This document shows, one piece after another, positions 1-64,000 of a DNA stretch of 64,000 bases. Location: positions 1-64,000 of the forward strand of contig JAFKFH010000014.1 of assembly GCA_017307375.1 (NCBI GenBank), in the 5' to 3' direction. The stretch is from Alphaproteobacteria bacterium. Its GTDB lineage: Bacteria; Pseudomonadota; Alphaproteobacteria; Ferrovibrionales; Ferrovibrionaceae. The notes beneath the pieces are model-generated. The model searched no databases and had not been told where the DNA came from. It saw only the letters and a program-made list of their open reading frames with translations. Position 1 is the first letter of the stretch. Every line of letters starts with the position of its first letter. A program made the translations under genes and the position numbers.

Positions 1-591
1 AACCTGCTCGAGGGCGCCACCGAAGGCAATCTGTGCATCAGCGACAGCTGGCCCGGCCAGATGCGCACCGTCTACGGCGACCACCAGCGCTTCGTCGAAA
101 CCTATTTCTCGACCTTCCCCGGCAAGTACTTCACCGGCGACGGCTGCCGCCGCGATGCCGACGGCTATTACTGGATCACCGGCCGCGTCGACGACGTCAT
201 CAACGTCTCGGGCCACCGCATGGGCACCGCCGAGGTCGAAAGCGCCCTCGTCGCCCATCCCAAGGTCGCCGAGGCCGCCGTCGTCGGCTATCCCCACGAC
301 ATCAAGGGACAGGGCATCTACGCCTACGTCACCCTCAAGGCCGGCGTCGAGGCCGCAGACCCCTTGCGCGCCGAACTCGTCGCCCATGTCCGCAAGCTGA
401 TCGGGCCGATCGCAACCCCCGACCTCATCCAGTGGGCCCCAGGCCTGCCCAAGACACGCTCCGGCAAGATCATGCGACGCATCCTCCGAAAAATCGCCGA
501 AAACGAGTTCGCCAGCCTCGGCGATACCTCGACGCTCGCCGATCCCGCCGTCGTCGACGATCTCGTCAACAACCGCATGAACCGCGGATAG
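1..591 (+). CDS. acsA: Acetyl-CoA synthetase, C-terminal part (5' end outside window)
   Basis: The last ~196 residues of an AMP-forming acyl-CoA synthetase, reading open from base 1; the start and adenylation core lie outside the window. Visible are the hinge/A8 region [20 protein letters not shown] and the C-terminal A10 motif [11 protein letters not shown], whose Gly-Lys is the catalytic lysine acetylated by Pat-type enzymes in well-studied Acs proteins. The family makes acetyl-CoA from acetate, ATP and CoA in the cytosol. Length and motif spacing of this C-terminal domain fit Acs. A propionyl-CoA synthetase cannot be fully excluded because the substrate pocket is missing. It converges on the gntR gene downstream. 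Confidence 0.9.
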
Positions 592-597
592 ATGGCT

Positions 598-635
598 GCC
601 GTCCGGGCCCGGGCCGCTGCCTGGACCCGGACGGC
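598..635. terminator. Hairpin between convergent acsA and gntR
   Basis: A perfect 10-bp inverted repeat, GCCGTCCGGG (598-607) and CCCGGACGGC (626-635), with an 18-base loop just after the acsA stop. A smaller dyad, GCCAGG/CCTGGC, follows. No T-tract is present, so intrinsic termination is only inferred from its position between converging genes. Confidence 0.3.
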
Positions 636-672
636 GCCAGGAGGCCCTGGCACAACGCGCCGAGACCGGGGC

Positions 673-1362
673 CTATTCGACCCACGCCCCGGCAAAGCGG
701 CGTTCGGCATTGCGGATATGGCGGCGCATCGCCCGCCGCGCCGCCCCGGGGTTGCGGCCGGTGATGGCGTCAAGAATTTCGCGGTGTTCGTCCTGCGCCT
801 TTTCCCAGATCGGCCCGCTGTGGAAATGCCGCTCCAGGGTCACGTAGAGCGGCCCGACCCGTTGCTCCCACAAGGTCTGCACCATGAGCGCCAGGGCACT
901 GTTGCCGCTGGCCTCGCCGATGCAGACATGAAACCGGCGGTCATGGGCAAGGCCGGTCAGTTCGGCGGACGCTTCGCACGCTTCCATGTCCGCCCAGGCC
1001 TGGGCGATCAGCTCGCATTGCTCGGCCGTCGCATGCCGCGCCGCCAGCGCGGCCGCCTCGGGTTCGACCAGCAGGCGGGCCTGCAACAACTCGAACGGTC
1101 CGACTTCGGTGGCCGAGGCGGCCCGGGCAGGCTGGTCCAGCACGAAGACCCCGGCACCGACACGGATCTCGACCCGCCCCTCGATCTCCATCGCGATCAA
1201 TGCCTCGCGAACCGACGAGCGGCTGACCCGCAACTGCTCCGACAGGGTACGTTCGGGCGGCAGCCGATCGCCCGGGCGATATTCCCCCGCAGCGATCAGG
1301 CCGAGCAACTGATCGGCGATCTGGCGATAGAGACGGCGGCTCTCGACGGCTTGGATCGGCAT
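673..1362 (-). CDS. GntR/FadR-family transcriptional regulator (FCD domain)
   Basis: 229 residues. The N-terminal winged helix-turn-helix is clear: a LYRQIADQLLGLIAAGEY helix, the GDRLPPERTLSEQLRVSRSS recognition region and VREALIAMEIEG. An all-helical FCD ligand domain follows from about residue 95, with the Arg/His-rich metal-ligand pattern (HDRRFH, EHREILDAI). Such regulators sense small carboxylates and usually repress a neighbouring uptake or catabolic operon. It is the last gene of the leftward dctPQM operon (43-bp gap after dctM), so it probably regulates that TRAP transporter. Candidate operators lie upstream of dctP at 4412-4445. Confidence 0.88.
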   Translation of the reverse strand: MPIQAVESRRLYRQIADQLLGLIAAGEYRPGDRLPPERTLSEQLRVSRSSVREALIAMEIEGRVEIRVGAGVFVLDQPARAASATEVGPFELLQARLLVEPEAAALAARHATAEQCELIAQAWADMEACEASAELTGLAHDRRFHVCIGEASGNSALALMVQTLWEQRVGPLYVTLERHFHSGPIWEKAQDEHREILDAITGRNPGAARRAMRRHIRNAERRFAGAWVE

Positions 1363-1405
1363 GATGGCGTTCCGGGTAGCCGAGTGCTGCCTGTCCCGTC
1401 AATCC

Positions 1406-2680
1406 CTAGCGATACCAGAGCTTGGGAAGATAGAGCACCATCTCGGGCCAGTAGGTCACCAACCCAAGCGTGACCAGCAGCGGGACCATGAACGGCAGGA
1501 CCGCCTTGCTCGCCTGCTGGAACGAGATGCCGGCGATGCGGCCGAGAATCATGGTGACGATGCCGACCGGCGGGGTCAGCAGCCCGATCATCAGGTTTAT
1601 CACCATGATCATCCCGAAATGCACGGGATCGACACCGATGCGCTCGATCAGCGGCATCAGCACGGGCGTCAGGATCAGGATCAGCGGCACCGGTTCCAGC
1701 GCCAGGCCGAGCAGCAGCAGCACGACGTTGAGCAGCAGCAGAATGACCCAGCGTTGCTGCGACACCGCGTAGACCATGTCGGCGATCTGGTCGGAAATAC
1801 GGGTCGTGGTGATCAGCCAGCCGAAGATCTCCGATCCCGCGAGGATCAGGAGAATGACGGCCGACACCTCGACGGTCTCGATCGAGACCTTGACGAAAGC
1901 CTTCAGGCTGAGGCTGCGGTAGACCACGACGCCGAGGAACAGCGCATAGGCGCAGGCCGCCACCGCCCCTTCCGTCGGGGTGAAGGCACCGACGCGCATG
2001 CCGCCGATCAACAGCACCGGCAGCATCAGCGGCAGGAAGGCGCGGCGGAAGGCCCGCAGCATGTTGAGCGGGGAAAACGCGGCGTCGCGCGGCAGGTTGT
2101 AGATGCGGGCATAGGCGGAGACCATCACCATCAGCGACGCCGCCAGGATCAGGCCGGGAATTATCCCGGCGGCGAACAGCTGGCCGATCGACGCATTGGC
2201 GGTGACGCCGTAGATGACCAGCGGCAGCGACGGCGGCAGGATCGGCCCCAGCAGCGACGAGGCGGCGGAGACGCCGACCGCGAATTCGGGGCTGTAGCCA
2301 TGCTCCTTCATCGCCTTGATCTCGATCATGCCGAGGCCCGCCGCATCGGCCACCGCCGTGCCCGACATGCCGGCGAAGATCACCGAACCGACGATGTTGA
2401 CCTGACCGAGCCCGCCGCGCATCCAGCCGACGATCGCCACGGCGAAGGTATAGAGCCGTTCGGTTATGCCCGCCGAATTCATCAGCGAGCCAGCCATGAC
2501 GAAGAACGGAATCGCCAGCAGCGGGAAGCTGTCGATGCCCGAGACCATGCGGTGCATCACCGCCACCCAGGGCATCGTGCCCTGATCGAGAACGAACAGG
2601 AAGGACGAACCGGCGAGTGTCAGGGCGATCGGCAGGCCGATCGCCATCAGCACGACAAAGGACAGCGTCAGGACGGCCAT
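1406..2680 (-). CDS. dctM: TRAP transporter large permease (DctM)
   Basis: 424 residues, very hydrophobic throughout, about 12 membrane segments: the DctM size and pattern. Typical motifs are PFFVMAGSLMNSAGI near the N-terminus, SAASSLLGPILPPSLPLVIYG and TPTEGAVAACAYA in the middle and LTPPVGIVTMI near the end. It forms the ion-coupled channel subunit of a tripartite ATP-independent periplasmic transporter. The ATG has GAGG ten bases upstream and lies 12 bases after the dctQ stop, so the membrane subunits are probably co-translated. Confidence 0.93.
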   Translation of the reverse strand: MAVLTLSFVVLMAIGLPIALTLAGSSFLFVLDQGTMPWVAVMHRMVSGIDSFPLLAIPFFVMAGSLMNSAGITERLYTFAVAIVGWMRGGLGQVNIVGSVIFAGMSGTAVADAAGLGMIEIKAMKEHGYSPEFAVGVSAASSLLGPILPPSLPLVIYGVTANASIGQLFAAGIIPGLILAASLMVMVSAYARIYNLPRDAAFSPLNMLRAFRRAFLPLMLPVLLIGGMRVGAFTPTEGAVAACAYALFLGVVVYRSLSLKAFVKVSIETVEVSAVILLILAGSEIFGWLITTTRISDQIADMVYAVSQQRWVILLLLNVVLLLLGLALEPVPLILILTPVLMPLIERIGVDPVHFGMIMVINLMIGLLTPPVGIVTMILGRIAGISFQQASKAVLPFMVPLLVTLGLVTYWPEMVLYLPKLWYR

Positions 2681-2692
2681 GCGTGGGCTTCC

Positions 2693-3262
2693 TCAGGTCA
2701 GCGCGTTGGGTTCGCCGGTCACCAGGGCATTCGGGGCGCCCCGCCAATGTCGCCAGCCCAGCTGGGCCGAGCGGATGGTCAGGACGGCGCAGCCGGCGGT
2801 GCAGGCGCCGAACACCCAGCTGAGCGACGTGTTTTCCCAGTAGATCATGTGCTGGAAGCGGACCAGTTCAGTCACGCGCCACCCCAGAACGGTCAGCAGG
2901 CCGAACATCGCCGTCCGGATCAGATCGACGACGGTGGCCATCGCGCGCGACATCCAGCGCGGCATGAACTGGTAGAAGAACTCGATATGGATGTGCGAGT
3001 TGCGCCGCACGCCGATCGCCGAGCCGACAAAGGCCAGCACCATCAGCAGGTAGATCGCGATCTCCTCGGTCCACGCCTGGCTGTCATTGAGGACGTAGCG
3101 GGTAAAGAACTGGACGAAGACGACGATGGCGACGCCCCAGAGGATAAGAAGCGATACCCAATCCTCCGGGGCAACGTCGCGCCACCGGAACTCCCCGACA
3201 TCCTCGACGAACCCGGCCTGGTCCGCGAAGCGATCGCGCATCGCCGTGGTGGGCTGATCCAT
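2693..3262 (-). CDS. dctQ: TRAP transporter small permease (DctQ)
   Basis: 189 residues with four predicted membrane segments (roughly 37-57, 75-95, 110-130, 150-170) and a longer hydrophilic N-terminus than usual. DctQ-family features include YVLNDSQAWTEEIAIYLLM and the IGVRRNSHIHIEFF stretch. It is the small membrane subunit pairing with DctM. An AGGA lies nine bases before the ATG. It sits between dctP and dctM on the same strand; the 89-bp gap to dctP carries a strong hairpin. Confidence 0.92.
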   Translation of the reverse strand: MDQPTTAMRDRFADQAGFVEDVGEFRWRDVAPEDWVSLLILWGVAIVVFVQFFTRYVLNDSQAWTEEIAIYLLMVLAFVGSAIGVRRNSHIHIEFFYQFMPRWMSRAMATVVDLIRTAMFGLLTVLGWRVTELVRFQHMIYWENTSLSWVFGACTAGCAVLTIRSAQLGWRHWRGAPNALVTGEPNALT

Positions 3263-3290
3263 GGCTGCTCTTCCTGGCTATCGGCCGATC

Positions 3291-3316
3291 GTCGTCCCGG
3301 CACAGGCCGGGACGAC
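3291..3316. repeat. Perfect hairpin in the dctP-dctQ intercistronic gap
   Basis: GTCGTCCCGGC (3291-3301), a four-base loop ACAG, and GCCGGGACGAC (3306-3316): an 11-bp stem without mismatch. There is no T-tract. Its place between the binding-protein gene and the membrane genes suggests mRNA stabilisation or partial attenuation, so that dctP outpaces dctQM; it may equally be a copy of a dispersed REP-like element. Confidence 0.6.
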
Positions 3317-3351
3317 ATATCGGTCCGTTGCTCGTGGGTCCGTCGCGGCGG

Positions 3352-4326
3352 CTACTTCAAGGCCTGCAGGCGATCGTACTGCTCGCGGGTCCAGCCGGCG
3401 CCTGCCGACGCGTCGTTGTGCAACGGCCTGGCCGCCTCGATGAAGGCGACGACATCGGGCTTGACCACGGTCTTGCCAAGCGCGGTGAATTCCTCCGGCG
3501 CCTTCAATTCGGCCTCGCGGATCTGGGCCGAGGCACGGGCGGCCGAAGCCGACAATTCCTCCTCGAAGATCTTGCGTTCGTCCGGCGTCAGCCGGTTCCA
3601 CAGCGGCCCTCCGATCACGGTCATCAGGCTTTCCATGATGTGGCCGGTGAGGTTGATGTGGCTCTGCACCTCGTAGAATTTCTTGGCCTTGATCGTCGGC
3701 AGCGGATTTTCCTGGCCGTCGACGGTGCCGTTCTGCAACGCCAGATAGACCTCGGCGAAGGCGATCGGCGTCGCATTGGCGCCGACGGCCTTGGTGAACA
3801 TGATGAACAGCGGGGCCGGCGGGACGCGCAGCTTCATGCCCTTCATGTCGGCAGGAACGTTGATTGCCTTGTTCGCCGTGGTATGGCGGGCACCGTAGTA
3901 GGTGATGCCGACGATCTTGTTGCCGGTCACCTTGGCGTAACCGTCCCAGAATTCCCGCAGCAGGTCGGACTTGGCGTAGGCCTGCCAGTGCGCGTAGTCG
4001 CGAAAGATGAACGGGGCGTTGGAAATCGCCAAAGGCTTGTAGGAATTTCCGGCGAAGGCGGCCCCGGTGTAGATCATGTCGACGGTGCCGAGCGGCAATG
4101 CCTGGTTGATCTGGTTTTCGTTGCCGAGCGACGAGGCCGGGAAAACCTCGACGACGTACTTGCCGTTCGTCCGCTTCTTGATCTCGTCGGCCGCCTTCAC
4201 CGTCTCGGTGTGATAGGGCTCGCTGGTTTCGTAGACATGCGCGAATTTCAGCTTGGTCTGTGCCGAAGCGCCAAAGGCTGAAATGCCGGCCGCGGCAAGC
4301 GCAGCCAGGAAAATACCGGCCTTCAT
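3352..4326 (-). CDS. dctP: TRAP transporter substrate-binding protein (DctP)
   Basis: 324 residues from the chosen ATG, which has a strong GGGAGGGG site just upstream and opens directly into a Sec signal peptide (MKAGIFLAALAAAGISAFG, cleavage after ASA-Q). An ATG 51 bases further upstream lacks a good site and would bury the signal. The mature part is DctP-like: KLKFAHVYETSEPYH at the start, GMKLRVPPAPLFIMF with the arginine expected to clamp the substrate carboxylate, and FAEVYLALQNGTVDGQENP. It binds an organic acid in the periplasm and delivers it to DctQM. The substrate cannot be read from sequence. Confidence 0.93.
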   Translation of the reverse strand: MKAGIFLAALAAAGISAFGASAQTKLKFAHVYETSEPYHTETVKAADEIKKRTNGKYVVEVFPASSLGNENQINQALPLGTVDMIYTGAAFAGNSYKPLAISNAPFIFRDYAHWQAYAKSDLLREFWDGYAKVTGNKIVGITYYGARHTTANKAINVPADMKGMKLRVPPAPLFIMFTKAVGANATPIAFAEVYLALQNGTVDGQENPLPTIKAKKFYEVQSHINLTGHIMESLMTVIGGPLWNRLTPDERKIFEEELSASAARASAQIREAELKAPEEFTALGKTVVKPDVVAFIEAARPLHNDASAGAGWTREQYDRLQALK

Positions 4327-4411
4327 GGTCCCCTCCCATTTCACGCCGGCATTCGAACGGCCGGCTTTGTCCGTCATGGACTTCTGCGCCCGGCCAACGG
4401 AATCGGTCCAG

Positions 4412-4445
4412 TGGCCTGACCAATTCAGTTATATGATGTCAGACA
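4412..4445. promoter_or_regulatory. Candidate FadR/GntR operator pair upstream of dctP
   Basis: Two dyads lie 86-120 bases before the dctP start. TGGCCTGACCA (4412-4422) differs by one base from the FadR-type consensus TGGTCNGACCA. TGTCAGACA (4437-4445) is a perfect dyad with the same GTC-N-GAC core. They are the natural candidates for the operon's own FCD regulator. No DNA-binding data are available; the link is inference. Confidence 0.45.
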
Positions 4446-4464
4446 GGGTGCGTCAATCCGACCG

Positions 4465-6297
4465 TCAGAGCATGGCCATACGCCGGTACGCGGCCTCGAC
4501 GACGCGCGCGAAGCCCCGATCGTCGCATAGCGGCGAAGCGGCCATGGTCGGCCGCAAGGTGCGACGCAACTCGGCGCGGGCGGCGGCATCCGCGGCCAAC
4601 GCGACCGCACGCGCGACGAACTGGGCGGTATCCGAAACCGCAAAATCGTTGAGCCCGACGGCGGCGAGGAGGCCAGCCCCCATGCGCGTGATGGTCCGCC
4701 CCCCCTGCAGGCTGACCACCGGCACCCCCATCCACAACGCCTCGCAGGTCGTGGTGACGCCGTGATAGGGGAACGGGTCTAGCGCCAGATCGACTTCGCC
4801 ATAGGCCTCCAGATGCGCCGCGGCCTCACCCGCCCAGCCGCGCAGATCCAGCCGGTCGGCGGCGATGCCGGCGGCGGCGAAGCCGACCTCCAGGCGGTCG
4901 CGGGTTCCGGGCTCGTCGAGCCCGGCTCCTTTCAGCAGCAGTCTCGCCCGCGGCACCGCCCGCAGCGCCGCCGCCCACAGTTCGATCGTCGCCCGGCCAA
5001 TCTTTGCCGGATTGTTGAACGACCCGAAGGTGATCGCCTCGCCCCGCCGATCGGCCACCGCCGGGGCATCGGCCGGCGGGTGCCAGACATGGGCAGGCCG
5101 GGGCAGCCGCCAGAGACCTTCGGCAAAAAACGCCTCCGCCCCCGGGGGCGCCGCCCACGGGTCGGTCAGCCGCCAGTCGATCTGGCCGAGGCCGGTGGTC
5201 GCGTTGAAGCCGAGCCAGGACAGTTGGATCGGGGCCGGGCCGAAGGCGAGCACGCCGAGGCGGTTGCCGCCGGAATGGCCGGCCAGATCGACCAGCACAT
5301 CGATTTCGTCGTCGCGGATCCGGGCGGCGCATTCCGCATCCGAAAGGCCGTCGCTATGCCGCCAGTGGTCGGTCAGCGACCGCAGACGGGCGCTCGTCTC
5401 GTCGGGATGCGGCAGTTCGGCATAGGCGTAGATCGACACTGCGTCCCGATCATGGGCGGCGAGCAGCGGTTCGACGAATGCCGCGACGCTGTGCCGGCGG
5501 AAATCGGGCGAGACGTAGCCGACACGGAGCCGGCGCCGGCACCGTCGACGCGGCCTCGAGTCCGGAAGCGGATGCCGCCCGGCCCAGCCCACCGCCGCCG
5601 CATGAAACTCTGCCTCGGTTTCGACCGCCGCATGGATGGCGAACAGCCGGTTGCTCCAGCCCGGACCGAGATCGGGCACCAGCCGCAGCAAACGATCGAA
5701 CCAGGGCAGGCCTGCCGCCGGATTCGCCGCCGCGATCGACAGATTGGCGAGATCGCCCAGCGCGCCGGCATGGCCGGGCGCCAGGACCAGGGCAGCGGCC
5801 AGCTCGCGTCGTGCCAGGCCAAGCAGGCCAGCCGACAAGGCAAGGTCGCCGAGATTGTAGCGAGTCGGCGCATGCCCCGGCACCAGCCGCACAAGCCGCG
5901 CTCCCCAGCGCAATGCCGACTGCCGCGCCGACCGGCCGGCCAGGCCGCCGACGAGACCGAACAGTGCGGGTGGCGAGGCCGGGTCGAAAACCACCGCGGC
6001 GGACCAGGCCGCGACCGCCGCCGGATCGCCGAGGGCGGCCAGGGCCTCGGCCAGTGACAGTTGCGTTTCCGGTCCCGGCGACAGGATCCAGGCGGTGCGC
6101 CGCGCCGCCAGCGCACCCCGCCATTGCCCGGCCGCGGCCAGGATCTGGCCGATATTCCCGTATGCCGTCGACAGGGCCGGGTCGCAGAGTGTGGCGGCGG
6201 CAAAGGCCTCGAGGGCCGGGCCAAGCTCGCCGGCTGCGGCCAGGCGATTGCCCCGGGCCAGCAACCCGGCCGCCTTGTCATCGTCGATCTGCGTCAC
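4465..6297 (-). CDS. TPR-containing GT41-type glycosyltransferase (SPINDLY-like)
   Basis: 610 residues. The first ~240 form degenerate tetratricopeptide repeats (GNIGQILAAAGQWRGAL, NLGDLALSAGLLGLARREL). From about residue 258 the GT41 catalytic half begins: VGYVSPDFRRHSVAAFVEPL, then DVLVDLAGHSGGNRLGV, QLSWLGFNATTGLGQIDW, ITFGSFNNPAKI and PFPYHGVTTTCEALWMGVPV. These are the hallmarks of bacterial O-GlcNAc-transferase/SPINDLY homologues, which transfer a nucleotide-sugar moiety to Ser/Thr of proteins in the cytosol. It diverges from the secB-like/gmd/fcl operon 132 bases away, which suggests glycosylation of a surface or flagellar protein. Donor and target are unknown. Confidence 0.85.
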   Translation of the reverse strand: MTQIDDDKAAGLLARGNRLAAAGELGPALEAFAAATLCDPALSTAYGNIGQILAAAGQWRGALAARRTAWILSPGPETQLSLAEALAALGDPAAVAAWSAAVVFDPASPPALFGLVGGLAGRSARQSALRWGARLVRLVPGHAPTRYNLGDLALSAGLLGLARRELAAALVLAPGHAGALGDLANLSIAAANPAAGLPWFDRLLRLVPDLGPGWSNRLFAIHAAVETEAEFHAAAVGWAGRHPLPDSRPRRRCRRRLRVGYVSPDFRRHSVAAFVEPLLAAHDRDAVSIYAYAELPHPDETSARLRSLTDHWRHSDGLSDAECAARIRDDEIDVLVDLAGHSGGNRLGVLAFGPAPIQLSWLGFNATTGLGQIDWRLTDPWAAPPGAEAFFAEGLWRLPRPAHVWHPPADAPAVADRRGEAITFGSFNNPAKIGRATIELWAAALRAVPRARLLLKGAGLDEPGTRDRLEVGFAAAGIAADRLDLRGWAGEAAAHLEAYGEVDLALDPFPYHGVTTTCEALWMGVPVVSLQGGRTITRMGAGLLAAVGLNDFAVSDTAQFVARAVALAADAAARAELRRTLRPTMAASPLCDDRGFARVVEAAYRRMAML

Positions 6298-6341
6298 CCA
6301 GCCATTTCGCTGGGGGCCGGACCGGGCGTCAAGCCTGCCGG

Positions 6342-6370
6342 TTGACCGCGCCGGGGCGGCGGTCTATCGA
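6342..6370 (+). promoter_or_regulatory. Candidate sigma-70-type promoter for the glycosylation operon
   Basis: TTGACC (6342-6347), a 17-base spacer and TATCGA (6365-6370), about 60 bases before the secB-like start. Spacing is ideal and the -35 has one mismatch to TTGACA; the -10 is moderate. Confidence 0.45.
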
Positions 6371-6429
6371 AGCGAGGCCAGGGCGGGGCAAATCCCGGCT
6401 TCCGCACCTGCAACCGGAGAAATGCAACC

Positions 6430-6933
6430 TTGTCCGCCAGCGATACCCCCTCGTCGTCGATTTTCGATTTCCTGCAGGAACCGCTCGCCCCCGCCGCACC
6501 GGCGAGCCAGCCGGGCAAGCTCGTCTCGATGCGGGCGCAATATGTCGTGGACCTGAGTTTCTCGTTCCATCAACCGTTCTTCGACCGCCGCCAGCAGATG
6601 GCGACGCGGATGGGGGTCCATGTCGATGCCTCGAGCCACGCCGCCGACATGCACGAGGTGCGGCTGTCGTTGAAGCTGGAGGGGCATGTCGGCGATACGC
6701 AGATCTTCGAAGCCGAACTGGTCTACGGCGGTCTGACCTGGAGCGAGGGCAGCTTCACCGACGATCAGTTGGGGATCGCCCTGCATGTCGACGCGGCCAA
6801 CCTGCTCTACCCGATGGCCCGGCAGGTCCTGCTCGACCAGATGAATTGTTGCGGCTGCGCCGTCGCCCTGCCGACACCGGACTTCACCGTCCTCTACGAC
6901 CGGCATCTCGCCAGCAAAGCGTCGTCGCATTGA
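6430..6933 (+). CDS. Divergent SecB-like protein
   Basis: 167 residues from a TTG start; the nearby ATG at 6422 is out of frame, and a GGAGA site lies nine bases upstream of the TTG. The body matches the SecB fold by pattern: [10 protein letters not shown] near the start, [28 protein letters not shown] in the middle and [14 protein letters not shown] followed by [13 protein letters not shown] at the end, equivalent to SecB's FPFAR...PxDFxxLY. SecB keeps preproteins unfolded for SecA. The ~30-residue N-terminal extension and the Cys-Cys-x-Cys (NCCGCA) are not typical. Sitting first in a gmd-fcl-glycosyltransferase operon, it may serve a particular glycoprotein client. Confidence 0.7.
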
Positions 6934-6943
6934 GGTGCGCGCC

Positions 6944-8014
6944 ATGACGCAGAAGACCGCGTTGATCACCGGCATCACCGGCCAGGACGGCGCCTATCTC
7001 GCCGAGTTGCTGCTGGCCAAGGGCTATGTCGTCCACGGCGTCAAGCGCCGCTCGTCCTCCTTCAATACCGGACGCATCGACCATCTCTACCAGGATCCCC
7101 ACCAGCGGGATGTCCGCCTGCATCTTCATTACGGCGACCTGACCGACGCCACCAACCTGATCCGCCTGGTTCAGGAGACCCAGCCCGACGAAATCTACAA
7201 CCTGGCAGCGCAGAGCCATGTCCAGGTCTCGTTCGAGACGCCGGAATACACGGCAAATGCCGACGGCATCGGCACGCTGCGCCTGCTCGAAGCCATCCGC
7301 ATCCTGAAGCTCGACGACCGCGTCCGCTTCTACCAGGCCTCGACCTCGGAACTCTATGGCCGGGTCCAGGAAACGCCGCAACGCGAGACGACACCCTTCT
7401 ATCCGCGCTCGCCCTACGCCGCCGCCAAGCTCTATGCCTACTGGATCACGGTGAACTATCGCGAGGCCTATGGCCTGCACGCCTCGAACGGTATCCTGTT
7501 CAACCACGAAAGCCCGCTGCGCGGCGAGACCTTCGTCACCCGCAAGATCACCCGGGCGGTCGCGGCCATCGAACTGGGGCTGCAGGATCGCCTGTATCTC
7601 GGCAACCTCGATGCCAAGCGCGACTGGGGCCATGCCCGCGACTATGTCGAGGGCATGTGGCGGATGCTGCAGCAACCGGAACCCGACGACTACGTGCTGG
7701 CCACCGGCGAGACCCGCAGCGTGCGCGAATTCGTCGAAGCCGCTTTCGCCGAGACCGGCCGCCGGATCCTGTGGGAGGGCTCGGGCGTGGACGAAACCGG
7801 CCGCGACGCCGCGACCGGCAAGGTGCTGGTCGAGATCGATCCGCGCTATTTCCGCCCGACGGAAGTCGACCTGCTGCTGGGCGACGCCAGCAAGGCGCGC
7901 GACAAGCTCGGCTGGGTGCCGACGACGTCGTTCGCCCAGATGGTGACCGACATGGTCCGCGCCGACATGGTCGCGGTGCGGGACGAGGCGCAGCGGAACG
8001 ACCGCCATGGCTGA
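6944..8014 (+). CDS. gmd: GDP-mannose 4,6-dehydratase
   Basis: 356 residues from ATG 6944, which has GAGGTG about seven bases upstream; a GTG nine bases earlier is possible. The short-chain dehydrogenase fold is clear: the NADP-binding loop [50 protein letters not shown], the catalytic SPYAAAK (Tyr-x3-Lys) and [20 protein letters not shown]. It converts GDP-mannose to GDP-4-keto-6-deoxymannose, the first step to GDP-fucose, GDP-rhamnose or GDP-perosamine. It overlaps fcl by eight bases, so GDP-L-fucose is the likely product here. Confidence 0.97.
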
Positions 8015-8960
8015 ACCGGCCTTCGCGATCGCCGGCAAGACGATCTGGGTGGCCGGCCATCGCGGCATGGTCGGTCAGGCGCTGGTGCGGCGGCTGAGCC
8101 GCGAGGCCTGCCGGATCGTCACCGTCGAGCGGGCCGAGGCCGATCTGCGCGACGCGGCGGCCGTCGCCCGCTTCCTCGGCAAGGCCCGACCCGATGCCGT
8201 GCTGGTCGCGGCGGCCCGGGTCGGCGGCATCCTGGCAAACGACGTCCGGCCCGCCGAATTCCTCTACGACAATCTGGCCATCGAGACTGCGATCATCCAC
8301 GGCGCGCATCTGGCGCGCGTGCGCAAGCTGCTGTTCCTCGGCTCTTCCTGCATCTATCCGCGCGATGCCGAACAGCCGATGACGGAAGCAGCCCTGCTGA
8401 CCGGCCCGCTGGAGCCGACCAACCAGTGGTATGCGATCGCCAAGATCGCCGGCATCAAGCTCTGCGACGCCTATCGCCGCCAGTACGGCAGCGACTTCAT
8501 CTCGGCGATGCCCACGAACCTCTACGGTCCCGGCGACAACTACGACCTGGCGGCCAGTCACGTCGTACCGGCGCTGATGCGCAAGATGCACGAGGCGAAG
8601 CTCGCCGGCGCGGCGTCCGTGCCGATCTGGGGATCGGGCCGGCCCCGGCGCGAATTCCTGCATGTCGACGACCTGGCCGATGCCTGCCTGCATCTGCTGC
8701 AGCATTATTCCGCCGAAGGGCATGTCAATGTCGGCACCGGCGAGGATGTGACCATCACCGAAGTGGCCGAGACCATCCGCGCGGTCACGGGGTTTGCCGG
8801 CGACTTCGTCTACGATGCGACGAAACCCGACGGGACCCCGCGCAAGCTGCTCGACGTCGGCCGGCTGCACGGCCTGGGCTGGCGTCATCGCATCGGGCTG
8901 CGCGACGGCCTGGCCGATGCCTATCGCTGGTTCGTCGAGCATCCCGATCATCGTCGATGA
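8007..8960 (+). CDS. fcl: GDP-L-fucose synthase
   Basis: 317 residues. Rossmann loop [25 protein letters not shown], the GSSCIYP catalytic serine region, and the Tyr-x3-Lys pair in [15 protein letters not shown]; further on come [13 protein letters not shown] and [18 protein letters not shown]. All match the WcaG/Fcl epimerase-reductase that turns GDP-4-keto-6-deoxymannose into GDP-L-fucose with NADPH. Its start overlaps gmd and its TGA overlaps the next ATG. It presumably supplies the sugar donor for the glycosyltransferases of this operon. Confidence 0.96.
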
Positions 8961-9877
8961 CCTCAGCGCCCCGCGTCGAGATCCTGCTGGCGACGTATAA
9001 CGGCGCCCGCTACCTGCCCGAGCAGCTCGACAGCCTGGTGGCCCAGACGCACCGGCCGCTGTCGCTGGTGGTTCGCGACGACGGATCGACCGACGACACG
9101 CCGGCGATCGTCGCCCGCTATGCCGAACGCCTGCCTCTACGGGTTCTGCCCGGCGGGCATCTCGGGGTCCGACGGGCATTCTTCGCGTTGCTCGCCGCCG
9201 CCGATCCGGCAGCGGAATATGTGGCATTCTGCGATCAGGACGACGTCTGGCTGCCCGACAAGCTGGCCCGCGCCGTCGCCGCCCTGGCGCCGCGCGCCCC
9301 CGACCAGCCGGCTCTCTATTGCGCGCGCGCGATCCTGACCGACGGCGACCTGAACCCGATCGGCCATACCCGGCTGCCCAATCGCCCTCCCGGCTTCTAC
9401 AACGCGCTGATAGAGAATATTGCCTCGGGCATGGCGACAGTGATGAACCGGGCGGCGGTGAACCTGATCAATGCCGCGCCGCCCGATGCCGCCGTCAACC
9501 CGATCCACGACTGGTGGGCCTACCAGGCGGTCACCGCCTGCGGCACCGCGATCTACGATCCCGAGCCCGCGCTGCTCTATCGCCAGCATGGCCGCAATAC
9601 AATCGGCGTGGCCCGTGGTCCCTTCGCCGGGTTCCGGGCCCGGGTCATGCGTCAACTGTCGGGGCAGAGCCGGGGCGAGATCGGCGCGCTGGCCGGTGAA
9701 TTGCGGCGGTGCCTCGGCGATCGGATGACGCCGGAGGCGCGCACCCTGCTCGACGATTTCCTGCAGCCGCGCGGTCTCCTGGCCCGGCTGGGCTACGTCG
9801 CGCGCTGCCCCCTGCACCGGCAGCGTCCCAGCGACGACCTGGCGTTCCGCCTGCTCTATCTGCTCGGGAGGGTCTAG
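8957..9877 (+). CDS. Family 2 glycosyltransferase
   Basis: 306 residues, starting at the ATG in an ATGA overlap with fcl; a longer open frame upstream only shadows fcl. GT-A features: [20 protein letters not shown], the first acidic motif [13 protein letters not shown] and the metal-binding [13 protein letters not shown]. The C-terminal half ([11 protein letters not shown] and YRQHGRN) resembles rhamnosyl/fucosyl transferases of surface polysaccharide loci. No membrane segment is seen, so it acts at the cytosolic face. The donor is probably GDP-fucose, judged from context only. Confidence 0.88.
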
Positions 9878-10462
9878 ATGACCAGACGCGGCGACTGGAC
9901 GGTCCTGGACCAGCGCGAGGTCTACACCAATCCCTGGATCACGGTGACCGAGCATCGGGTGCTGAACCCGGCCGGCGGGCCGGGGATTTACGGCGTCGTG
10001 CATTTCCGCAACCTCGCCATCGGGATCCTCCCGGTCGAGGACAACGGCGACATCTGGCTGGTCGGCCAGCACCGCTTTCCCCTCGATGCCTACAGCTGGG
10101 AAATTCCCGAAGGCGGCGCACCGCTGGCCGAGGATCCGCTGGTCGGGGCGAGGCGGGAACTGAAGGAGGAAACGGGGATAGAGGCCCTGACCTGGCGCGA
10201 GATCACCCGCGTGCACCTGTCGAATTCGGTATCGGACGAAGCCGGCATCATCTATCTCGCCACCGACCTGCAGCATGGCACCGCGGCGCCGGAGGAGACC
10301 GAGGCACTGAACCTGCGCCGCCTGCCGGCAGCCGAGGCCTACCGGATGGCGACACGCGGCGAGCTGACCGATTCGATGACCGTGGCCGGCCTCTACCGGC
10401 TGCGGCTGATGGCGCTCGAAGGCGAATTGCCGGCCGGTCTGGCCGCAAAGGTGCTGGGATGA
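9878..10462 (+). CDS. Nudix hydrolase (nucleoside-diphosphate-sugar or ADP-ribose pyrophosphatase type)
   Basis: 194 residues, beginning directly after the preceding stop. A complete Nudix box, G-x5-E-x7-REL-x-EETGI, is present (GGAPLAE ... RRELKEETGI, about residues 83-105). The upstream ILPVEDNGDIWLVGQHRFPL strand and the W-E-I-P-E-G entry are typical of ADP-ribose/GDP-mannose pyrophosphatases. Inside a GDP-sugar operon, hydrolysis of a GDP-hexose or clean-up of ADP-ribose is plausible, but specificity cannot be read from sequence. Its stop overlaps the next start (ATGA). Confidence 0.88.
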   Translation: MTRRGDWTVLDQREVYTNPWITVTEHRVLNPAGGPGIYGVVHFRNLAIGILPVEDNGDIWLVGQHRFPLDAYSWEIPEGGAPLAEDPLVGARRELKEETGIEALTWREITRVHLSNSVSDEAGIIYLATDLQHGTAAPEETEALNLRRLPAAEAYRMATRGELTDSMTVAGLYRLRLMALEGELPAGLAAKVLG

Positions 10463-12357
10463 ACCATCGCGACGAGGCCGCCGCCGCCCTGTCCCGGCGC
10501 GACTGGCCGGCGGTCGAAACCGCCTGCCGCGCCGCGTTGGCCGAGGACCCCACGACGGCCTGGGCCCTGATGCTGATGGCCGAGCTGGCCTCGGCCCGCG
10601 GGCGCCATGACCTGGTACTGGCGCTGCTGGGTGAAATCCGGCGTCACGATCCCGCCTATGGCGAGGCATTGGCCCGGCGCGCGGTCGCCACCCATCTGCA
10701 GGGCCGCCAGCGGGACGCCCTGCCCCTCTACAGGGCAGCCCTCGTCTTCGACCCGGCCAACGGCGTGTTGTGGAGCAATTGCGGCGCGGCGGCGCAAGCC
10801 GCAGGCCTGCTGGGGCCGGCACTCGGCGCCTATCGCCGCGCCACCCGTGCCGACCCGATGAATGCCGACGGCTGGGCCAATTGCGGCGCCTTGGCCAACG
10901 AACTCGGCCATCACCGCGAGGGGGTCGCGGCGCTCGACCGTGCCGTGACCCTGGACCCCGACCGTCTCGGCCTGCGCTACAGCCGGCTGATTGCCGCGCT
11001 GCCGGTGGTCTACGAAGACGACGAGGCGGTCGCGCATGCGCGTGCCGACTACGACCGGGCCCTGGGAGCACTTGAACGCAGCGTCGAGATTGCCGATGCC
11101 CGACAGCTGGTCGAACTGGCCGAAGCGGTCGACCTCGCCACCCCGTTCCTGCTGGCCTATCAGGGCGAGGACGATATCGCGCTGCAGACCCGGCTGGGCG
11201 ACGTCATCGCCCGCGCGATGGCGGCCCGCCGGCCGGATGCCGGCCACGACCTCGCCGCATGGGACGGCCAGGAAAAGATTCGCATCGGTTTCGTCACCAA
11301 CTGCTTCAAGTGGCATTCGGTCTGGAAGATCCCGCTGCGCGGCTGGTTCGCCGGGCTCGACCGTCGGCGGTTTGCCGTCCATGGCTATCACCTCGGTGCC
11401 GATCGCGACGCGATCACGGCGGAGGCGGCGGGGATGGCGACGAAGTTCGTCGCCGGGCCGAAACGCTTCGACGACTGGGTCGCCGCGATCCGGGCCGATC
11501 GGCCGCATGTTCTGGTCTATCCCGAAATCGGCATGGACCCGACCGCCCTGCGCCTGGCAGCGCTGCGCCTGGCCCCGGTCCAGGCGACCACCTACGGCCA
11601 TCCGACCACGCCGGGCCTGCCGACCATCGACGTCAACCTGTCCTGCGAGCTGATGGAACCGGCCAACGGCGCGCGGCAGTACCGGGAAGATCTGGTGCGC
11701 CTGCCGGGCATCGGCCTGTCCTACGCGCCACCGGCGATCGTGCCCGCGGCCGTTACCCGAGCGCAGATCGGCCTGGCCGAGGGTGTGCCGGCGTTCTGGT
11801 GCTGCCAGATGCTGGCGAAGTACCTGCCGCGGCATGACGAACTGTTCCCGCTGATCGCGCGCGCCGCCGGGCCTTGCCGCTTCGTCTTCGTATCCTACCC
11901 GCGCGGCCACGCGGTCACCGCGACGTTCTACAGCCGGCTGGAACGGGCCTTTGCGGCCCACGGCCTGAATGCGGCCGACTACTGCCTGATCCTGCCGCCG
12001 CAGACGCCCGAGCGTTTCCATGGCGTCGCGGCGCTCTGCGACGTGTTTCTCGACGCGCATGGCTGGTCGGGCTGCAACACGGTGATGGAGTCGCTGCAGG
12101 CGGGCCTGCCCGTCGTGACCTGGCCGGGGGCCACGATGCGCAGCCGCCATGCCGCCGGCATCCTGGCCCGGATGGGCATCACCGAGACGATCGCGGCCGA
12201 CCGCGACGACTATGTCGCCCTGGCCGCCGGCCTGGCCCACGATCCGGCAAGACGGGCGGCGCTCGGCGCGCGGATGCGCGCCGCCGCCGCCCTCGCCTAT
12301 GACGATCCCGCGGTGCTGCCGGCGCTGGCCGACGCCCTCGTCGCGCGGCTGTCATGA
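10459..12357 (+). CDS. TPR-containing GT41-like glycosyltransferase, second copy
   Basis: 632 residues from the ATG overlapping the Nudix stop. The N-terminal ~250 residues are TPR-like helices (LWSNCGAAAQAAGLLGPAL, GWANCGALANELGHHREG). From about residue 275 comes a GT41-like half: IRIGFVTNCFKWHSVWKIPL, VLVYPEIGMDP, APVQATTYGHPTTPGLPTID, YREDLVRLPGIGLSY and FLDAHGWSGCNTVMESLQAG. It differs clearly from the leftward copy at 4465-6297: the AGHSGGNR segment is replaced by PEIGMDP. Probably a protein O-glycosyltransferase with another donor or target. Co-translated with the Nudix gene and the ferredoxin-like gene. Confidence 0.8.
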   Translation: MNHRDEAAAALSRRDWPAVETACRAALAEDPTTAWALMLMAELASARGRHDLVLALLGEIRRHDPAYGEALARRAVATHLQGRQRDALPLYRAALVFDPANGVLWSNCGAAAQAAGLLGPALGAYRRATRADPMNADGWANCGALANELGHHREGVAALDRAVTLDPDRLGLRYSRLIAALPVVYEDDEAVAHARADYDRALGALERSVEIADARQLVELAEAVDLATPFLLAYQGEDDIALQTRLGDVIARAMAARRPDAGHDLAAWDGQEKIRIGFVTNCFKWHSVWKIPLRGWFAGLDRRRFAVHGYHLGADRDAITAEAAGMATKFVAGPKRFDDWVAAIRADRPHVLVYPEIGMDPTALRLAALRLAPVQATTYGHPTTPGLPTIDVNLSCELMEPANGARQYREDLVRLPGIGLSYAPPAIVPAAVTRAQIGLAEGVPAFWCCQMLAKYLPRHDELFPLIARAAGPCRFVFVSYPRGHAVTATFYSRLERAFAAHGLNAADYCLILPPQTPERFHGVAALCDVFLDAHGWSGCNTVMESLQAGLPVVTWPGATMRSRHAAGILARMGITETIAADRDDYVALAAGLAHDPARRAALGARMRAAAALAYDDPAVLPALADALVARLS

Positions 12358-12671
12358 GCAGGAAGGCGATCAAGCCGGTTGCGGCAGGCTGGACCGACGT
12401 CGTGCTGGTCTGCCGCAAGTGTTCGAAGAAGCTCGACGGCGGCTTCGGCCGGGATGGCGACCTGCGACTGGCCAAGGCGCTGCGCCACGCCCTCGACCTG
12501 CCGAAGGATGCACGGAAGTCGCCCGTCGGAATCATCGAGACCGGCTGCTTCGACGTCTGCCCGAAGGGCGCCGTCGTCACGGTGAGCACCAGCCGCCCGG
12601 ACGAGTGGCTGGTGATCCCTCGCGACACGCCGGTCGACACGATCATCGACCGGCTCGGCCTCAGGCGCTGA
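12354..12671 (+). CDS. Small thioredoxin-like [2Fe-2S] ferredoxin-domain protein
   Basis: 105 residues, ATGA-overlapping the upstream transferase. Four cysteines lie in a Cys-x2-Cys (CRKC, about residue 20) and a Cys-x3-Cys arrangement (GCFDVCPKGAV, about residue 65), the spacing of thioredoxin-fold [2Fe-2S] proteins related to the NuoE C-domain. Members are soluble and poorly characterised. A redox or metal-binding role in the glycosylation operon is not obvious. It may simply be a passenger at the operon's 3' end. Confidence 0.7.
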   Translation: MSRKAIKPVAAGWTDVVLVCRKCSKKLDGGFGRDGDLRLAKALRHALDLPKDARKSPVGIIETGCFDVCPKGAVVTVSTSRPDEWLVIPRDTPVDTIIDRLGLRR

Positions 12672-12804
12672 GCAGTCCCCGCCGGCGATCCGCGTCCAGG
12701 CCATTTTCCGCGAAAACATTCCGGAGACTTGACGGTTGAAATAGCGTATCCAATCAATGCCTTTACCGGATACGCGCAACAGCCGAGCCCTGGGGAAACC
12801 GATC

Positions 12805-13254
12805 ATGGACCGCCGCCGCTTCACCACCGCGCTTGCCGCCACCGCCGCCGGCCTCACCCTGCCGCAGCCCCTGCTGGCGCAGTCGCGCCCGAACCCGTCG
12901 GCCACCATCGACATCGACGAGACCCAGGTCGCCTTGCTGATCGGCGGCAATTTCGGCGGCGGCACGCTGAACTTCGGCGGAAAGAGCTACAAGTTCACCA
13001 TCGGCGGGCTGGGCCTCGGCGGCGTCGGCGTCTCGCGGGTACAGGCCACCGGCCACGCCTACAACCTCAACGAAATCTGGCAGTTTCCGGGCGTCTACGG
13101 CTCGGCCCGGATCGGCTGGGCGGTCGGCCAGTCCGGCGACGGCACGCTGTGGCTCCAGAACCCGCATGACGTCGTGCTCGAATTGAAGACCAAGCGCCAG
13201 GGCCTCGCCTTGTCCGCCGGGGTCGACGGCATCTATATCGAGATGAAATCCTGA
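12805..13254 (+). CDS. Exported protein of unknown function
   Basis: 149 residues from the chosen ATG, which begins a signal peptide with consecutive arginines (MDRRRFTTALAATAAG, cleavage near LLAQ); an in-frame ATG 48 bases upstream would bury it. The RRRF start could be a Tat signal. The mature domain is glycine-rich and beta-like (GGNFGGGTLNFGGK, FTIGGLGLGGVGVS, FPGVYGSARIGWAVG), ending in a DGIYIEMKS strand. No catalytic motif is apparent. Function unknown; probably periplasmic. Not part of the upstream operon, given the 133-bp gap. Confidence 0.7.
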   Translation: MDRRRFTTALAATAAGLTLPQPLLAQSRPNPSATIDIDETQVALLIGGNFGGGTLNFGGKSYKFTIGGLGLGGVGVSRVQATGHAYNLNEIWQFPGVYGSARIGWAVGQSGDGTLWLQNPHDVVLELKTKRQGLALSAGVDGIYIEMKS

Positions 13255-13276
13255 CGGGGCGCGCGTGCAAGGCGCC

Positions 13277-13306
13277 TTGACGCGGGGGCCTGCCATCCGC
13301 TAGGAC
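13277..13306 (+). promoter_or_regulatory. Candidate promoter of the metZ leader
   Basis: TTGACG at 13277-13282, then 17-18 bases and CTAGGA/TAGGAC at 13300-13306. Initiation about seven bases later would start the transcript just ahead of the SAM-II aptamer, as expected. Confidence 0.5.
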
Positions 13307-13314
13307 TAAATCCG

Positions 13315-13376
13315 TTCCGTGGTGATTTGAGCCGACCGGCTTGCGGCCACGTTAAATAAAGCGCTAAAAGGTCGGG
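13315..13376 (+). promoter_or_regulatory. SAM-II riboswitch upstream of metZ
   Basis: The sequence follows the SAM-II (metA-motif) consensus. P1 is CGTGG (13318-13322) with CCACG (13347-13351), the first loop is GTGATTTGAGCCG, and the conserved GTTAAA and GCTAAAAGG segments follow. CCGACC (13332-13337) can pair with GGTCGG (13370-13375) as the pseudoknot helix. SAM-II aptamers are largely alphaproteobacterial and turn methionine/SAM genes off when SAM is high. Position, 91 bases before metZ, and the terminator just downstream support the call. Confidence 0.9.
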
Positions 13377-13384
13377 TGGTCGAA

Positions 13385-13423
13385 AAACCCCGGAGCCTTT
13401 TGGCGGCCGGGGTTTGTCTTTTT
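13385..13423 (+). terminator. Intrinsic terminator of the SAM-II leader
   Basis: A perfect 9-bp stem, AAACCCCGG (13385-13393) and CCGGGGTTT (13407-13415), followed by GTCTTTTT. It begins eight bases after the aptamer and ends 44 bases before metZ, the layout of a transcription-attenuating riboswitch expression platform. How ligand binding is coupled to the stem is inferred. Confidence 0.82.
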
Positions 13424-13466
13424 CGCCCCCGCCGCCCCGCCGGGTCAGGATGGAGAGCGGCGCGTC

Positions 13467-14660
13467 ATGACCGATATCAAGAAGCACAACGCCAACTGGA
13501 AGAGCCGCACGCGCCTGGTCCGCGGCGGCATCGACCGCAGTCAGCATGGCGAGACGTCCGAGGCGATCTTCCTGACCTCGGGCTTCCGCTACGACAATGC
13601 CGGCACGGCCGAGGCGCGCTTCAAGAACGAACTGCCGGGCTTCGTCTACTCCCGCTATTCCAACCCGACCGTCGCCATGCTGGAGAACCGGATCGCCCTC
13701 TACGAAGGCGCCGAGGCGGCCTGTTGCGTGGCCTCGGGCATGGCGGCGGTCAATACGGCGCTGATGAGCATCCTGGCCGCCGGCGACGAGGTCGTGGCTG
13801 CGCGCGCGCTGTTCGGATCGTGCCGCTACATCATCGAGGACCTGTTGCCGCGCTTCGGCGTCAAGTCGACGCTGGTCGACGGCTCCGACCTGCAACAATG
13901 GGAAGCCGCACTCACCCCGAAGACGCGGGCGGTATTCCTGGAAACCCCGGCCAACCCGACGCTGGAACTGGTCGACATCGCCGCCGTCGCCAAGCTTGCG
14001 CATGCCGTCGGCGCACTGGTCGTCGTCGACAACGTCTTCGCGACCCCGGTCCTGCAGAAGCCGCTGACGCTCGGTGCCGACATCGTCGTCTATTCGGCCA
14101 CCAAGCATATCGACGGCCAGGGCCGCTGCCTCGGCGGGATCGTCCTTGCCTCGCGCCAACTGGTCGAGGAGAAGTTCATGCCGTTCCTGAAGCATACCGG
14201 CCCGTCGCTCAGCCCGTTCAATGCCTGGGTGCTGCTCAAGGGCCTCGAAACCCTCGAGCTGCGCGTCGCCGAAAGCTGCCGCTCGGCCGCCCGGATCGCC
14301 GATTTCCTGGCCAGTCGCCAGGGCGTCGCCCGGGTCAGCTATCCCGGACGCGACGATTTTCCCCAGGCAGAACTGGCGCGACGCCAGATGGCCGGCGGCG
14401 GCCCGCTCGTCGCCTTCGAACTGGAGGGCGACAAGGAACGCGTGTTCCGCATGCTCGACGCCCTCAGCCTGATCGACATCTCGAACAATCTCGGCGACTC
14501 CAAGAGCCTCGTGACCCATCCGGCCACCACGACCCATCAGCGCCTGGCGCCGGCGGAACGGGCGAAGCTCGGGATTTCGGATACGCTTCTCCGCCTTTCG
14601 GTGGGGTTGGAGGATGCCGAGGACCTGATCGCCGACCTCGACGCCGCCCTCTCCCGCTGA
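13467..14660 (+). CDS. metZ: O-succinylhomoserine sulfhydrylase
   Basis: 397 residues, the Cys/Met-metabolism PLP-enzyme fold type I. Motifs include YSRYSNPTV near residue 62, ASGMAAVN, the FLETPANPTLE segment, DNVFATP and the PLP lysine in YSATKHIDGQGR, the 'DGQGR' being characteristic of MetZ rather than cystathionine synthases. It makes homocysteine from O-succinylhomoserine and sulfide. Regulation by the SAM-II riboswitch and terminator in its leader fits the pathway. It stands alone, with no met gene beside it. Confidence 0.95.
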   Translation: MTDIKKHNANWKSRTRLVRGGIDRSQHGETSEAIFLTSGFRYDNAGTAEARFKNELPGFVYSRYSNPTVAMLENRIALYEGAEAACCVASGMAAVNTALMSILAAGDEVVAARALFGSCRYIIEDLLPRFGVKSTLVDGSDLQQWEAALTPKTRAVFLETPANPTLELVDIAAVAKLAHAVGALVVVDNVFATPVLQKPLTLGADIVVYSATKHIDGQGRCLGGIVLASRQLVEEKFMPFLKHTGPSLSPFNAWVLLKGLETLELRVAESCRSAARIADFLASRQGVARVSYPGRDDFPQAELARRQMAGGGPLVAFELEGDKERVFRMLDALSLIDISNNLGDSKSLVTHPATTTHQRLAPAERAKLGISDTLLRLSVGLEDAEDLIADLDAALSR

Positions 14661-14857
14661 GCCACGCGGGAATCCCCTTGCCTTCTGTTGCAGCAGCGCA
14701 ACGCCCAGTGTGATTCACGGGCCGCGCCGGGGGCGGCGGCTGGTCAATCTGGCGCCTTCCTGCTAGTGAAATAGATGAAGTTTCCGGCCAAACCACCGGA
14801 ACCCAATGGCGATCCCGGCGTTGAGTTATGGGATCATCTGTATCTGAGGGGATCATC

Positions 14858-15907
14858 ATGCAGAAGCTCAAACTGGCAGTGCTGGGCGCTGCGCTGGCAC
14901 TGGTGCCGGCCGCGGCACACGCACAGTGGTATGTCGGCGGCGCCGGCGGCTACGACATCCTGCAGGATTCGAAGCTCAAGAACACCAATGGGCTGAAGGA
15001 AAAGTCGGAGGGCGGCTTCGTCGGCCTCGCCAATGTCGGCTATGACTTCGGCATGTTCCGGACCGAGTTGGAAGGCGGCTACCGCTACAACTCGAACAAG
15101 AGCATCACCGGCGGCGGCATCACCGGCTCGACCAGCGGCAACACCAACGCCTGGTCGGCGATGGCCAACGTCTACTGGGACATCCTGTCCGGCCCGCTGA
15201 CCCCGTATATCGGCGGCGGTATCGGTGCAGCCTGGCTCGACCACGACACCAAGCTCAACGGCACCAAGATCCTGTCGGGCAACTCGACCCAGTTCGCCTA
15301 CCAGGGCATCGCCGGCGTCAGCTACGACGTGACCCCGAACTGGGGCATCAAGGGTGAATATCGCTATTTCGGCACCACCGACCCGAAGTGGAACGTCGCT
15401 TCGGTCGCCGGTGGCGGCACCACCAAGGGCGAATACGGCACGCACAACTTCATCGTCGGCGTGACCTACAAGTTCGCCGCCCCGCCGCCCCCGCCGCCCC
15501 CGGCCCCGCCGCCGGCCCCGGTGGCGCAGGCCGCTCCGCCGCCGCCTCCCCCGGCCGCGCCGGCTCCGGCCCTGCCCGACGTCTACATCGTCTTCTTCGC
15601 GTTCGACCAGTCCGACATCTCGCCGGTCGCGGCGCAGGTGCTCGACCGCTCGATCGACGATTTCCGCCGCACCGGCCAGACCCGCGTCAAGGTCCAGGGC
15701 CACACCGACACCTCGGGCGCCGTGCAGTACAACCTGCGCCTGTCCGAGCGTCGCGCCGAAGCCGTCCGCAACTACATGGTCCAGCGCGGCGTGCCGGCTG
15801 ACAAGATCGTGACCGAATGGTTCGGCAAGAGCCGCCCGCGGGTGCAGACCGGCGACGGCGTGAAGAACCCCGAGAACCGTCGCGCCGAGATCTACCTCGA
15901 GAAGTAA
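14858..15907 (+). CDS. ompA: OmpA-family outer membrane protein
   Basis: 349 residues from the ATG with GAGGGG upstream that opens into a signal peptide (MQKLKLAVLGAALALVPAAA, cleavage at AHA-Q). Residues ~22-210 form an 8-strand beta-barrel (WYVGGAGGYD, ELEGGYRYN, TPYIGGGIGAAW, IVGVTYKFA). A Pro/Ala linker (~212-245) is followed by the OmpA peptidoglycan-binding domain: VQGHTDTSG, NLRLSERRAEAVRNYM and PENRRAEIYL. It tethers the outer membrane to the cell wall. An AT-richer leader precedes it and a strong terminator follows, so it is monocistronic and probably abundant. Confidence 0.95.
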   Translation: MQKLKLAVLGAALALVPAAAHAQWYVGGAGGYDILQDSKLKNTNGLKEKSEGGFVGLANVGYDFGMFRTELEGGYRYNSNKSITGGGITGSTSGNTNAWSAMANVYWDILSGPLTPYIGGGIGAAWLDHDTKLNGTKILSGNSTQFAYQGIAGVSYDVTPNWGIKGEYRYFGTTDPKWNVASVAGGGTTKGEYGTHNFIVGVTYKFAAPPPPPPPAPPPAPVAQAAPPPPPPAAPAPALPDVYIVFFAFDQSDISPVAAQVLDRSIDDFRRTGQTRVKVQGHTDTSGAVQYNLRLSERRAEAVRNYMVQRGVPADKIVTEWFGKSRPRVQTGDGVKNPENRRAEIYLEK

Positions 15908-15932
15908 TCAACGCGACGCGTCGAGCCTTCAG

Positions 15933-15968
15933 GGCCGCCCGGGACAACCCGGGCGGCCTTTTCTCTTT
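15933..15968 (+). terminator. Strong intrinsic terminator after ompA
   Basis: GGCCGCCCGGG (15933-15943), loop ACAA, CCCGGGCGGCC (15948-15958), then TTTTCTCTTT: an 11-bp perfect GC stem with a U-rich tail, 26 bases after the ompA stop. Confidence 0.95.
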
Positions 15969-16038
15969 CGAAGGGCGCTATTGACCCCTGGCCCGGCCCG
16001 GCCAAATATGACCGCTCAAGTCGCGTCGGAGCCGGCGA

Positions 16039-16434
16039 ATGCAGTACGAAAAGATTACCCGCGGCATCGCGGTTCGGGTTCAGCCCTTCTACCTCGAAGA
16101 TCAGTCGACCCCCGAGGAAGGTCATTACGTCTGGGCCTATCGCGTCCGGATCGAGAACAAGGGCGACGAGACGGTCCAGCTTCGCACCCGCTACTGGCGC
16201 ATCACCGACGCGCGCGGCCGGATCCAGGAAGTCCGCGGCCCCGGCGTGGTCGGCGAACAGCCGGTGCTGAAACCGGGCGAGATGTTCGAATATACCTCCG
16301 GCTGCCCGCTGCCGACGTCGTCGGGCTTCATGGTCGGCAGCTACCAGATGGAAAGTGCCGACGGCGAAACCTTCGATATCGCGATTCCGGCCTTCTCGCT
16401 CGACAGCCCGGACCAGGTGATCCGGCTCAACTGA
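16039..16434 (+). CDS. apaG: ApaG domain protein (Co2+/Mg2+ efflux-associated)
   Basis: 131 residues, the usual ApaG length. Characteristic stretches are [61 protein letters not shown] and the GxMxGSYxM core ([10 protein letters not shown]). The protein is a fibronectin-III-like immunoglobulin fold; its biochemical role is unresolved, with a link to cobalt/magnesium sensitivity in enterobacteria. GGAG lies seven bases before the ATG. It stands alone between ompA and folE. Confidence 0.93.
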
Positions 16435-16475
16435 TCCGCCGGCGCGACTCCATCGTAGTACTAGCGAGTCGCTAA

Positions 16476-16494
16476 ATACGACCGTCCGTCGTAT
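16476..16494. promoter_or_regulatory. Inverted repeat in the folE promoter region
   Basis: ATACGAC (16476-16482), five bases, GTCGTAT (16488-16494): a perfect 7-bp dyad 35 bases before the folE start in an AT-richer stretch. It could be an operator or the leader hairpin of the folE transcript. No regulator is identifiable nearby. Confidence 0.3.
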
Positions 16495-16529
16495 GCTGGC
16501 GGCAAAACCCGCGCCTCAAGGAGAGTGCC

Positions 16530-17174
16530 GTGAACGATGCCACGCCCGCCCGCTTCACCAAGAAAGGCGACCTGATCGCCTCCGACCGTCCGAGCCGCGC
16601 GGAGGCCGAGGCCGCCGTTCGCACCCTGATCCGCTGGGCCGGCGACAATCCCGATCGCGAAGGCCTGGTCGGCACGCCGGACCGCGTCGTCCGCTCCTAC
16701 GAGGAATTCTTCTCCGGCTACGACGAGGATCCCGCCCAGATGCTGGAGCGGACCTTCGAGGAGACCGACGGCTACGACGAGATGGTGATCCTGCGTGACA
16801 TCCGGCTGGAGAGCCATTGCGAGCACCACATGGTGCCGATCATCGGCCGGTTGCACATCGCCTATCTGCCGAACCGCCGGGTCGTCGGCATTTCCAAGCT
16901 GGCACGCGTCGCCGAAATCTACGCCCGCCGCCTGCAGATCCAGGAGAAGCTGACCGCGCAGATCGCCAACACGATCCAGACGGTGCTGCAGCCCCGCGGC
17001 GTTGCCGTCGTGGTCGAAGCCCAGCACCAATGCATGACCACTCGCGGAGTGCACAAGCCGGGCGTCAGCATGGTGACCAGCCGCATGCTGGGCGTTTTCC
17101 GCGACAACCCGGCGACCCGTCAGGAATTCATGGCGATGGTCGGGGGTTCGCCCCGGCTGAGCAGCGAGGCCTGA
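16530..17174 (+). CDS. folE: GTP cyclohydrolase I
   Basis: 214 residues from a GTG preceded by AAGGAG. Family motifs: the zinc-site [21 protein letters not shown] (Cys and His ligands), [22 protein letters not shown], and the [13 protein letters not shown] segment carrying the third zinc ligand and substrate contacts. It converts GTP to dihydroneopterin triphosphate, entering tetrahydrofolate synthesis. The N-terminal ~25 residues are less conserved, as is usual. Monocistronic by spacing. Confidence 0.96.
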
Positions 17175-17274
17175 TCGTAGCCTTTTAGGCCAGCCTGCCG
17201 TAAGCTCGAAGGACCGGCCGCGGATCGCCAAGGCACCGCGGCCTTTCCATTTTCGCGCTGCAGGAGATCCGTTG

Positions 17275-18435
17275 ATGCCCCGCCGCTATACGCCGGTCGA
17301 GATGATCGAAACCCTCTGCGGCTTCGATACCACCAGCAGCCTGTCGAATCTCGCCCTGATCGATTTTGTCGCGACCTACCTGAACGACCATGGCGTGAAG
17401 TCCGAGCTGATCCGCAGCCCCGACGGTACCAAGGCCAATCTCTACGCCACCGTCGGCCCCGCGGGCGAACGCGGGGTGGTGCTGTCCGGCCATACCGATG
17501 TCGTGCCGGTCGAGGGTCAGCCCTGGACGTCAGATCCGTTCAAGGTGGTCGAACGCGGCGGTCGCCTCGTCGGGCGCGGCACAGCCGACATGAAAAGCTT
17601 CATTGCCCTGGCCCTGGCCGCCCTGCCCGACATGCAGGCCGCCCGGTTGAAGCGGCCGATCCATTTTGCCTTCTCCTACGACGAAGAAGTCGGCTGCACC
17701 GGCGTCGACGGCATGATCGAGCATATCCGCCAGCACCAGCCGCTGCCGGCGATGGTCATCGTCGGTGAGCCCACCGAGATGGCGGTCGTGAACGCCCACA
17801 AGGCCTGCGCCGCGCTGTCGACCACGGTCACCGGCCTCGAGGGCCATTCCAGCAACCCCGAGCTTTGCTCGAACGCCGTGGTCGACGCCGCCCAGGTCAT
17901 TCGCCGCATCGACGAGGTCGCCCAGGAATTCCGTACCCGGGGGCCGTTCAACCACGCCTTCACCCCGGCCTATACGACGATCAACGTCTCGACCGTGCAG
18001 GGCGGCACGGCAAACAACATCATTCCGAACTGCTGCACGATCGGCTGGGGCATCCGGGCCGTGCCGGGCGTCGACATCCATGCGGTGATCGAGCGTATCG
18101 GCAAGATCCTGGAGCGCGACGTGCTGCCGGAGATGAAGGCCCGCTACCCGGAGGCGGCGATCGAGACTAAGCTGCACGTCATCGCGCCGCATCTGGCCGA
18201 GCAACCGGATTCGCCGGCGGAGACCCTGGCCAAGCGCCTGGTCGGCACCAACGCGACGATGACGGTTGCCTACGGCACCGAGGGCGGAAAGTTCCAGGCG
18301 ATCGGCATTCCGACGGTGGTCTGCGGCCCCGGCAATATCCGCGAGGCCCACAAGGCCGACGAGTATATCGAACTGTCGCAGGTCCAGGCCGGCGCCCGCT
18401 TCATGACCGACCTGATCGCCGCCATGGAGAACTGA
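17275..18435 (+). CDS. argE: Acetylornithine deacetylase
   Basis: 386 residues, starting at the ATG with GGAG eight bases upstream rather than at the TTG just before it. M20 metallopeptidase motifs: VVLSGHTDVVPVEG (metal His and Asp), GRGTADMKSF, the catalytic glutamates in FSYDEEVGCTG, GEPTEM and the dimerisation segment GLEGHSSNP. The family includes DapE, but INVSTVQGGTANNIIP and HKACAALSTTVTG fit ArgE. It removes acetate from N-acetylornithine for arginine synthesis; argD and argF lie 3 kb away on the other strand. Confidence 0.9.
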   Translation: MPRRYTPVEMIETLCGFDTTSSLSNLALIDFVATYLNDHGVKSELIRSPDGTKANLYATVGPAGERGVVLSGHTDVVPVEGQPWTSDPFKVVERGGRLVGRGTADMKSFIALALAALPDMQAARLKRPIHFAFSYDEEVGCTGVDGMIEHIRQHQPLPAMVIVGEPTEMAVVNAHKACAALSTTVTGLEGHSSNPELCSNAVVDAAQVIRRIDEVAQEFRTRGPFNHAFTPAYTTINVSTVQGGTANNIIPNCCTIGWGIRAVPGVDIHAVIERIGKILERDVLPEMKARYPEAAIETKLHVIAPHLAEQPDSPAETLAKRLVGTNATMTVAYGTEGGKFQAIGIPTVVCGPGNIREAHKADEYIELSQVQAGARFMTDLIAAMEN

Positions 18436-18448
18436 GCAGGAATTTCTT

Positions 18449-18472
18449 CCTTGCCGGGGACGACCGGCAAGG
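18449..18472. terminator. Hairpin between convergent argE and lipoprotein gene
   Basis: CCTTGCCGG (18449-18457), six-base loop, CCGGCAAGG (18464-18472), placed between two converging genes. The stem is perfect, but neither side has a clear T-tract, so a bidirectional terminator is likely rather than certain. Confidence 0.5.
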
Positions 18473-18482
18473 ATGATCGACC

Positions 18483-19082
18483 TCACGCCAGGAAAGTCGG
18501 CATGAACTGCTTGATGTTGCGATCCAGCTCGGTATTGAGGTCGTCGGCCAGGCCCTTGACCAGGTTGTAGAGGGTCTGGTCGCGGGTGTTCAACGTGGCA
18601 TCCTGGGCAATCGAGGTCGAGCGCTTGGCGGCGCCCGAGGCGAAGCCGATGCGGAAGCCGCGTTCGTCGAGCATCTCGACCCAGACCTCGACCTCGGCGT
18701 CGTAGCGCTGGGCCTGCTGGTTGGTGAAGGTGGTCGCGATGCCGGTCTGGCGGGCCAGATTGACCTGGATGACCGAGCCGGACTTGATCACGACACGGAC
18801 CTGCCTGCCCCCGGCGCCGTTCACCCGCAGACGGTCGCGGGCCCAGCGCTCGGCCGCCCAGGCCGGCGATACCGGGATCGAATTCTCGATATGCGGCGGC
18901 GTCGGCCCCGGCTGGACCTCATTGCGGATATCGACGCCCTGGGCATCGAACGTGATCGGCGGCAGGTTGATGTAGGTCAGCTGGGGAAAGGTGATCCGCG
19001 GCGGTTCGCTGGCGCAGGCCGCGATGACGGGGCCAAGACCGATCAGGCCCAGGGCCCGGCGGCGCGTCAGGGATCGGATCAT
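18483..19082 (-). CDS. Putative lipoprotein of unknown function
   Basis: 199 residues. A twin-arginine-like N-terminus (LTRRRALGLIGLG) leads to a lipobox, VIAAC, with Cys23 as the probable lipidated residue. The mature part starts with a Pro-rich linker, then a conserved-looking domain (SPAWAAERWARDRLRVNG, RVVIKSGSVIQVNL, YDAEVEVWVEMLDERGF) and a helical end (LVKGLADDLNTELDRNI). No enzyme motif is visible. Envelope location is inferred from the lipobox. The ATG has GAGG ten bases upstream. It follows hslO on the same strand after 60 bases. Confidence 0.75.
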   Translation of the reverse strand: MIRSLTRRRALGLIGLGPVIAACASEPPRITFPQLTYINLPPITFDAQGVDIRNEVQPGPTPPHIENSIPVSPAWAAERWARDRLRVNGAGGRQVRVVIKSGSVIQVNLARQTGIATTFTNQQAQRYDAEVEVWVEMLDERGFRIGFASGAAKRSTSIAQDATLNTRDQTLYNLVKGLADDLNTELDRNIKQFMPTFLA

Positions 19083-19142
19083 CGGTGCAACCTCTCGGCG
19101 ATTCTGGTCTGGCGCGAACCATCGGCAAAGCCGATGGCGATT

Positions 19143-20045
19143 TCATGGCAGAAAATCGGTCGCCGGGAATTCGTACCGGGTGGAACAGAACTCGCAGGTG
19201 ACGGAAATCTCACCGTCGACCGACATGTCGCGGATCTCGTCGACCGTGAACGAACGCAACACGCCCTGCACCCGTTCCACCGAACAGCGGCAGCCGAAGA
19301 CGACGGGATGCGGATCCCAGACCCGGACGCCATCCTCGTGGAACAGGCGGAACAGCAGCGCATTCGGCTCCAGCGTCGGGGACAGCAATTCCTCGTCCCG
19401 GGCCGACGACATCATGATCACCGCGCGCCGCCACGCATCCTCGGTCGCCTCGTCGACCGGCAGGTTCGGGTTCTCGGCCGGCAGGCGCTGCAGCATCAGC
19501 CCGCCGGCACGCCAGCGGCCGTCGACCCGTCCGGCCGCGACGCGGATACCGGCGCCGATCTGCTCGGACTGCTGGAAATAGCGATGGGCACATTCCGCGA
19601 GAGTCGATCCGGTGAGTTCGACGATGCCCTGGTAGCGCTCGGTATGCTCGCCCTGGTCGACGGTGAAGGCAAGATGGCCGGCGCCGATCAGCCGTGGCAC
19701 CGAGCCGCGCCGCTGGTCGCTGCGGGCCATCGCCTCCTCGAGCTTGTCGAGGTCGACCTGGGCATAGCCGCGCAAGGTCCCCGGTGTCCGATAGTCGGCC
19801 ACCAGCATCGAGACCGGACCGTCGCCGCGGGTCTGCAACGTGAAGACGCCGTCGAACTTGAGGGCCGAGGCCAGTGTCGCGGCCAGCACCAGCGCCTCGG
19901 CCAGCAGGGCTGCGACCGGCTCGGGATAGCCGTGGCGCCCGATGATCTCGTCGACCACCGGACCGAGACGGACCAGGCGTCCGCGCAGGCCCGAGGCCTC
20001 GACCTGGAAACTCTGGACCAGATCGCCGGGAAGATCGGCCGTCAT
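19143..20045 (-). CDS. hslO: Redox-regulated chaperone Hsp33
   Basis: 300 residues from the ATG in an ATGA overlap with argF. The N-terminal Hsp33 domain shows [50 protein letters not shown] and [10 protein letters not shown]. The C-terminal redox switch has Cys-x-Cys ([10 protein letters not shown]) and Cys-x2-Cys ([10 protein letters not shown]), the four zinc ligands that oxidise under stress and activate the holdase. Cytosolic. The pairing with argD-argF is common in alphaproteobacteria and supports the call. An open frame continuing upstream merely shadows argF. Confidence 0.95.
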
Positions 20046-20971
20046 CGGGCAAGGCACCAGGTCAGCACGCTCTTCTGCGCATGCAGACGATTCTCGGCTT
20101 CGTCGAAGACGACCGATTGCGGGCCGTCGATGACCCCGGCGGTCACCTCTTCGCCGCGATGGGCGGGCAGGCAATGCATGAACAGCGCATCGGGCTTGGC
20201 CATGGCCATCAGCCGCTCGTCGACCTGATAGGGTCGCAGCAGGTTGTGGCGGCTGGCATCTTCCTTCTCGCCCATCGAGACCCAGCAGTCGGTAACGACG
20301 CAATCGGCATCGCGTGCCGCCGCGGCGGGATCGTCCAGGACATGGACGCGGGCGCCCTGGGCCTGCGCCCAGGCCACCGCACCGGCGGCGGGGCGCTGCT
20401 GTTCCGGACAGGCCAGGCGCAATTCGAAACCGAAGCGGGCCGAGGCGTGAATCCAGGACCGCGCGACATTGTTGCCGTCGCCCGACCACGCCACGACCTT
20501 GCCCGCGATCGAACCGCGATGCTCCTCGTAGGTCATCACGTCGGCCATGATCTGACAGGGATGGCTGTCGTCGGTCAGGCCGTTGATGACCGGGACCGTC
20601 GCATGGTCGACCAGTTCGGCCAGCCGGTCGGCCCCAGTCGTGCGGATCATGATGGCGTCGACATAGCGCGACAGCACCCGGGCGGTATCGGCCATCGTCT
20701 CGCCCCGGCCGATCTGGGTCGTGCCGGACTGCAGCAACAGCGCCTCGCCGCCGAGTTGACGCATGGCCACCTCGAAGGAAACCCGGGTGCGGGTCGACGG
20801 CTTGTCGAAGATCATCGCGAGAATGCGGCCGGCCAGCGGCCGATCGGCATCGGCCGTACCCTTGGGCAGGCCGGCGCGCGCCGTCTTGCGCCTGACGGCA
20901 TCGTCCAGAATGTGGCGCAGCTCGCCCCCGTCGACCTGATCCAGATCGAGGAAATGCCTGGGTCCGGTCAC
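20042..20971 (-). CDS. argF: Ornithine carbamoyltransferase
   Basis: 309 residues from a GTG that overlaps the argD stop (GTGA) and has GAGG eight bases upstream; the ATG 18 bases earlier (20989) has poorer spacing. Conserved sites: the carbamoyl-phosphate loop [11 protein letters not shown], the DDSHPCQ ornithine region (more often DxxHPxQ), [12 protein letters not shown] and the [12 protein letters not shown] catalytic cysteine loop. It forms citrulline from ornithine and carbamoyl phosphate. Middle gene of argD-argF-hslO. Confidence 0.95.
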
Positions 20972-22140
20972 GCCTGCAACCTCGCACATGCCTTGTCGAG
21001 GCGCTCGGTCGCGTCGGCCAGTTCTTCCTCGGTGATGATCAGCGGCGGCAGCAGGCGGACGGTGTTGTCGCCGGCCGAAACCGTCAGCATGCCTTCCTCG
21101 CGCAGCGCGTTGACCAGATCACCGGCGGGCTTGCGGCATTTCAGGCCGCGCAGGAAACCCTCGCCGCGGATTTCCTCGAGCACGTCGGGATACTTGTCGA
21201 TCAGCATCGACAGCTTCTGGGTGAACAGCGCCGCGCGGCGTGCGACCCCTTCGAGGAAACCATCCTCGAGCATGACGTCGAGCACGGCATTGCCGATCGC
21301 CATGGCCAGCGGATTGCCGCCATAGGTCGAGCCATGGGTGCCGGCCACCATGCCCTTGGCCGCCGCCTCGGTGCCGAGGCACGCACCGAGCGGGAAGCCG
21401 CCGCCGATTCCCTTGGCCGTCGCCATGATGTCGGGGGTAACCCCGGTCCATTCATGGGCGAACAGCTTGCCGGTACGCCCCATGCCGGACTGCACCTCGT
21501 CGAGCACCAGCAGCAGGCCGTGACGGTCGGCCAGCGTCCGCAGGCCACGCAGAAAATCGGGGCCGAAATAGCGCACGCCGCCCTCGCCCTGCACCGGTTC
21601 GACCAGGAAGCCCGCCGTCTCGGTTCCGATCGCCTTCTCGGCGGCGGCGAGGTCGCCATAGGCGACCTGGTCGAAGCCCGGCATCGCCGGGCCGAAGCCG
21701 TCGAGATATTTCGGATTGCCGCCGGCGGCGATGGTGGCGAGGGTGCGGCCGTGGAAGGCGCCATCGAAGGTGATCAGCCGATAGCGCTCGGGCCGGCCTT
21801 CGACGTGATGAAAGCGGCGGGCCATCTTGATCGCGAGTTCGATCGATTCGGCACCCGAGTTGGTGAAGAATACCCGGTCGGCGAACGTCGCGGCGCACAG
21901 CCGCTCGGCCAGTTTTTCCTGGCCGGGCACGCGGAACAGATTCGAGGTGTGCCACAGCTTGGCGCCCTGCTCGTTCAGCGCGGCGACAAGCCTGGGGTGG
22001 CTATGCCCCAGCGCCGTGACGGCGATGCCGGAGCAGAAATCGAGGAATCGTCGCCCATCGGTGGCGATAAGCCAGGCGCCCTCCCCACGTTCGAACGCAA
22101 CATCGACACGGTTGTAAGTGGGCAGAAGAGCGCCGGACAC
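20968..22140 (-). CDS. argD: Acetylornithine aminotransferase
   Basis: 390 residues from GTG 22140, chosen because GGGAGG lies eight bases upstream and the protein then begins at the family's usual [19 protein letters not shown]; an ATG at 22233 would place the start upstream of the promoter. Class-III aminotransferase motifs: [53 protein letters not shown] and the PLP lysine in [14 protein letters not shown]. It makes N-acetylornithine and may also serve as DapC. First gene of the operon. Confidence 0.95.
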
Positions 22141-22179
22141 GAGCCTGTCCTCCCTGAGGGGCTTCGGAAGAAACCGCAG

Positions 22180-22208
22180 ACCTAACGACAATGGGACGGC
22201 CGTGTCAA
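22180..22208 (-). promoter_or_regulatory. Candidate promoter of argD-argF-hslO
   Basis: On the minus strand: TTGACA (22208-22203), a 17-base spacer, TTAGGT (22185-22180). A perfect -35 with ideal spacing, 40 bases before the argD start. Confidence 0.6.
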
Positions 22209-22231
22209 CCGACGCGGCACGAATCGGGCAC

Positions 22232-22249
22232 ATGACGCAAAAGCGTCAT
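22232..22249. repeat. ATGACGC hairpin upstream of the argD promoter
   Basis: ATGACGC (22232-22238), AAAA, GCGTCAT (22243-22249): a perfect 7-bp stem. It lies 23 bases behind the argD -35 and 28 bases beyond the end of the upstream same-strand gene, so it may terminate that gene or bind a regulator. No U-run is present. Confidence 0.35.
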
Positions 22250-22277
22250 AAAGCGGCGGATTCACGGATTATCGGTG

Positions 22278-22643
22278 CTACTTGTCGTAGCCGTTCGCAG
22301 CCATCGCCTCGGCGACCACGCGCTGAATCTCGTTGGCGGCACGCGGGGCGAGCCGCGTGGCCACGGCGACGATGTCGTCGGCCAGATCAGGTGCGGTCGC
22401 GAGCGCCGCAGCAACGATCTCGGGCGCACGGGCCGGATTGTCGCGCAATGCGCCCTGCAGAAACACGATGGCCGGTGGTTCGTCGCGCGGGCCGCCGGCG
22501 CGGGCCGCTTCGCGGGCGAAGATATTGCGGGGAGCCGCCTGCAGCGGCAGATCCTCTCCGCTCCGCGTCACCATCGCGCCGTTCTCCTCCACCGCTTGCA
22601 CGGGCGTCCCGCCTGTGCCTGGACCCTGATCCTTGCGCCCCAT
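22278..22643 (-). CDS. Hypothetical protein
   Basis: 121 residues. The first ~35 look disordered; the remainder is helical with regular Ala/Pro spacing (FLQGALRDNPARAPEIVAAALATAPDLADDIVAVATRLAP). No signal peptide, membrane segment or known motif is visible. It lies 38 bases after the flippase-like gene on the same strand and is probably the last gene of the methyltransferase-GT2-flippase operon. Start uncertain. The function is not recognised. Confidence 0.5.
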   Translation of the reverse strand: MGRKDQGPGTGGTPVQAVEENGAMVTRSGEDLPLQAAPRNIFAREAARAGGPRDEPPAIVFLQGALRDNPARAPEIVAAALATAPDLADDIVAVATRLAPRAANEIQRVVAEAMAANGYDK

Positions 22644-22681
22644 AACTTAACAAATGGTTACTGGACCTATGTCTCAGGTTC

Positions 22682-23014
22682 TCACGACTGGAACAGAAGA
22701 ACAACCCCCAGAAGAATGAGGCCGATGGCCACGAGCTTGAGCCAGCCCAGCGGCTCGCCGTAGAGGAAGGCGCCAAGCAGTGCGACCGCGATATAGGAGA
22801 CCGAAACGCTGGGGAAGGCGACCGAAACCGGGATCTTGCGCAGCGCGATGATGTAGAGGATCGCGGAAACGCCGTAGAAGAAGAACCCCACGATCGTCGC
22901 CGGGTTGAGCAGCTGGGCAACGAAGTCTTGTTCGCCCGCGCCCTTCTTCAACAGGATCTGGCCGACGACCCCGCCGGCGATGCCGCCGGCGAGCGCCAGA
23001 TAGGACCACGTCAC
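22682..23014 (-). CDS. EamA/SMR-type four-helix transporter (ArnE-like flippase subunit?)
   Basis: 110 residues from a GTG overlapping the stop of the upstream glycosyltransferase (GTGA). Four hydrophobic helices: LALAGGIAGGVVGQILLKKG, IVGFFFYGVSAILYIIAL, FPSVSVSYIAVALLGAFLYG and LKLVAIGLILLGVVLLFQ, the small multidrug resistance/DMT half-unit pattern. Directly coupled to an ArnC-like polyprenyl-phosphate glycosyltransferase, a role like ArnE/ArnF in flipping a lipid-linked sugar across the inner membrane is the best guess; drug efflux is the alternative. Confidence 0.75.
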   Translation of the reverse strand: MTWSYLALAGGIAGGVVGQILLKKGAGEQDFVAQLLNPATIVGFFFYGVSAILYIIALRKIPVSVAFPSVSVSYIAVALLGAFLYGEPLGWLKLVAIGLILLGVVLLFQS

Positions 23015-23976
23015 GACGATTTGTCCGGATCGACGGCACCACGCGTCACCGTGCGAACGACGAATTGCGGCTTGCCGTTCACGGTCAGGAACAGGCGCCC
23101 GAGGTACTCGCCGACCACGCCGAGCATCATGCATTGCACGCCGGCGACCAGCAGCAGCACGACCATCAGCGAGGCGTAGCCTTCCGGCGTCCTGCCCTGG
23201 AGGGCCTCGATCACGACGATCAGCAGGAAGACGAGGCCGATGCCGGTCAACGCGAAGCCCGCGACCGTCGCGAGCCTGAGGGGCATGACCGAAAAATTCA
23301 GGAAGACAGATAGCCACAGCCGGATCAGCCGGCGCAGCGTGTAGTTCGACCGTCCCTCGGCCCGCGGCAGATGGCGAACCTCGATCCGGTCGAGGCGCTG
23401 GGTGACCTGCATCAGCAGGCCGTCGACATAGGGATACGGCCCGCGATGTTCGAGAATCTTGCGCACCGCAAAAGCGCTCATGCAGCGGAACGACGACAGA
23501 TAGAGCCCCTTGGGCTTGTCGATCAACTTGTCGGCGCACCAGTTCGAGAACTTCGAGCCCAGGTTGCGCAGCGGGTGATGCTGCTTCTGGGCGTAGTAGG
23601 TGTAGACCACGTCGCGGTCGTTCAGCCGGGCGTGATCGTAGAGGCGGACGACTTCCTCGGGCGGGTTCTGCAGGTCGTCGTCCATGGTGATGACGTAGGC
23701 GCCGCGGATCTGCGACAGCCCGGCCATCACCGCGTTATGCTCGCCGAAATTGCGGGCAAGATCGACCACCGTCACCGGCACGTCTTCGCGGCCGGTCAGG
23801 CCCAGGCAGATCTGCAGCGAGTTGTCCGGGCTGCAGTCGTTGACCAGGATGATCTCGTGCCCGCCATGGACCTTGAGTCCGGCCAGCGCCTCGACCAGCT
23901 GCCCCACCGAGGCGGCGCCGTTATAGACGGGAACGACGATCGAGAGACCGAAACGCGGTTCCGGTTGTTCAGTCAT
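23011..23976 (-). CDS. Polyprenyl-phosphate glycosyltransferase (ArnC/DPM1-like, GT2)
   Basis: 321 residues from the ATG overlapping the methyltransferase stop (ATGA). GT2 domain: LSIVVPVYNGAASVGQLVEA, IILVNDCSPDNSL, NFGEHNAVMAGL and the metal-binding TMDDDLQNPPEE; the YLSSFRCMSA and YPYVDGLLM segments are typical of ArnC/GtrB proteins. Two C-terminal membrane helices (about 225-250 and 262-285) anchor it. Such enzymes load a sugar onto undecaprenyl phosphate for transfer to lipid A, O-antigen or proteins. Coupled to a flippase-like gene. Confidence 0.9.
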   Translation of the reverse strand: MTEQPEPRFGLSIVVPVYNGAASVGQLVEALAGLKVHGGHEIILVNDCSPDNSLQICLGLTGREDVPVTVVDLARNFGEHNAVMAGLSQIRGAYVITMDDDLQNPPEEVVRLYDHARLNDRDVVYTYYAQKQHHPLRNLGSKFSNWCADKLIDKPKGLYLSSFRCMSAFAVRKILEHRGPYPYVDGLLMQVTQRLDRIEVRHLPRAEGRSNYTLRRLIRLWLSVFLNFSVMPLRLATVAGFALTGIGLVFLLIVVIEALQGRTPEGYASLMVVLLLVAGVQCMMLGVVGEYLGRLFLTVNGKPQFVVRTVTRGAVDPDKSS

Positions 23977-24707
23977 GATTTCACCGCAAGGATCAGGATC
24001 GAACCGCCGCATGGCAGGTTGCCGCCGGCCTTCAGCCACCATCGCTCGATGGCGGTAAGCGCGAAGAACAGGCGGTCGATCACGGGGGGATAGGGTTTGA
24101 CGTCGCTTTCCGAGCCGGCCGAGCCGGCGAAGATCTTGCGCCGCAGCACCATCAGCGGCAGCAGCAGCATGTTCCAGTAGCTGGCCCTGGCCACGGTGAA
24201 GCCTGCCGCCTCGACCAGCGCCACGGCCTCGCCGCGGGTGAAGCGGCGGTCATTGTGCACCCGCAGGTCATGGGCCGAGGCAAGCCAGGCATAGGCCGGC
24301 AGGTTGAGGACCAGGCGGCCGCCCGGCGCCAGGCAGCGAAAGGCTTCCGACAGCGCCTTCAGCGGTTCGACCGCGCGATGGCAGAGCACGTCGATCGAGG
24401 CGACCGCGGCGAAGCTGTCATCGGCGAAAGGCAGCGCGTTGACCGACCCGGCGCAGAGCCGGGCACCTACCCGGGTGCGGGCGAGGGCCAGGGCTTGCCC
24501 GGAAATATCGAGGCCGACGGCGGCCAGGCCGGGCCGGGCCTGCCCCAGCCGGCGCAGGAAACCACCGGTCCCGCAACCGGCATCGAGCAGCGGGTTGGCC
24601 GTCGCAGGCGGCTTGCCGAGGGCCAGCATCAGGTTGGCATGGGCGGCGCGATACCACCACATGCCGTCCTCCAGCCCCGCCATCAGCTCGTATTCGCGCG
24701 GCTCCAT
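23973..24707 (-). CDS. Class I SAM-dependent methyltransferase
   Basis: 244 residues. SAM-binding motif I is LLDAGCGTGGFLRRLG, followed by AVGLDISGQAL (motif II acidic residue) and ALPFADDSFAAVASIDVLCH; GGRLVLNLPAYAWL is motif III. The WWYRAAHANLML N-terminus and the Arg/Lys-rich LRRKIFAG near the C-terminus recall methyltransferases of surface-glycan loci. Substrate unknown. First gene of a leftward operon with the ArnC-like transferase and flippase; divergent from the membrane protein at 24880. Confidence 0.83.
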   Translation of the reverse strand: MEPREYELMAGLEDGMWWYRAAHANLMLALGKPPATANPLLDAGCGTGGFLRRLGQARPGLAAVGLDISGQALALARTRVGARLCAGSVNALPFADDSFAAVASIDVLCHRAVEPLKALSEAFRCLAPGGRLVLNLPAYAWLASAHDLRVHNDRRFTRGEAVALVEAAGFTVARASYWNMLLLPLMVLRRKIFAGSAGSESDVKPYPPVIDRLFFALTAIERWWLKAGGNLPCGGSILILAVKS

Positions 24708-24879
24708 GCCTTATTTCCGCCCGCCCCGTCATCGATAACGCCACCGGCAGTGGCTTTTGCATCCTAACGCCGCTTTTACCATCGGATGCCATTTTGGCAA
24801 CGGAAAGGCAGCCGCAAGGCGATTTGCGGCGCCGGTCCCGCCGGTTTATGGTGCCCGCCGCCTTGAATGGAGTACCCGG

Positions 24880-26544
24880 TTGAGCGAGGAAACCCTCGAC
24901 CCCCTGGCAGCCGATGCCAAGCGCATCCGCCGGCCTTATACACTGCTGCAGCGCTGGACCGAGGAAGGCTGGCGCGAACGGGTGGCCGACGGCGTCTTCC
25001 TGGCGCTGCTGCTGATCCCCAGCCTGTGGCTGATCGGCTATCTGTGGCCGCCGCTGAACCACGACAGCGCCGCGATCCTCTATGCCGCCAAGCGCATGCT
25101 GCTGGGCGACGTGCTCTATCGCGACATCATCGACGTCAATCCGCCACTGATCTTCCTGATATCGCTGGTGCCCGAGGGGCTGGCCCGGCTGACCGGCATC
25201 GACGGAACCAAGTGGCTGGTGGTGCTGGTATCGGCGGCGATCATCGCCGCCTTCTTCCTGTGCCGGCGTGTGCTGTCCTACATGCCGCTGGGGCGCGAAC
25301 CGCTGACCAGCCTGGTGCTGCCCGCGCTGATCCTGTTCCTGCTGGCGGTATTTCCCGCCGGCGACTTCACCCAGCGCGAACACATTATGGTGGTGCTGTC
25401 TGCGCCCTACGTGCTGCTGGCCGCCGCCCGCGCCGATCACGACGTGCTGCCGCTGCGCCTGCGCGTGCCGCTGGCGATCATGGCCGGCATCGGCTTCGGT
25501 CTGAAGCCTCATTTCGTGCTGATCCCGCTGACCATCGAACTCTACGTCCTCTACCGCCAGGGCTGGCGCGACGGCCTGCGCGACATCGTCCCCTGGATCG
25601 TCGGGCTGACACTCGCCGCCCACGTCGCGATTGCCCTGATCGTCACCCCCGACTACTTCCGCATCGCCCTGCCGCTGACCTTCAAGCTCTATACCAAGGT
25701 ATCCGACAACAGCCTGCTGTCGATCCTGGACGGCCCCTATCTCGGGCCGACGATCGTCGCGCTGCTGCCGCTGGTGCCGGCGGCCTTCATCCTGTCCCAT
25801 TCGCGGCTGGTGCAGACGCTGGCGCTGTTCTCGATCGGCGCGGTGATCTCGGCAACCGCCCAGGGCAAGGGCTGGTCCTATCAGAGCTATCCGGCGATGA
25901 CGGCGACCCTGATGCTCGGCGCCGTTTTCCTGTCGAACCTGATCGACCGCTACCTGCCGACCGATTCGACGGCCCGCCGCCTGCCGGTGGCGGCACTGGC
26001 GGCGACGTTCATGCTGCTGCTCTACTATCAGGCCGCCCTGTTCCTGCCGCCGTTCGACAAACAGCGCGACTACGAGGAATCGATCGTCGCCCGGCTGGCC
26101 CACATCATCGAGCGCGAGGCGCCCAACCGCACGGTGATGGTGCTATCGCCGGGCATCTATCCAATCTATCCGCTGGCCAACTACACCGACATCCACCTGA
26201 CCCAGCGCTTCCTCGACATGTGGCCGGTACAGGGCATTTATGCCGGCTGCGACGACTGGGGGGCCCTTTACCATTCCTTGGAATCGATGGGCCAGGGCGA
26301 AAAGTTCATGTTCCGCGTGGTGCCGGAGGATTTCGCCAAGGGCAAGCCGGATCTCGTGATCATCGATACCGTTCCGGGCATCCCACGCTGCCAGGCCACG
26401 GGCTTCAGCTATCTCGACTATTTCCAGCGCAACCCGCTGTTCGCCAAGACCTTCGCGAAATACGAGAAGCTGATGGATATCGATCGCTATGAGATCTATC
26501 AGCGACGCAAGCCCAGTGCCGATAGCGCTACGGTGGCGCCATGA
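24880..26544 (+). CDS. Polytopic membrane protein, probably GT-C-type glycosyltransferase
   Basis: 554 residues from a TTG with GGAG seven bases upstream; a longer frame upstream has no ribosome site. About ten membrane helices. The loop after the first helix, NHDSAAILYAAKRMLLGDVLYRD followed by DVNPPLIFL, carries the acidic residue and 'D-x-NPP' pattern typical of GT39/PMT-like lipid-linked sugar transferases. No soluble domain is recognised except a ~130-residue periplasmic-looking C-terminus. It likely uses the lipid-sugar made by the divergent ArnC-like operon, but this is context inference. Confidence 0.7.
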   Translation: MSEETLDPLAADAKRIRRPYTLLQRWTEEGWRERVADGVFLALLLIPSLWLIGYLWPPLNHDSAAILYAAKRMLLGDVLYRDIIDVNPPLIFLISLVPEGLARLTGIDGTKWLVVLVSAAIIAAFFLCRRVLSYMPLGREPLTSLVLPALILFLLAVFPAGDFTQREHIMVVLSAPYVLLAAARADHDVLPLRLRVPLAIMAGIGFGLKPHFVLIPLTIELYVLYRQGWRDGLRDIVPWIVGLTLAAHVAIALIVTPDYFRIALPLTFKLYTKVSDNSLLSILDGPYLGPTIVALLPLVPAAFILSHSRLVQTLALFSIGAVISATAQGKGWSYQSYPAMTATLMLGAVFLSNLIDRYLPTDSTARRLPVAALAATFMLLLYYQAALFLPPFDKQRDYEESIVARLAHIIEREAPNRTVMVLSPGIYPIYPLANYTDIHLTQRFLDMWPVQGIYAGCDDWGALYHSLESMGQGEKFMFRVVPEDFAKGKPDLVIIDTVPGIPRCQATGFSYLDYFQRNPLFAKTFAKYEKLMDIDRYEIYQRRKPSADSATVAP

Positions 26545-27053
26545 TCCCCGAAATCCGCGGCGAGCGCGCGGGCGACGAAGCGGCCATCGCCGTGGTGATC
26601 GGCACGGCCTTCGGGCGGCATGCCGAAGCCGGGCTGGTCGCCGCGTTGCGCAGCGCCGGGGCGCTGAGCCTGTCGCTGGTCGCCGCCTATGACGACGACA
26701 TCGTCGGCCATATCGCCTTCAGCCCGGTCGCCTTGACGGGCAATCCCGACGGCGCGGTCGTCTGGGGCCTGGGCCCGCTGAGCGTCATGCCGCTGCACCA
26801 GAAGGCCGGGATCGGCCGCATGCTGGTCAAGGCCGGCCTCGACCAGGCCGAGGCGCTGGGGGCGCGGGCCGCGGTGGTGCTGGGCGACCCGGCCTATTAC
26901 GGCCGCTTCGGCTTCGTACCGGCCGGCCTGTTCGGCCTGGAATGGGACCAGCCCTGCCCGCCCGGCGCCTTTCAGGTGGCAGCGCTCGCCGAACGGGCGC
27001 TGGCAGGGCTCGACGGCGTCGTCAGCTATCACGCCGCCTTCGGCGCGGTCTGA
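26541..27053 (+). CDS. GNAT family N-acetyltransferase
   Basis: 170 residues, ATGA-overlapping the membrane-protein gene. Acetyl-CoA site: LGPLSVMPLHQKAGIGRMLVKAGLDQAE (Q/R-x-x-G-x-G/A), followed by VVLGDPAYYGRFGFVPA, the layout of YhbS-like acetyltransferases. Substrate unknown; small molecules or protein N-termini are both possible. The last 25 bases overlap the convergent ArsR gene. Confidence 0.85.
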   Translation: MIPEIRGERAGDEAAIAVVIGTAFGRHAEAGLVAALRSAGALSLSLVAAYDDDIVGHIAFSPVALTGNPDGAVVWGLGPLSVMPLHQKAGIGRMLVKAGLDQAEALGARAAVVLGDPAYYGRFGFVPAGLFGLEWDQPCPPGAFQVAALAERALAGLDGVVSYHAAFGAV

Positions 27054-27748
27054 CCGCCCTCGTCGATTTCGAGGCCGAAGCTCTCGGCAAACCCTGACCG
27101 GCCGGCCGGGGTCACCGAGACGGCGCGCGTGTCGCGCACCCGGGCGATCCAGCCGAGGCCGAAGCAGCGGTCAGCCAGGGCGGCGCCGACCGCGCCACCG
27201 ATATGCCAGCGCCGCTCCGACCAGTCGAGGCACGGACGGCAGAAGATCCGTCTGCTGCGCCCGGCCTGTTCCAAATCGATGCCGAATTCGGCCAGGAACC
27301 GGTGGCCGTCGTCGGTCACCGCCCCGCCGTCGTCGTCGAGCTGAACCAGGCCGCGCCGGGTCAGCGCATCGGCGAGCCCGACGCCGAGCCCACCGGCAAG
27401 ATGGTCATAGCAGGTGCGTGCCGCCGCCAACGCCTTGTCGCGGGGACCGGTCGGACGGTGACGCGGCGGGCCGTCGACAGCCACCGCCATCAGGCCTTCC
27501 AGCATGCGGGCCACCTGGACTGATGCCAGGCGGAAATAACGATGCCGCCCCTGGGTCGCGACGACGACGAGCCGCGCTTGCGCCAGCTTGGCCAGATGAC
27601 CTGACGCGGTCGGCGGCGCCACCCCGCCGACATAGGCCAGTTCCGATGCGGTCAAGGCCTTGCCGGCCATCAGCGCGGTCAGCATGTTGGCGCGGGCCGG
27701 GTCACCGACCAGGGCGGCGACTTCGGCGATCAGAGGTCCTGTGGTCAT
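27029..27748 (-). CDS. ArsR-family transcriptional regulator
   Basis: 239 residues from the ATG beginning MTTGPLIAEVAALVGDPARA; an ATG nine codons upstream is possible. The winged helix is ArsR-like: RANMLTALMAGKALTASELA, then the recognition helix APPTASGHLAKLAQARLV and wing RHRYFRLA. The C-terminal ~140 residues are unusually long for ArsR and hold a CRPCLDWSERRWHIGG segment, a form seen in larger ArsR-type repressors. It diverges from an alpha/beta hydrolase gene; a 22-bp palindrome lies between them. Confidence 0.85.
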   Translation of the reverse strand: MTTGPLIAEVAALVGDPARANMLTALMAGKALTASELAYVGGVAPPTASGHLAKLAQARLVVVATQGRHRYFRLASVQVARMLEGLMAVAVDGPPRHRPTGPRDKALAAARTCYDHLAGGLGVGLADALTRRGLVQLDDDGGAVTDDGHRFLAEFGIDLEQAGRSRRIFCRPCLDWSERRWHIGGAVGAALADRCFGLGWIARVRDTRAVSVTPAGRSGFAESFGLEIDEGGQTAPKAA

Positions 27749-27791
27749 GACGGCGAGTCTAGCCCGGTGCGCCATCGCTGTCTCGCCGCGA

Positions 27792-27813
27792 CGCTTCGGC
27801 GCGCGCCGAAGCG
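27792..27813. promoter_or_regulatory. 22-bp perfect palindrome, likely ArsR operator
   Basis: CGCTTCGGCG (27792-27801), centre CG, CGCCGAAGCG (27804-27813). It sits in the 125-bp divergent gap between the ArsR gene and the hydrolase gene, 44 bases from the former start and 60 from the latter, so it is well placed to control both. Confidence 0.6.
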
Positions 27814-27873
27814 ATCAGCGGTGACGGTCCAGCCCGGCACGCAGCAGGATCGTGCCCCGTTACGGAGGCACCG

Positions 27874-28716
27874 ATGATTCTCTCGTCCGATGCGACTGCC
27901 ATCCATCACTGGCCCGGCCGCGGCCGCCCCATACTCTACGTGCATGGGGCGACCTTCCCCGCGGCCTTGTCGGTCGGCTATCGCTTTGCCGGCCGCTCCT
28001 GGGCCGACGACCTGCAGGCCGGCGGCCACGATGTCTGGGCCTTCGACTTCGCCGGCTACGCCCGCTCGGCGCCGCCAGGCGACGGCGGCCGGGCGCCGGA
28101 AGCCGCGGCCCAGATCGCACGCGTCGTCGCCCATGTCCGCGCCACCACCGGCCGGGACCGCGTCGCGATCGTCGCGCATAGCTGGGGCACGATCGCCGCC
28201 GGCCGCTTCGCCGCGGATCATCCCGAGGCCGTCGACCGGCTGGTGCTGTTCGGCCCCATCGCGCAACGCCAGACAGCATCGCCTGGACCGATCCAGCGCT
28301 GGCGCGAAATCACCCTCGCCGATCAGCTGGCCCGGTTCGTCGAAGACGTGCCGCCAGGCCATCCGCCCGTGCTGCTCGAACCCGATCTCGCGCAGTGGGG
28401 ACCGGCTTGGCTGGCGACCGACCCGCAGGCGAAGGATCGTAACCCGCCGGCGGTGCGGGTGCCGGGCGGGCCGGCGGCCGATATCCAGGCGGCCTGGTCG
28501 GGTGACCTTGCCTATGATCCGGCACGGGTCACCGCGCTGGCCCTGATCATCCGCGGCGCCTGGGACAGCGTGACGACGGGTGACGATGCCGCCTGGCTGC
28601 ACCGTCGCCTCGGCGCCTGCGCCGGCGATGTCGTCATCCCGGAAGCGACGCATCTGATGCATCTGGAACGCGGGCGCGACGCCCTGTTTGCCGCCACCGC
28701 AAACTTCCTCAGTTGA
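27874..28716 (+). CDS. Alpha/beta hydrolase
   Basis: 280 residues. The fold is seen from [14 protein letters not shown] (oxyanion region), FDFAGYARS, the nucleophile elbow VAHSWGT with the catalytic serine near residue 108, [20 protein letters not shown] supplying the probable acidic residue, and the catalytic histidine in EATHLMHLE near the end. Cytosolic, no signal peptide. Substrate unknown: an ester, lactone or similar. Probably controlled by the divergent ArsR regulator through the palindrome. The 3' end overlaps hutH by eight bases. Confidence 0.85.
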
Positions 28717-30223
28717 ACGGATCGAGGTCGGCCGCGCGGGCGACGGCGCCCGATCGGACCAGTTCCTCGGCCGCACGCATCGCCGTGGAGAATTCCCAGT
28801 CTTGCGCCATCGACGGCACCCGCGAACGCACCAGCGCCCGCACGGCTTCCAGCCGCGGCCCGGCCTTCAACGGAGCCCGGTGGTCGAGCCCTTCGACGGC
28901 GGCCAGCAACTCGATCGCCACGATCGCCTCGGCGTTACGCAGCATCTCCAGCACGCGGCGGGCGCCGTGGGTCGCCATCGACACGAAATCCTCCTGGTTG
29001 CCGACAGTCGGGACACTGTCGACCACGGCGGGGTGCGACTTCTGCCGGTTTTCGGCAACCAGGGCCGCGGCGGTGATCTGCAGGCTCATGAACCCCGACG
29101 TCAGGCCCCCGGCAGCGGTGAGGAAGGGGGGCAGGCCCGACTGGCCATGGTCGATCAGCATGGCGATCCGGCGCTCGGCCATGCCACCGATCTCGGCGGT
29201 TGCGTTGGCCAGCATGTCCGCCGCGAACCCGACCGCCTCGGCATGGAAGTTGCCGCCCGAGACGACATCGCCGTCGTCGAGCAGCAGCGGATTGTCGGAG
29301 ACGGCGCCGGCCTCGATTTCCAGCATGCCGGCGGCAAACCCGATCACGTCACGGCAGGCCCCCATCACCTGCGGCAGGCAGCGCAGGCAGTACGGATCCT
29401 GCAGCCGGCCCTCACGGCGGTGCAGCGCGCGAATGTCGCTGTCCCCGATCAGCCCGCGCAGCACAGCTGCCACCGCCGCCTGTCCCGGATGCGGCTTCAG
29501 CGCCTGAATGCGGGCATCGAACGGCACGGTCGAGCCCAGCGCGGCCTCGACCGAAAGCGCCGCCGTCACCAGCGCGGTGGCAAACAGGCGGCGGATGCCG
29601 AACAGCCCGCTCAACCCGATCGCTGTCGTCACCTGCGTGCCGTTGAGCAGCGCCAGACCTTCCTTCGGCCCGAGCGTCACCGGCGCCAGACCGGCTGCCG
29701 CCAGCGCCTCGGCGCCGGGCAGCACGCGGTCGCCGCGGCGCGCCCGGCCCCGCCCGATCAGCACGGCCGCGATGTGGGCGAGCGGCGCCAGATCGCCCGA
29801 AGCGCCGACCGACCCCTGGCCGGGCACGATCGGGATGACGTCGCGGTCGAGCATGGCTTCGAGCAGCGCGGCGATGTCGGGGCGGACGCCGGAAGCGCCC
29901 CGGGCCAGCGCCGCCAGCTTCAGCGCCATGGCCAGCCGAACGATTTGATCGGCCAGCGGCTCGCCGGTGCCGACGGTGTGCGACAGCACCAGGTTCTCCT
30001 GCAACCGGGCCAGATCGCCTTCGGCGATGCGCCGGTGCGACAGTTTGCCGAAGCCGGTATTGACCCCGTAGACCGGCTTGCCCTCGGCGACGATGCGATC
30101 GACCAGCCCGGCCGACCGCTCGATCAGGCCCATCGCGGCGGTGGCGAGCCGGGCGGCAGCGCCATCATGGATCGCCTGCCAATCGGCCAGCGTGTTGTCG
30201 GCAGGGCGAATCTCGATCGTCAT
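28709..30223 (-). CDS. hutH: Histidine ammonia-lyase
   Basis: 504 residues from the ATG beginning [15 protein letters not shown], with GGAG nine bases upstream. The MIO-forming Ala-Ser-Gly is in [27 protein letters not shown] supplies the catalytic tyrosine. [13 protein letters not shown] carries the Ser-His pair that in this family marks histidine rather than Phe/Tyr lyases. It converts histidine to urocanate. No hutU, hutI or hutG is nearby; a hutD homologue is 27 kb away. It follows a LysR gene on the same strand. Confidence 0.9.
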
Positions 30224-30281
30224 GGCAGCTGTCTCCGTCGAATGCGTGTCGACCATGCGACGACGAGGTCAACGGCGCCAA

Positions 30282-31196
30282 TTATCTGTTGCGGGATCTT
30301 GATAACGGTTTCTTATGACCGGTCATGGCCGCGATGAAGCGGGCCAGCGCCGGATGATCGTTGTCGGCGCGCGCGATCAGGTAAATCTTGAGCCGGGCAA
30401 GGCCGGGATCGCCGAGCGGTACGACGCGTACCGATTGCGGCGCCATGCCGGCATAGGCCAGCGGCACCAGGCCGACCCCCTCGCCCAAGGCGACCCGCGC
30501 GACGAGGTTCGGAAACGACACTTCATGGCCGCCGATATCGAGCGGGGTGCCGCCGGCCAGCATCGCGGCCGCAAGAGCGTCATGCGCCTCCGGATGCTGG
30601 TCGCGCGGGACGACGACGAAGGTTTCGCCACGCAGCGCCCGCATCGATACCGCACCGGCCCGGGCCAGGCGATGCCCCGCCGGCAGGGCCACGCCCATTG
30701 CCGTCCTGCCGTCCAGCAACAGGCAGCGATAACCCGGGTCGCGGACCGGCAAGGTCGTGATCGCGGCATCGACGGCCTCGGCGTCGAGCAGCTCGCGCAA
30801 GGCATCGCCGGCATGAACGGCGATCCGCACGCCGAGGGTGGGATGAGCCTGCTTGAAGGCCGAGATCAGCGCCGGGATCTCGGAATAGACGATGGCCGAG
30901 GACAGGCCAAGCGCCAGCTGGCCCGCCTCACCCGCCGCCACCGCGCGGGCCTCCGCCTCGATCCGCTCGGCCAGCGCCAGCAGCCGGCCGGCACGGCGCA
31001 GGAAAAGCGCACCAGCCTCGGTCAGTGAGACCGAACGCTTCGAGCGCTTGAACAGCGCGAAACCGAGCTGCTCCTCGAGCCGTGCTATGTGCTGGGTGAC
31101 GCCGGGCTGGGTCGCGCTCAGCGCAGCGGCCGCCCGGCCGAAATGCAGCAGGCGGCCGACGACGACAAAGGTCTTCAGCAGGCGAAGATCGAGCAT
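30282..31196 (-). CDS. LysR-family transcriptional regulator (hutH-linked)
   Basis: 304 residues. N-terminal helix-turn-helix: LDLRLLKTFVVVGRLLHFGRAAAAL followed by ATQPGVTQHIARLEEQLG, ending in the usual linker helix. The effector domain runs from about residue 90 (LALGLSSAIVYSEIPALI, VALPAGHRLAR, VALGEGVGLVPLAYAG). It lies 58 bases upstream of hutH on the same strand and only 22 bases after sufA, an unusual same-strand placement for LysR. Control of hutH by histidine or urocanate is a guess. Confidence 0.88.
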   Translation of the reverse strand: MLDLRLLKTFVVVGRLLHFGRAAAALSATQPGVTQHIARLEEQLGFALFKRSKRSVSLTEAGALFLRRAGRLLALAERIEAEARAVAAGEAGQLALGLSSAIVYSEIPALISAFKQAHPTLGVRIAVHAGDALRELLDAEAVDAAITTLPVRDPGYRCLLLDGRTAMGVALPAGHRLARAGAVSMRALRGETFVVVPRDQHPEAHDALAAAMLAGGTPLDIGGHEVSFPNLVARVALGEGVGLVPLAYAGMAPQSVRVVPLGDPGLARLKIYLIARADNDHPALARFIAAMTGHKKPLSRSRNR

Positions 31197-31218
31197 CGCC
31201 CGTCAGGGCGAGCGGGGA

Positions 31219-31569
31219 TCAGACGTGAAAGCTCTCGCCGCAGCCGCAGCGGCCCTTCTCGTTCGGATTACGGAAGACGAAGCCGGCGGTCAGCTTGTCT
31301 TCGACATAGTCGATCTCGGTCCCGAAGATGAACATCTGGGCCTTGGGGTCGATCAGGATGGTCACGCCCTGATCCTCGACCAGTTCGTCGGCCGGCCGCT
31401 TCTCCTCGGCATAGTCGAGCTTGTAGGAAAGCCCAGAGCATCCCTTGCTCTCGACCGCGACGCGCAGGCCGATCGCCGGCGTCTCCCGGCGCGCCATGAT
31501 CTCGCGCACGCGGTCGGCGGCCGCGGCGGTCAGGGTCACAGGCTTGAACTTGGCGCGCAGAGCGGACAT
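31219..31569 (-). CDS. sufA: A-type Fe-S carrier protein
   Basis: 116 residues. The A-type signature is complete: Cys in SKGCSGLSYKL (about residue 44) and Cys-x-Cys in KGRCGCGESF near the C-terminus, with VTILIDPKAQMFIFGTEIDYV between. It accepts or carries Fe-S clusters between the SUF scaffold and target enzymes. Last recognised gene of the suf operon; 40 bases after sufT. Could equally be called iscA/erpA-like, but location supports SufA. Confidence 0.93.
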   Translation of the reverse strand: MSALRAKFKPVTLTAAAADRVREIMARRETPAIGLRVAVESKGCSGLSYKLDYAEEKRPADELVEDQGVTILIDPKAQMFIFGTEIDYVEDKLTAGFVFRNPNEKGRCGCGESFHV

Positions 31570-31609
31570 CGCAATGGCCTCCCGATGGTCTGATCTTCAA
31601 CAATATAGG

Positions 31610-31945
31610 TCAAATCAAGCCCAATTCCAGCTGGGCGGCTTCCGACATCATGTCGCGGTCCCACGGCGGGTCCCAGACCAGGTTGACCCGCACGTCGCGC
31701 ACGCCCGGCAAGGCCAGGATCTTCGATTCGACCTCGCCGGGCATGCTGCCCGCCACCGGACAGGCCGGGGTGGTCAGCGTCATGTCGATGTCGACATCGC
31801 CGTCGGCGCTGACATCGACCTTGTAGATCAGGCCCAGTTCGTAGATGTCGACCGGAATTTCCGGGTCGTAGGTATCCTTCAGCACGCCGATGACGTTGTC
31901 GCGCAACGTGACCTCGGCCGGCGGATTCGGTGTCTCGGCATCCAT
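31610..31945 (-). CDS. sufT: SufT, DUF59/MIP18-family Fe-S maturation protein
   Basis: 111 residues from ATG 31945, with GGAG eight bases upstream; the GTG in the overlap with sufU is less well placed. Motifs: VLKDTYDPEIPVDIYELGLIY with the DPE/IP loop, the conserved cysteine in LTTPACPVAG and VRVNLVWDPPWDRDMMS. Members help mature Fe-S proteins in bacteria. It follows sufU by five bases. Confidence 0.93.
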   Translation of the reverse strand: MDAETPNPPAEVTLRDNVIGVLKDTYDPEIPVDIYELGLIYKVDVSADGDVDIDMTLTTPACPVAGSMPGEVESKILALPGVRDVRVNLVWDPPWDRDMMSEAAQLELGLI

Positions 31946-31950
31946 CGCCG

Positions 31951-32397
31951 TCACTCCGTCTTGATCGTATCGGGCTTGTGGTCGAGGGCAGCGACCAGCG
32001 TATGCCAGGGCAGGGTCGCGCATTTCACCCGCACCGGGTATTCGCGGACGCCCGAGAAGACCTCGAGCTTTTCGAGTTCGCCTTCCGGATCCTCGACATC
32101 GTCCCTGGTGCAGACATCGTGGAACAGGGTGAACAGGTGGCGGGCCTCGTCCGCCCGCTTGCCCTTGACCGCCTCGGTCATCAGCGAGGCGGACGCCTTC
32201 GAGATGGCGCAGCCGTCACCCTGGAATCCGACATCGGCGATGACGCCGTCGACCACCTTGACGAACACGGTGACGCGGTCGCCACAGAGCGGATTGTGGC
32301 CCTTGGCCAGCTCGGCCCCGTCGATCGCATGAAAGTTCCGCGGCCGCTTGGAATGGTCGAGGATGACTTCCTGGTAGAGGTCGCGCAGATCGCTCAT
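31951..32397 (-). CDS. sufU: SufU-type Fe-S scaffold/sulfur acceptor
   Basis: 148 residues. IscU-like fold with the first cysteine in HNPLCGDRV, the second in FQGDGCAISKASASLM and the third in VRVKCATLPWHTL; the ~20-residue insertion between the second and third and the GDRV variant mark SufU rather than IscU. SufU takes persulfide from SufS through a zinc site. Its start overlaps the sufS stop by one base. SufE, the usual proteobacterial partner, is absent here. Confidence 0.93.
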   Translation of the reverse strand: MSDLRDLYQEVILDHSKRPRNFHAIDGAELAKGHNPLCGDRVTVFVKVVDGVIADVGFQGDGCAISKASASLMTEAVKGKRADEARHLFTLFHDVCTRDDVEDPEGELEKLEVFSGVREYPVRVKCATLPWHTLVAALDHKPDTIKTE

Positions 32398-33617
32398 CAG
32401 GCGAAGATCTCCAGAACCTTGGTTATGCCGGCCACCAGCGCGTCGACGTCGTCACGGCCGTTATGGATGCCGAACGAGGCGCGCGCGGTCGCGGCGACCT
32501 CGAAACGGTCCATCACCGGCTGGGCGCAGTGATGGCCTGCGCGAATGGCGATGCCCTCACGATCCAATATGGTGCCGATATCGTGCGGATGCACCCCCGC
32601 CAGCGTGAACGAGATCACCGACGACTTGGTCTTCGACGTGCCGATGATGCGCAGCGAATTGATCCGGCCCAGCCGTTCGGTGGCATAGGTCATCAGGTCG
32701 CGTTCGTGGGCCACGATGGCGTCGAAGCCGATGGCCTGCACATAGTCGATCGCCGCCCCCAGCCCCACCGCGCCGGCGATATGGGGCGTGCCGGCCTCGA
32801 ACTTCGCCGGGGGGTCGGCATATTCCGTCTTCTCGAAGGTGACCGAGCGGATCATGTCGCCGCCGCCCTGCCAGGGCGGCATCGCCACCAGATGCTCGTG
32901 CCTCGCATAGAGGATGCCGATGCCGGTCGGGCCATACAGCTTGTGGCCGGAGAAGACGTAGAAATCGACGTCGAGATCGCGCACGTCGACCGCCATGTGC
33001 GGCACCGCCTGGCAACCGTCGACCAGCACCTTGGCCCCGACCTTGCGCGCCATCGCGACCACCTCGCGCACCGGCAGGATGGTGCCGAGGGCATTGGCGA
33101 CATGGGCAATGGCCACCAGCTTGGTCCGCGGGCCGATCAGGCTGGCGGTGGCCGCGAGGTCGAGATCGCCATCGTCGGTGATCGGGGCAATCCTGAGCAC
33201 GATGCCGCGTTCGTCGCGCAGCATCTGCCAGGGCACGATGTTCGAGTGATGCTCCATGGCCGAGATGACGACTTCGTCGCCCGGCTGGAGAAAGGCGCGG
33301 CCCCAGCTCTGGGCGACGAGGTTGATGCCCTCGGTGGCACCGCGGACGAAGACGATCTCCTCGTCGCGGGCGGCGTTGAGGAAAGCGCGGACCTTGGCGC
33401 GCGACTGCTCGTAGCGCTCGGTCGCGCGCTGCGACAGCCAATAGACGCCGCGATGGACGTTGGCGTACTCGAACTCATAGAAGCTGCGCAACGCGTCGAG
33501 GACCGGCCGCGGCTTCTGGGCCGAGGCCGCGGAGTCGAGGAAGGTCAGGTGCTTGCCGTACATGTCCTGGCCGAGCGCCGGGAAATCGGCGCGGATACGG
33601 GCGAGATCGAGCGTCAT
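32397..33617 (-). CDS. sufS: Cysteine desulfurase SufS
   Basis: 406 residues from the ATG overlapping the sufD stop. Group-II desulfurase: FLDSAASAQKP, VFVRGATEGINLVAQSWG, EHHSNIVPWQ, the PLP lysine in FSGHKLYGPTGIG and the active cysteine in RAGHHCAQPVM. It releases sulfur from cysteine as enzyme persulfide, passed to SufU for cluster assembly. Cytosolic. The long open frame upstream of the ATG is a sufD shadow. Confidence 0.96.
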   Translation of the reverse strand: MTLDLARIRADFPALGQDMYGKHLTFLDSAASAQKPRPVLDALRSFYEFEYANVHRGVYWLSQRATERYEQSRAKVRAFLNAARDEEIVFVRGATEGINLVAQSWGRAFLQPGDEVVISAMEHHSNIVPWQMLRDERGIVLRIAPITDDGDLDLAATASLIGPRTKLVAIAHVANALGTILPVREVVAMARKVGAKVLVDGCQAVPHMAVDVRDLDVDFYVFSGHKLYGPTGIGILYARHEHLVAMPPWQGGGDMIRSVTFEKTEYADPPAKFEAGTPHIAGAVGLGAAIDYVQAIGFDAIVAHERDLMTYATERLGRINSLRIIGTSKTKSSVISFTLAGVHPHDIGTILDREGIAIRAGHHCAQPVMDRFEVAATARASFGIHNGRDDVDALVAGITKVLEIFA

Positions 33618-34942
33618 GCGGAGGCGTCCTCGACCTGATGGCCCAGCGCGCGGCCGAGCGCTGCCAGCAGGAAATTGCGGATCGGCTCGGCCTCGATCTG
33701 GTCGAGCGGTTCGCGCAGATGGGCCGCGACCAGCAGCGCGCGAGCCTGGTCGATGCCGATGCCGCGGGCCTGGAAATAGAACAGCGAAGCCGGGTCGAGA
33801 TCGCCGATCGTCGCGCCGTGGCTGCACTTGACGTCGTCGGCCAGGATTTCCAGCTCGGGCTTGGTATCGGCGGCCGCCTGGTCGGAAAGCAGGAGATGGC
33901 GGCAGAGCTGCTGGGCATCGGTCTTCTGCGCATCGACTGCGACATTGACCGCGCCCTGGAACACCACATGGCCCATGTCGTCGGCGACACTCTTGAACAA
34001 CTGGCTCGAATTGCCGCCGCGATGGTCATGCGACAACCGCCAGGTCGCATCGAGCAACTGGCGGCCACGGGCCAGCGAAGCCGCACCCAGCCGGCATTCG
34101 GCATCGGGACCACCCAGCCGCACCGCGATCTCGTCGCGGGCGAGTTGCCCGCCGAGCCCCAGCGTCGCCGCATGGAAACAGCCATGGCCGGCCAGATCGA
34201 CCGAGGTGAACGCGGTATGATGCGCGACCGCCCCTTCGTCCTGATGCTTGTAGAGGCGCAGCACCGCATGCTGGCCGACGCGCGCCTGGACCACCGGATT
34301 CGACCAGTAGGCGCCATCGCCCCGGCCGACATGGCTGATCAGCACGCTGGCCGAGGCGCCGTCCTCGGCAACGATCACCGTGCGCGGGTGCAGGGCAAAA
34401 CTGCCGGCCGACGCGTCGGCGGCGAAGACGATGTGGACCGGATCGATCACCGCCCCGGCACCGAGCCGGATAGCCAGGCCGTGGTCGGCGCGCGCACCGT
34501 TCAGCGCGGCCAGCGACCGGGCACGGTCCTCGAAGGGTTCGGCCAGGAACGGCTCGAGCCAGCCGGCGTCGTCGCCGGCCAATGCCTGGGCAAGGTCGAT
34601 CACGGCGACGTTGCCCGGCAGGTGGCCCAGGTCGCTCAGATCGCCGCGGAAGCGGCCGTTGACGAAGACCAGGCGATGGGCCGTCGGGATGGATTCGAAA
34701 GCCGGTAGCGTCGAAGGCTCCGGCGCACCCTCGGCCGGTGCCGCATCGGCAAGGCCGCTCAGGCGGGTGAACTTCCAGGCTTCCAGCCGATGGCTCGGGA
34801 AACCGGCCGCGGCGAAGCGCTCGATATTGCCTTCGCGCGCCGCCCCCAGCCAGGGCAAGGCGGCGCCCGGCAGCCGGCCGCGCAGCGCGGCATAACCGGC
34901 CAGCTGCGGCGCCGCCTGGGCGATTGCGGTATTGGCAGCCAT
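33614..34942 (-). CDS. sufD: Fe-S assembly protein SufD
   Basis: 442 residues from the ATG starting MAANTAIAQAAPQLAGY, four bases after the sufC stop. The N-terminal helical part includes SHRLEAWKFTRLSGL (the RxExWKYT-type motif). The beta-helix core ends with HLLLSDQAAADTKPELEILADDV, KCSHGATIGDLD (conserved Cys/His) and YFQARGI. It forms the SufBC2D scaffold with SufB and SufC. Confidence 0.95.
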   Translation of the reverse strand: MAANTAIAQAAPQLAGYAALRGRLPGAALPWLGAAREGNIERFAAAGFPSHRLEAWKFTRLSGLADAAPAEGAPEPSTLPAFESIPTAHRLVFVNGRFRGDLSDLGHLPGNVAVIDLAQALAGDDAGWLEPFLAEPFEDRARSLAALNGARADHGLAIRLGAGAVIDPVHIVFAADASAGSFALHPRTVIVAEDGASASVLISHVGRGDGAYWSNPVVQARVGQHAVLRLYKHQDEGAVAHHTAFTSVDLAGHGCFHAATLGLGGQLARDEIAVRLGGPDAECRLGAASLARGRQLLDATWRLSHDHRGGNSSQLFKSVADDMGHVVFQGAVNVAVDAQKTDAQQLCRHLLLSDQAAADTKPELEILADDVKCSHGATIGDLDPASLFYFQARGIGIDQARALLVAAHLREPLDQIEAEPIRNFLLAALGRALGHQVEDASA

Positions 34943-34946
34943 CGCG

Positions 34947-35696
34947 TCAGGCCGCCGGCTGGGCGATGTCGCCATAGCCGTGCTCCTCGAGCTCCAGCGC
35001 CAGTTCCGGCCCGCCCGACCGCACGATGCGCCCTTGCGCCAGCACATGGACGATATCGGGCTTCACGTAGTCGAGCAGGCGCTGGTAGTGGGTAATCATC
35101 AGGATCGAGCGGTCCGGCCCGCGCAGGCTGTTGACGCCGTCCGAGACGATGCGCAGCGCATCGATGTCGAGGCCCGAATCGGTTTCGTCCAGCACGGCGA
35201 AGCGCGGCTCCAGCATGGCCATCTGGAAGATTTCGTTGCGCTTCTTCTCGCCGCCGGAAAAACCGACATTGACCGCGCGCTGCAGGAATTTCTGGTCCAT
35301 CTTCAAGGCCTTCATCTTGGCCTTGGCGGATTTGAGGAAATCCATCGCGTCGAGCTCGGCCATGCCGCGATGGCGGCGCACGGCGTTGACGGCTGCCTTG
35401 AGGAAGGTCGCGTTGGCGACGCCGGGAATCTCGACCGGATACTGGAAGGCGAGGAACAGGCCTTCGCGCGCCCGCTCCTCTGGCTCCATCGCCAGCAGGT
35501 CCTTGCCGAAATAGCTGATCGACCCTTCGGTCACTTCATAGCCGTCGCGGCCGGCCAGCACGTGGCTGAGCGTCGACTTGCCGGCACCGTTCGGGCCCAT
35601 GATGGCATGGACCTCGCCGGGATTGATGGTCAGGTCGAGGCCGCGAAGGATCGCTTTGCCGTCGACGAGGACATGCAAATTCGAGATGACGATCAT
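34947..35696 (-). CDS. sufC: Fe-S assembly ATPase SufC
   Basis: 249 residues. ABC ATPase: Walker A GPNGAGKSTLSHVLAG, SufC-specific LAFQYPVEIPGV, signature FSGGEKKRNEIFQM and Walker B AVLDETDSGLDID, then the His of the H-loop in MITHYQRLLDYV. Cytosolic partner of SufB and SufD that drives cluster assembly, not a transporter. It starts 12 bases after the sufB stop. Confidence 0.97.
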   Translation of the reverse strand: MIVISNLHVLVDGKAILRGLDLTINPGEVHAIMGPNGAGKSTLSHVLAGRDGYEVTEGSISYFGKDLLAMEPEERAREGLFLAFQYPVEIPGVANATFLKAAVNAVRRHRGMAELDAMDFLKSAKAKMKALKMDQKFLQRAVNVGFSGGEKKRNEIFQMAMLEPRFAVLDETDSGLDIDALRIVSDGVNSLRGPDRSILMITHYQRLLDYVKPDIVHVLAQGRIVRSGGPELALELEEHGYGDIAQPAA

Positions 35697-35708
35697 CTGA
35701 GGACTTCC

Positions 35709-37163
<1,455 letters not shown>

Positions 37164-37167
37164 GGCA

Positions 37168-37629
37168 TCAGTCCGTTGGCTGTAAAGCGGCTAGCGGAGC
37201 CTTGGGGGCAAGCGAAAACACGATCGGGGCCGGCAGGATGTCGGCAAGGCTGACATCCTCGAGCGCCCGGCGCATTGCCAGGTTGATCTTGTGCACGCCC
37301 TGGCGCGACGGGCAGACGCGCTCGACGTCGCAGCCTTCGCCCTCGGTCAGCGTGCACTGGGTGAGGCCGATCGGGCCGTCGAGCGCGGAAACGATCGCGG
37401 CGACCGAAATCGCCTCGGCCGGACGGCTGAGCGTGTAGCCACCCTTGGCGCCGCGCTGCGAGGTCAGCAGCCCGCCGCGGCACAGCTTGGCCAGCACCTT
37501 CGATACCGTCGGCACCGGCAGGCCCGTGCCCTGCGCGACATCGACCGCATTGTGCACGCCATCGGCGCGCGTCGCGATGTGGGTCATCGCGACGACGGCA
37601 TAGTCGGCAAGGCGGCTCAGGCGGATCAT
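37168..37629 (-). CDS. Rrf2-family SUF operon regulator (IscR/SufR-like)
   Basis: 153 residues. Winged helix [19 protein letters not shown], then [20 protein letters not shown] and [17 protein letters not shown]. Three cysteines follow the family pattern: CTLTEGEGC and [11 protein letters not shown], the likely Fe-S ligands that tell cluster status. It is the first gene of the operon and probably autoregulates it. An imperfect dyad lies 40 bases upstream of its start. Confidence 0.93.
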
Positions 37630-37668
37630 CTGGCTTCAGGCCCGAATGATTGGCAATACGACCGATCT

Positions 37669-37695
37669 GGTCCGATTTGCGCGGAAATCAAGACC
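37669..37695. promoter_or_regulatory. Imperfect dyad ahead of the suf operon
   Basis: GGTC-2-ATTT (37669-37678) and AAAT-3-GACC (37685-37695) form an interrupted inverted repeat. On the minus strand it overlaps a TTGATT -35-like element. A plausible binding site for the Rrf2 regulator; not matched to a proven consensus. Confidence 0.35.
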
Positions 37696-37818
37696 AGTCC
37701 GGTATGGAATGCAAGATGAATCCGCTGACGGCCGGGATAGCAGTAGCCGGCTGTTACCCGTTACCGCGCCCGCCATGGGAGATTGGGGCCGGGAAACGCC
37801 ACTGAAAGGGAGGCCGCG

Positions 37819-38406
37819 ATGGCCGGAAAACGCATCCTGATGCTGGTCGGTGACTACGCCGAGGATTACGAGACGATGGTGCCGTTCCAGGCGCTGCAGA
37901 TGGTCGGCCATACCGTCCAAGCCGTCTGTCCCGGCAAGAAGCCCGGCGACAGCATCGCCACCGCGATCCACGATTTCGAAGGCGCCCAGACCTACAGCGA
38001 AAAACGTGGCCACAATTTTGTCCTCAACGCGGATTTCGCGGCGGTGCGCGCCGAACACTACGACGCCCTGGTCATTCCGGGCGGCCGCGCCCCCGAATAT
38101 CTCCGCCTGGACCCGGCGGTGGTCGCGCTGGTGCGCGCCTTTGCCGCCGCCGACAAGCCGATCGCGGCGGTCTGCCATGGCGCCCAGTTGCTCGCCGCTG
38201 CCGACGTCATCCGCGGCCGCAAGGTCTCGGCCTACCCCGCCTGCCGGCCGGAGGTGGAAATGGCCGGCGGGATCTATCAGGATATCGCCATCGACGCGGC
38301 GGTGGCCGATGGCCGCCTGGTCACCGCGCCGGCCTGGCCGGCGCATCCCGCCTGGCTTGCCGCCTTTCTCGGCGTGCTCGGCACCGAACTGCGCCACGCC
38401 GCCTGA
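37819..38406 (+). CDS. DJ-1/PfpI family protein
   Basis: 195 residues from the ATG after GGGAGG; the longer frame upstream adds nothing conserved. Class-I glutamine-amidotransferase-like fold with the acidic residue in [27 protein letters not shown] and the nucleophile cysteine in [11 protein letters not shown]. Family members include proteases/chaperones and glyoxalase III-type deglycases. No signal peptide. It heads a rightward group with a ribbon-helix-helix protein 21 bases downstream and diverges from suf. Confidence 0.9.
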
Positions 38407-38427
38407 CACGTCGGAGGAGACGACGCC

Positions 38428-38757
38428 ATGTGCGAGATCTACGTCAAGGCCGACCCGATGCTCTATGAGAGCCGCTCGCGCTCGATCCGCATCCACGGCG
38501 TCGTCACCTCGATCCGGCTGGAGAACCTGTTCTGGGACGTCCTGGCCGAGATCGGGGCGCGCGACGGCATGACGACCAACCAGCTGATCGCCAAGCTCTA
38601 CGACGAGATCGTCGACTATCGGGGCGAGGTGCCGAACCTCGCCTCGTTCCTCCGCGTCTCCTGCCTGCGCTACCTGTCGCTTGTCGTCCACCAGCCGGCG
38701 GCAGCCCAGCCTGCGGCCCAGCCGGCCCACACCGCCGAGGCGCAGACCCGCCACTGA
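38428..38757 (+). CDS. Ribbon-helix-helix domain protein
   Basis: 109 residues. The region SRSIRIHGVVTSIRLENLFWDVLAEIGARDGMT gives one beta strand and two helices of the RHH fold used by small DNA-binding proteins; the LYDEIVDYRG and LASFLRVSCLRYLSL helices follow. The C-terminal 20 residues are Ala/Pro/Gln-rich and likely disordered. A DNA-binding regulatory role is inferred from the fold. Co-directional with the DJ-1 gene. Confidence 0.8.
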   Translation: MCEIYVKADPMLYESRSRSIRIHGVVTSIRLENLFWDVLAEIGARDGMTTNQLIAKLYDEIVDYRGEVPNLASFLRVSCLRYLSLVVHQPAAAQPAAQPAHTAEAQTRH

Positions 38758-38798
38758 TCGCGGGTTGTGTGGCATCCAATCGTCGCAATTCGACAGAT

Positions 38799-38807
38799 TG
38801 ATATAAT
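38799..38807 (+). promoter_or_regulatory. Extended -10 promoter before the low-complexity protein gene
   Basis: TGATATAAT: a perfect TATAAT (38802-38807) with the TGn extension, in a conspicuously AT-rich patch 45 bases before the start at 38852. No good -35 is present, as extended -10 promoters tolerate. Confidence 0.55.
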
Positions 38808-38851
38808 TTTATGTATCTGGCATGCTGCTCGCGGAATGGAAGGAGAGCAGA

Positions 38852-39880
38852 ATGCTCAACGCGACATCGGCCCCGTCGGGCACCCTCGACTCGTTCCGCC
38901 AGCAGGCGACGCGCCAGGCGGTCGACGCAAAAACCAAGCAGGACGAGGACAAGCGCGCGCAGGATGCCGCCGAAAAGCGCAACCTGGCGACCGAAGCGCG
39001 CAACTACCTCGACGACCAGGGCAAGCCGCAGACCCCCGTGCTTAGGACCGTGTCCGCCGCCGCCTCGGGCGGCGACGAGCAGCGCAAGGCGGCGCTGAAG
39101 GAAAAGCTGCGGATGCTGGTCGAGCAGCTGAAGTCGCTGATGCAGTTTGCCGCGCACAATCCCGCGATGGCCAAGGCGATCGCCCAGCTCAGCCGCGAGA
39201 TCGCCGGTATCGCCAAGCAGCTCGGCGCATCGTCGCCGGGCGTGCCGGCGACGGCCGGGTCCACCCCGGCCGCGACGCCGGCCTCCGCCGCGGCGGCGCA
39301 GCCCCAGTCGGGCGGAACCGAGGCCGCGGCAGGCGCAGCCAATGCCGCCCAGGCCGGCGGCGAGCAGCAGGCCGGTGGCGAGCAGGCCGCTGGCGAGCAG
39401 GGCGGCGACGATGCGACCGATGCCGGTAACGCAGGCGGCGAAAAAGCCGTCGCCGGCGACCCGGCCGTCAAGGGGCAGGAGACGAAGGGCCAGGACGCCA
39501 AGGGCGAGAATGTCGCTGGCGAGGACGCCGACAAGGACGGCGAAAAGAGCGAGAAGACCGACGACGACGCGACGGCGATGCCGAGTGCCGCGGAGGCCGC
39601 CGCCGCCAAGGGCCAGGCCATGATGGAGAAGATCCAGGGCGACCGGCAGAAGAGCCAGAACGACCCGGAACTGAAGGAATTGCTGACCAAGGCCAAGGCG
39701 CTGTTGCGCCAGGCCAAGTCGATGATCGAGGAGATGGCGCAGGAAGCGCAGCGCAAGGGTGGGAAGGACGAATTCGAGGACGAGCGGCGCGATGCGGTCG
39801 ACGCGATCGCCCAGATCGACAAGATCAGCAGCGGCAGCGGCGATCTCGCCGCCGGCAGCGTGGTCAGCCTGATCGCCTGA
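38852..39880 (+). CDS. Low-complexity acidic/Ala-rich coiled-coil protein, unknown function
   Basis: 342 residues from an ATG with AAGGAG nine bases upstream. Three zones are visible: a charged helical N-terminus (~15-130, including QQATRQAVDAKTKQDEDKRA and LKEKLRMLVEQLKSLM), a repetitive disordered middle (~135-255, GGEQQAGGEQAAGEQGG and Lys-Gly-Gln/Asp/Glu repeats), and a helical C-terminus (LKELLTKAKALLRQAKSMIE). No signal peptide or membrane segment. The family is not recognised. The strong promoter suggests substantial expression. It converges on the LysR gene with two bases between the stops. Confidence 0.7.
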   Translation: MLNATSAPSGTLDSFRQQATRQAVDAKTKQDEDKRAQDAAEKRNLATEARNYLDDQGKPQTPVLRTVSAAASGGDEQRKAALKEKLRMLVEQLKSLMQFAAHNPAMAKAIAQLSREIAGIAKQLGASSPGVPATAGSTPAATPASAAAAQPQSGGTEAAAGAANAAQAGGEQQAGGEQAAGEQGGDDATDAGNAGGEKAVAGDPAVKGQETKGQDAKGENVAGEDADKDGEKSEKTDDDATAMPSAAEAAAAKGQAMMEKIQGDRQKSQNDPELKELLTKAKALLRQAKSMIEEMAQEAQRKGGKDEFEDERRDAVDAIAQIDKISSGSGDLAAGSVVSLIA

Positions 39881-39882
39881 GG

Positions 39883-40809
39883 TCAGGCGTCGAGTGACGC
39901 CGGCAGGGCTTCGCGCATGGCCACGACATGGGTGCGCAGGGCCTGCACGAAGGCCGCGGTAGCTGGCGGCAGCTGGGCGGTGCGCAGATGGGCAAAGCCG
40001 ATCGACACGCTCCAGAATGCCCCCTTCATCCGTAGTGGCACGAGGCCGCGGGCGCGCGCCTGCGGCAGGACCAGCGACGGGATGCTGGCCAGGTAGTCCG
40101 ACTGCGCCACGACGGCGAAAAGCGTTTCCAGATTGTTGGTTTCGACCGCAAAGCGCGGCAGTTCCTGATCGCTGGCGGCGAAATAGGCGCCGAGCCGCGC
40201 CTGGGCCAGTTCATCGTTGGTGAAGCCGGCCCACGGACAAGACAGCAGATCGCGGGCCTCGAGCCCGGCACGATCGGCCAGCGCGTGCTCGCGCCGGGCG
40301 ACCACCACATTGCGCACGTCGAACAGCCGCTCGCAGACCAGCGACCGGTGGCGCGGAAACTCCAGCGCCGTGCAGATCAGGTCGAGTTCGCCGCTCAGCA
40401 GGCCAGCCAGGCTCTCGTCCATGCTGTCGACCCGGAGACGGACGCGGACATGCGGATGGGCGCGCTGGAAGGCGACGAGCGCATCGGGCAGATAGCCGAT
40501 CGAACTGGGTCCGGTACCGATGTTGAGCACACCCGACACGCCGGACTTCAACGCGATCATCTCGGAATCGATATGCGCGATTTCCTTCTCGACCAGCCGC
40601 GCGCGCTCGGCCAGGACGCGGCCGAACCGAGTCAGCTCGAAGGTCTTGGCACCGCGTTCGATCAGCCGCACACCGAAACGGTCCTCCAACTGCTGCACTG
40701 CCCGCGTCAACGCCGGCTGGGTCATGTGCAGCCGCGCGGCCGCGGCCGTGAAGCTCTTGAGTTCGGCGACAGCGAGGAACTGGCGCAGCTGGCGAAGTTC
40801 GATCTGCAT
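39883..40809 (-). CDS. LysR-family regulator of the cyclase/TRAP island
   Basis: 308 residues. Helix-turn-helix ELRQLRQFLAVAELKSFTAAAARLHMTQPALTRAVQQLE, linker helix, then a PBP2-type effector domain (LNIGTGPSSIGYLPDALVAF, LLSGELDLICTAL, LVPLRMKGAFWS). It is divergent from the cyclase-cupin-SDR-TRAP operon with a 144-bp gap, the classic arrangement for LysR control of a catabolic operon. The inducer is unknown. Confidence 0.9.
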   Translation of the reverse strand: MQIELRQLRQFLAVAELKSFTAAAARLHMTQPALTRAVQQLEDRFGVRLIERGAKTFELTRFGRVLAERARLVEKEIAHIDSEMIALKSGVSGVLNIGTGPSSIGYLPDALVAFQRAHPHVRVRLRVDSMDESLAGLLSGELDLICTALEFPRHRSLVCERLFDVRNVVVARREHALADRAGLEARDLLSCPWAGFTNDELAQARLGAYFAASDQELPRFAVETNNLETLFAVVAQSDYLASIPSLVLPQARARGLVPLRMKGAFWSVSIGFAHLRTAQLPPATAAFVQALRTHVVAMREALPASLDA

Positions 40810-40867
40810 GGCGTTCCATTAGAACCGCAATCGCCGCCCGCCGTCCACGCGGACCCCATAACTGCGC

Positions 40868-40883
40868 GGCATGACGAAATGCC
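40868..40883. promoter_or_regulatory. Candidate LysR-type dyad in the divergent gap
   Basis: GGCAT (40868-40872), six bases, ATGCC (40879-40883), about midway between the LysR and cyclase starts. Short but perfect; the T-n-A dyad style fits LysR sites only loosely. Confidence 0.3.
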
Positions 40884-40953
40884 CCAACGGTATTGGCGAC
40901 ACCGAGGCGACCGCGCCTAGCCTTCCCGTCAACGGACAACGGGAGGAAAGACG

Positions 40954-42486
40954 ATGGCGGGAACGACCGAGCCGTCGACCGGACGCAGATTCTTCGATCT
41001 CAGCCATCCCTGGGGCTTCGGCACCCCGGTATGGCCGGGTTACGAGGGCACGCGGTTCGAGCAGGGGGCCTATCACGCCCGCCACGGCACGCTGACCCAG
41101 CGCTTCACCACGGTGATGCATGCCTCGACCCACGTGAATGCGCCGATCCATCTGATCCCGCGCGCCGCCGGGGTGGGCGAGCTGCCGCTCGACCGCTTCT
41201 TCGGTCCGGGGCGGGTCGTCTCGATCCCGAAGCAGCGCTGGGAGCTGGTGACGGCCGACGACCTCGAGCGCGCCGCGCCGGATCTGCCGCCCGACCGGAT
41301 CCTGGTCATCGTCACCGGCTGGCATCGGCGCTGGGCCGACGCCTTCGCCTATTTCGGCGAGGCGCCGGGACTGGATCCGTCGGCGGCCGACTGGCTGATC
41401 GCGCGCCGCGTCCGCCTGGTCGGCATCGACACGCCGACGATCGATCATCCGCTGGCCACCACGCTGGGCCTGCATCGCGGCGGGCCGATCGATCGGCGGG
41501 TGCCCGACGGTTATCGCCAGGCGACCGGCCGCGACCCGCGGACCGACTTTCCCGATTGCAACCCGGCGCATCGCCGGCTGCTGGCGGCCGGGATTCCGAC
41601 GATCGAGGAAGTCGGTGGCGAGGCCGACGCGGCGATCGGGCGCGACCTGTTCCTGACCGCCGCCCCCTGGCGCTGGCCGGGTGGCGACGCCAGCATCGTC
41701 CGGCTGGTGGCGATCGAGGATCCGTCGCTGCGCGCCGGCGGACGACTGCACGACCTGAGCCACCCGTGGGGCCACGACGTGTCCTTCTGGCCCGGCAAGA
41801 ACCCGATCCATGACTTCCGCCGCCTCTACTACCACGCCCGCGACGGCATGCTGGTGCAGCAGTTCACCACCGTCATGCATCGCGGCACGCACATGGACGC
41901 CCCGATCCACGTGCTGGAAAACACCCCCGACGTGACCGGCATGCCGCTGTGGCGGTTCTTCGGCACCGGCGTCGCCGTTTCGATCCCGAAGCAGCGATGG
42001 GAGGTGATCACCCCGGCGGACCTCGAAGCGGCGCGGCCGCGGATCGAACCGGGCGACATCGTCATGATCAACACCGGATCGCACCGCCGCTATGGCGACG
42101 ATCCGGAATACTACGCCTATTCCCCCGGCCTCTATCGCGACGCGGCCGAATGGCTGGTGGCGCGCGGCGTCAAGATGGTGGGCATCGACGTCCAGGCGCT
42201 GGACCATCCGCTGGGCACCTATCTCGGCCCGCATGGTCCGGGGCCACTGCAGCCGCATCTCGACGAGGAATACCAGGCCGCCACCGGCCGCCGCATCATC
42301 GAGGATTTCCCGCTGTGGGAGCCGGCGCACAAGACGCTGCTGGCGAACGGCATCCCCGGCATCGAGAACGTCGGCGGCGCGCTCGATGCCGTCACCGGCC
42401 GGCGCTGCATCTTCATGGCCTTTCCCTGGCGCTGGACCCAGGGCGACGGCTCGGGCGTGCGCGTCGTCGCCATCGAAACCGACTGA
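40954..42486 (+). CDS. Double-domain cyclase-family hydrolase (kynurenine-formamidase-like)
   Basis: 510 residues made of two homologous ~250-residue cyclase domains in tandem. Each begins with a DLSHPWG strand, has a FTTVMH metal motif, repeats RVVSIPKQRWELVT / AVSIPKQRWEVIT and ends with a PWRW segment. The second copy has the canonical HRGTHMDAPIH (309-319); the first has HASTHVNAPIH (56-66), with the Gly and metal-binding Asp replaced. Cyclase-family enzymes are Mn/Zn-dependent amidases or lactonases. So the C-terminal domain is probably active and the N-terminal one altered. First gene of the island. Confidence 0.88.
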   Translation: MAGTTEPSTGRRFFDLSHPWGFGTPVWPGYEGTRFEQGAYHARHGTLTQRFTTVMHASTHVNAPIHLIPRAAGVGELPLDRFFGPGRVVSIPKQRWELVTADDLERAAPDLPPDRILVIVTGWHRRWADAFAYFGEAPGLDPSAADWLIARRVRLVGIDTPTIDHPLATTLGLHRGGPIDRRVPDGYRQATGRDPRTDFPDCNPAHRRLLAAGIPTIEEVGGEADAAIGRDLFLTAAPWRWPGGDASIVRLVAIEDPSLRAGGRLHDLSHPWGHDVSFWPGKNPIHDFRRLYYHARDGMLVQQFTTVMHRGTHMDAPIHVLENTPDVTGMPLWRFFGTGVAVSIPKQRWEVITPADLEAARPRIEPGDIVMINTGSHRRYGDDPEYYAYSPGLYRDAAEWLVARGVKMVGIDVQALDHPLGTYLGPHGPGPLQPHLDEEYQAATGRRIIEDFPLWEPAHKTLLANGIPGIENVGGALDAVTGRRCIFMAFPWRWTQGDGSGVRVVAIETD

Positions 42487-42503
42487 ATCGGAGACATTTC
42501 GCC

Positions 42504-42851
42504 ATGCATGTGACCACGCTGGCCGGCCTCGCCCCCTACAGCGCGCCGGGCCATTTCGGAATGACCGCCTTCCGCCTGCAGGGCCAGGATGCCAGCCCGA
42601 ATGCGAGCTTCTGGTGCGGCCTGTCGCGCTTCGAGCCGGGCGGCGGCGCCGAGCGCGCGGCAAGTCCGCTGGAGCGCGTCTACGTCGTGATCGACGGCTG
42701 CATGACCGTCGTCACCGATGACGGCGAACGCGACCTGATGCCGCTCGATTCCTGCCGCATCGCGCCGGGCGAGCCACGCGCGCTGATCAACCGCGGCACG
42801 GCGGCGGCGACGATGCTGGTGATCGGTGAAAGCGCGAGGGCGGTGTCGTGA
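42504..42851 (+). CDS. Cupin-domain protein
   Basis: 115 residues. A small single cupin barrel: FRLQGQDASPNASFW, SRFEPGGGAER, ERVYVVIDGCMTVVTDDGERDLMPLDSCRIAPGEPRALINRG. The usual metal-binding HxH is not obvious, so it may be a non-catalytic cupin or use other ligands. It sits between cyclase and SDR genes and overlaps the SDR start (GTGA). Role in the pathway unknown. Confidence 0.8.
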   Translation: MHVTTLAGLAPYSAPGHFGMTAFRLQGQDASPNASFWCGLSRFEPGGGAERAASPLERVYVVIDGCMTVVTDDGERDLMPLDSCRIAPGEPRALINRGTAAATMLVIGESARAVS

Positions 42852-43627
42852 CCGGCCCGGATCCGCTGTTCGACATCGCCGGCCGGTCGATCGTCGTCAC
42901 CGGTGCTTCCGGCGCGTTCGGCCGCGCCGCAGCCCAGACGCTTGCCGCGCGGGGGGCCCGGCTGACCCTGGTCTCCGGCGACGCCGGCGGACTGCAGCGG
43001 CTGGCCGAAGATTTACCCGGCCATGGCCATGCGACCCTGCAGCGGCGGCCCGACACGCTCGACGACGCCCAGGCGATCGCCGATGCCGCGATCGCAGCCC
43101 ATGGCCGCATCGACGGCCTCGTCGTCGCCTCCGGTACCAACCATCCCGCCGCGATCGGCGAGATGACGCCCGCCGCCTGGCAGACCGTGATGGATGCGAA
43201 CGTGCGGGCACCCTGGCTGCTGTGCAAGGCGATCGGCCCGCATTTCGCTGCGCAGGGCCATGGCAAGGTCGTCTTCGTCTCGTCGGTGCGCGGGCGTCAC
43301 GGCACCCCGCGCGGCTACACTGCCTACTGCACGTCCAAAGCCGCCCTCGACGGCCTCACCCGGACGCTGGCGACCGAATGGGGGCCCCAGCATGTCAACG
43401 TCAACGCGATCGGACCGACGGTCTTCCGCTCGAACCTGACCGCCTGGATGTTCGGCGACGACGATCGCAGCTCGGCCAGCCGGGTCCAGTCGCTGCCGCG
43501 CATCCCGCTCGGTCGGCTGGGCGAGCCGGGCGACCTGATGGGCATCCTGGTCTACCTGCTGGCCCCGGCATCCGACTTCTGCACCGGCCAGGTGATCTAT
43601 GTCGACGGCGGCTATACGGCGGGCTGA
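42848..43627 (+). CDS. SDR family oxidoreductase
   Basis: 259 residues from a GTG in the cupin overlap. Classical SDR: cofactor loop VTGASGAFGRAAA, VVASGTNHPA, catalytic serine in VFVSSVRGRHG, Tyr-x3-Lys in GYTAYCTSKAALDGL, and the C-terminal FCTGQVIYVDGGYTAG. It reduces or oxidises an alcohol/ketone with NAD(P)H. In this operon it probably handles an intermediate generated by the cyclase. Substrate unknown. Confidence 0.92.
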   Translation: MTGPDPLFDIAGRSIVVTGASGAFGRAAAQTLAARGARLTLVSGDAGGLQRLAEDLPGHGHATLQRRPDTLDDAQAIADAAIAAHGRIDGLVVASGTNHPAAIGEMTPAAWQTVMDANVRAPWLLCKAIGPHFAAQGHGKVVFVSSVRGRHGTPRGYTAYCTSKAALDGLTRTLATEWGPQHVNVNAIGPTVFRSNLTAWMFGDDDRSSASRVQSLPRIPLGRLGEPGDLMGILVYLLAPASDFCTGQVIYVDGGYTAG

Positions 43628-43649
43628 AGCGATGCAGGCAGGAAACATC

Positions 43650-44567
43650 ATGAACATTGCCGTCGTCGGCGCCGGGCTGATGGGCCACGGCATCGCCCAG
43701 GTCTTCGCCGAAGCCGGCCATCCGGTGGCGGTCTACGATCCCGATCCCGCCGCGCTGGCCCGCGTGCCCGAGCGGGTGGCCGAAATCTTCCGCAGCCTCG
43801 ACGCCGATCCCGCACCGGCATCGCGCATCGCCCTGCACGACCGGCTGGAAACCGCCGTCGCCGGTGCCGGCTTCGTCATCGAGGCGGGCCCCGAGCGGGT
43901 CGCGATCAAGCAGGAGATCTTCGCCGCGCTCGACGCCCTCACCGGGGGCGACGTCATCCTGGCCAGCAACACCTCGGCCATTCCCATCCGCGACATCGCG
44001 GCCAAGGTCGCCGATCGCCGCCGCGTCCTCGGCGTCCATTTCTGGAATCCGCCGCACTACGTGCCGCTGGTCGAGGTCGTGCAGTCCGACCTGACCGACC
44101 TGCGCGTCGTCGACCGGACGATGGCGCTGCTGGCCGCGGCGGGCATGTCGCCGGTCCACGTCCGCCGCGACATTCCCGGGTTCATCGGCAATCGGCTGCA
44201 GCATGCGCTGAAGCGCGAGGCCATCGCGCTGATCGCGGCCGGCGTGTGCGATGCCGCGACGCTCGATCGCGTCGTCACCGAGGGCTTCGGCTCGCGACTC
44301 GGCGTGCTCGGCCCGCTCGAACAGTCGGACATGGTCGGGCTGAACCTGACGCTCGATGCCCATCGGGTGCTGATCGCCGATCTCGACCGGACGCCCGGCC
44401 CCCATCCGCTGCTCGAGGCCAAGGTCGCGGCCGGCGAGACCGGCATGGCCGCCGGGTGCGGCTTCCGCGCCTGGACGCCGGAAGAAGCCAAGGCGGTGAG
44501 GACCCGATTCCTCGACCATCTCGCCCGCGAGGCCCGCAACCGGCGCGCCGCGCGCGCGATCGGCTGA
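43650..44567 (+). CDS. 3-hydroxyacyl-CoA dehydrogenase family protein
   Basis: 305 residues from the ATG with AGGAA six bases upstream; an ATG 18 bases earlier is possible. NAD loop IAVVGAGLMGHGIAQVF, the catalytic histidine in LGVHFWNPPHYVPLVEVV, ASNTSAIPI and the C-terminal domain entry DIPGFIGNRLQHALKREA. Single-domain size fits L-3-hydroxyacyl-CoA dehydrogenase or the related L-carnitine/gulonate dehydrogenases. It follows the SDR by 22 bases and precedes the TRAP genes. Confidence 0.92.
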   Translation: MNIAVVGAGLMGHGIAQVFAEAGHPVAVYDPDPAALARVPERVAEIFRSLDADPAPASRIALHDRLETAVAGAGFVIEAGPERVAIKQEIFAALDALTGGDVILASNTSAIPIRDIAAKVADRRRVLGVHFWNPPHYVPLVEVVQSDLTDLRVVDRTMALLAAAGMSPVHVRRDIPGFIGNRLQHALKREAIALIAAGVCDAATLDRVVTEGFGSRLGVLGPLEQSDMVGLNLTLDAHRVLIADLDRTPGPHPLLEAKVAAGETGMAAGCGFRAWTPEEAKAVRTRFLDHLAREARNRRAARAIG

Positions 44568-44596
44568 AGATCGACAACAAGAAGAGGGAGGAAACC

Positions 44597-45631
44597 ATGA
44601 TGCGCAAGATCCTGCTGGCGACCGTCGCCGCCTTTGCCTTGGGGCTTGCCGCCCCGGTCGCCCGGGCCCAGACCACGACCCTGAAGTTCTCGACGATGGA
44701 AGCCCCCAGCGATCCGTTCGTCGCCTGCTTCACCCAGCCGATGCTGGCCGAGCTGAAGGCGGCCACCGGCGGACGGCTCGATACCGAGACGTACATGGGC
44801 GGTACCGCCTTCGCCCATCCGCTGCGCCAGTACGAACAGGTGGCGCAAGGGGTGATGGACATCTCGCAGGGCGTGCTGAGCTATTCGCCGGGCCAGTTTG
44901 CCCTGGCCGAGGTCGCGACCATGCCGTTCCTGATCGACGATGCGACGATCGGCGCGATCGCGCTAAACCGGCTGGCCCCGACCTACCTGGCCGAGGAACT
45001 GAAGCATATCCATCTGATGGCCCTGCTGGTCACCCCGCCCCAGACCATCCACATGCGCGGTGACTTCACCGGGATCGACGATCTGAAGGGCAAACGGATC
45101 CGCGCCACCGGCGTCGGCGCCACGGCGCTGCTGAAGGGGCTCGGCATTACCCCGATCGCGATGCCCGCCCCGGCGGTCTACGAGAATCTGCAGAAGGGCG
45201 TGATCGACGGCGCGCTGGCCGAATTCACCGCGCTGCAGGCCTTTCGCATCGGCGAGGTCACGCGCACGCATGTGCTCGCCAATGTCAGCGTCGCGCTGCT
45301 GTTCGTCGGCATGAACAAGGCGCGCTACGACAGCCTGCCGGCCGACATCCGCGAGATCGTCCGCAGCCGCTTCTCCGGGCCCGCGCTGGCCGAGAAGGCC
45401 GCCGCCTGCTGGGAGCGGCTGGGGGCGGAGGTCGCGCGCGGCCTGCAGGCCGAGGGGCAGCGTTTCGTCGAGTTGAGCGCCGCCGACCGCGCCCGCGTCA
45501 TGCCGGTGGCCCAGGAGGTCACCGCGACCTACATCGCCGACGTCGAGAAGCGCGGCAAGCAGGCCGCGGCCTTCCATGCGGCGCTGGTCGCCGAGTTGGC
45601 CAAGCTGCGCGCCGAGCGCAAGGCGCAGTAG
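44597..45631 (+). CDS. TRAP transporter substrate-binding protein (DctP-type)
   Basis: 344 residues; the ATG follows GGGAGG and begins a signal peptide (MMRKILLATVAAFALGLAAP, cleavage near ARAQ). The DctP fold is seen in TLKFSTMEAPSDPF, LKGKRIRATGVGATALLKGL (substrate arginine in IRATG) and VYENLQKGVIDGALAEF. Periplasmic solute binding for the TRAP system just downstream. It is clearly different from the DctP at 3352-4326. The substrate is probably the compound degraded by this operon. Confidence 0.93.
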   Translation: MMRKILLATVAAFALGLAAPVARAQTTTLKFSTMEAPSDPFVACFTQPMLAELKAATGGRLDTETYMGGTAFAHPLRQYEQVAQGVMDISQGVLSYSPGQFALAEVATMPFLIDDATIGAIALNRLAPTYLAEELKHIHLMALLVTPPQTIHMRGDFTGIDDLKGKRIRATGVGATALLKGLGITPIAMPAPAVYENLQKGVIDGALAEFTALQAFRIGEVTRTHVLANVSVALLFVGMNKARYDSLPADIREIVRSRFSGPALAEKAAACWERLGAEVARGLQAEGQRFVELSAADRARVMPVAQEVTATYIADVEKRGKQAAAFHAALVAELAKLRAERKAQ

Positions 45632-45645
45632 GGAGACGCGGCATC

Positions 45646-46950
45646 ATGGCCCCTGCCATCGTCGGTTCACTGGGTGTCGCCGGGCTGCTCGGCATCGCCG
45701 CGTTGCGTGCCCCGATCGGCCTGGCGCTGATCCTTGCCGGCTTCGTCGGGCTCTGGGCACTGCACGGCCAGCAGACTGCGTTGTTCGTGCTGGCTAATGC
45801 GCCCACCACCGTCCTGTCGAGCTACGCGCTGTCGGTGTTGCCACTGTTCGTGCTGATGGGCACCGTTGCCGTCAAGGGCGGCCTGGCGGAAGCGCTCTAC
45901 CGCGCCGCCTACGCCTTCGTCGGCCATCGCCGCGGCGGGCTGGCGATCGCCTCGATCGTCGCCTGCGGCGGCTTCGGTTCGATCTGCGGGTCCAGCGTCG
46001 CCACGGTCAGCACGCTGGGCCGCGTCGCGATCCCGGAAATGCTGCGCTACGGCTATGCCAAGCCGCTCGCGGCGGGATCGCTGGCCGCCGGCGGCACGCT
46101 CGGCATCCTGATCCCGCCCTCGGTCGCGATGATCATCTACGCGATGGTGACGCAGACCTCGCTCGGCCGTCTCTTCGCCGCCGGCATCCTGCCCGGCATC
46201 CTCGCCACCCTGCTCTACTGCCTCGCCACCACCTGCTGGATGCGGATCAACCCGGCGCTCGGACCGGCCGGCAAGCCGGTCCCATGGCCCGAGCGGCTGA
46301 CCGCCCTGCGCGGCGTCTGGGGTATCGTCGCGCTGTTCGCGGTCGTCATGGGCGGCATGTTCTCGGGCATCTTCTCGCCGACCGAAGGAGCCTCGGTCGG
46401 CGCGTTCGGCGCCATCGTGCTGGGCTTCGCGCAGCGCGAACTCACCTGGGGCAAGCTGGTCGACGCGATCGTCGAGGCGGTGCAGACCTCGGTGATGATC
46501 CTGTTCGCCGTCGTCGGCATCTCGGTCTTCGAATACTTCATGCAGGCCGCCCGCGTGCCGCAGGCGGTGGAAGGCTTCGTCCGCGCCCTAGACCTCGGCG
46601 CCTACGGATCGCTGTCGCTGATCATCGGCATCCTGATCCTGCTGGGCTGCTTCCTCGATTCGATTGCCATCCTGTTCATCGTCACGCCGGTGATCTATCC
46701 GATCGTCGTCGGCTATGGCTTCGATCCGATCTGGTTCGGAATTATCATGGTGATGGTGGTCGAATTCGGGCTGATCACCCCGCCTTTCGGCATGAACGTC
46801 TTCGTGCTGACCAAGGTCGTGCCGGGGATCGGCACGACCGAGGCCTTCCGCGGGGTCGGGCCGTACATCCTCGCCGACTTCGTCCGCATCGGCCTGCTGA
46901 TCGCCTTCCCGTCGATCGTGCTGCTGCTGCCCAACCTGCTTTACGGCTGA
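45646..46950 (+). CDS. TRAP transporter large permease (DctM-type)
   Basis: 434 residues, ~12 membrane helices. DctM motifs: LPLFVLMGTVAVKGGL, GGTLGILIPPSVAMIIYAMV, FSPTEGASVGAFGAIVLG and LITPPFGMNVFVL. It carries the transport channel of the TRAP system and lies 14 bases after the binding-protein gene, before the small subunit, an order reversed from the other TRAP operon in this window. Confidence 0.94.
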   Translation: MAPAIVGSLGVAGLLGIAALRAPIGLALILAGFVGLWALHGQQTALFVLANAPTTVLSSYALSVLPLFVLMGTVAVKGGLAEALYRAAYAFVGHRRGGLAIASIVACGGFGSICGSSVATVSTLGRVAIPEMLRYGYAKPLAAGSLAAGGTLGILIPPSVAMIIYAMVTQTSLGRLFAAGILPGILATLLYCLATTCWMRINPALGPAGKPVPWPERLTALRGVWGIVALFAVVMGGMFSGIFSPTEGASVGAFGAIVLGFAQRELTWGKLVDAIVEAVQTSVMILFAVVGISVFEYFMQAARVPQAVEGFVRALDLGAYGSLSLIIGILILLGCFLDSIAILFIVTPVIYPIVVGYGFDPIWFGIIMVMVVEFGLITPPFGMNVFVLTKVVPGIGTTEAFRGVGPYILADFVRIGLLIAFPSIVLLLPNLLYG

Positions 46951-46960
46951 GGATACCGGC

Positions 46961-47443
46961 ATGGACACGATCAACGCCTGGACGTCCCGCCTCGACCGCT
47001 GGCTGGTGTTCGCCGCCGGTGCCGCGCTGGCCTACATGATGACGATGACCGTCGCCGACATCGTCAGCCGTTCGCTCAGCCCGTTCACCATCGCCTCGAG
47101 CGTCGAGCAGACCGAGCTTGCCATGCTGGTCGTCGGCTTCCTCGGCCTGGCCCGCTGCCTGCGCACCGACGGCAACATCACCATCGACGTGCTCAGCCAG
47201 CATTTCCCCGACCGGTTGAATCGCTGGATCGATACCTTCTGGCTGGCGGTCACCGCCGTGCTGCTCGGCTTTCTCGCCTGGGCGGTGCTGCGCAGCGGCC
47301 TCGCCCTCGACGCCGACGGACAGCGCAGCGAACTACTGGGCCTGTCGCCGCTGGCCGGCCATGCCGTCGCCGCGCTCGGTCTCGCCGCGGCGGCGGCGGC
47401 CGCGGCGCAGATGGTGGTCATGCGCCTGGCAAGCCGACGCTGA
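46961..47443 (+). CDS. TRAP transporter small permease (DctQ-type)
   Basis: 160 residues, four hydrophobic helices: LVFAAGAALAYMMTMTVADI, TELAMLVVGFLGLARCL, FWLAVTAVLLGFLAWAVL and LAGHAVAALGLAAAAAA. RCLRTDGNITIDVLSQHF matches the DctQ 'H/N-I-x-I/V-D' region. Weakly conserved as usual for DctQ; position after dctM confirms it. Its stop is five bases from the convergent adenine deaminase stop. Confidence 0.9.
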   Translation: MDTINAWTSRLDRWLVFAAGAALAYMMTMTVADIVSRSLSPFTIASSVEQTELAMLVVGFLGLARCLRTDGNITIDVLSQHFPDRLNRWIDTFWLAVTAVLLGFLAWAVLRSGLALDADGQRSELLGLSPLAGHAVAALGLAAAAAAAAQMVVMRLASRR

Positions 47444-47448
47444 CGCCG

Positions 47449-49158
47449 TCAGGCCGCGATCAGCTCGAAACGATCGACGTCGACCAGCCCCATGTCGGTG
47501 ATCTTCAGATGCGGGATCACCGGCAGGGGCAGGAAGGCCAGTTGCAGGAACGGTTCGTCGAGCGGGCAACCAAGCTCCCGTACCGAGGCGCGCAGGGTCA
47601 CCAGATTGCGCTCGACCGTCTTGAAATCCCGATCGCTCATCAGCCCCGCCACCGGCAGGGCCAGTTCGGCGATGACCCGGCCGTTGCGGACGGCGACGAA
47701 CCCGCCCTTCAACTCGATCAGGCGGTTGACGGCCAGCGCCATGTCTGCATCGGTCGCACCGACGACGCAGACATTGTGGCTGTCGTGGCCGACCGACGAG
47801 GCCAGCGCGCCCTCGCGGAACCCGAATCCCTTGACGAAGCCGCGACCGATATTCCGGTTCTTGCCGTGCCGGCCCAGCACGCAGACCTTGAGCACATCGT
47901 TGTCGAGATCGACGAGACGCTCGCCGTCGCGATAAGGCAGGCTCATCGTCAGATGCTCGGTCACCACCTGATGATTCTTCAGGCCGATCACCGGCCCGGA
48001 CGGGCCTGACGCCGGGACGCGGAAATCGGCGGACTCCACCGGATCGAGTCTGATCGAATCGAGGCCCACCAGCGGCACCCGGGCGCGGCCGGCGAAACTC
48101 GCAGCGTCGACCACCCGGCCATCCTTGATCACGCTATGGACCGCACAGGTCTCCAGATCGTCGAGCAGCACGAGGTCGGCGCGATAGCCCGGCGCCACCA
48201 GCCCGCGGTCGCGCAGGCCGAAACCACGCGCCGCCGACCAGGTCGCGGCACGATAGACATGGGCCACCGGCGCGCCCAGCCGGATCGACTTGCGGATCAG
48301 ATGGTCGAGATGGCCTTCGTCATGAATGTCGAGCGGGTTGCGGTCGTCGGTGCAGAAGGCCAGGAAGGACGACGTCTCGGCATTGATCAGCGGGGCGAGG
48401 GTCGAGACGTCCTTGGTCACGCTGCCGTCGCGGATCAGCACCTGCATGCCCTTGCGCAGCTTCTCCAGCGCCTCCGGCGCCGAGGTGCATTCGTGGCAGT
48501 TGCGGATGCCGCAGGAGAGATAGGCATTCAGCTCGCGGCCCGACAGCATCGGCGAATGGCCGTCGATATGCCAGCCGTCGAAGGCCACGAGCTTGTCGAG
48601 CACGTCCGGATCGTGATGGAAGATGCCCGGGTAGTTCATGAACTCGGCGAGCCCCACCACCTTGGGGTGGTTGCGGTGGCGCACCAGGTCGTCGGCGGTC
48701 AGCCGGCCCCCCGCCGTCTCCAGATGGGTCGCCGGCACGCAGGACGACAGCTGGACCCGCAGGTCCATCGCGGTGTTGCCGGCAGACTGCAGGAAGAATT
48801 CTAGGCCCTGCTCGCCCAGCACGTTGCAGATCTCGTGCGGGTCGCAGATCGCCGTCGTCGTGCCGCGCGGCAGCACGCAGGCATCGAATTCGAGCGGCGT
48901 GACCAGCGTCGATTCGCAATGGACGTGGGTATCGATGAAGCCGGGCACGACGACCTTGTCGCGCCCGTCGATCTCCATCACCCCGTCATAGGCTTCGTAG
49001 GTGCCGACGATGACGTCGCCGCAGACGGCCACGTCACCCGCCGCGACCTCGCCGGTGACCACGTTGAGGAACCGGGTGTTCCTGATCACCAGGTCGGCCT
49101 TGCTGCGGCCGAGCGCCTGGTCGATCCGGCGGATGAGGCGGTCGCGGGTCTGGGTCAT
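47449..49158 (-). CDS. ade: Adenine deaminase
   Basis: 569 residues from the ATG overlapping the upstream ThDP-enzyme stop by one base. Amidohydrolase motifs: PGFIDTHVHCESTLVTP (metal histidines), TTTAICDPHEICNVLG, HIDGHSPMLSGRELNAYLSCGI and FCTDDRNPLDI with the catalytic Asp. The C-terminal domain (SVGHDSHNVCVVGATDADMALAV) is specific for Ade. It deaminates adenine to hypoxanthine. Placed with a ThDP enzyme and a DsbA-family protein, its substrate may differ from adenine. Confidence 0.93.
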   Translation of the reverse strand: MTQTRDRLIRRIDQALGRSKADLVIRNTRFLNVVTGEVAAGDVAVCGDVIVGTYEAYDGVMEIDGRDKVVVPGFIDTHVHCESTLVTPLEFDACVLPRGTTTAICDPHEICNVLGEQGLEFFLQSAGNTAMDLRVQLSSCVPATHLETAGGRLTADDLVRHRNHPKVVGLAEFMNYPGIFHHDPDVLDKLVAFDGWHIDGHSPMLSGRELNAYLSCGIRNCHECTSAPEALEKLRKGMQVLIRDGSVTKDVSTLAPLINAETSSFLAFCTDDRNPLDIHDEGHLDHLIRKSIRLGAPVAHVYRAATWSAARGFGLRDRGLVAPGYRADLVLLDDLETCAVHSVIKDGRVVDAASFAGRARVPLVGLDSIRLDPVESADFRVPASGPSGPVIGLKNHQVVTEHLTMSLPYRDGERLVDLDNDVLKVCVLGRHGKNRNIGRGFVKGFGFREGALASSVGHDSHNVCVVGATDADMALAVNRLIELKGGFVAVRNGRVIAELALPVAGLMSDRDFKTVERNLVTLRASVRELGCPLDEPFLQLAFLPLPVIPHLKITDMGLVDVDRFELIAA

Positions 49159-50843
49159 CAGCCCTCCTGGGCGTGTTCCTTCTGGGCCTGGGCTCGAATC
49201 TGGCTCAGCGACTGCCTGATCGTCAATGCCTCGGGGTCGACGCGCAGTTCGATCAATGCCGTGGTCGGGGCCGACCGCGCACGCTCCAATGCCGCGGCGA
49301 AATCCTCGGTCCGGGTCACCGTCTCGCCATGCAGGCCGAACGAGCGGGCATAGGCGGCAAAATCCGGGTTCTTCAACTCGGTCCCTGAGACGCGGGCGGG
49401 GAACCGTCGCTCCTGATGCATGCGGATCGTGCCGTACATGCCGTTGTTCACCACGATGACCAGGATCTTGGCATCGTATTGCGCCGCGGTGGCCAGTTCC
49501 GAGGCATACATCATGAAGCAGCCGTCGCCGGCAAAGCAGACGACCTCGCGGTCGGGCGCGGCAAGCTTGGCGGCGATCGCCGCCGGCAGGCCGTAACCCA
49601 TCGCGCCGTTGGTGGGGGCGAGGATCGAGCGGTACCTGCGATAACGATGATAGCGATGCACCCAGGTGGCGTAGTTGCCGGCGCCGTTGGTGACGATGAC
49701 GTCGGCCGGGAAGGCGGCATCGACCTGGCGCACCACGGCCGCCATGTCGACCGCGCCGATGCCGGGGCCGGGTGCGGTCCAGGCGAGGTAGTCGGCGCGG
49801 GCCGCCTCGGTCCAGCCGCGCCAGTGGCCCTCGACCGGGGGCAACGCGCGGGCGGCCGCGGCAAACGCCGCCATGCCGGCATTGATGCCCAGCGTCGGCT
49901 GGTAGACCCGCCCGATCTCCTCGGCGCCGGGCAGGACATGCACCAGCGGCTGGGCCGGTACCGGCACGTCGATCAGCGTGTAGCCCGAGGTCGTCATCTC
50001 GCCCAGCCGGGCGCCGGCCACGATCAGCAGGTCGCAATCGCGGATGCGCGCGGCGAGCTTGGGGTTGATGCCGATGCCGACGTCGCCGACATATTGCGCA
50101 TGGTCGTTGTCGAAGCAGTCCTGCGCCCGAAACGAGGTGGCGACCGGCAGGGCATTGGCTTCGGCGAAGGCCCTGATATCGGCGACGGCCTGCGGGGTCC
50201 AGGTGCCGCCGCCCAGGATCACCATCGGCTGCCGGGCCTGGGCCAGCAACGCGCGGAATTCCGCCATCGCCGCGGCGCCGGGATGGGCCTGCACCGGCTG
50301 GTAGGGCCTGGGGTCGACGGCGACGACCTCGTCTCGCAGCATGTCCTCGGGCAGCGCCAGAACCACCGGCCCCGGCCGGCCCGAGGTCGCGACCTGGAAG
50401 GCGCGCGCGACATATTCCGAAATGCGCGCGGCATCGTCGATCTCGGCCACCCATTTGGCCATCTGGCCGAACATCCGGCGGTAATCGACTTCCTGGAACG
50501 CTTCGCGTTCGATCATGTCGCGGCCGACCTGGCCGATGAACAGGATCATCGGGGTCGAATCCTGAAAGGCGGTGTGCAGGCCGTTCGCCGCGTGGGTGGC
50601 GCCGGGACCGCGGGTCACCATGCAGATGCCGGGCCTGCCGGTCAGCTTGCCGTAAGCGTCGGCCATGTTCGAGGCGCCACCCTCGTGCCGGCAGATCACG
50701 AAGCGGATCGCGGCGTCATGCAGCGCGTCGAGGACCTCGAGATAGCTTTCGCCGGGCACGCCGAAGGCGTGGTCGACACCATGGATGACAAGCTGGTCGA
50801 CGAGGATCTGGCCGCCCGAGCGCCGGGCCTGGGATGTGGTCAT
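49158..50843 (-). CDS. Thiamine-diphosphate-dependent enzyme (acetolactate-synthase-like)
   Basis: 561 residues. ThDP N-domain with the activating glutamate in VICRHEGGASNMADAYGK, then TRGPGATHAANGLHTAF; central FAD/NAD-like domain (MVILGGGTWTPQAV); C-domain with the diphosphate motif VCFAGDGCFMMYASELATAAQ and NNGMYGTIRMH. Fold shared by acetolactate synthase, glyoxylate carboligase and benzoylformate or oxalyl-CoA decarboxylase. No regulatory subunit (ilvN) is nearby, so valine synthesis is unlikely; a catabolic carboligase or decarboxylase is preferred. Cofactor-binding detail does not settle the substrate. Confidence 0.88.
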   Translation of the reverse strand: MTTSQARRSGGQILVDQLVIHGVDHAFGVPGESYLEVLDALHDAAIRFVICRHEGGASNMADAYGKLTGRPGICMVTRGPGATHAANGLHTAFQDSTPMILFIGQVGRDMIEREAFQEVDYRRMFGQMAKWVAEIDDAARISEYVARAFQVATSGRPGPVVLALPEDMLRDEVVAVDPRPYQPVQAHPGAAAMAEFRALLAQARQPMVILGGGTWTPQAVADIRAFAEANALPVATSFRAQDCFDNDHAQYVGDVGIGINPKLAARIRDCDLLIVAGARLGEMTTSGYTLIDVPVPAQPLVHVLPGAEEIGRVYQPTLGINAGMAAFAAAARALPPVEGHWRGWTEAARADYLAWTAPGPGIGAVDMAAVVRQVDAAFPADVIVTNGAGNYATWVHRYHRYRRYRSILAPTNGAMGYGLPAAIAAKLAAPDREVVCFAGDGCFMMYASELATAAQYDAKILVIVVNNGMYGTIRMHQERRFPARVSGTELKNPDFAAYARSFGLHGETVTRTEDFAAALERARSAPTTALIELRVDPEALTIRQSLSQIRAQAQKEHAQEG

Positions 50844-50857
50844 TGCAGACTCTTTCC

Positions 50858-51469
50858 TTAAAGCTGTGAGGCCGCCTTCAGGCGTGCCTCGATCAGGACG
50901 AGGCGGTCGTTGCCGAAGAACATGTCGCCGTCGAGGAACATCGTCGGCGAGCCGAAGCCGCCGCGTGCGATCACCTCGTCGGTATTGGCGCGCAGCGCCT
51001 GGCGGATCGGCTGGGTATCGATCGCGGCGAGGAAGTCGGCCGGGTCCTGGCCCAGCCGCAAGGCGATGTCGGCCAGCACCGAGCCCTGCGAGATGTCGAG
51101 CCGGTCGCGCCAATAGGCCTCGAACACCGCGCGGGCGTAGCGCACCTGCAGCCCCAGTTCGGCCATCACGATCGCCCCGCGCATCGCCTTGACCGAATTG
51201 ACCGGGAAGACCGGCTGCGGGAAATGGATGGTGAGCCCGGCGAAGGCAGCCCAGTCCTGCAGGTCCTTGCGCATGTAGGCGGCCTTGGCCGGCACCGGGT
51301 TTTCGCGGCTTTCGTACACGCTGGGGTTGATCGTGTTGAAGATGCCACCGACCAGGATCGGGCGCCAGGTGATCGCCAGCCCGTAGCGCTCGGCGATCGG
51401 CTGGACCTGCTCGAACGCAAGATAGGTCCAGGGACTGGAACAATCGTAGAAAAACTCGAGGCGCGACAT
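50858..51469 (-). CDS. DsbA-family / 2-hydroxychromene-2-carboxylate isomerase-like protein
   Basis: 203 residues from the ATG opening MSRLEFFYDCSSPWTYLAFE. The N-terminal strand and FYDCSSPW motif (Ser in place of the CxxC) are those of NahD-type kappa-class GST-like isomerases. RPILVGGIFNTINPSVY and FGSPTMFLDGDMFFGNDRLVLIE also fit. They isomerise hydroxychromene carboxylates in naphthalene-type pathways, using glutathione. Leftward, 14 bases before the ThDP gene. Substrate unknown. Confidence 0.88.
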   Translation of the reverse strand: MSRLEFFYDCSSPWTYLAFEQVQPIAERYGLAITWRPILVGGIFNTINPSVYESRENPVPAKAAYMRKDLQDWAAFAGLTIHFPQPVFPVNSVKAMRGAIVMAELGLQVRYARAVFEAYWRDRLDISQGSVLADIALRLGQDPADFLAAIDTQPIRQALRANTDEVIARGGFGSPTMFLDGDMFFGNDRLVLIEARLKAASQL

Positions 51470-51539
51470 TGACTTGATCCCTCCCGCGGCGGACGGGATT
51501 ATAACGGCTGGATCCTGCAGCGTAACCCCAAGCTGGCAC

Positions 51540-52646
51540 ATGCACACATGCCTGCGGCGCCTTGCCGCCCTACTCCTGCCGGCGGCGCTCGCCCTCCTGT
51601 GCAGCCTCGTCACGCCACCGGCCGCCGCGCAGCAGGCGACGCCGCCTGCCATCAGGGTCGGGGTGGTCGCGATGCCGCCGTTCGCCTATCCCGACCGGCA
51701 AGGCAAGCTGACCGGGCTGGGGATCGAGCTGTGGACACGCGTCGCCGCGCGGCTTCGACTCGACTACACCCTGATCCCGATCAGCCATGCCGACATCTTC
51801 AACGCGCTGGCGGACGGGCGGATCGACGTCGGGCTGGGCGGTCTGGTCGCCGACCCGAAGAACATGAAGCTCGCCCATTTCACCCAGCCCTACATGCGCG
51901 CCGGTCTCGCCATCGCCACCCGGCCCGACGACCGTCCGGGCATCCTGATCGCGCTGGCGCGGATGGATACATCCGGCGTGTTCGCCTTTCTCGGGCTGAT
52001 GATCCTGTGCATGGCGGGCATCGCCGTGCTGATCTGGTGGCTGGAGCGCCACCACAACCCCGATCATTTCGGCGGCCGGTCGGTCGAGGGGATCGGCCGC
52101 AGCTTCTGGTGGTCGGCGGTCACGATGACCCAGGTCGGTTATGGCGACCTGGTGCCGCGTTCGCTCGGCGGCCGGGCGATCGCCCTGATCTGGATGCTGG
52201 TTTCGCTGGTCCTGGTCTCGGTCTTCACCGGTATCGTCACCGCCGCGCTGACGGTCGGGCAGACCGAGGGCCGCGTGCGCAATACCGCCGACCTGCGCGG
52301 CGTCGCCATCGGCACGTCGCGCGACAGCGAGGGCGCGGCCTGGCTGGCGGCCCAGGGCATCGGCTTCACCGCTTACGAGGACGACCGCGCGGCGCTCGCG
52401 GCGATGGTCACCGGCGAGGTCCAGGCCGTGGTCGGGCTGGGACCCGAACTGCGCTTCTTTGCCCGGCGCGAGTTCGACCAGGCGGTGACGGTCCTGCCCC
52501 ATTCGCTGTCGCAGCGCTGGGTCAGCTTCGCCTACCGGCCGGGTCTGGATGTCGGCCACCAGATCGACCGCACCATGGTCGAAACGATCGAAAGCGAGGA
52601 ATGGGAACGCATCCGCACCGGTTTCCTCGGCGACAACGGCGATTGA
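51540..52646 (+). CDS. Prokaryotic ionotropic glutamate-receptor-like channel (GluR0-type), copy 1
   Basis: 368 residues. Signal peptide MHTCLRRLAALLLPAALALL, then ligand-domain half S1 (IRVGVVAMPPFAYPD, LTGLGIELW), membrane helix 1 (~152-175), pore loop with selectivity filter QVGYGD (198-203), membrane helix 2 (~215-240) and half S2 (DLRGVAIGTSRDSEG, VQAVVGLGPELRFF). This SBP-channel-SBP order is that of bacterial GluR0, a ligand-gated K+ channel. In S1, the segment DPKNMKLAHFTQPY carries Asn where amino-acid-binding members have the ligand-clamping Arg. It sits two bases before a paralogue. The start ATG is the second of two close candidates. Confidence 0.85.
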   Translation: MHTCLRRLAALLLPAALALLCSLVTPPAAAQQATPPAIRVGVVAMPPFAYPDRQGKLTGLGIELWTRVAARLRLDYTLIPISHADIFNALADGRIDVGLGGLVADPKNMKLAHFTQPYMRAGLAIATRPDDRPGILIALARMDTSGVFAFLGLMILCMAGIAVLIWWLERHHNPDHFGGRSVEGIGRSFWWSAVTMTQVGYGDLVPRSLGGRAIALIWMLVSLVLVSVFTGIVTAALTVGQTEGRVRNTADLRGVAIGTSRDSEGAAWLAAQGIGFTAYEDDRAALAAMVTGEVQAVVGLGPELRFFARREFDQAVTVLPHSLSQRWVSFAYRPGLDVGHQIDRTMVETIESEEWERIRTGFLGDNGD

Positions 52647-52648
52647 CC

Positions 52649-53737
52649 ATGTCGCTGCCGCGCCTTCTCGCCGCACTCTCGGTCATCTGCCTGCTGGCCA
52701 TTCCCGCGCAGGCGCAAGCGCCGGCAGCCCCGCTTGCCGCCCCGATCAAGGTCGGCGTGCTGCGGGCGCCGCCCTTCGCCTTCCAGGATCACGACGGGCA
52801 GTGGACCGGCCTGTGCATCGAGTTGTGGCGCCATATCGCCACGGCGCTGAAGCTGCATTACGAGCTGGTCCCGACCCAACTTGCGACCATCTACGACGAC
52901 CTTGCCGCCGGCCGCTTCGACGTGGCGCTGGGCGGGCTGACGCCGGACAGCCAGAACGTGCTGAAGGCCGATTTCACCCTGCCCTACATGCCCTCGGGAC
53001 TGGCGATCGCGGTGCAGCCGGGCGACCGTCCCGGCTTCCTGCAGGCGCTGGTGCAGATGGACACCTCCGGCGTGTTCTCGTTCCTCGGCATCATCATCCT
53101 GTGCCTGGTGATCGTCGCCGTGCTCGTCTGGTGGCTGGAACGGCGGCGCAACCCCGAGCATTTCGGCGGCTCGCTGTGGAGCGGGCTGAGCCAGAGCTTC
53201 TGGTGGTCGGCCGTGACGATGACGACCGTCGGCTATGGCGACTTGGTGCCGCGGTCGACCTGGGGCAGGATCCTGGCCTTCGGCTGGATGATCCTGTCGC
53301 TGATCCTGGTCTCGGTCTTCACCGGCCTCGTCACCTCGGCGATGACGGTCAGCCAGATCAGCGCCGGCATCTCCGGCCCCGCCGACCTTCGCCACGTCGC
53401 CGTCGGGGCGATCAAGGGCGGGGAAGGCGCGGCCTACCTGACCGGTCACAACATCGCCTTCACGCCGTACCCCAGCAGCGAGGCGTCGCTGAAGGCGCTG
53501 GCCACGGGCCGGATCGATGCCGTCGTCGGCCTCGCCCCGGAGCTGAGGTTCCTGACCGAGCGCGATTTCCGCGGGCAGATCGCGATCCTGCCCCATCTGA
53601 TCCAGCGCCGCTGGGTCAGCTTCGCCACCCGGCCGGGCCTGCCGCAGGCGCGCGCGATCGAGCAACAGCTGGTACGGATCACCGAAACCGAGATGTGGAA
53701 CCGGGTGCTGGCGGGATTTATCGGACGCGAGCACTGA
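52649..53737 (+). CDS. Prokaryotic ionotropic glutamate-receptor-like channel (GluR0-type), copy 2
   Basis: 362 residues. Signal peptide MSLPRLLAALSVICLLAIP with cleavage near AQA. S1 begins IKVGVLRAPPFAFQDHD; helix 1 is about 146-168 (VFSFLGIIILCLVIVAVLV); the filter TVGYGD is at 193-198, the exact K+-channel signature; helix 2 follows (ILAFGWMILSLILVSVFTG); S2 includes DLRHVAVGAIKGGEG. The S1 clamp position again has Asn (TPDSQNVLKADF). Two bases after copy 1, so co-translated. Membrane regions are the most alike, S2 the most divergent. A heteromeric channel of both copies is plausible. Confidence 0.87.
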   Translation: MSLPRLLAALSVICLLAIPAQAQAPAAPLAAPIKVGVLRAPPFAFQDHDGQWTGLCIELWRHIATALKLHYELVPTQLATIYDDLAAGRFDVALGGLTPDSQNVLKADFTLPYMPSGLAIAVQPGDRPGFLQALVQMDTSGVFSFLGIIILCLVIVAVLVWWLERRRNPEHFGGSLWSGLSQSFWWSAVTMTTVGYGDLVPRSTWGRILAFGWMILSLILVSVFTGLVTSAMTVSQISAGISGPADLRHVAVGAIKGGEGAAYLTGHNIAFTPYPSSEASLKALATGRIDAVVGLAPELRFLTERDFRGQIAILPHLIQRRWVSFATRPGLPQARAIEQQLVRITETEMWNRVLAGFIGREH

Positions 53738-53743
53738 GACGGG

Positions 53744-53778
53744 CAAAAGAAAACCCGCCGGGGACGGGCCCGGCGGGT
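53744..53778 (-). terminator. Intrinsic terminator of the BON-protein gene
   Basis: On the minus strand ACCCGCCGGG (53778-53769), six-base loop, CCCGGCGGGT (53762-53753) followed by TTTCTTTT. Perfect 10-bp stem with a U-rich tail, 26 bases after the BON gene stop. It may also shield the channel genes arriving on the plus strand. Confidence 0.88.
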
Positions 53779-53803
53779 CGGTATCGTGGCTGGCGGACGG
53801 GGA

Positions 53804-54130
53804 TCAGCCGCGGACCACGATGTTGTTCTTGACCGAGCGCACGCCATCGACCTGGGCGGCGACCCGGGCGGCCAGCGTCTTGTCGGCCGCCTGATCGACG
53901 AAGCCCGACAGCTGGACCACGCCCTGCATCGTCTCGACGTTGATCTGCATGGCGCTCAGGCTGGGCTCGCCGACGATCTTGCTCTTGACCTTCGCGGTGA
54001 TCGCGCTGTCATCGATGTATTCGCCGGCGGTCTGGCGGCCTTCGACGGCCGAGCAGGCGGCCAGCCCGCCCGACAGCACGGCGGTCAAGGCGAGGGCCGA
54101 CAGGATCTTGCGCGGGGAAATGTCAGTCAT
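53804..54130 (-). CDS. BON-domain lipoprotein (OsmY-like)
   Basis: 108 residues from the ATG preceded by AAGGAT eight bases upstream; the ATG nine bases earlier has no room for a site. Lipobox LAAC with Cys near residue 26. A single BON domain follows: DDSAITAKVKSKIVGEPSLSAMQINVETMQGVVQLSGFV and the closing VRSVKNNIVV. BON proteins bind phospholipid and are often stress induced. Probably periplasmic, anchored in a membrane. Followed by a strong terminator. Confidence 0.88.
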   Translation of the reverse strand: MTDISPRKILSALALTAVLSGGLAACSAVEGRQTAGEYIDDSAITAKVKSKIVGEPSLSAMQINVETMQGVVQLSGFVDQAADKTLAARVAAQVDGVRSVKNNIVVRG

Positions 54131-54175
54131 GGTTCTCATCCTTCTCTGAGGATTGCCGATCGACGAGGCCAGGCC

Positions 54176-54418
54176 TTAGCGCCAGGCCGGCTTGCCGAGG
54201 TTGATCTGGTCCGAATTGGTCAGCGCGCCGGTCGCGGCACCCGCCGCGCCGCCGATCGCGGCACCGGCCAGCGGCTCGCCCATCAGGGCGCCGCCGACCG
54301 CGCCGGCACCGGCACCGATCGCGCCGCCCGACAGGGCACGATCACCGGTGGTGTTGCCGCAGGCCGCAAGGCCCAAGGCTGAAGAAAGGGCAAGGGCAAT
54401 AACGACAGTCCGCTTCAT
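54176..54418 (-). CDS. Glycine-zipper lipoprotein
   Basis: 80 residues. Signal peptide MKRTVVIALALSSALG with lipobox LAAC (Cys20), then a Gly-zipper stretch GGAIGAGAGAVGGALMGEPLAGAAIGGAAGAATGA, the YMGG-type domain of small envelope lipoproteins. Gly spacing every four residues suggests helix packing in a membrane. Function uncertain; it lies 45 bases before the BON gene on the same strand and may be co-transcribed. Confidence 0.85.
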   Translation of the reverse strand: MKRTVVIALALSSALGLAACGNTTGDRALSGGAIGAGAGAVGGALMGEPLAGAAIGGAAGAATGALTNSDQINLGKPAWR

Positions 54419-54695
54419 GATCCGTCTCCATGGCTATATTCAGGGTCCCGGACGCGGATATTTGGAAACTTTGCCGGAAGAGGGAGAAACCGGCGAAGTT
54501 GACTGTCCCCGTCCTTCGTGATACGCCCCTTCAACGCCATCAGGATCGAAATCGTTCCGCGCCTCACCGGGCGGAATCGCGCATGCCGCTACGGCCGGAT
54601 CGCGGACGTCCGGCGGATTTCGGAAGAATCAGCGGGATCGCGCGGGCTGTGCCGCGCTTCGGCCGAAAGATGTCACACGGCGCCGAGCGACGTTG

Positions 54696-55493
54696 TCACT
54701 GTCCCGGCAGGACCAGGATCTCCGGCTTCTTCGGCAGACGGGCGCGGGCCAGCACGAGGCTCGGGCTCTCGGAATTGCGGACCGTGTAGGTCCTGGCGGC
54801 ACGCTCGAGGAAACGGGTCAGCGTGTACTGGTTGAAGTAGTGCATCGGGATGATCAGCTGCGGCTTGATCTGTTCGATGACGGCAAACATGTCCTCCTGC
54901 GACAAGGTGTAGGATCCGTCGACCGGCACCAGCAGGATGTCGACCTGGCCGAGCTGGCTGACCTGGGCATCGGTCAGCAGATGGTGCAGGTGGCCGAGAT
55001 GGGCGATGCACAGGTCGCCGACCGAGAAGACGAAGATCGAATTGCCGTTCTCGCGCGTCGCCCCGCTCCAGTCGCGCACGTTGGTCGGCACGTTGCGGAT
55101 CTGGACATCCTTGTAGCCGACATCCCAGGCGGGCGGCCCCTTGCCTTCGTCCCAGCCGCGCAGGACGTACTTGATCTCGGGTTCCGGGTTGGAGGTGTAG
55201 TGGGTGATGTGGGCGTTGTTCATCGTGACGATGTCGGGGATGTCCTTGGGCCGCATCACCCCGTTGTAGTCGGTGACGATGGTGACCCCCTTGGGGCTTT
55301 CCAGCAGGAAGCTGGCATGGCCCAGGAAGGTGATCCCGACCTCCTCGGGCCTCAGCGAGGCCAGCATGAAGCGCGGCTCGGCCTGGGCGATCGGCCAGCA
55401 GACCATCGCCCAGGCGGACGATGCCTGGATCCCCACGACCAGCAAGGCAAAGACGCCACACAACGCCCGCACGAGACCCATGGCCCACCCCAT
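54696..55493 (-). CDS. Exported MBL-fold (UlaG-like) metallo-hydrolase
   Basis: 265 residues. A signal peptide (AMGLVRALCGVFALLVVGIQ, cleavage near AWA) is followed by the fold: VGITFLGHASFLLE, IVTDYNGVMRP, then AHITHYT where the family usually shows HxHxDH, IAHLGHLHHLL and IIPMHYFNQY. The later histidines are kept, but the first motif lacks Asp and one His, so metal use is atypical. Exported location is unusual for UlaG relatives. Enzymatic role unknown. Confidence 0.75.
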   Translation of the reverse strand: MGWAMGLVRALCGVFALLVVGIQASSAWAMVCWPIAQAEPRFMLASLRPEEVGITFLGHASFLLESPKGVTIVTDYNGVMRPKDIPDIVTMNNAHITHYTSNPEPEIKYVLRGWDEGKGPPAWDVGYKDVQIRNVPTNVRDWSGATRENGNSIFVFSVGDLCIAHLGHLHHLLTDAQVSQLGQVDILLVPVDGSYTLSQEDMFAVIEQIKPQLIIPMHYFNQYTLTRFLERAARTYTVRNSESPSLVLARARLPKKPEILVLPGQ

Positions 55494-55557
55494 CGTCTGC
55501 TGCAGCGCACAGTCTAGGGTGAGAAGACACCGGCGGCCAAGCCCGGGGCGGACAACT

Positions 55558-57279
55558 TCAGGTGAACTCGGCCCGGCGCCTGGGTGCGACTATCGGCAGG
55601 TCGACGCGGAAGGTCGTCCCGTCCGGGCTGGATTCGAAGCTGATGCGACCGTGCATCAGCTCGACCAGCCGCTTGGTGATGACGAGCCCGATGCCCACGC
55701 CCTCGATCCCGGACTGTTCCGCCCCCAGGCGATTGAAGGCGACGAACAGGTCCTGCTGGCGGTCGGGCGGAATGCCGGCGCCCTGGTCGGTCACCATGAT
55801 CCGGCAGTGCGAATCGCCGGAATGGGCCACTTCCATGGTCACGGCGCCCTGCGGACGGTTGTACTTGATTGCGTTGGAAACCAGGTTGATCAGCACCTGG
55901 CGCAGGCGCACGCGGTCGGCGCGCAGCACGGGGATGTCGGATGCGGAGGGGCGGTTGAGCGTGATGCCGGCCTTGGCCGCCGCCGGCGCCATCAGCGTCA
56001 CCACTTCCTTCAGCGTCTGGCCCAGATCGACCGGCTCCAGTTCCACCCGGATGGCGCCGGCCTCGATCTTGGAAAGTTCCAACACTTCATCCATCAGCCG
56101 CATCAGATGGGCACCGGCCTCGGCGATATAGCCGAGATAGCGCAATTGCCGGTCGTTGGCGTCGAGCTTCTCCAGCAACTGGGCAAAGCCGAGGATCGCG
56201 TTCAGCGGCGTGCGCAATTCATGGCTCATCCGCGACAGGAATTCCGACTTGGCGGCATTGGCCAGCCGCGCCTCCTCCTCGGCCCGCTTGACCTCGTCGA
56301 TGTCGGTGACGATCGCATCCCACGACACGCTGCCGTCGGCGTCGCGCTCGGGCCGGGCCTGGACGCGGCGCCAGCGGATGCCCGCCCCGGCCCGGACGCG
56401 GCATTCCATGGCAAACGCAGCATGGTCGCGCACCGCCTGTTCGATCCGGCGCAACAACCGTCGCCGGTCATCGGGCAGGATCGCGACGAACAACCGGCCG
56501 GGCTCGGCCTGCAGGACCGCGGGCGGGCAGCCGTAGAACTCGCGCGAGCGTTCGGAAACATAGGTGATGCGGCGACGGCCGAGGGCATCGATGCGGAATT
56601 GGAGGACCAGGCCGGGAATATTGGCGATCGCCCGGCGGAACCGGTCCTCGGCATCACGCAACTCGCCTTCCGCCGCCAATTGATCGGTGACATCGGCCAG
56701 CAGCCACAGGGTTTCGTCGTCCTGGCGCAGCACGACCAGTTCGCAGACCCGCCGCCTGCCGTCGCGCCGCAGGATCGGCACCAGCCGGGGCTTCGCCGCG
56801 TCGGGCAGGGCCGCGAAAAAGCGCCGCGCCTCGCCCGCGCGCGGGCCGGCAATGGCGGCGAACCAGCCGTCCAGGGTGGTCATCTCCTCGATGCCCAGGC
56901 CGGTCAGGCTGGCAATCGCCTTGTTGACGACCACGGTTTCCCCGCGCACCAGCACCGCGCCGGTCGGCAACTCCTCGATCAGCCGGCGCAGCCGGCGCGT
57001 CGCGACGGCCAGATCGGCGACCACCCGGTCGCGGCGCCGCAGCCCGACGATTCGCTCGGACATGTCGCCGATCTGCCAGAGCGCGACCGCAATGCCGAGC
57101 AGGCCGATGCTGAGCAGCCCCTGCTGCCAGCCGCCGGCCGAAAACAGGAACAGCATGACCAGAAGGCTCGCCAGCGCCGCCAGCAGCGCCCCGGCGGCGA
57201 TGACACGCGCGCGGTTCAGGCCGCGCGTCGCTCGCGCGCCCGCTGCGGTTCCCTCGCCTTCCATCGCCTGGTCGGTCAT
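55558..57279 (-). CDS. Membrane sensor histidine kinase with PAS domains
   Basis: 573 residues from the ATG with AAGGA eight bases upstream. Two membrane helices near the N-terminus (about 24-45 and 52-70) bound a short loop, then a PAS domain (LIEELPTGAVLVRGE), a second PAS/PAC (FRRAIANIPGLVLQFRI, RWRRVQARPERDADG), dimerisation box SHELRTPLNAILG with His near residue 353, N-box NLVSNAIKYNRP and G-boxes DQGAGIPPD and GVGIGLVI. No response regulator is adjacent. It probably senses a cytosolic or redox signal through PAS. Confidence 0.88.
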   Translation of the reverse strand: MTDQAMEGEGTAAGARATRGLNRARVIAAGALLAALASLLVMLFLFSAGGWQQGLLSIGLLGIAVALWQIGDMSERIVGLRRRDRVVADLAVATRRLRRLIEELPTGAVLVRGETVVVNKAIASLTGLGIEEMTTLDGWFAAIAGPRAGEARRFFAALPDAAKPRLVPILRRDGRRRVCELVVLRQDDETLWLLADVTDQLAAEGELRDAEDRFRRAIANIPGLVLQFRIDALGRRRITYVSERSREFYGCPPAVLQAEPGRLFVAILPDDRRRLLRRIEQAVRDHAAFAMECRVRAGAGIRWRRVQARPERDADGSVSWDAIVTDIDEVKRAEEEARLANAAKSEFLSRMSHELRTPLNAILGFAQLLEKLDANDRQLRYLGYIAEAGAHLMRLMDEVLELSKIEAGAIRVELEPVDLGQTLKEVVTLMAPAAAKAGITLNRPSASDIPVLRADRVRLRQVLINLVSNAIKYNRPQGAVTMEVAHSGDSHCRIMVTDQGAGIPPDRQQDLFVAFNRLGAEQSGIEGVGIGLVITKRLVELMHGRISFESSPDGTTFRVDLPIVAPRRRAEFT

Positions 57280-57413
57280 GCCAGCATCCTTTGCCCTCGC
57301 CCGCCCGAGTGCAACCGGAAACCCGCCTTCGGTGTTGCCCAGGCGAGCGACTGCCGCCATACCAGCGCGGCCAGTAGCGTTTGTGCCAGTCATTTGTCGT
57401 GAGGGAGGGCCCG

Positions 57414-58013
57414 ATGCCCCGCCTGACCAGGATCACCCCCGCCGACCACACCCTGATGCCGTGGAAGAACGGCAAGGGTTCCACTGCCGAGATCGCGGTG
57501 CGCCGGCCGCCCGGCAACGAGCGTTTCCTGTGGCGGCTGTCGCAGGCGCAGGTGCCCGAGGACGGGCCGTTCTCGGACTTTTCCGGCTATGATCGCACCC
57601 TCGTGCTGATCGAGGGCACCAAGCTCGGCCTCGACTTCGGCGAAGGCCGCGCCGCCCGGCTCGAAGCCCCGTTCGCCCATGCCGCCTTCGCCGGCGACTG
57701 GCCGACGGTCGCCACCCTCTCCGCCGGTCCGGTCGCCGACTTGAACATCATGACCGACCGGGCCCGCGCCCGGCACAAGTTCACCCTGCTTACCGCCTCG
57801 ACCGGCCAGAGCCATACCAGCGAGGCTGCGACGATCATCGTGCATGCGCTGGCCGAGGCAACCGTCGCGGCCCTGGGTTCGGGCGAGCGCATCGCCCTCA
57901 ACCCCGGCGACACCCTGGTGATCGAGCAGGACGGCAACGCGCCGGTGACCGTCACCGTCACCTCCGACGCGGCGGCCGCCCAGGTCGGGCTGGTCGAGAT
58001 CCACATGGCGTGA
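57414..58013 (+). CDS. hutD: HutD family protein
   Basis: 199 residues from the ATG after GGGAGGG. Cupin-like HutD motifs: MPWKNGKGSTAEIAV, RFLWRLSQAQV with FSGYDRTLVLIEG, FAHAAFAGDWPTV and LNIMTDRARARHKF. HutD occurs with histidine-use genes and may limit formimino-glutamate load; its activity is unproven. Here it stands 27 kb from hutH, next to a GNAT gene. Confidence 0.9.
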   Translation: MPRLTRITPADHTLMPWKNGKGSTAEIAVRRPPGNERFLWRLSQAQVPEDGPFSDFSGYDRTLVLIEGTKLGLDFGEGRAARLEAPFAHAAFAGDWPTVATLSAGPVADLNIMTDRARARHKFTLLTASTGQSHTSEAATIIVHALAEATVAALGSGERIALNPGDTLVIEQDGNAPVTVTVTSDAAAAQVGLVEIHMA

Positions 58014-58052
58014 AACGATGGGGATCGCAGCCGGCCTCGGGGGGAGCAGCGC

Positions 58053-58781
58053 ATGGACATCAGGGGGATCGAGGAACGGGCGCTGAACGCCTGGCCGGCG
58101 CTGACCACGATGGTGATGGACGGATGGGTCCTGCGGCTGTCGCGCGGCTACAGCAAGCGCGCCAATTCGCTCAACGCGCTGGCGCCGACGACCGGCATCG
58201 ACGCGGCGCTCGACGGTGCCGAGCCGATCTACCGCCTCGCCCGGCTGCGGCCGATCGTGCGGCTGAGCCCGTTGATGCCCGACGGCGCCGATTCGGCGCT
58301 GGCCGCGCGCGGCTACCTGGCTGGAGATCCGACCACGGTGATGACCGTCGGCCTGGATGTCCGCGCCGGCGATCCGCAGGTCGAGATCGCAACCGTCCCG
58401 ACCGAAGCCTGGGCGACCGGGTTTGCCGCCGCCAACAATGTCCCGGCGCAGCATCGCGACACCCATGACCGGATGCTCGGCGGGCTGCGCCTGCCGGCGG
58501 GTTTCGCCACGCTCCATCACGACGGCCGGCCGATCGCCTACGGCCTTGGCGTTCTCGAGCGCGGACTGATCGGCCTGTTCGACATCGTCACCCTGCCTGC
58601 GGCACGCCGCCAGGGCGCCGGGCGCCGACTGGTGATGTCGCTGATGGCCTGGGGCCGGGCACGCGGCGCGACCTGCGCGTATCTCCAGGTGGTCGATGCC
58701 AACGCCCCGGCCATCGCGCTCTATCACGGCCTCGGCTTCCGCCCGGCCTATCGCTACCACTACCGGCTGGCTCCCCAATGA
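58053..58781 (+). CDS. GNAT family N-acetyltransferase
   Basis: 242 residues. The N-terminal half (MDGWVLRLSRGYSKRANSLNAL) is the GNAT-like domain found in two-domain acetyltransferases; the C-terminal half has the acetyl-CoA site VTLPAARRQGAGRRLVMSLMAWG and NAPAIALYHGLGFRPAYRYHYR. Substrate unknown. It overlaps the next gene (ATGA), so the two are co-translated. Confidence 0.85.
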   Translation: MDIRGIEERALNAWPALTTMVMDGWVLRLSRGYSKRANSLNALAPTTGIDAALDGAEPIYRLARLRPIVRLSPLMPDGADSALAARGYLAGDPTTVMTVGLDVRAGDPQVEIATVPTEAWATGFAAANNVPAQHRDTHDRMLGGLRLPAGFATLHHDGRPIAYGLGVLERGLIGLFDIVTLPAARRQGAGRRLVMSLMAWGRARGATCAYLQVVDANAPAIALYHGLGFRPAYRYHYRLAPQ

Positions 58782-59440
58782 AACTGCTGATCGCCGGGGC
58801 GACCGGCCTGATCGGCCAGCGCGCCCTGGATCGCGCGCTGGGCGACCCGCGCGTGTCGAAGGTGACGGCCGTGACGCGGCGCAAGGTCGACCGGGAGGAT
58901 ACGAAGCTCGACCAGCATCTGGCCGATTTCGGCGCGCTGGAGACGCTGCCGCCGGCCGATGCCGCGCTCTGCGCACTGGGCACGACGATGCGCCGCGCGG
59001 GATCGAAACAGGCCTTCCTCGCCGTCGACCACGATGCGGTGCTGGCCTTCGCCCGGGCCAGCCTGGCGGCCGGCGCCAGACGCTTTGCCGTCGTCTCGTC
59101 GGTCGGGGCCCGGGCGGGATCGCGGAATTTCTATCTCGATACCAAGGGCCGGGTCGAAGCCGCACTGGCCGGCATGGGGTTCGAGCGGCTGGTGATGCTG
59201 CGCCCGGGCCTGCTCGACGGCGAGCGCGAGGAATTCAGGCCGCTCGAGCAGCCGGCAATCCTGGCGGCCAGGGTCTTGAACCCGCTGCTGATCGGCGCCT
59301 GGCGGCGCTATCGCGCCATTTCAGCGCAGGACGTGGCCGATGCGCTGCTGGAAGCGGTGCTGGCCGAGGCTACCCCGGCCGAAGTCCTCGAATACGACGC
59401 GATCCGGCGGCTTGCTCACTCCATGCCGAGCAGGCGGTAG
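58778..59440 (+). CDS. NAD(P)-binding atypical SDR protein
   Basis: 220 residues. Rossmann loop LLIAGATGLIGQRALDRAL, ALCALGTTMRRAGSKQAFLAVDH, FAVVSSVGARAGSRNFYLDTKGRVE (Ser and Tyr-x3-Lys pattern: FYLDTKG) and MLRPGLLDG. It resembles the HTATIP2/CC3-type and oxidoreductase-like atypical SDRs; reactions unknown. It ends overlapping the convergent ABC ATPase by 25 bases. Confidence 0.85.
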   Translation: MKLLIAGATGLIGQRALDRALGDPRVSKVTAVTRRKVDREDTKLDQHLADFGALETLPPADAALCALGTTMRRAGSKQAFLAVDHDAVLAFARASLAAGARRFAVVSSVGARAGSRNFYLDTKGRVEAALAGMGFERLVMLRPGLLDGEREEFRPLEQPAILAARVLNPLLIGAWRRYRAISAQDVADALLEAVLAEATPAEVLEYDAIRRLAHSMPSRR

Positions 59441-60180
59441 ATCCGGCGGGTGTAGACGCCGAACCGTTCGGTCGTCTTGATGTCGAGCGTGCGCGGCAGG
59501 CCCAGCTCGATCGGGAAGTGATCGGCCATGCGCGCCGGCCCCGCGGTCAGCACCGCGCAGCGCGACCCGAGGAAGACCGCCTCCTGGATCGAGTGGGTGA
59601 CGAAGATGATGGTCTTGCGGCTTTCCTGCCAGATCCGCAGCATCTCGAGGTTCATCTTCTCGCGGGTCAGCGCATCCAGCGCCCCGAACGGCTCGTCCAT
59701 CAGGATCAGCCGGGGGTCGTGGATCAGTGCGCGGGCGATCGCGGCGCGCTGCTGCATGCCGCCCGAGAGCTGGTAGGGATATTTGCCTTCGAAGCCGCCC
59801 AGCCCGACCATGGCAAGCAGATCGCGGGCACGTTCCCGCGCCGCCTTGCGCGGCAGGCCGAGGATGTCGGCCGGCAGCAGCACGTTTTCCAGGATCGTCC
59901 GCCATTTCAGCAGCAGCGCCTGCTGGAACACCATGCCGACGTCGCGGCCGGGGGTGAAGGCGGTCGCGGCATTGCCGATCGCGACCTCGCCGCCATCGGC
60001 CTCGTGCAGCCCGGCCAGGATCTTCAACAGCGTGCTCTTGCCGCAGCCCGACGGCCCGACCAGCGACACCATGTCGCCATCGTCGATATCCATCGTCACG
60101 TCGGAGACCGCGACGAAATCCTGCCCGCCGGTCCGGTAGGTCTTGCGCACGCCGCGCAGGCGGATCAGCGGCGCGGTCAT
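59416..60180 (-). CDS. ABC transporter ATPase (SsuB/TauB/ThiZ-like)
   Basis: 254 residues. Walker A GPSGCGKSTLLKILAGL, Q-loop MVFQQALLLKWRTI, signature YQLSGGMQQRAAIARAL, Walker B LILMDEPFGALD and H-loop VTHSIQEAVFL. The QALLxWxT sequence and size match the taurine/nitrate/sulfonate family. Energises the permease at 63059 for uptake of a small anion or pyrimidine-like substrate. Last gene of a five-gene operon; its start overlaps the DapA-like stop. Confidence 0.93.
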   Translation of the reverse strand: MTAPLIRLRGVRKTYRTGGQDFVAVSDVTMDIDDGDMVSLVGPSGCGKSTLLKILAGLHEADGGEVAIGNAATAFTPGRDVGMVFQQALLLKWRTILENVLLPADILGLPRKAARERARDLLAMVGLGGFEGKYPYQLSGGMQQRAAIARALIHDPRLILMDEPFGALDALTREKMNLEMLRIWQESRKTIIFVTHSIQEAVFLGSRCAVLTAGPARMADHFPIELGLPRTLDIKTTERFGVYTRRIYRLLGME

Positions 60181-61238
60181 GCCAGCCAGCGGGCCAGGTT
60201 GGCGGCGACGAAGGCGTCATCGGCCAGGTCGGCGTGTTCGGCCGATACGCGGTCGATCAGTTCGGCCTGTCCGGGACTCAGCCCTTCGTCGGGATCGAGG
60301 CACCAGATGCCTTCCAGGATGCCCTGCCGCCGCAGCACTTCGTGGCAGCCGGCGATGCAGCCGTGGAAATCATGGGCTACATCGAAGAAGGCCGCATTGC
60401 AGTCGGTCACCCGAGAATCGAGGGCCAGCAGTTCGGCCGGCAGCGGGCCGGCGGCAACCGCGTCCTGGATGCGGGCAAGCAGCTCGACCGCCTTCTTCGT
60501 CCAGACCGACCAATGGCCGAGCAGCCCGCCGCGAAACCGGACCTCGACGGTTCGCCCGCCGCGCGGCACCGCGAACGGGACGGCGAGGTCCAACACGATA
60601 TGATCGTCGTTGCCGGTATAGAGGGTGATGCGATCCTCGGCCCCGGCCGCGACCACCCCGCGCACGACGTCGAGCGTGCGATAGCGGTGGAACGGCGCCG
60701 CCTTGATCGCCACCACGTTGTCGATGGCGGCAAAGCGCGCCCAGAACGCGGCATCGAGGGTCATGCCGCCGACCGCCGGTTGCAGATAGAAGCCGACCAC
60801 GGGAATTTCGGCGGCGACCGCCGCGGCATGGGCGATCAGTTCGTCCTCGTTCGCCCCCGTCATCGCCGCGAGGCTCAGCAGGCCGGCATGGTAGCCAAGC
60901 CGCACGGCGGTGCGCGCCTCGGCCACGGCCTGCGCGGTCCGCCCGCAGACGCCGGCGATCATCACCAGCGGCCGGTCGGTCCAGGCGCGCGCATCCTCGA
61001 TCGCCGCCGACAGGACGGGTTCGTGCAGCCCGACGTCGCGAATGGCGAACTGGGTGGTGTGCACGCCAACCGCCAGCCCGCCGACCCCGGCGTCGAGGTA
61101 GTAGCGGGTCAGCGCGCGCTGGCGCCGGCGGTCGAACCGGCGGTCGGCATCGAGCGCCAGCGGATGGGCGGGGATCGCCGTTCCCTGGCGCAGCAGCGCC
61201 AGGACATCGGAGGCAAGATCGGTGCGATGCAGGGCCAT
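60177..61238 (-). CDS. Dihydrodipicolinate-synthase-family lyase/aldolase
   Basis: 353 residues from the ATG starting MALHRTDLASDVLALLRQGT after GAGAGG. DapA-type TIM barrel: GVGGLAVGVHTTQFAIRD, PLVMIAGVCGRT, the catalytic tyrosine VVGFYLQPAVGG and Schiff-base lysine in NVVAIKAAPFHRYRTLD. A C-terminal extension (~260-353) is longer than DapA. Not dapA itself: the neighbours are ABC import and epimerase genes. It may cleave a keto-acid-containing sugar or aldol substrate taken in by this operon. Confidence 0.83.
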   Translation of the reverse strand: MALHRTDLASDVLALLRQGTAIPAHPLALDADRRFDRRRQRALTRYYLDAGVGGLAVGVHTTQFAIRDVGLHEPVLSAAIEDARAWTDRPLVMIAGVCGRTAQAVAEARTAVRLGYHAGLLSLAAMTGANEDELIAHAAAVAAEIPVVGFYLQPAVGGMTLDAAFWARFAAIDNVVAIKAAPFHRYRTLDVVRGVVAAGAEDRITLYTGNDDHIVLDLAVPFAVPRGGRTVEVRFRGGLLGHWSVWTKKAVELLARIQDAVAAGPLPAELLALDSRVTDCNAAFFDVAHDFHGCIAGCHEVLRRQGILEGIWCLDPDEGLSPGQAELIDRVSAEHADLADDAFVAANLARWLA

Positions 61239-61246
61239 GGTTCCTC

Positions 61247-62032
61247 TCAACCGAGTTCCGGGCCGGCGGCGGCAAACAGCCGCGACGGATCGCCATAGGG
61301 AATGTCGCGGCCCCGCGCCATGCGCAGGAAGCGCCGCTGGACGGTAAAGCCGCGGCCGGCCAGCAGGGCTTCGAGGCCCGGACGACCATCGACCAGGTCG
61401 ATCAGGACCGGCCCGTCGACAGCGGCCAGGCCGTGCTCGATCAACGCCGCGGCACGGGTTTCGTCCTCGGCCACGACCGGGCCGAGCTGCGTGGCGGTCC
61501 GGCCCGGGCGGCCCAGCACGAACCCCGCGCCACCTCCGCCGAGACCGGGGGCGCGGTTGCGTAGATTTTCCAGCACGAAGCCCCGCGGCGCGCCGAAGAC
61601 CGGAACATCCATGGCCAGGTCGGCATCGTCGACCGGGCGAAGCCGGCGCCCCGGCCCGCCCTGCCCGATCCAGCGGGTCAGCCGGAACAGCGGACCGAAA
61701 CCGAGGCCGCGATAGAGCGGTTCGCCGGCCTCGGTCGCGTCGAGCACCGGGACGAGGCCGCGCCGTGACGTTTCGGCCAGGCAGCCTTCGAGGATGCGGG
61801 TGCCGAGGCCCTGGCGGCGGCAGCCGGGATCGACCAGCACCATGCTGATCCAGGCGAAATCCCGATAGGGCAGCACCGCGCCGGTCGCGGCCAGGCGGCC
61901 GTCGGCATCGTCGATGCCCAGCACGACGCCATGGTCGAGAAACAGGCGCCAGTCGTCGTCCAGCTGGTTCCAGCCCGCCGCATCGGACAGCCGGCGGCAG
62001 GCGGCGAGGCGGGCGGGATCAATAGGTCCCAT
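61247..62032 (-). CDS. GNAT family acetyltransferase (YitH-like, two-domain)
   Basis: 261 residues from the ATG beginning [17 protein letters not shown], overlapping the epimerase 3' end by 14 bases. N-terminal GNAT with [21 protein letters not shown]; a C-terminal domain ([16 protein letters not shown] at the end) shared with YitH-type proteins. Substrate unknown. It is the third gene of the operon, eight bases before the DapA-like gene. Confidence 0.83.
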
Positions 62033-63062
62033 TCCGCACCTCGAAATGCGTCGGCTTGTCGAAGCCGGCACGGCCGCGCGCCACCCAGTCGGCGATCCAG
62101 TCGACCAGCCGGGCCAGCGGCACTGCCGGATAGCCGAACAGCCCCGCGGCCTGCGCCGTATTGGTCAGCCACGCGGTCGGCGCCTCCTCGCCCACCAGCA
62201 GCGGCGCCTTGCCCAGCCGCTCGCCGAAGGCGCGGGCCAGCCAGCGGATGGCGATGGTCTCGGGACCCGAGACGTTGATCGGCGTGGTCGGCATCGTCGC
62301 ATGGCGCAGGCAGCGCAGCGCCTGGGCGTTGGCGTCGCCCTGCCAGATCACGTTGACATGACCCATGGTGACGTCGATCTCGACCCCGTCGCGCACCTTG
62401 GCGGCGACGTCGTAGAGCACGCCATAGCGCAGGTCGATCGCATAGTTCAGGCGGAACAGACGGCCGGGCGTCCGGTGAAGCCGCGAGAAATGCTCGAAGA
62501 TCCGCTCGCGCCCGATGCAGGAAAAGGCGTATTCGCCCGGTGGATTGAGAATCGAATCCTCGGTCGAGCCCTGGCCCGAGGTCGGTACGAACGGATAGAC
62601 GCAGCCGGTTGAGAAGGCGACGATGCGCGATGCCTTGAAGGCTTGCGCGACCAGCGCCGGCACGTGGACGTTCATCGCCCAGGTCAGCGGCTGGTTGCCG
62701 TCGGCGCCGAACTTGCGGCCGGCCATGAAGACGACGTTGCCGGCCTTCGGCAAGGCCTCGACGGCGGCAGGGTCGAGCAGGTCGCAGGAAATCGTCTCGA
62801 CGCCGGCCCGCTCGAGGCTTTCGCGCAGCCCCGGCTCGGAAAACCTGGCGACGCCGAAGACCCGCTTGCCGGGCGCCGCGTTGCGGGCAAGCCGGGCCAG
62901 TGTCGGCCCCATCTTGCCGCCGACCCCGAGCACCATGATGTCGCCGTCGATGGCGGCCAGGTCGGCGGCGAGCGCCCGCGTCGGCCTGGTCATGAAGGCA
63001 TCGACCGCCTCGGTATCGTCGAAACGGTCCGGCATGGCGCCGTCGTCGAGCCAGTCGGTCAT
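62019..63062 (-). CDS. NAD-dependent epimerase/dehydratase family protein
   Basis: 347 residues. Rossmann loop [19 protein letters not shown] (Gly-x2-Gly-x2-Gly), [19 protein letters not shown], the [10 protein letters not shown] segment, and the C-terminal [16 protein letters not shown]-like tail ([16 protein letters not shown]). The Tyr of Tyr-x3-Lys is not clear ([11 protein letters not shown]), with Gly-Arg for Lys, so catalysis may differ. ATGA overlap with the permease gene. Likely acts on a sugar or polyol derived from the imported compound. Confidence 0.82.
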
Positions 63063-63871
63063 TGCATCCTCGCGTCCTTGGGAACCCAGAAATGCTCGAG
63101 CAGCAGGACGACCAGATAGAGGCCGAGCCCGAGCAAGGTCAGCAGCACCACGGCCATGAACATGGCCGGGGTATCGAGCGAGGCCTGGACCTGGATCATC
63201 AGGTAGCCGAGGCCGCGTTCGGAGGCGATGAATTCGCCGACCACCGCGCCGGCGACGGCGAGGATGGCGGCCACCTTCATGCCCGAGAAGATGTAGGGCA
63301 GCGAGCCCGGCAGCTGGATGTAGCGGAAGGCCTGCCAGCGCGATCCCTTCAGCGAGCGGACCAGGTCGAGCATGTCGGGCTCGACCTCGTTGAGGCCGCG
63401 CGCGGTGGTCAGCAGGATCGGGAAGAAGCAGAGGGTGAAGGTGATCAGGATATTGGTGCCGACGCCGTAGGAGAACCAGACGATCACCAGCGGCCCCAGC
63501 GCCACCTTGGGGATCATGTTCAGCGTGACCAGCAGCGGGAACAGCAGCAGCGTGAACAGCTTCGACCAGGAGAACAGCAGGGCCAGTGCAACGCCGGCGA
63601 GCACCGCCAGCGCATAGCCGCCGAAGATCTCGGCCGCCGTCACCCCCGCGTTCGAGAACCAGTGGTAGCTCGGCTTGGCCAGCGTCGCCAGAATGGCGGC
63701 CGGCGACGGCAGGATGAAGGCCGGGACCGGGAACAGCATCGTCGCGCCCTGCCAGGCGGCCAGCACGGCGAGATGCACCAGCATGATCGCCGCCCAGCGC
63801 CGCCGGGTCGCCGAGGCCCGGGCGGCGGCGGCGATCCTGGCCGCAAGCTCTGCGTCAGCGCCGCTGCTCAT
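63059..63871 (-). CDS. ABC transporter permease (SsuC/TauC-type)
   Basis: 270 residues from the ATG preceded by AGGAGGGG (11-base spacing) and nine codons after an earlier ATG. Six hydrophobic helices; BPD-transport inner-membrane pattern with the EAA-loop region [31 protein letters not shown]. Matches the nitrate/sulfonate/taurine permease class that pairs with the ATPase at 59416. The substrate-binding protein is not in the window. First gene after the TetR-type palindrome. Confidence 0.92.
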
Positions 63872-63938
63872 CGCCTTGCCCCTCCTGCCTCGTGGCACCC
63901 CTGGTCGAGGTCGACGCTAATCGGCGGCCGCAGATTTG

Positions 63939-63958
63939 TCAACCAACTAGTTGGTTGA
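63939..63958. promoter_or_regulatory. 20-bp perfect palindrome, probable TetR operator
   Basis: TCAACCAACT (63939-63948) and AGTTGGTTGA (63949-63958) form a perfect 20-bp palindrome, in the style of TetR/AcrR sites. It lies 67 bases before the permease start and overlaps the stop of the partial TetR-like gene. Confidence 0.65.
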
Positions 63959-64000
63959 TTTATCCGGCCGCAATGCGGCCATGGCGAAGTCGATGACATG
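63947..64000 (-). CDS. C-terminal fragment of a probable TetR/AcrR regulator
   Basis: Reading leftward from the window edge: HVIDFAMAALRPDKSTN then TAG. The helical 'HVIDFAxAALRP' ending is typical of TetR/AcrR ligand domains. Only 17 residues are seen, so the call rests on this and on the adjoining palindrome. The rest of the gene lies to the right. Confidence 0.45.
   Translation of the reverse strand, partial: HVIDFAMAALRPDKSTN

Follow-up and report, generated by a model that had tools for sequence, protein, structure and literature searches.

A tandem pair of GluR0-type potassium channel genes in an alphaproteobacterium lacks the conserved ligand-clamping arginine and aspartate

Introduction

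The usual description of prokaryotic glutamate receptors is that they sense amino acids. In GluR0 of Synechocystis (slr1257) and the other Group 1 receptors, according to the available text of Ger et al. (2010; PMC2950845), a ligand domain resembling SBP_bac_3 is split around a channel with a K+ filter, in the order S1-M1-P-M2-S2. An arginine of S1 contacts the alpha-carboxylate of the ligand and an aspartate of S2 its alpha-amino group, and the same portion of that paper describes both residues as 'totally conserved' in the 22 sequences of Groups 1 and 2. The topology of GluR0 and its complementation of Escherichia coli have also been reported (PMC13099474, available part).

Here we describe two adjacent genes, A and B, found in a 64,000-nucleotide stretch of alphaproteobacterial DNA, called the window below, from a genome of 7.54 Mb in 41 contigs. 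They share with GluR0 and Group 1, as presented in the accessible text of PMC2950845, the S1-M1-P-M2-S2 order, the K+ filter and the SBP_bac_3-like ligand domain, but differ from them in having Asn and Leu in place of the conserved Arg and Asp, in being tandem, and in carrying a Gln in the filter of A. No title or abstract that we found concerns prokaryotic receptors that are clampless or heteromeric; the search did not extend to subscription papers, so that absence from the literature is unproven.

Results

The locus comprises two frames, both uninterrupted on translation, for which the earliest good ATG was taken as the assumed start:

51540 to 52646, plus strand: gene A (P0001), 368 amino acids, GluR0-type S1-M1-P-M2-S2 subunit with filter QVGYGD and a clampless pocket
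52647 to 52648, plus strand: gap of 2 bases separating the stop codon of A from the start codon (ATG) of B
52649 to 53737, plus strand: gene B (P0002), 362 amino acids, GluR0-type subunit with filter TVGYGD and a clampless pocket

The two proteins are 55% identical over 326 amino acids without a gap. Each matches SBP_bac_3, Lig_chan and Ion_trans_2 above the Pfam cut-offs, and in each the S1 and S2 halves of the SBP_bac_3 domain flank two membrane helices and a pore loop. The Pfam matches and the AF2 models thus bear out the GluR0-like layout that the initial annotation had read in both genes, and its two-base spacing and its two filter motifs were likewise found as it gave them. The N-termini of A and B are helical in both models and hydrophobic by eye only. 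We infer that translation of the two genes may be coupled through the short gap.

AF2 single-chain models, built with alignments of 68 family members, had a mean pLDDT of 91.3 for B and 91.0 for A. The three best matches of the B ligand domain are tied. One is GlnBP 8eyz (Z 29.2) and the other two are GluR0 structures, that of Nostoc (2pyy) with Z 29.0 at an rmsd of 1.6 over 211 and that of Synechocystis (1ii5) with Z 28.4 at an rmsd of 1.9 over 218. This domain has the fold of the family 3 solute-binding proteins (GlnH type), with Z up to that of 8eyz, but those proteins are soluble and poreless, and GlnH retains the Arg in the alignment. With the whole B model, AMPA receptor chains came top in Foldseek (E 4.2e-21, TMq 0.52). 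The A model gave weaker matches (2pyy Z 25.0, rmsd 3.0 over 211) and is also close to binding proteins in an empty or open state (for 4la9, Z is 24.8 and the rmsd 2.0).

A pattern-based scan of genome_contigs (84,980 species per its description) returned 311 relatives, of which the best 80 were analysed and 231 lower-scoring ones lay outside. None of these best 80 of 311 is more than 39% identical to the pair or counts as an orthologue, in a scan from which the host's own or near-identical genome records were possibly excluded. Profile sampling of whole genomes gave a match at E 1e-30 in 13 of 385 genomes of the class and 28 of 398 of the phylum, and at E 1e-80 in 21 of 294 genomes from the phylum to which a Planctomycetes genome belongs and in 17 of 288 from that of Cerasicoccus arenae, the centre's own genome being counted each time. 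In the host's order, one genome of 18 had a pair-like match at E 1e-20, and it was the host's own. Given this distribution and the 39% ceiling, the idea of a conserved operon was dropped.

Residue counts below refer to two sets. The 88 VGYGD relatives are the 80 scan rows, minus one copy, plus 9 from the whole-genome sampling; L032 (regarded as duplicating L101), L050 (whose match equals that of L049) and L143 (identical to L116 in the tree) were left out, and L091 was retained although its extended frame contains a stop. The wider set holds 113 distinct relatives with a K+ filter defined as V/I-GYGD; it omits the same three and nine copies of earlier rows, and excludes L167 (a two-piece match). 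The L212 match has no S1.

The filters lie at:

52131 to 52148, plus strand: gene A filter Q198-V-G-Y-G-D, with Gln instead of Thr
53225 to 53242, plus strand: gene B filter T193-V-G-Y-G-D, canonical

The K+ signature is complete in B, while A keeps VGYGD with Gln replacing a Thr that is present in 86 of the 88 relatives (one has Ala, one Gly). The clamp positions, for which the Arg column was anchored by profile alignment to Nostoc GluR0 2pyy and on the available text of PMC2950845, are:

51852 to 51863, plus strand: gene A D105-P-K-N108, D-x-x-N where most relatives have T-x-x-R
52946 to 52957, plus strand: gene B D100-S-Q-N103, D-x-x-N where most relatives have T-x-x-R
52434 to 52448, plus strand: gene A G299-L300-G-P-E303, Leu at the S2 Asp (ligand amine) position
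53528 to 53542, plus strand: gene B G294-L295-A-P-E298, Leu at the S2 Asp (ligand amine) position

Among the best 80 of the 311 scan relatives the S1 column is Arg in 80/80 and the S2 column Asp in 80/80, against Asn and Leu in A and B. The replacement of Arg by Asn, first noticed from the sequence alone, therefore holds in both copies after alignment to GluR0 and family 3 proteins. Three residues before the Arg, the same 80 relatives have T (66), N (8), S (4), A (1) or K (1), and A and B have Asp. Loss of the S2 Asp, this change from Thr to Asp and a Glu at helix F are additions to the original observation on the Arg. The last of these, and a hinge segment also shared by the two proteins, map as follows:

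52329 to 52331, plus strand: gene A E264, N-terminus of helix F (Thr or Ser in 69/88 relatives, Glu in 0/88)
53423 to 53425, plus strand: gene B E259, N-terminus of helix F (Thr or Ser in 69/88 relatives, Glu in 0/88)
52515 to 52523, plus strand: gene A R326-W-V, hinge segment with a rare Arg, and with Val for a conserved Tyr
53609 to 53617, plus strand: gene B R321-W-V, hinge segment with a rare Arg, and with Val for a conserved Tyr

Eight residues (D100, N103, E259, G294, L295, E298, W322 and V323 in B numbering, used from here on) are the same in A and B and occur at these columns in 0/88 VGYGD relatives; in the later, wider sample, a Glu at column 259 was found outside the window pair in L230. 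At the R321 column, Arg is present in 2 of the 80 scan relatives (best 80 of 311), and Lys or Arg in 2% of the 88. On our own placement, R321 is taken as the equivalent of GluA2 K730, and Y732 as a contact. The ligand contacts of GluA2 include R485, E705, P478, T480 and S654/T655 (PMC5766834, accessible part), and their transfer to A and B is our mapping, for which the columns of the Arg and the Asp served as anchors together with the profile alignment to 2pyy. Of 7 assumed contact columns, 4 hold residues that A and B share and the 88 relatives lack, and so do 4 of the 211 remaining columns in the ligand domain (Fisher p 2.6e-5, with contacts picked once the alignment was known). The window pair jointly breaks seven family-conserved ligand-domain columns, 103, 295 and 323 among them, compared with 0 to 4 for 14 other pairs of 43-74% identity hand-picked from the tree. 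A and B are also more alike in the ligand loops (22/32 identical) than in the rest of the domain (84/181; p 0.016, with loops delimited afterwards).

Acids common to A and B and rare in the 88 relatives are D100, E259 and E298 (0%) and position 338 (14%); acids have been lost from both near the site at 102, 104 and 295, and basic residues at 38, 103 and 334. Basic residues shared by A and B and rare in relatives are at 68, 127, 248, 256, 321, 328 and 352. The ligand-domain net charge is -3 for A and +1 for B, versus a mean of -8.0 (sd 5.5) for the 88 relatives.

Loss of the S1 Arg also occurs elsewhere. Among the K+-filter relatives of the wider set, 106 of the 112 with data have the Arg; the six without it are L225-L229 (four Leu, one Tyr) and L230 (Asp), so that Arg loss among K+-filter members is rare, and the view that it is unique to the pair was ruled out. 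The Asp column in the 113 reads D 107, E 4, Y 1 and R 1, and only L226 is missing both the Arg and the acid. Like the window pair, L225-L230, from the Cerasicoccus arenae phylum, combine a K+ filter (TTIGYGD; TTVGYGD in L230) with a missing S1 Arg, and L230 shares the helix F Glu; unlike it, they replace the Arg by Leu, Tyr or Asp, keep an acid at the Asp column in five of six cases, and have no second copy within their short flanks. Their identity to A or B is 27-34% for the four measured (L225, L226, L227 and L230). L225-L229 come from five genomes of 2.2-2.5 Mb, the L225 match containing one TAG, and L230 retains the S2 Asp. An AU test, weakened by long branches, did not reject a single origin for the pair and L225-L229 (p 0.77). 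Among 35 relatives without a K+ filter, the Arg is present in 27 and absent in 8, four of which are the tandem genes L034, L041, L043 and L044 described below. A relative on a large Rhizobium tumorigenes plasmid (L169, 2866-3987), 34.5% identical, keeps both R and D, has no K+ filter, and lies near genes of the BatD and formylglycine-generating-enzyme families.

A and B form a sister clade with an SH-aLRT of 100 in both trees, and in the quick tree the pair is nested, at SH-aLRT 95 or more, among 97 rows of which 90 carry VGYGD. Each is the closest relative of the other among the compared rows, which rules out that two unrelated channels have been brought together. A pairwise codon model with F3x4 frequencies (our own script) gave an omega of 0.131 and rejected an omega of 1 (2dlnL 86.9), the estimate from S1 alone being saturated (t 122) and unusable. 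NG86 gave dN 0.39 and dS 0.53 overall, and near-neutral values for S2 (0.535 versus 0.538), the segment in which A and B are least alike (45% identity). The two methods thus disagree, the codon model indicating purifying selection on A and B and the NG86 count not. Third-position GC is 88% in the frame of gene A, and because of these GC-rich third positions the codon model was given more weight. Decay of the pair into pseudogenes is disfavoured by the open frames and by the codon model, with NG86 as a caveat.

Only one of the 80 scan loci (best 80 of 311, some with short flanks), L056, has an adjacent second copy; in L049 a weaker second match lies 3.8 kb away on the opposite strand. The initial annotation had GluR0-type genes as usually single, which agrees with this count, but tandems do exist elsewhere, and profile sampling brought those of the Planctomycetota phylum to three:

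L056, 5938-8156, Planctomycetota phylum: tandem pair of a K+-filter and a non-K+-filter GluR0-like gene
L206, 1492-3763, with L214, Planctomycetota phylum: tandem pair with a one-base gap
L200, 303-2556, with L215, Planctomycetota phylum: tandem pair overlapping by called starts

Like A and B, these are two adjacent GluR0-type genes on the same strand, spaced by -11 to +1 bases by called starts; unlike A and B, they have Arg and Asp in each of the two proteins and a K+ filter in just one. The window pair shows a milder filter inequality, with Gln in A and a canonical B. In a genome of 1.9 Mb from the class of the window, four iGluR-like genes stand in tandem on one strand (L034, L041, L043 and L044; G150:C64:3951-9772); all four are without the S1 Arg and the K+ filter, and they form one group with L033.

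The pair is an isolated unit. Immediately upstream of A begins a minus-strand cluster for a DsbA-fold protein, a TPP enzyme and adenine deaminase; by eye, the first of these is of the 2-hydroxychromene-2-carboxylate isomerase type. Further away, the gene for TRAP DctM and a small-subunit-like gene, on the plus strand, face this cluster (45646-51472 for the whole arrangement). The downstream neighbour is a BON-domain gene on the minus strand, and between gene B and this gene lies:

53752 to 53779, minus strand: terminator-like hairpin, two overlapping matches (0.7 expected by chance)

Since the T-run of the hairpin is on the minus strand, it would end the convergent BON-domain gene rather than gene B. 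No sigma-70 consensus promoter was found in 51300-53900. Eight other window proteins were looked for within 1.5 kb flanks of the isomerase homologue at 14 loci (16 matched other genomes of the order) and none was present, so that the neighbourhood is no reliable clue to the ligand; deducing the ligand from neighbour genes was dropped for this lack of conserved context, and adenine as the ligand is a guess.

Discussion

The reading that we favour, and hold to be somewhat probable, is that A and B make a K+ channel that is built like GluR0, possibly as a heteromer, and is gated by a ligand bound otherwise than an ordinary alpha-amino acid would be. The two genes would act as a unit in which the periplasmic S1 and S2 close on the ligand like a clamshell and pull open an inverted K+ pore, gating and orientation being modelled on GluR0. 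The pocket would most parsimoniously have been rebuilt before the duplication, on the branch leading to the pair, where the carboxylate-holding Arg would have become Asn and the amine-holding Asp Leu, with Asp, Glu and Glu gained at adjacent contact loops. Because Arg and Asp are both replaced, the ligand is probably no alpha-amino acid in the usual pose, and the label 'glutamate receptor' is unsupported, as the two residues that define it are missing. GluR0-like working with another ligand is the best-supported claim that we make.

As to what that ligand may be, the former carboxylate-contact sites, as we align them, are now neutral to acidic, and a cationic, polyhydroxy or amine-rich compound might fit them better, as might one that the Arg shared by the pair would hold from the side of the hinge. 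A cationic ligand is not favoured by the ligand domains as a whole, which are less acidic than those of the relatives, and the presence of R321 in both copies means that an acidic group of the ligand could still be accommodated at the hinge. The initial annotation, which proposed a non-amino-acid ligand, named a conserved Arg elsewhere at the ligand site as something that would refute it. The pocket is indeed unlike that of amino-acid-binding members, but R321 is in part such an Arg, and a non-amino-acid ligand is therefore likely rather than proven; judging from the residues of the site, the pair probably opens to some chemical other than an amino acid.

Whether A and B work together is a separate question. 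Tight spacing and unequal filters are the pattern expected of mixed channels, and a heteromer of A and B is plausible; co-assembly, a weaker part of our proposal, might yield a filter in which Gln and Thr alternate or mix at one of its ends. The three Planctomycetota-phylum pairs are candidate heteromeric receptors, and tandem pairs of K+ and non-K+ type suggest that mixed assembly is a recurring theme. The alternative that A and B make separate homotetramers with different ligands or conductances, and are neighbours through tandem duplication, has a serious, though less than even, chance of being right; it concerns the heteromer part only, and its chances are not to be added to those of the other readings. 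What ties A to B is adjacency and kinship only, their S2 halves are the least alike, and model A also lies near empty or open binding proteins whereas model B lies near ligand-bound ones, a soft indication. Against separate channels stand the gap of two bases, the pocket-specific residues that the two proteins have in common, and the existence of unequal-filter tandem pairs in another phylum. The fullest form of a heteromeric reading would be a 2:2 K+ channel of A and B for a positively charged or other non-amino-acid ligand, with acids at the carboxylate site and Gln (A) and Thr (B) at the filter end, belonging to a wider, unnoticed group of iGluR pairs in prokaryotes whose two pore loops differ; we think this reading unlikely.

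Two further readings bear on the ligand itself, and we give each of them only a small chance. The pair might still sense an amino acid in a flipped or shifted pose, R321 holding the carboxylate and D100 or E259 the amine. These residues, like E298, are present in both copies and rare or absent in the 88 relatives, and glutamate enters GluA2 inverted in simulations (PMC5766834, available text); the inverted pose described in that text still needs R485 and E705, however, and the equivalents of these are missing in A and B. Alternatively, the ligand domain would bind nothing, S1 and S2 serving assembly only in a channel that is constitutive or responds to osmotic conditions or K+. In keeping with this, the classical clamp residues are absent from both copies, S2 is near neutral by NG86, and Synechocystis GluR0 has been described as having its role in the volume of cells exposed to a KCl shock (PMC13099474, accessible portion). 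A degenerate site would be expected to drift, yet A and B carry the same new residues and the loops are more alike than the rest, and a GluR0 construct without N- and C-terminal domains did not restore growth, according to the same portion of PMC13099474.

Animal chemosensory IRs are iGluR-derived, respond to ligands other than glutamate, and many are without the ligand Arg. They differ from A and B in being eukaryotic and in having a non-K+ pore and a third membrane helix, and loss of the Arg in IRs and in A and B is an independent change. The clamp is wholly replaced, and identically in A and B, which suggests that this receptor has been retuned to other signals in bacteria as it has in the IRs of insects. 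A and B offer small soluble S1S2 domains with which a ligand may be found, and since tandem pairs whose filters differ recur, the existence of bacterial heteromeric iGluRs is directly testable.
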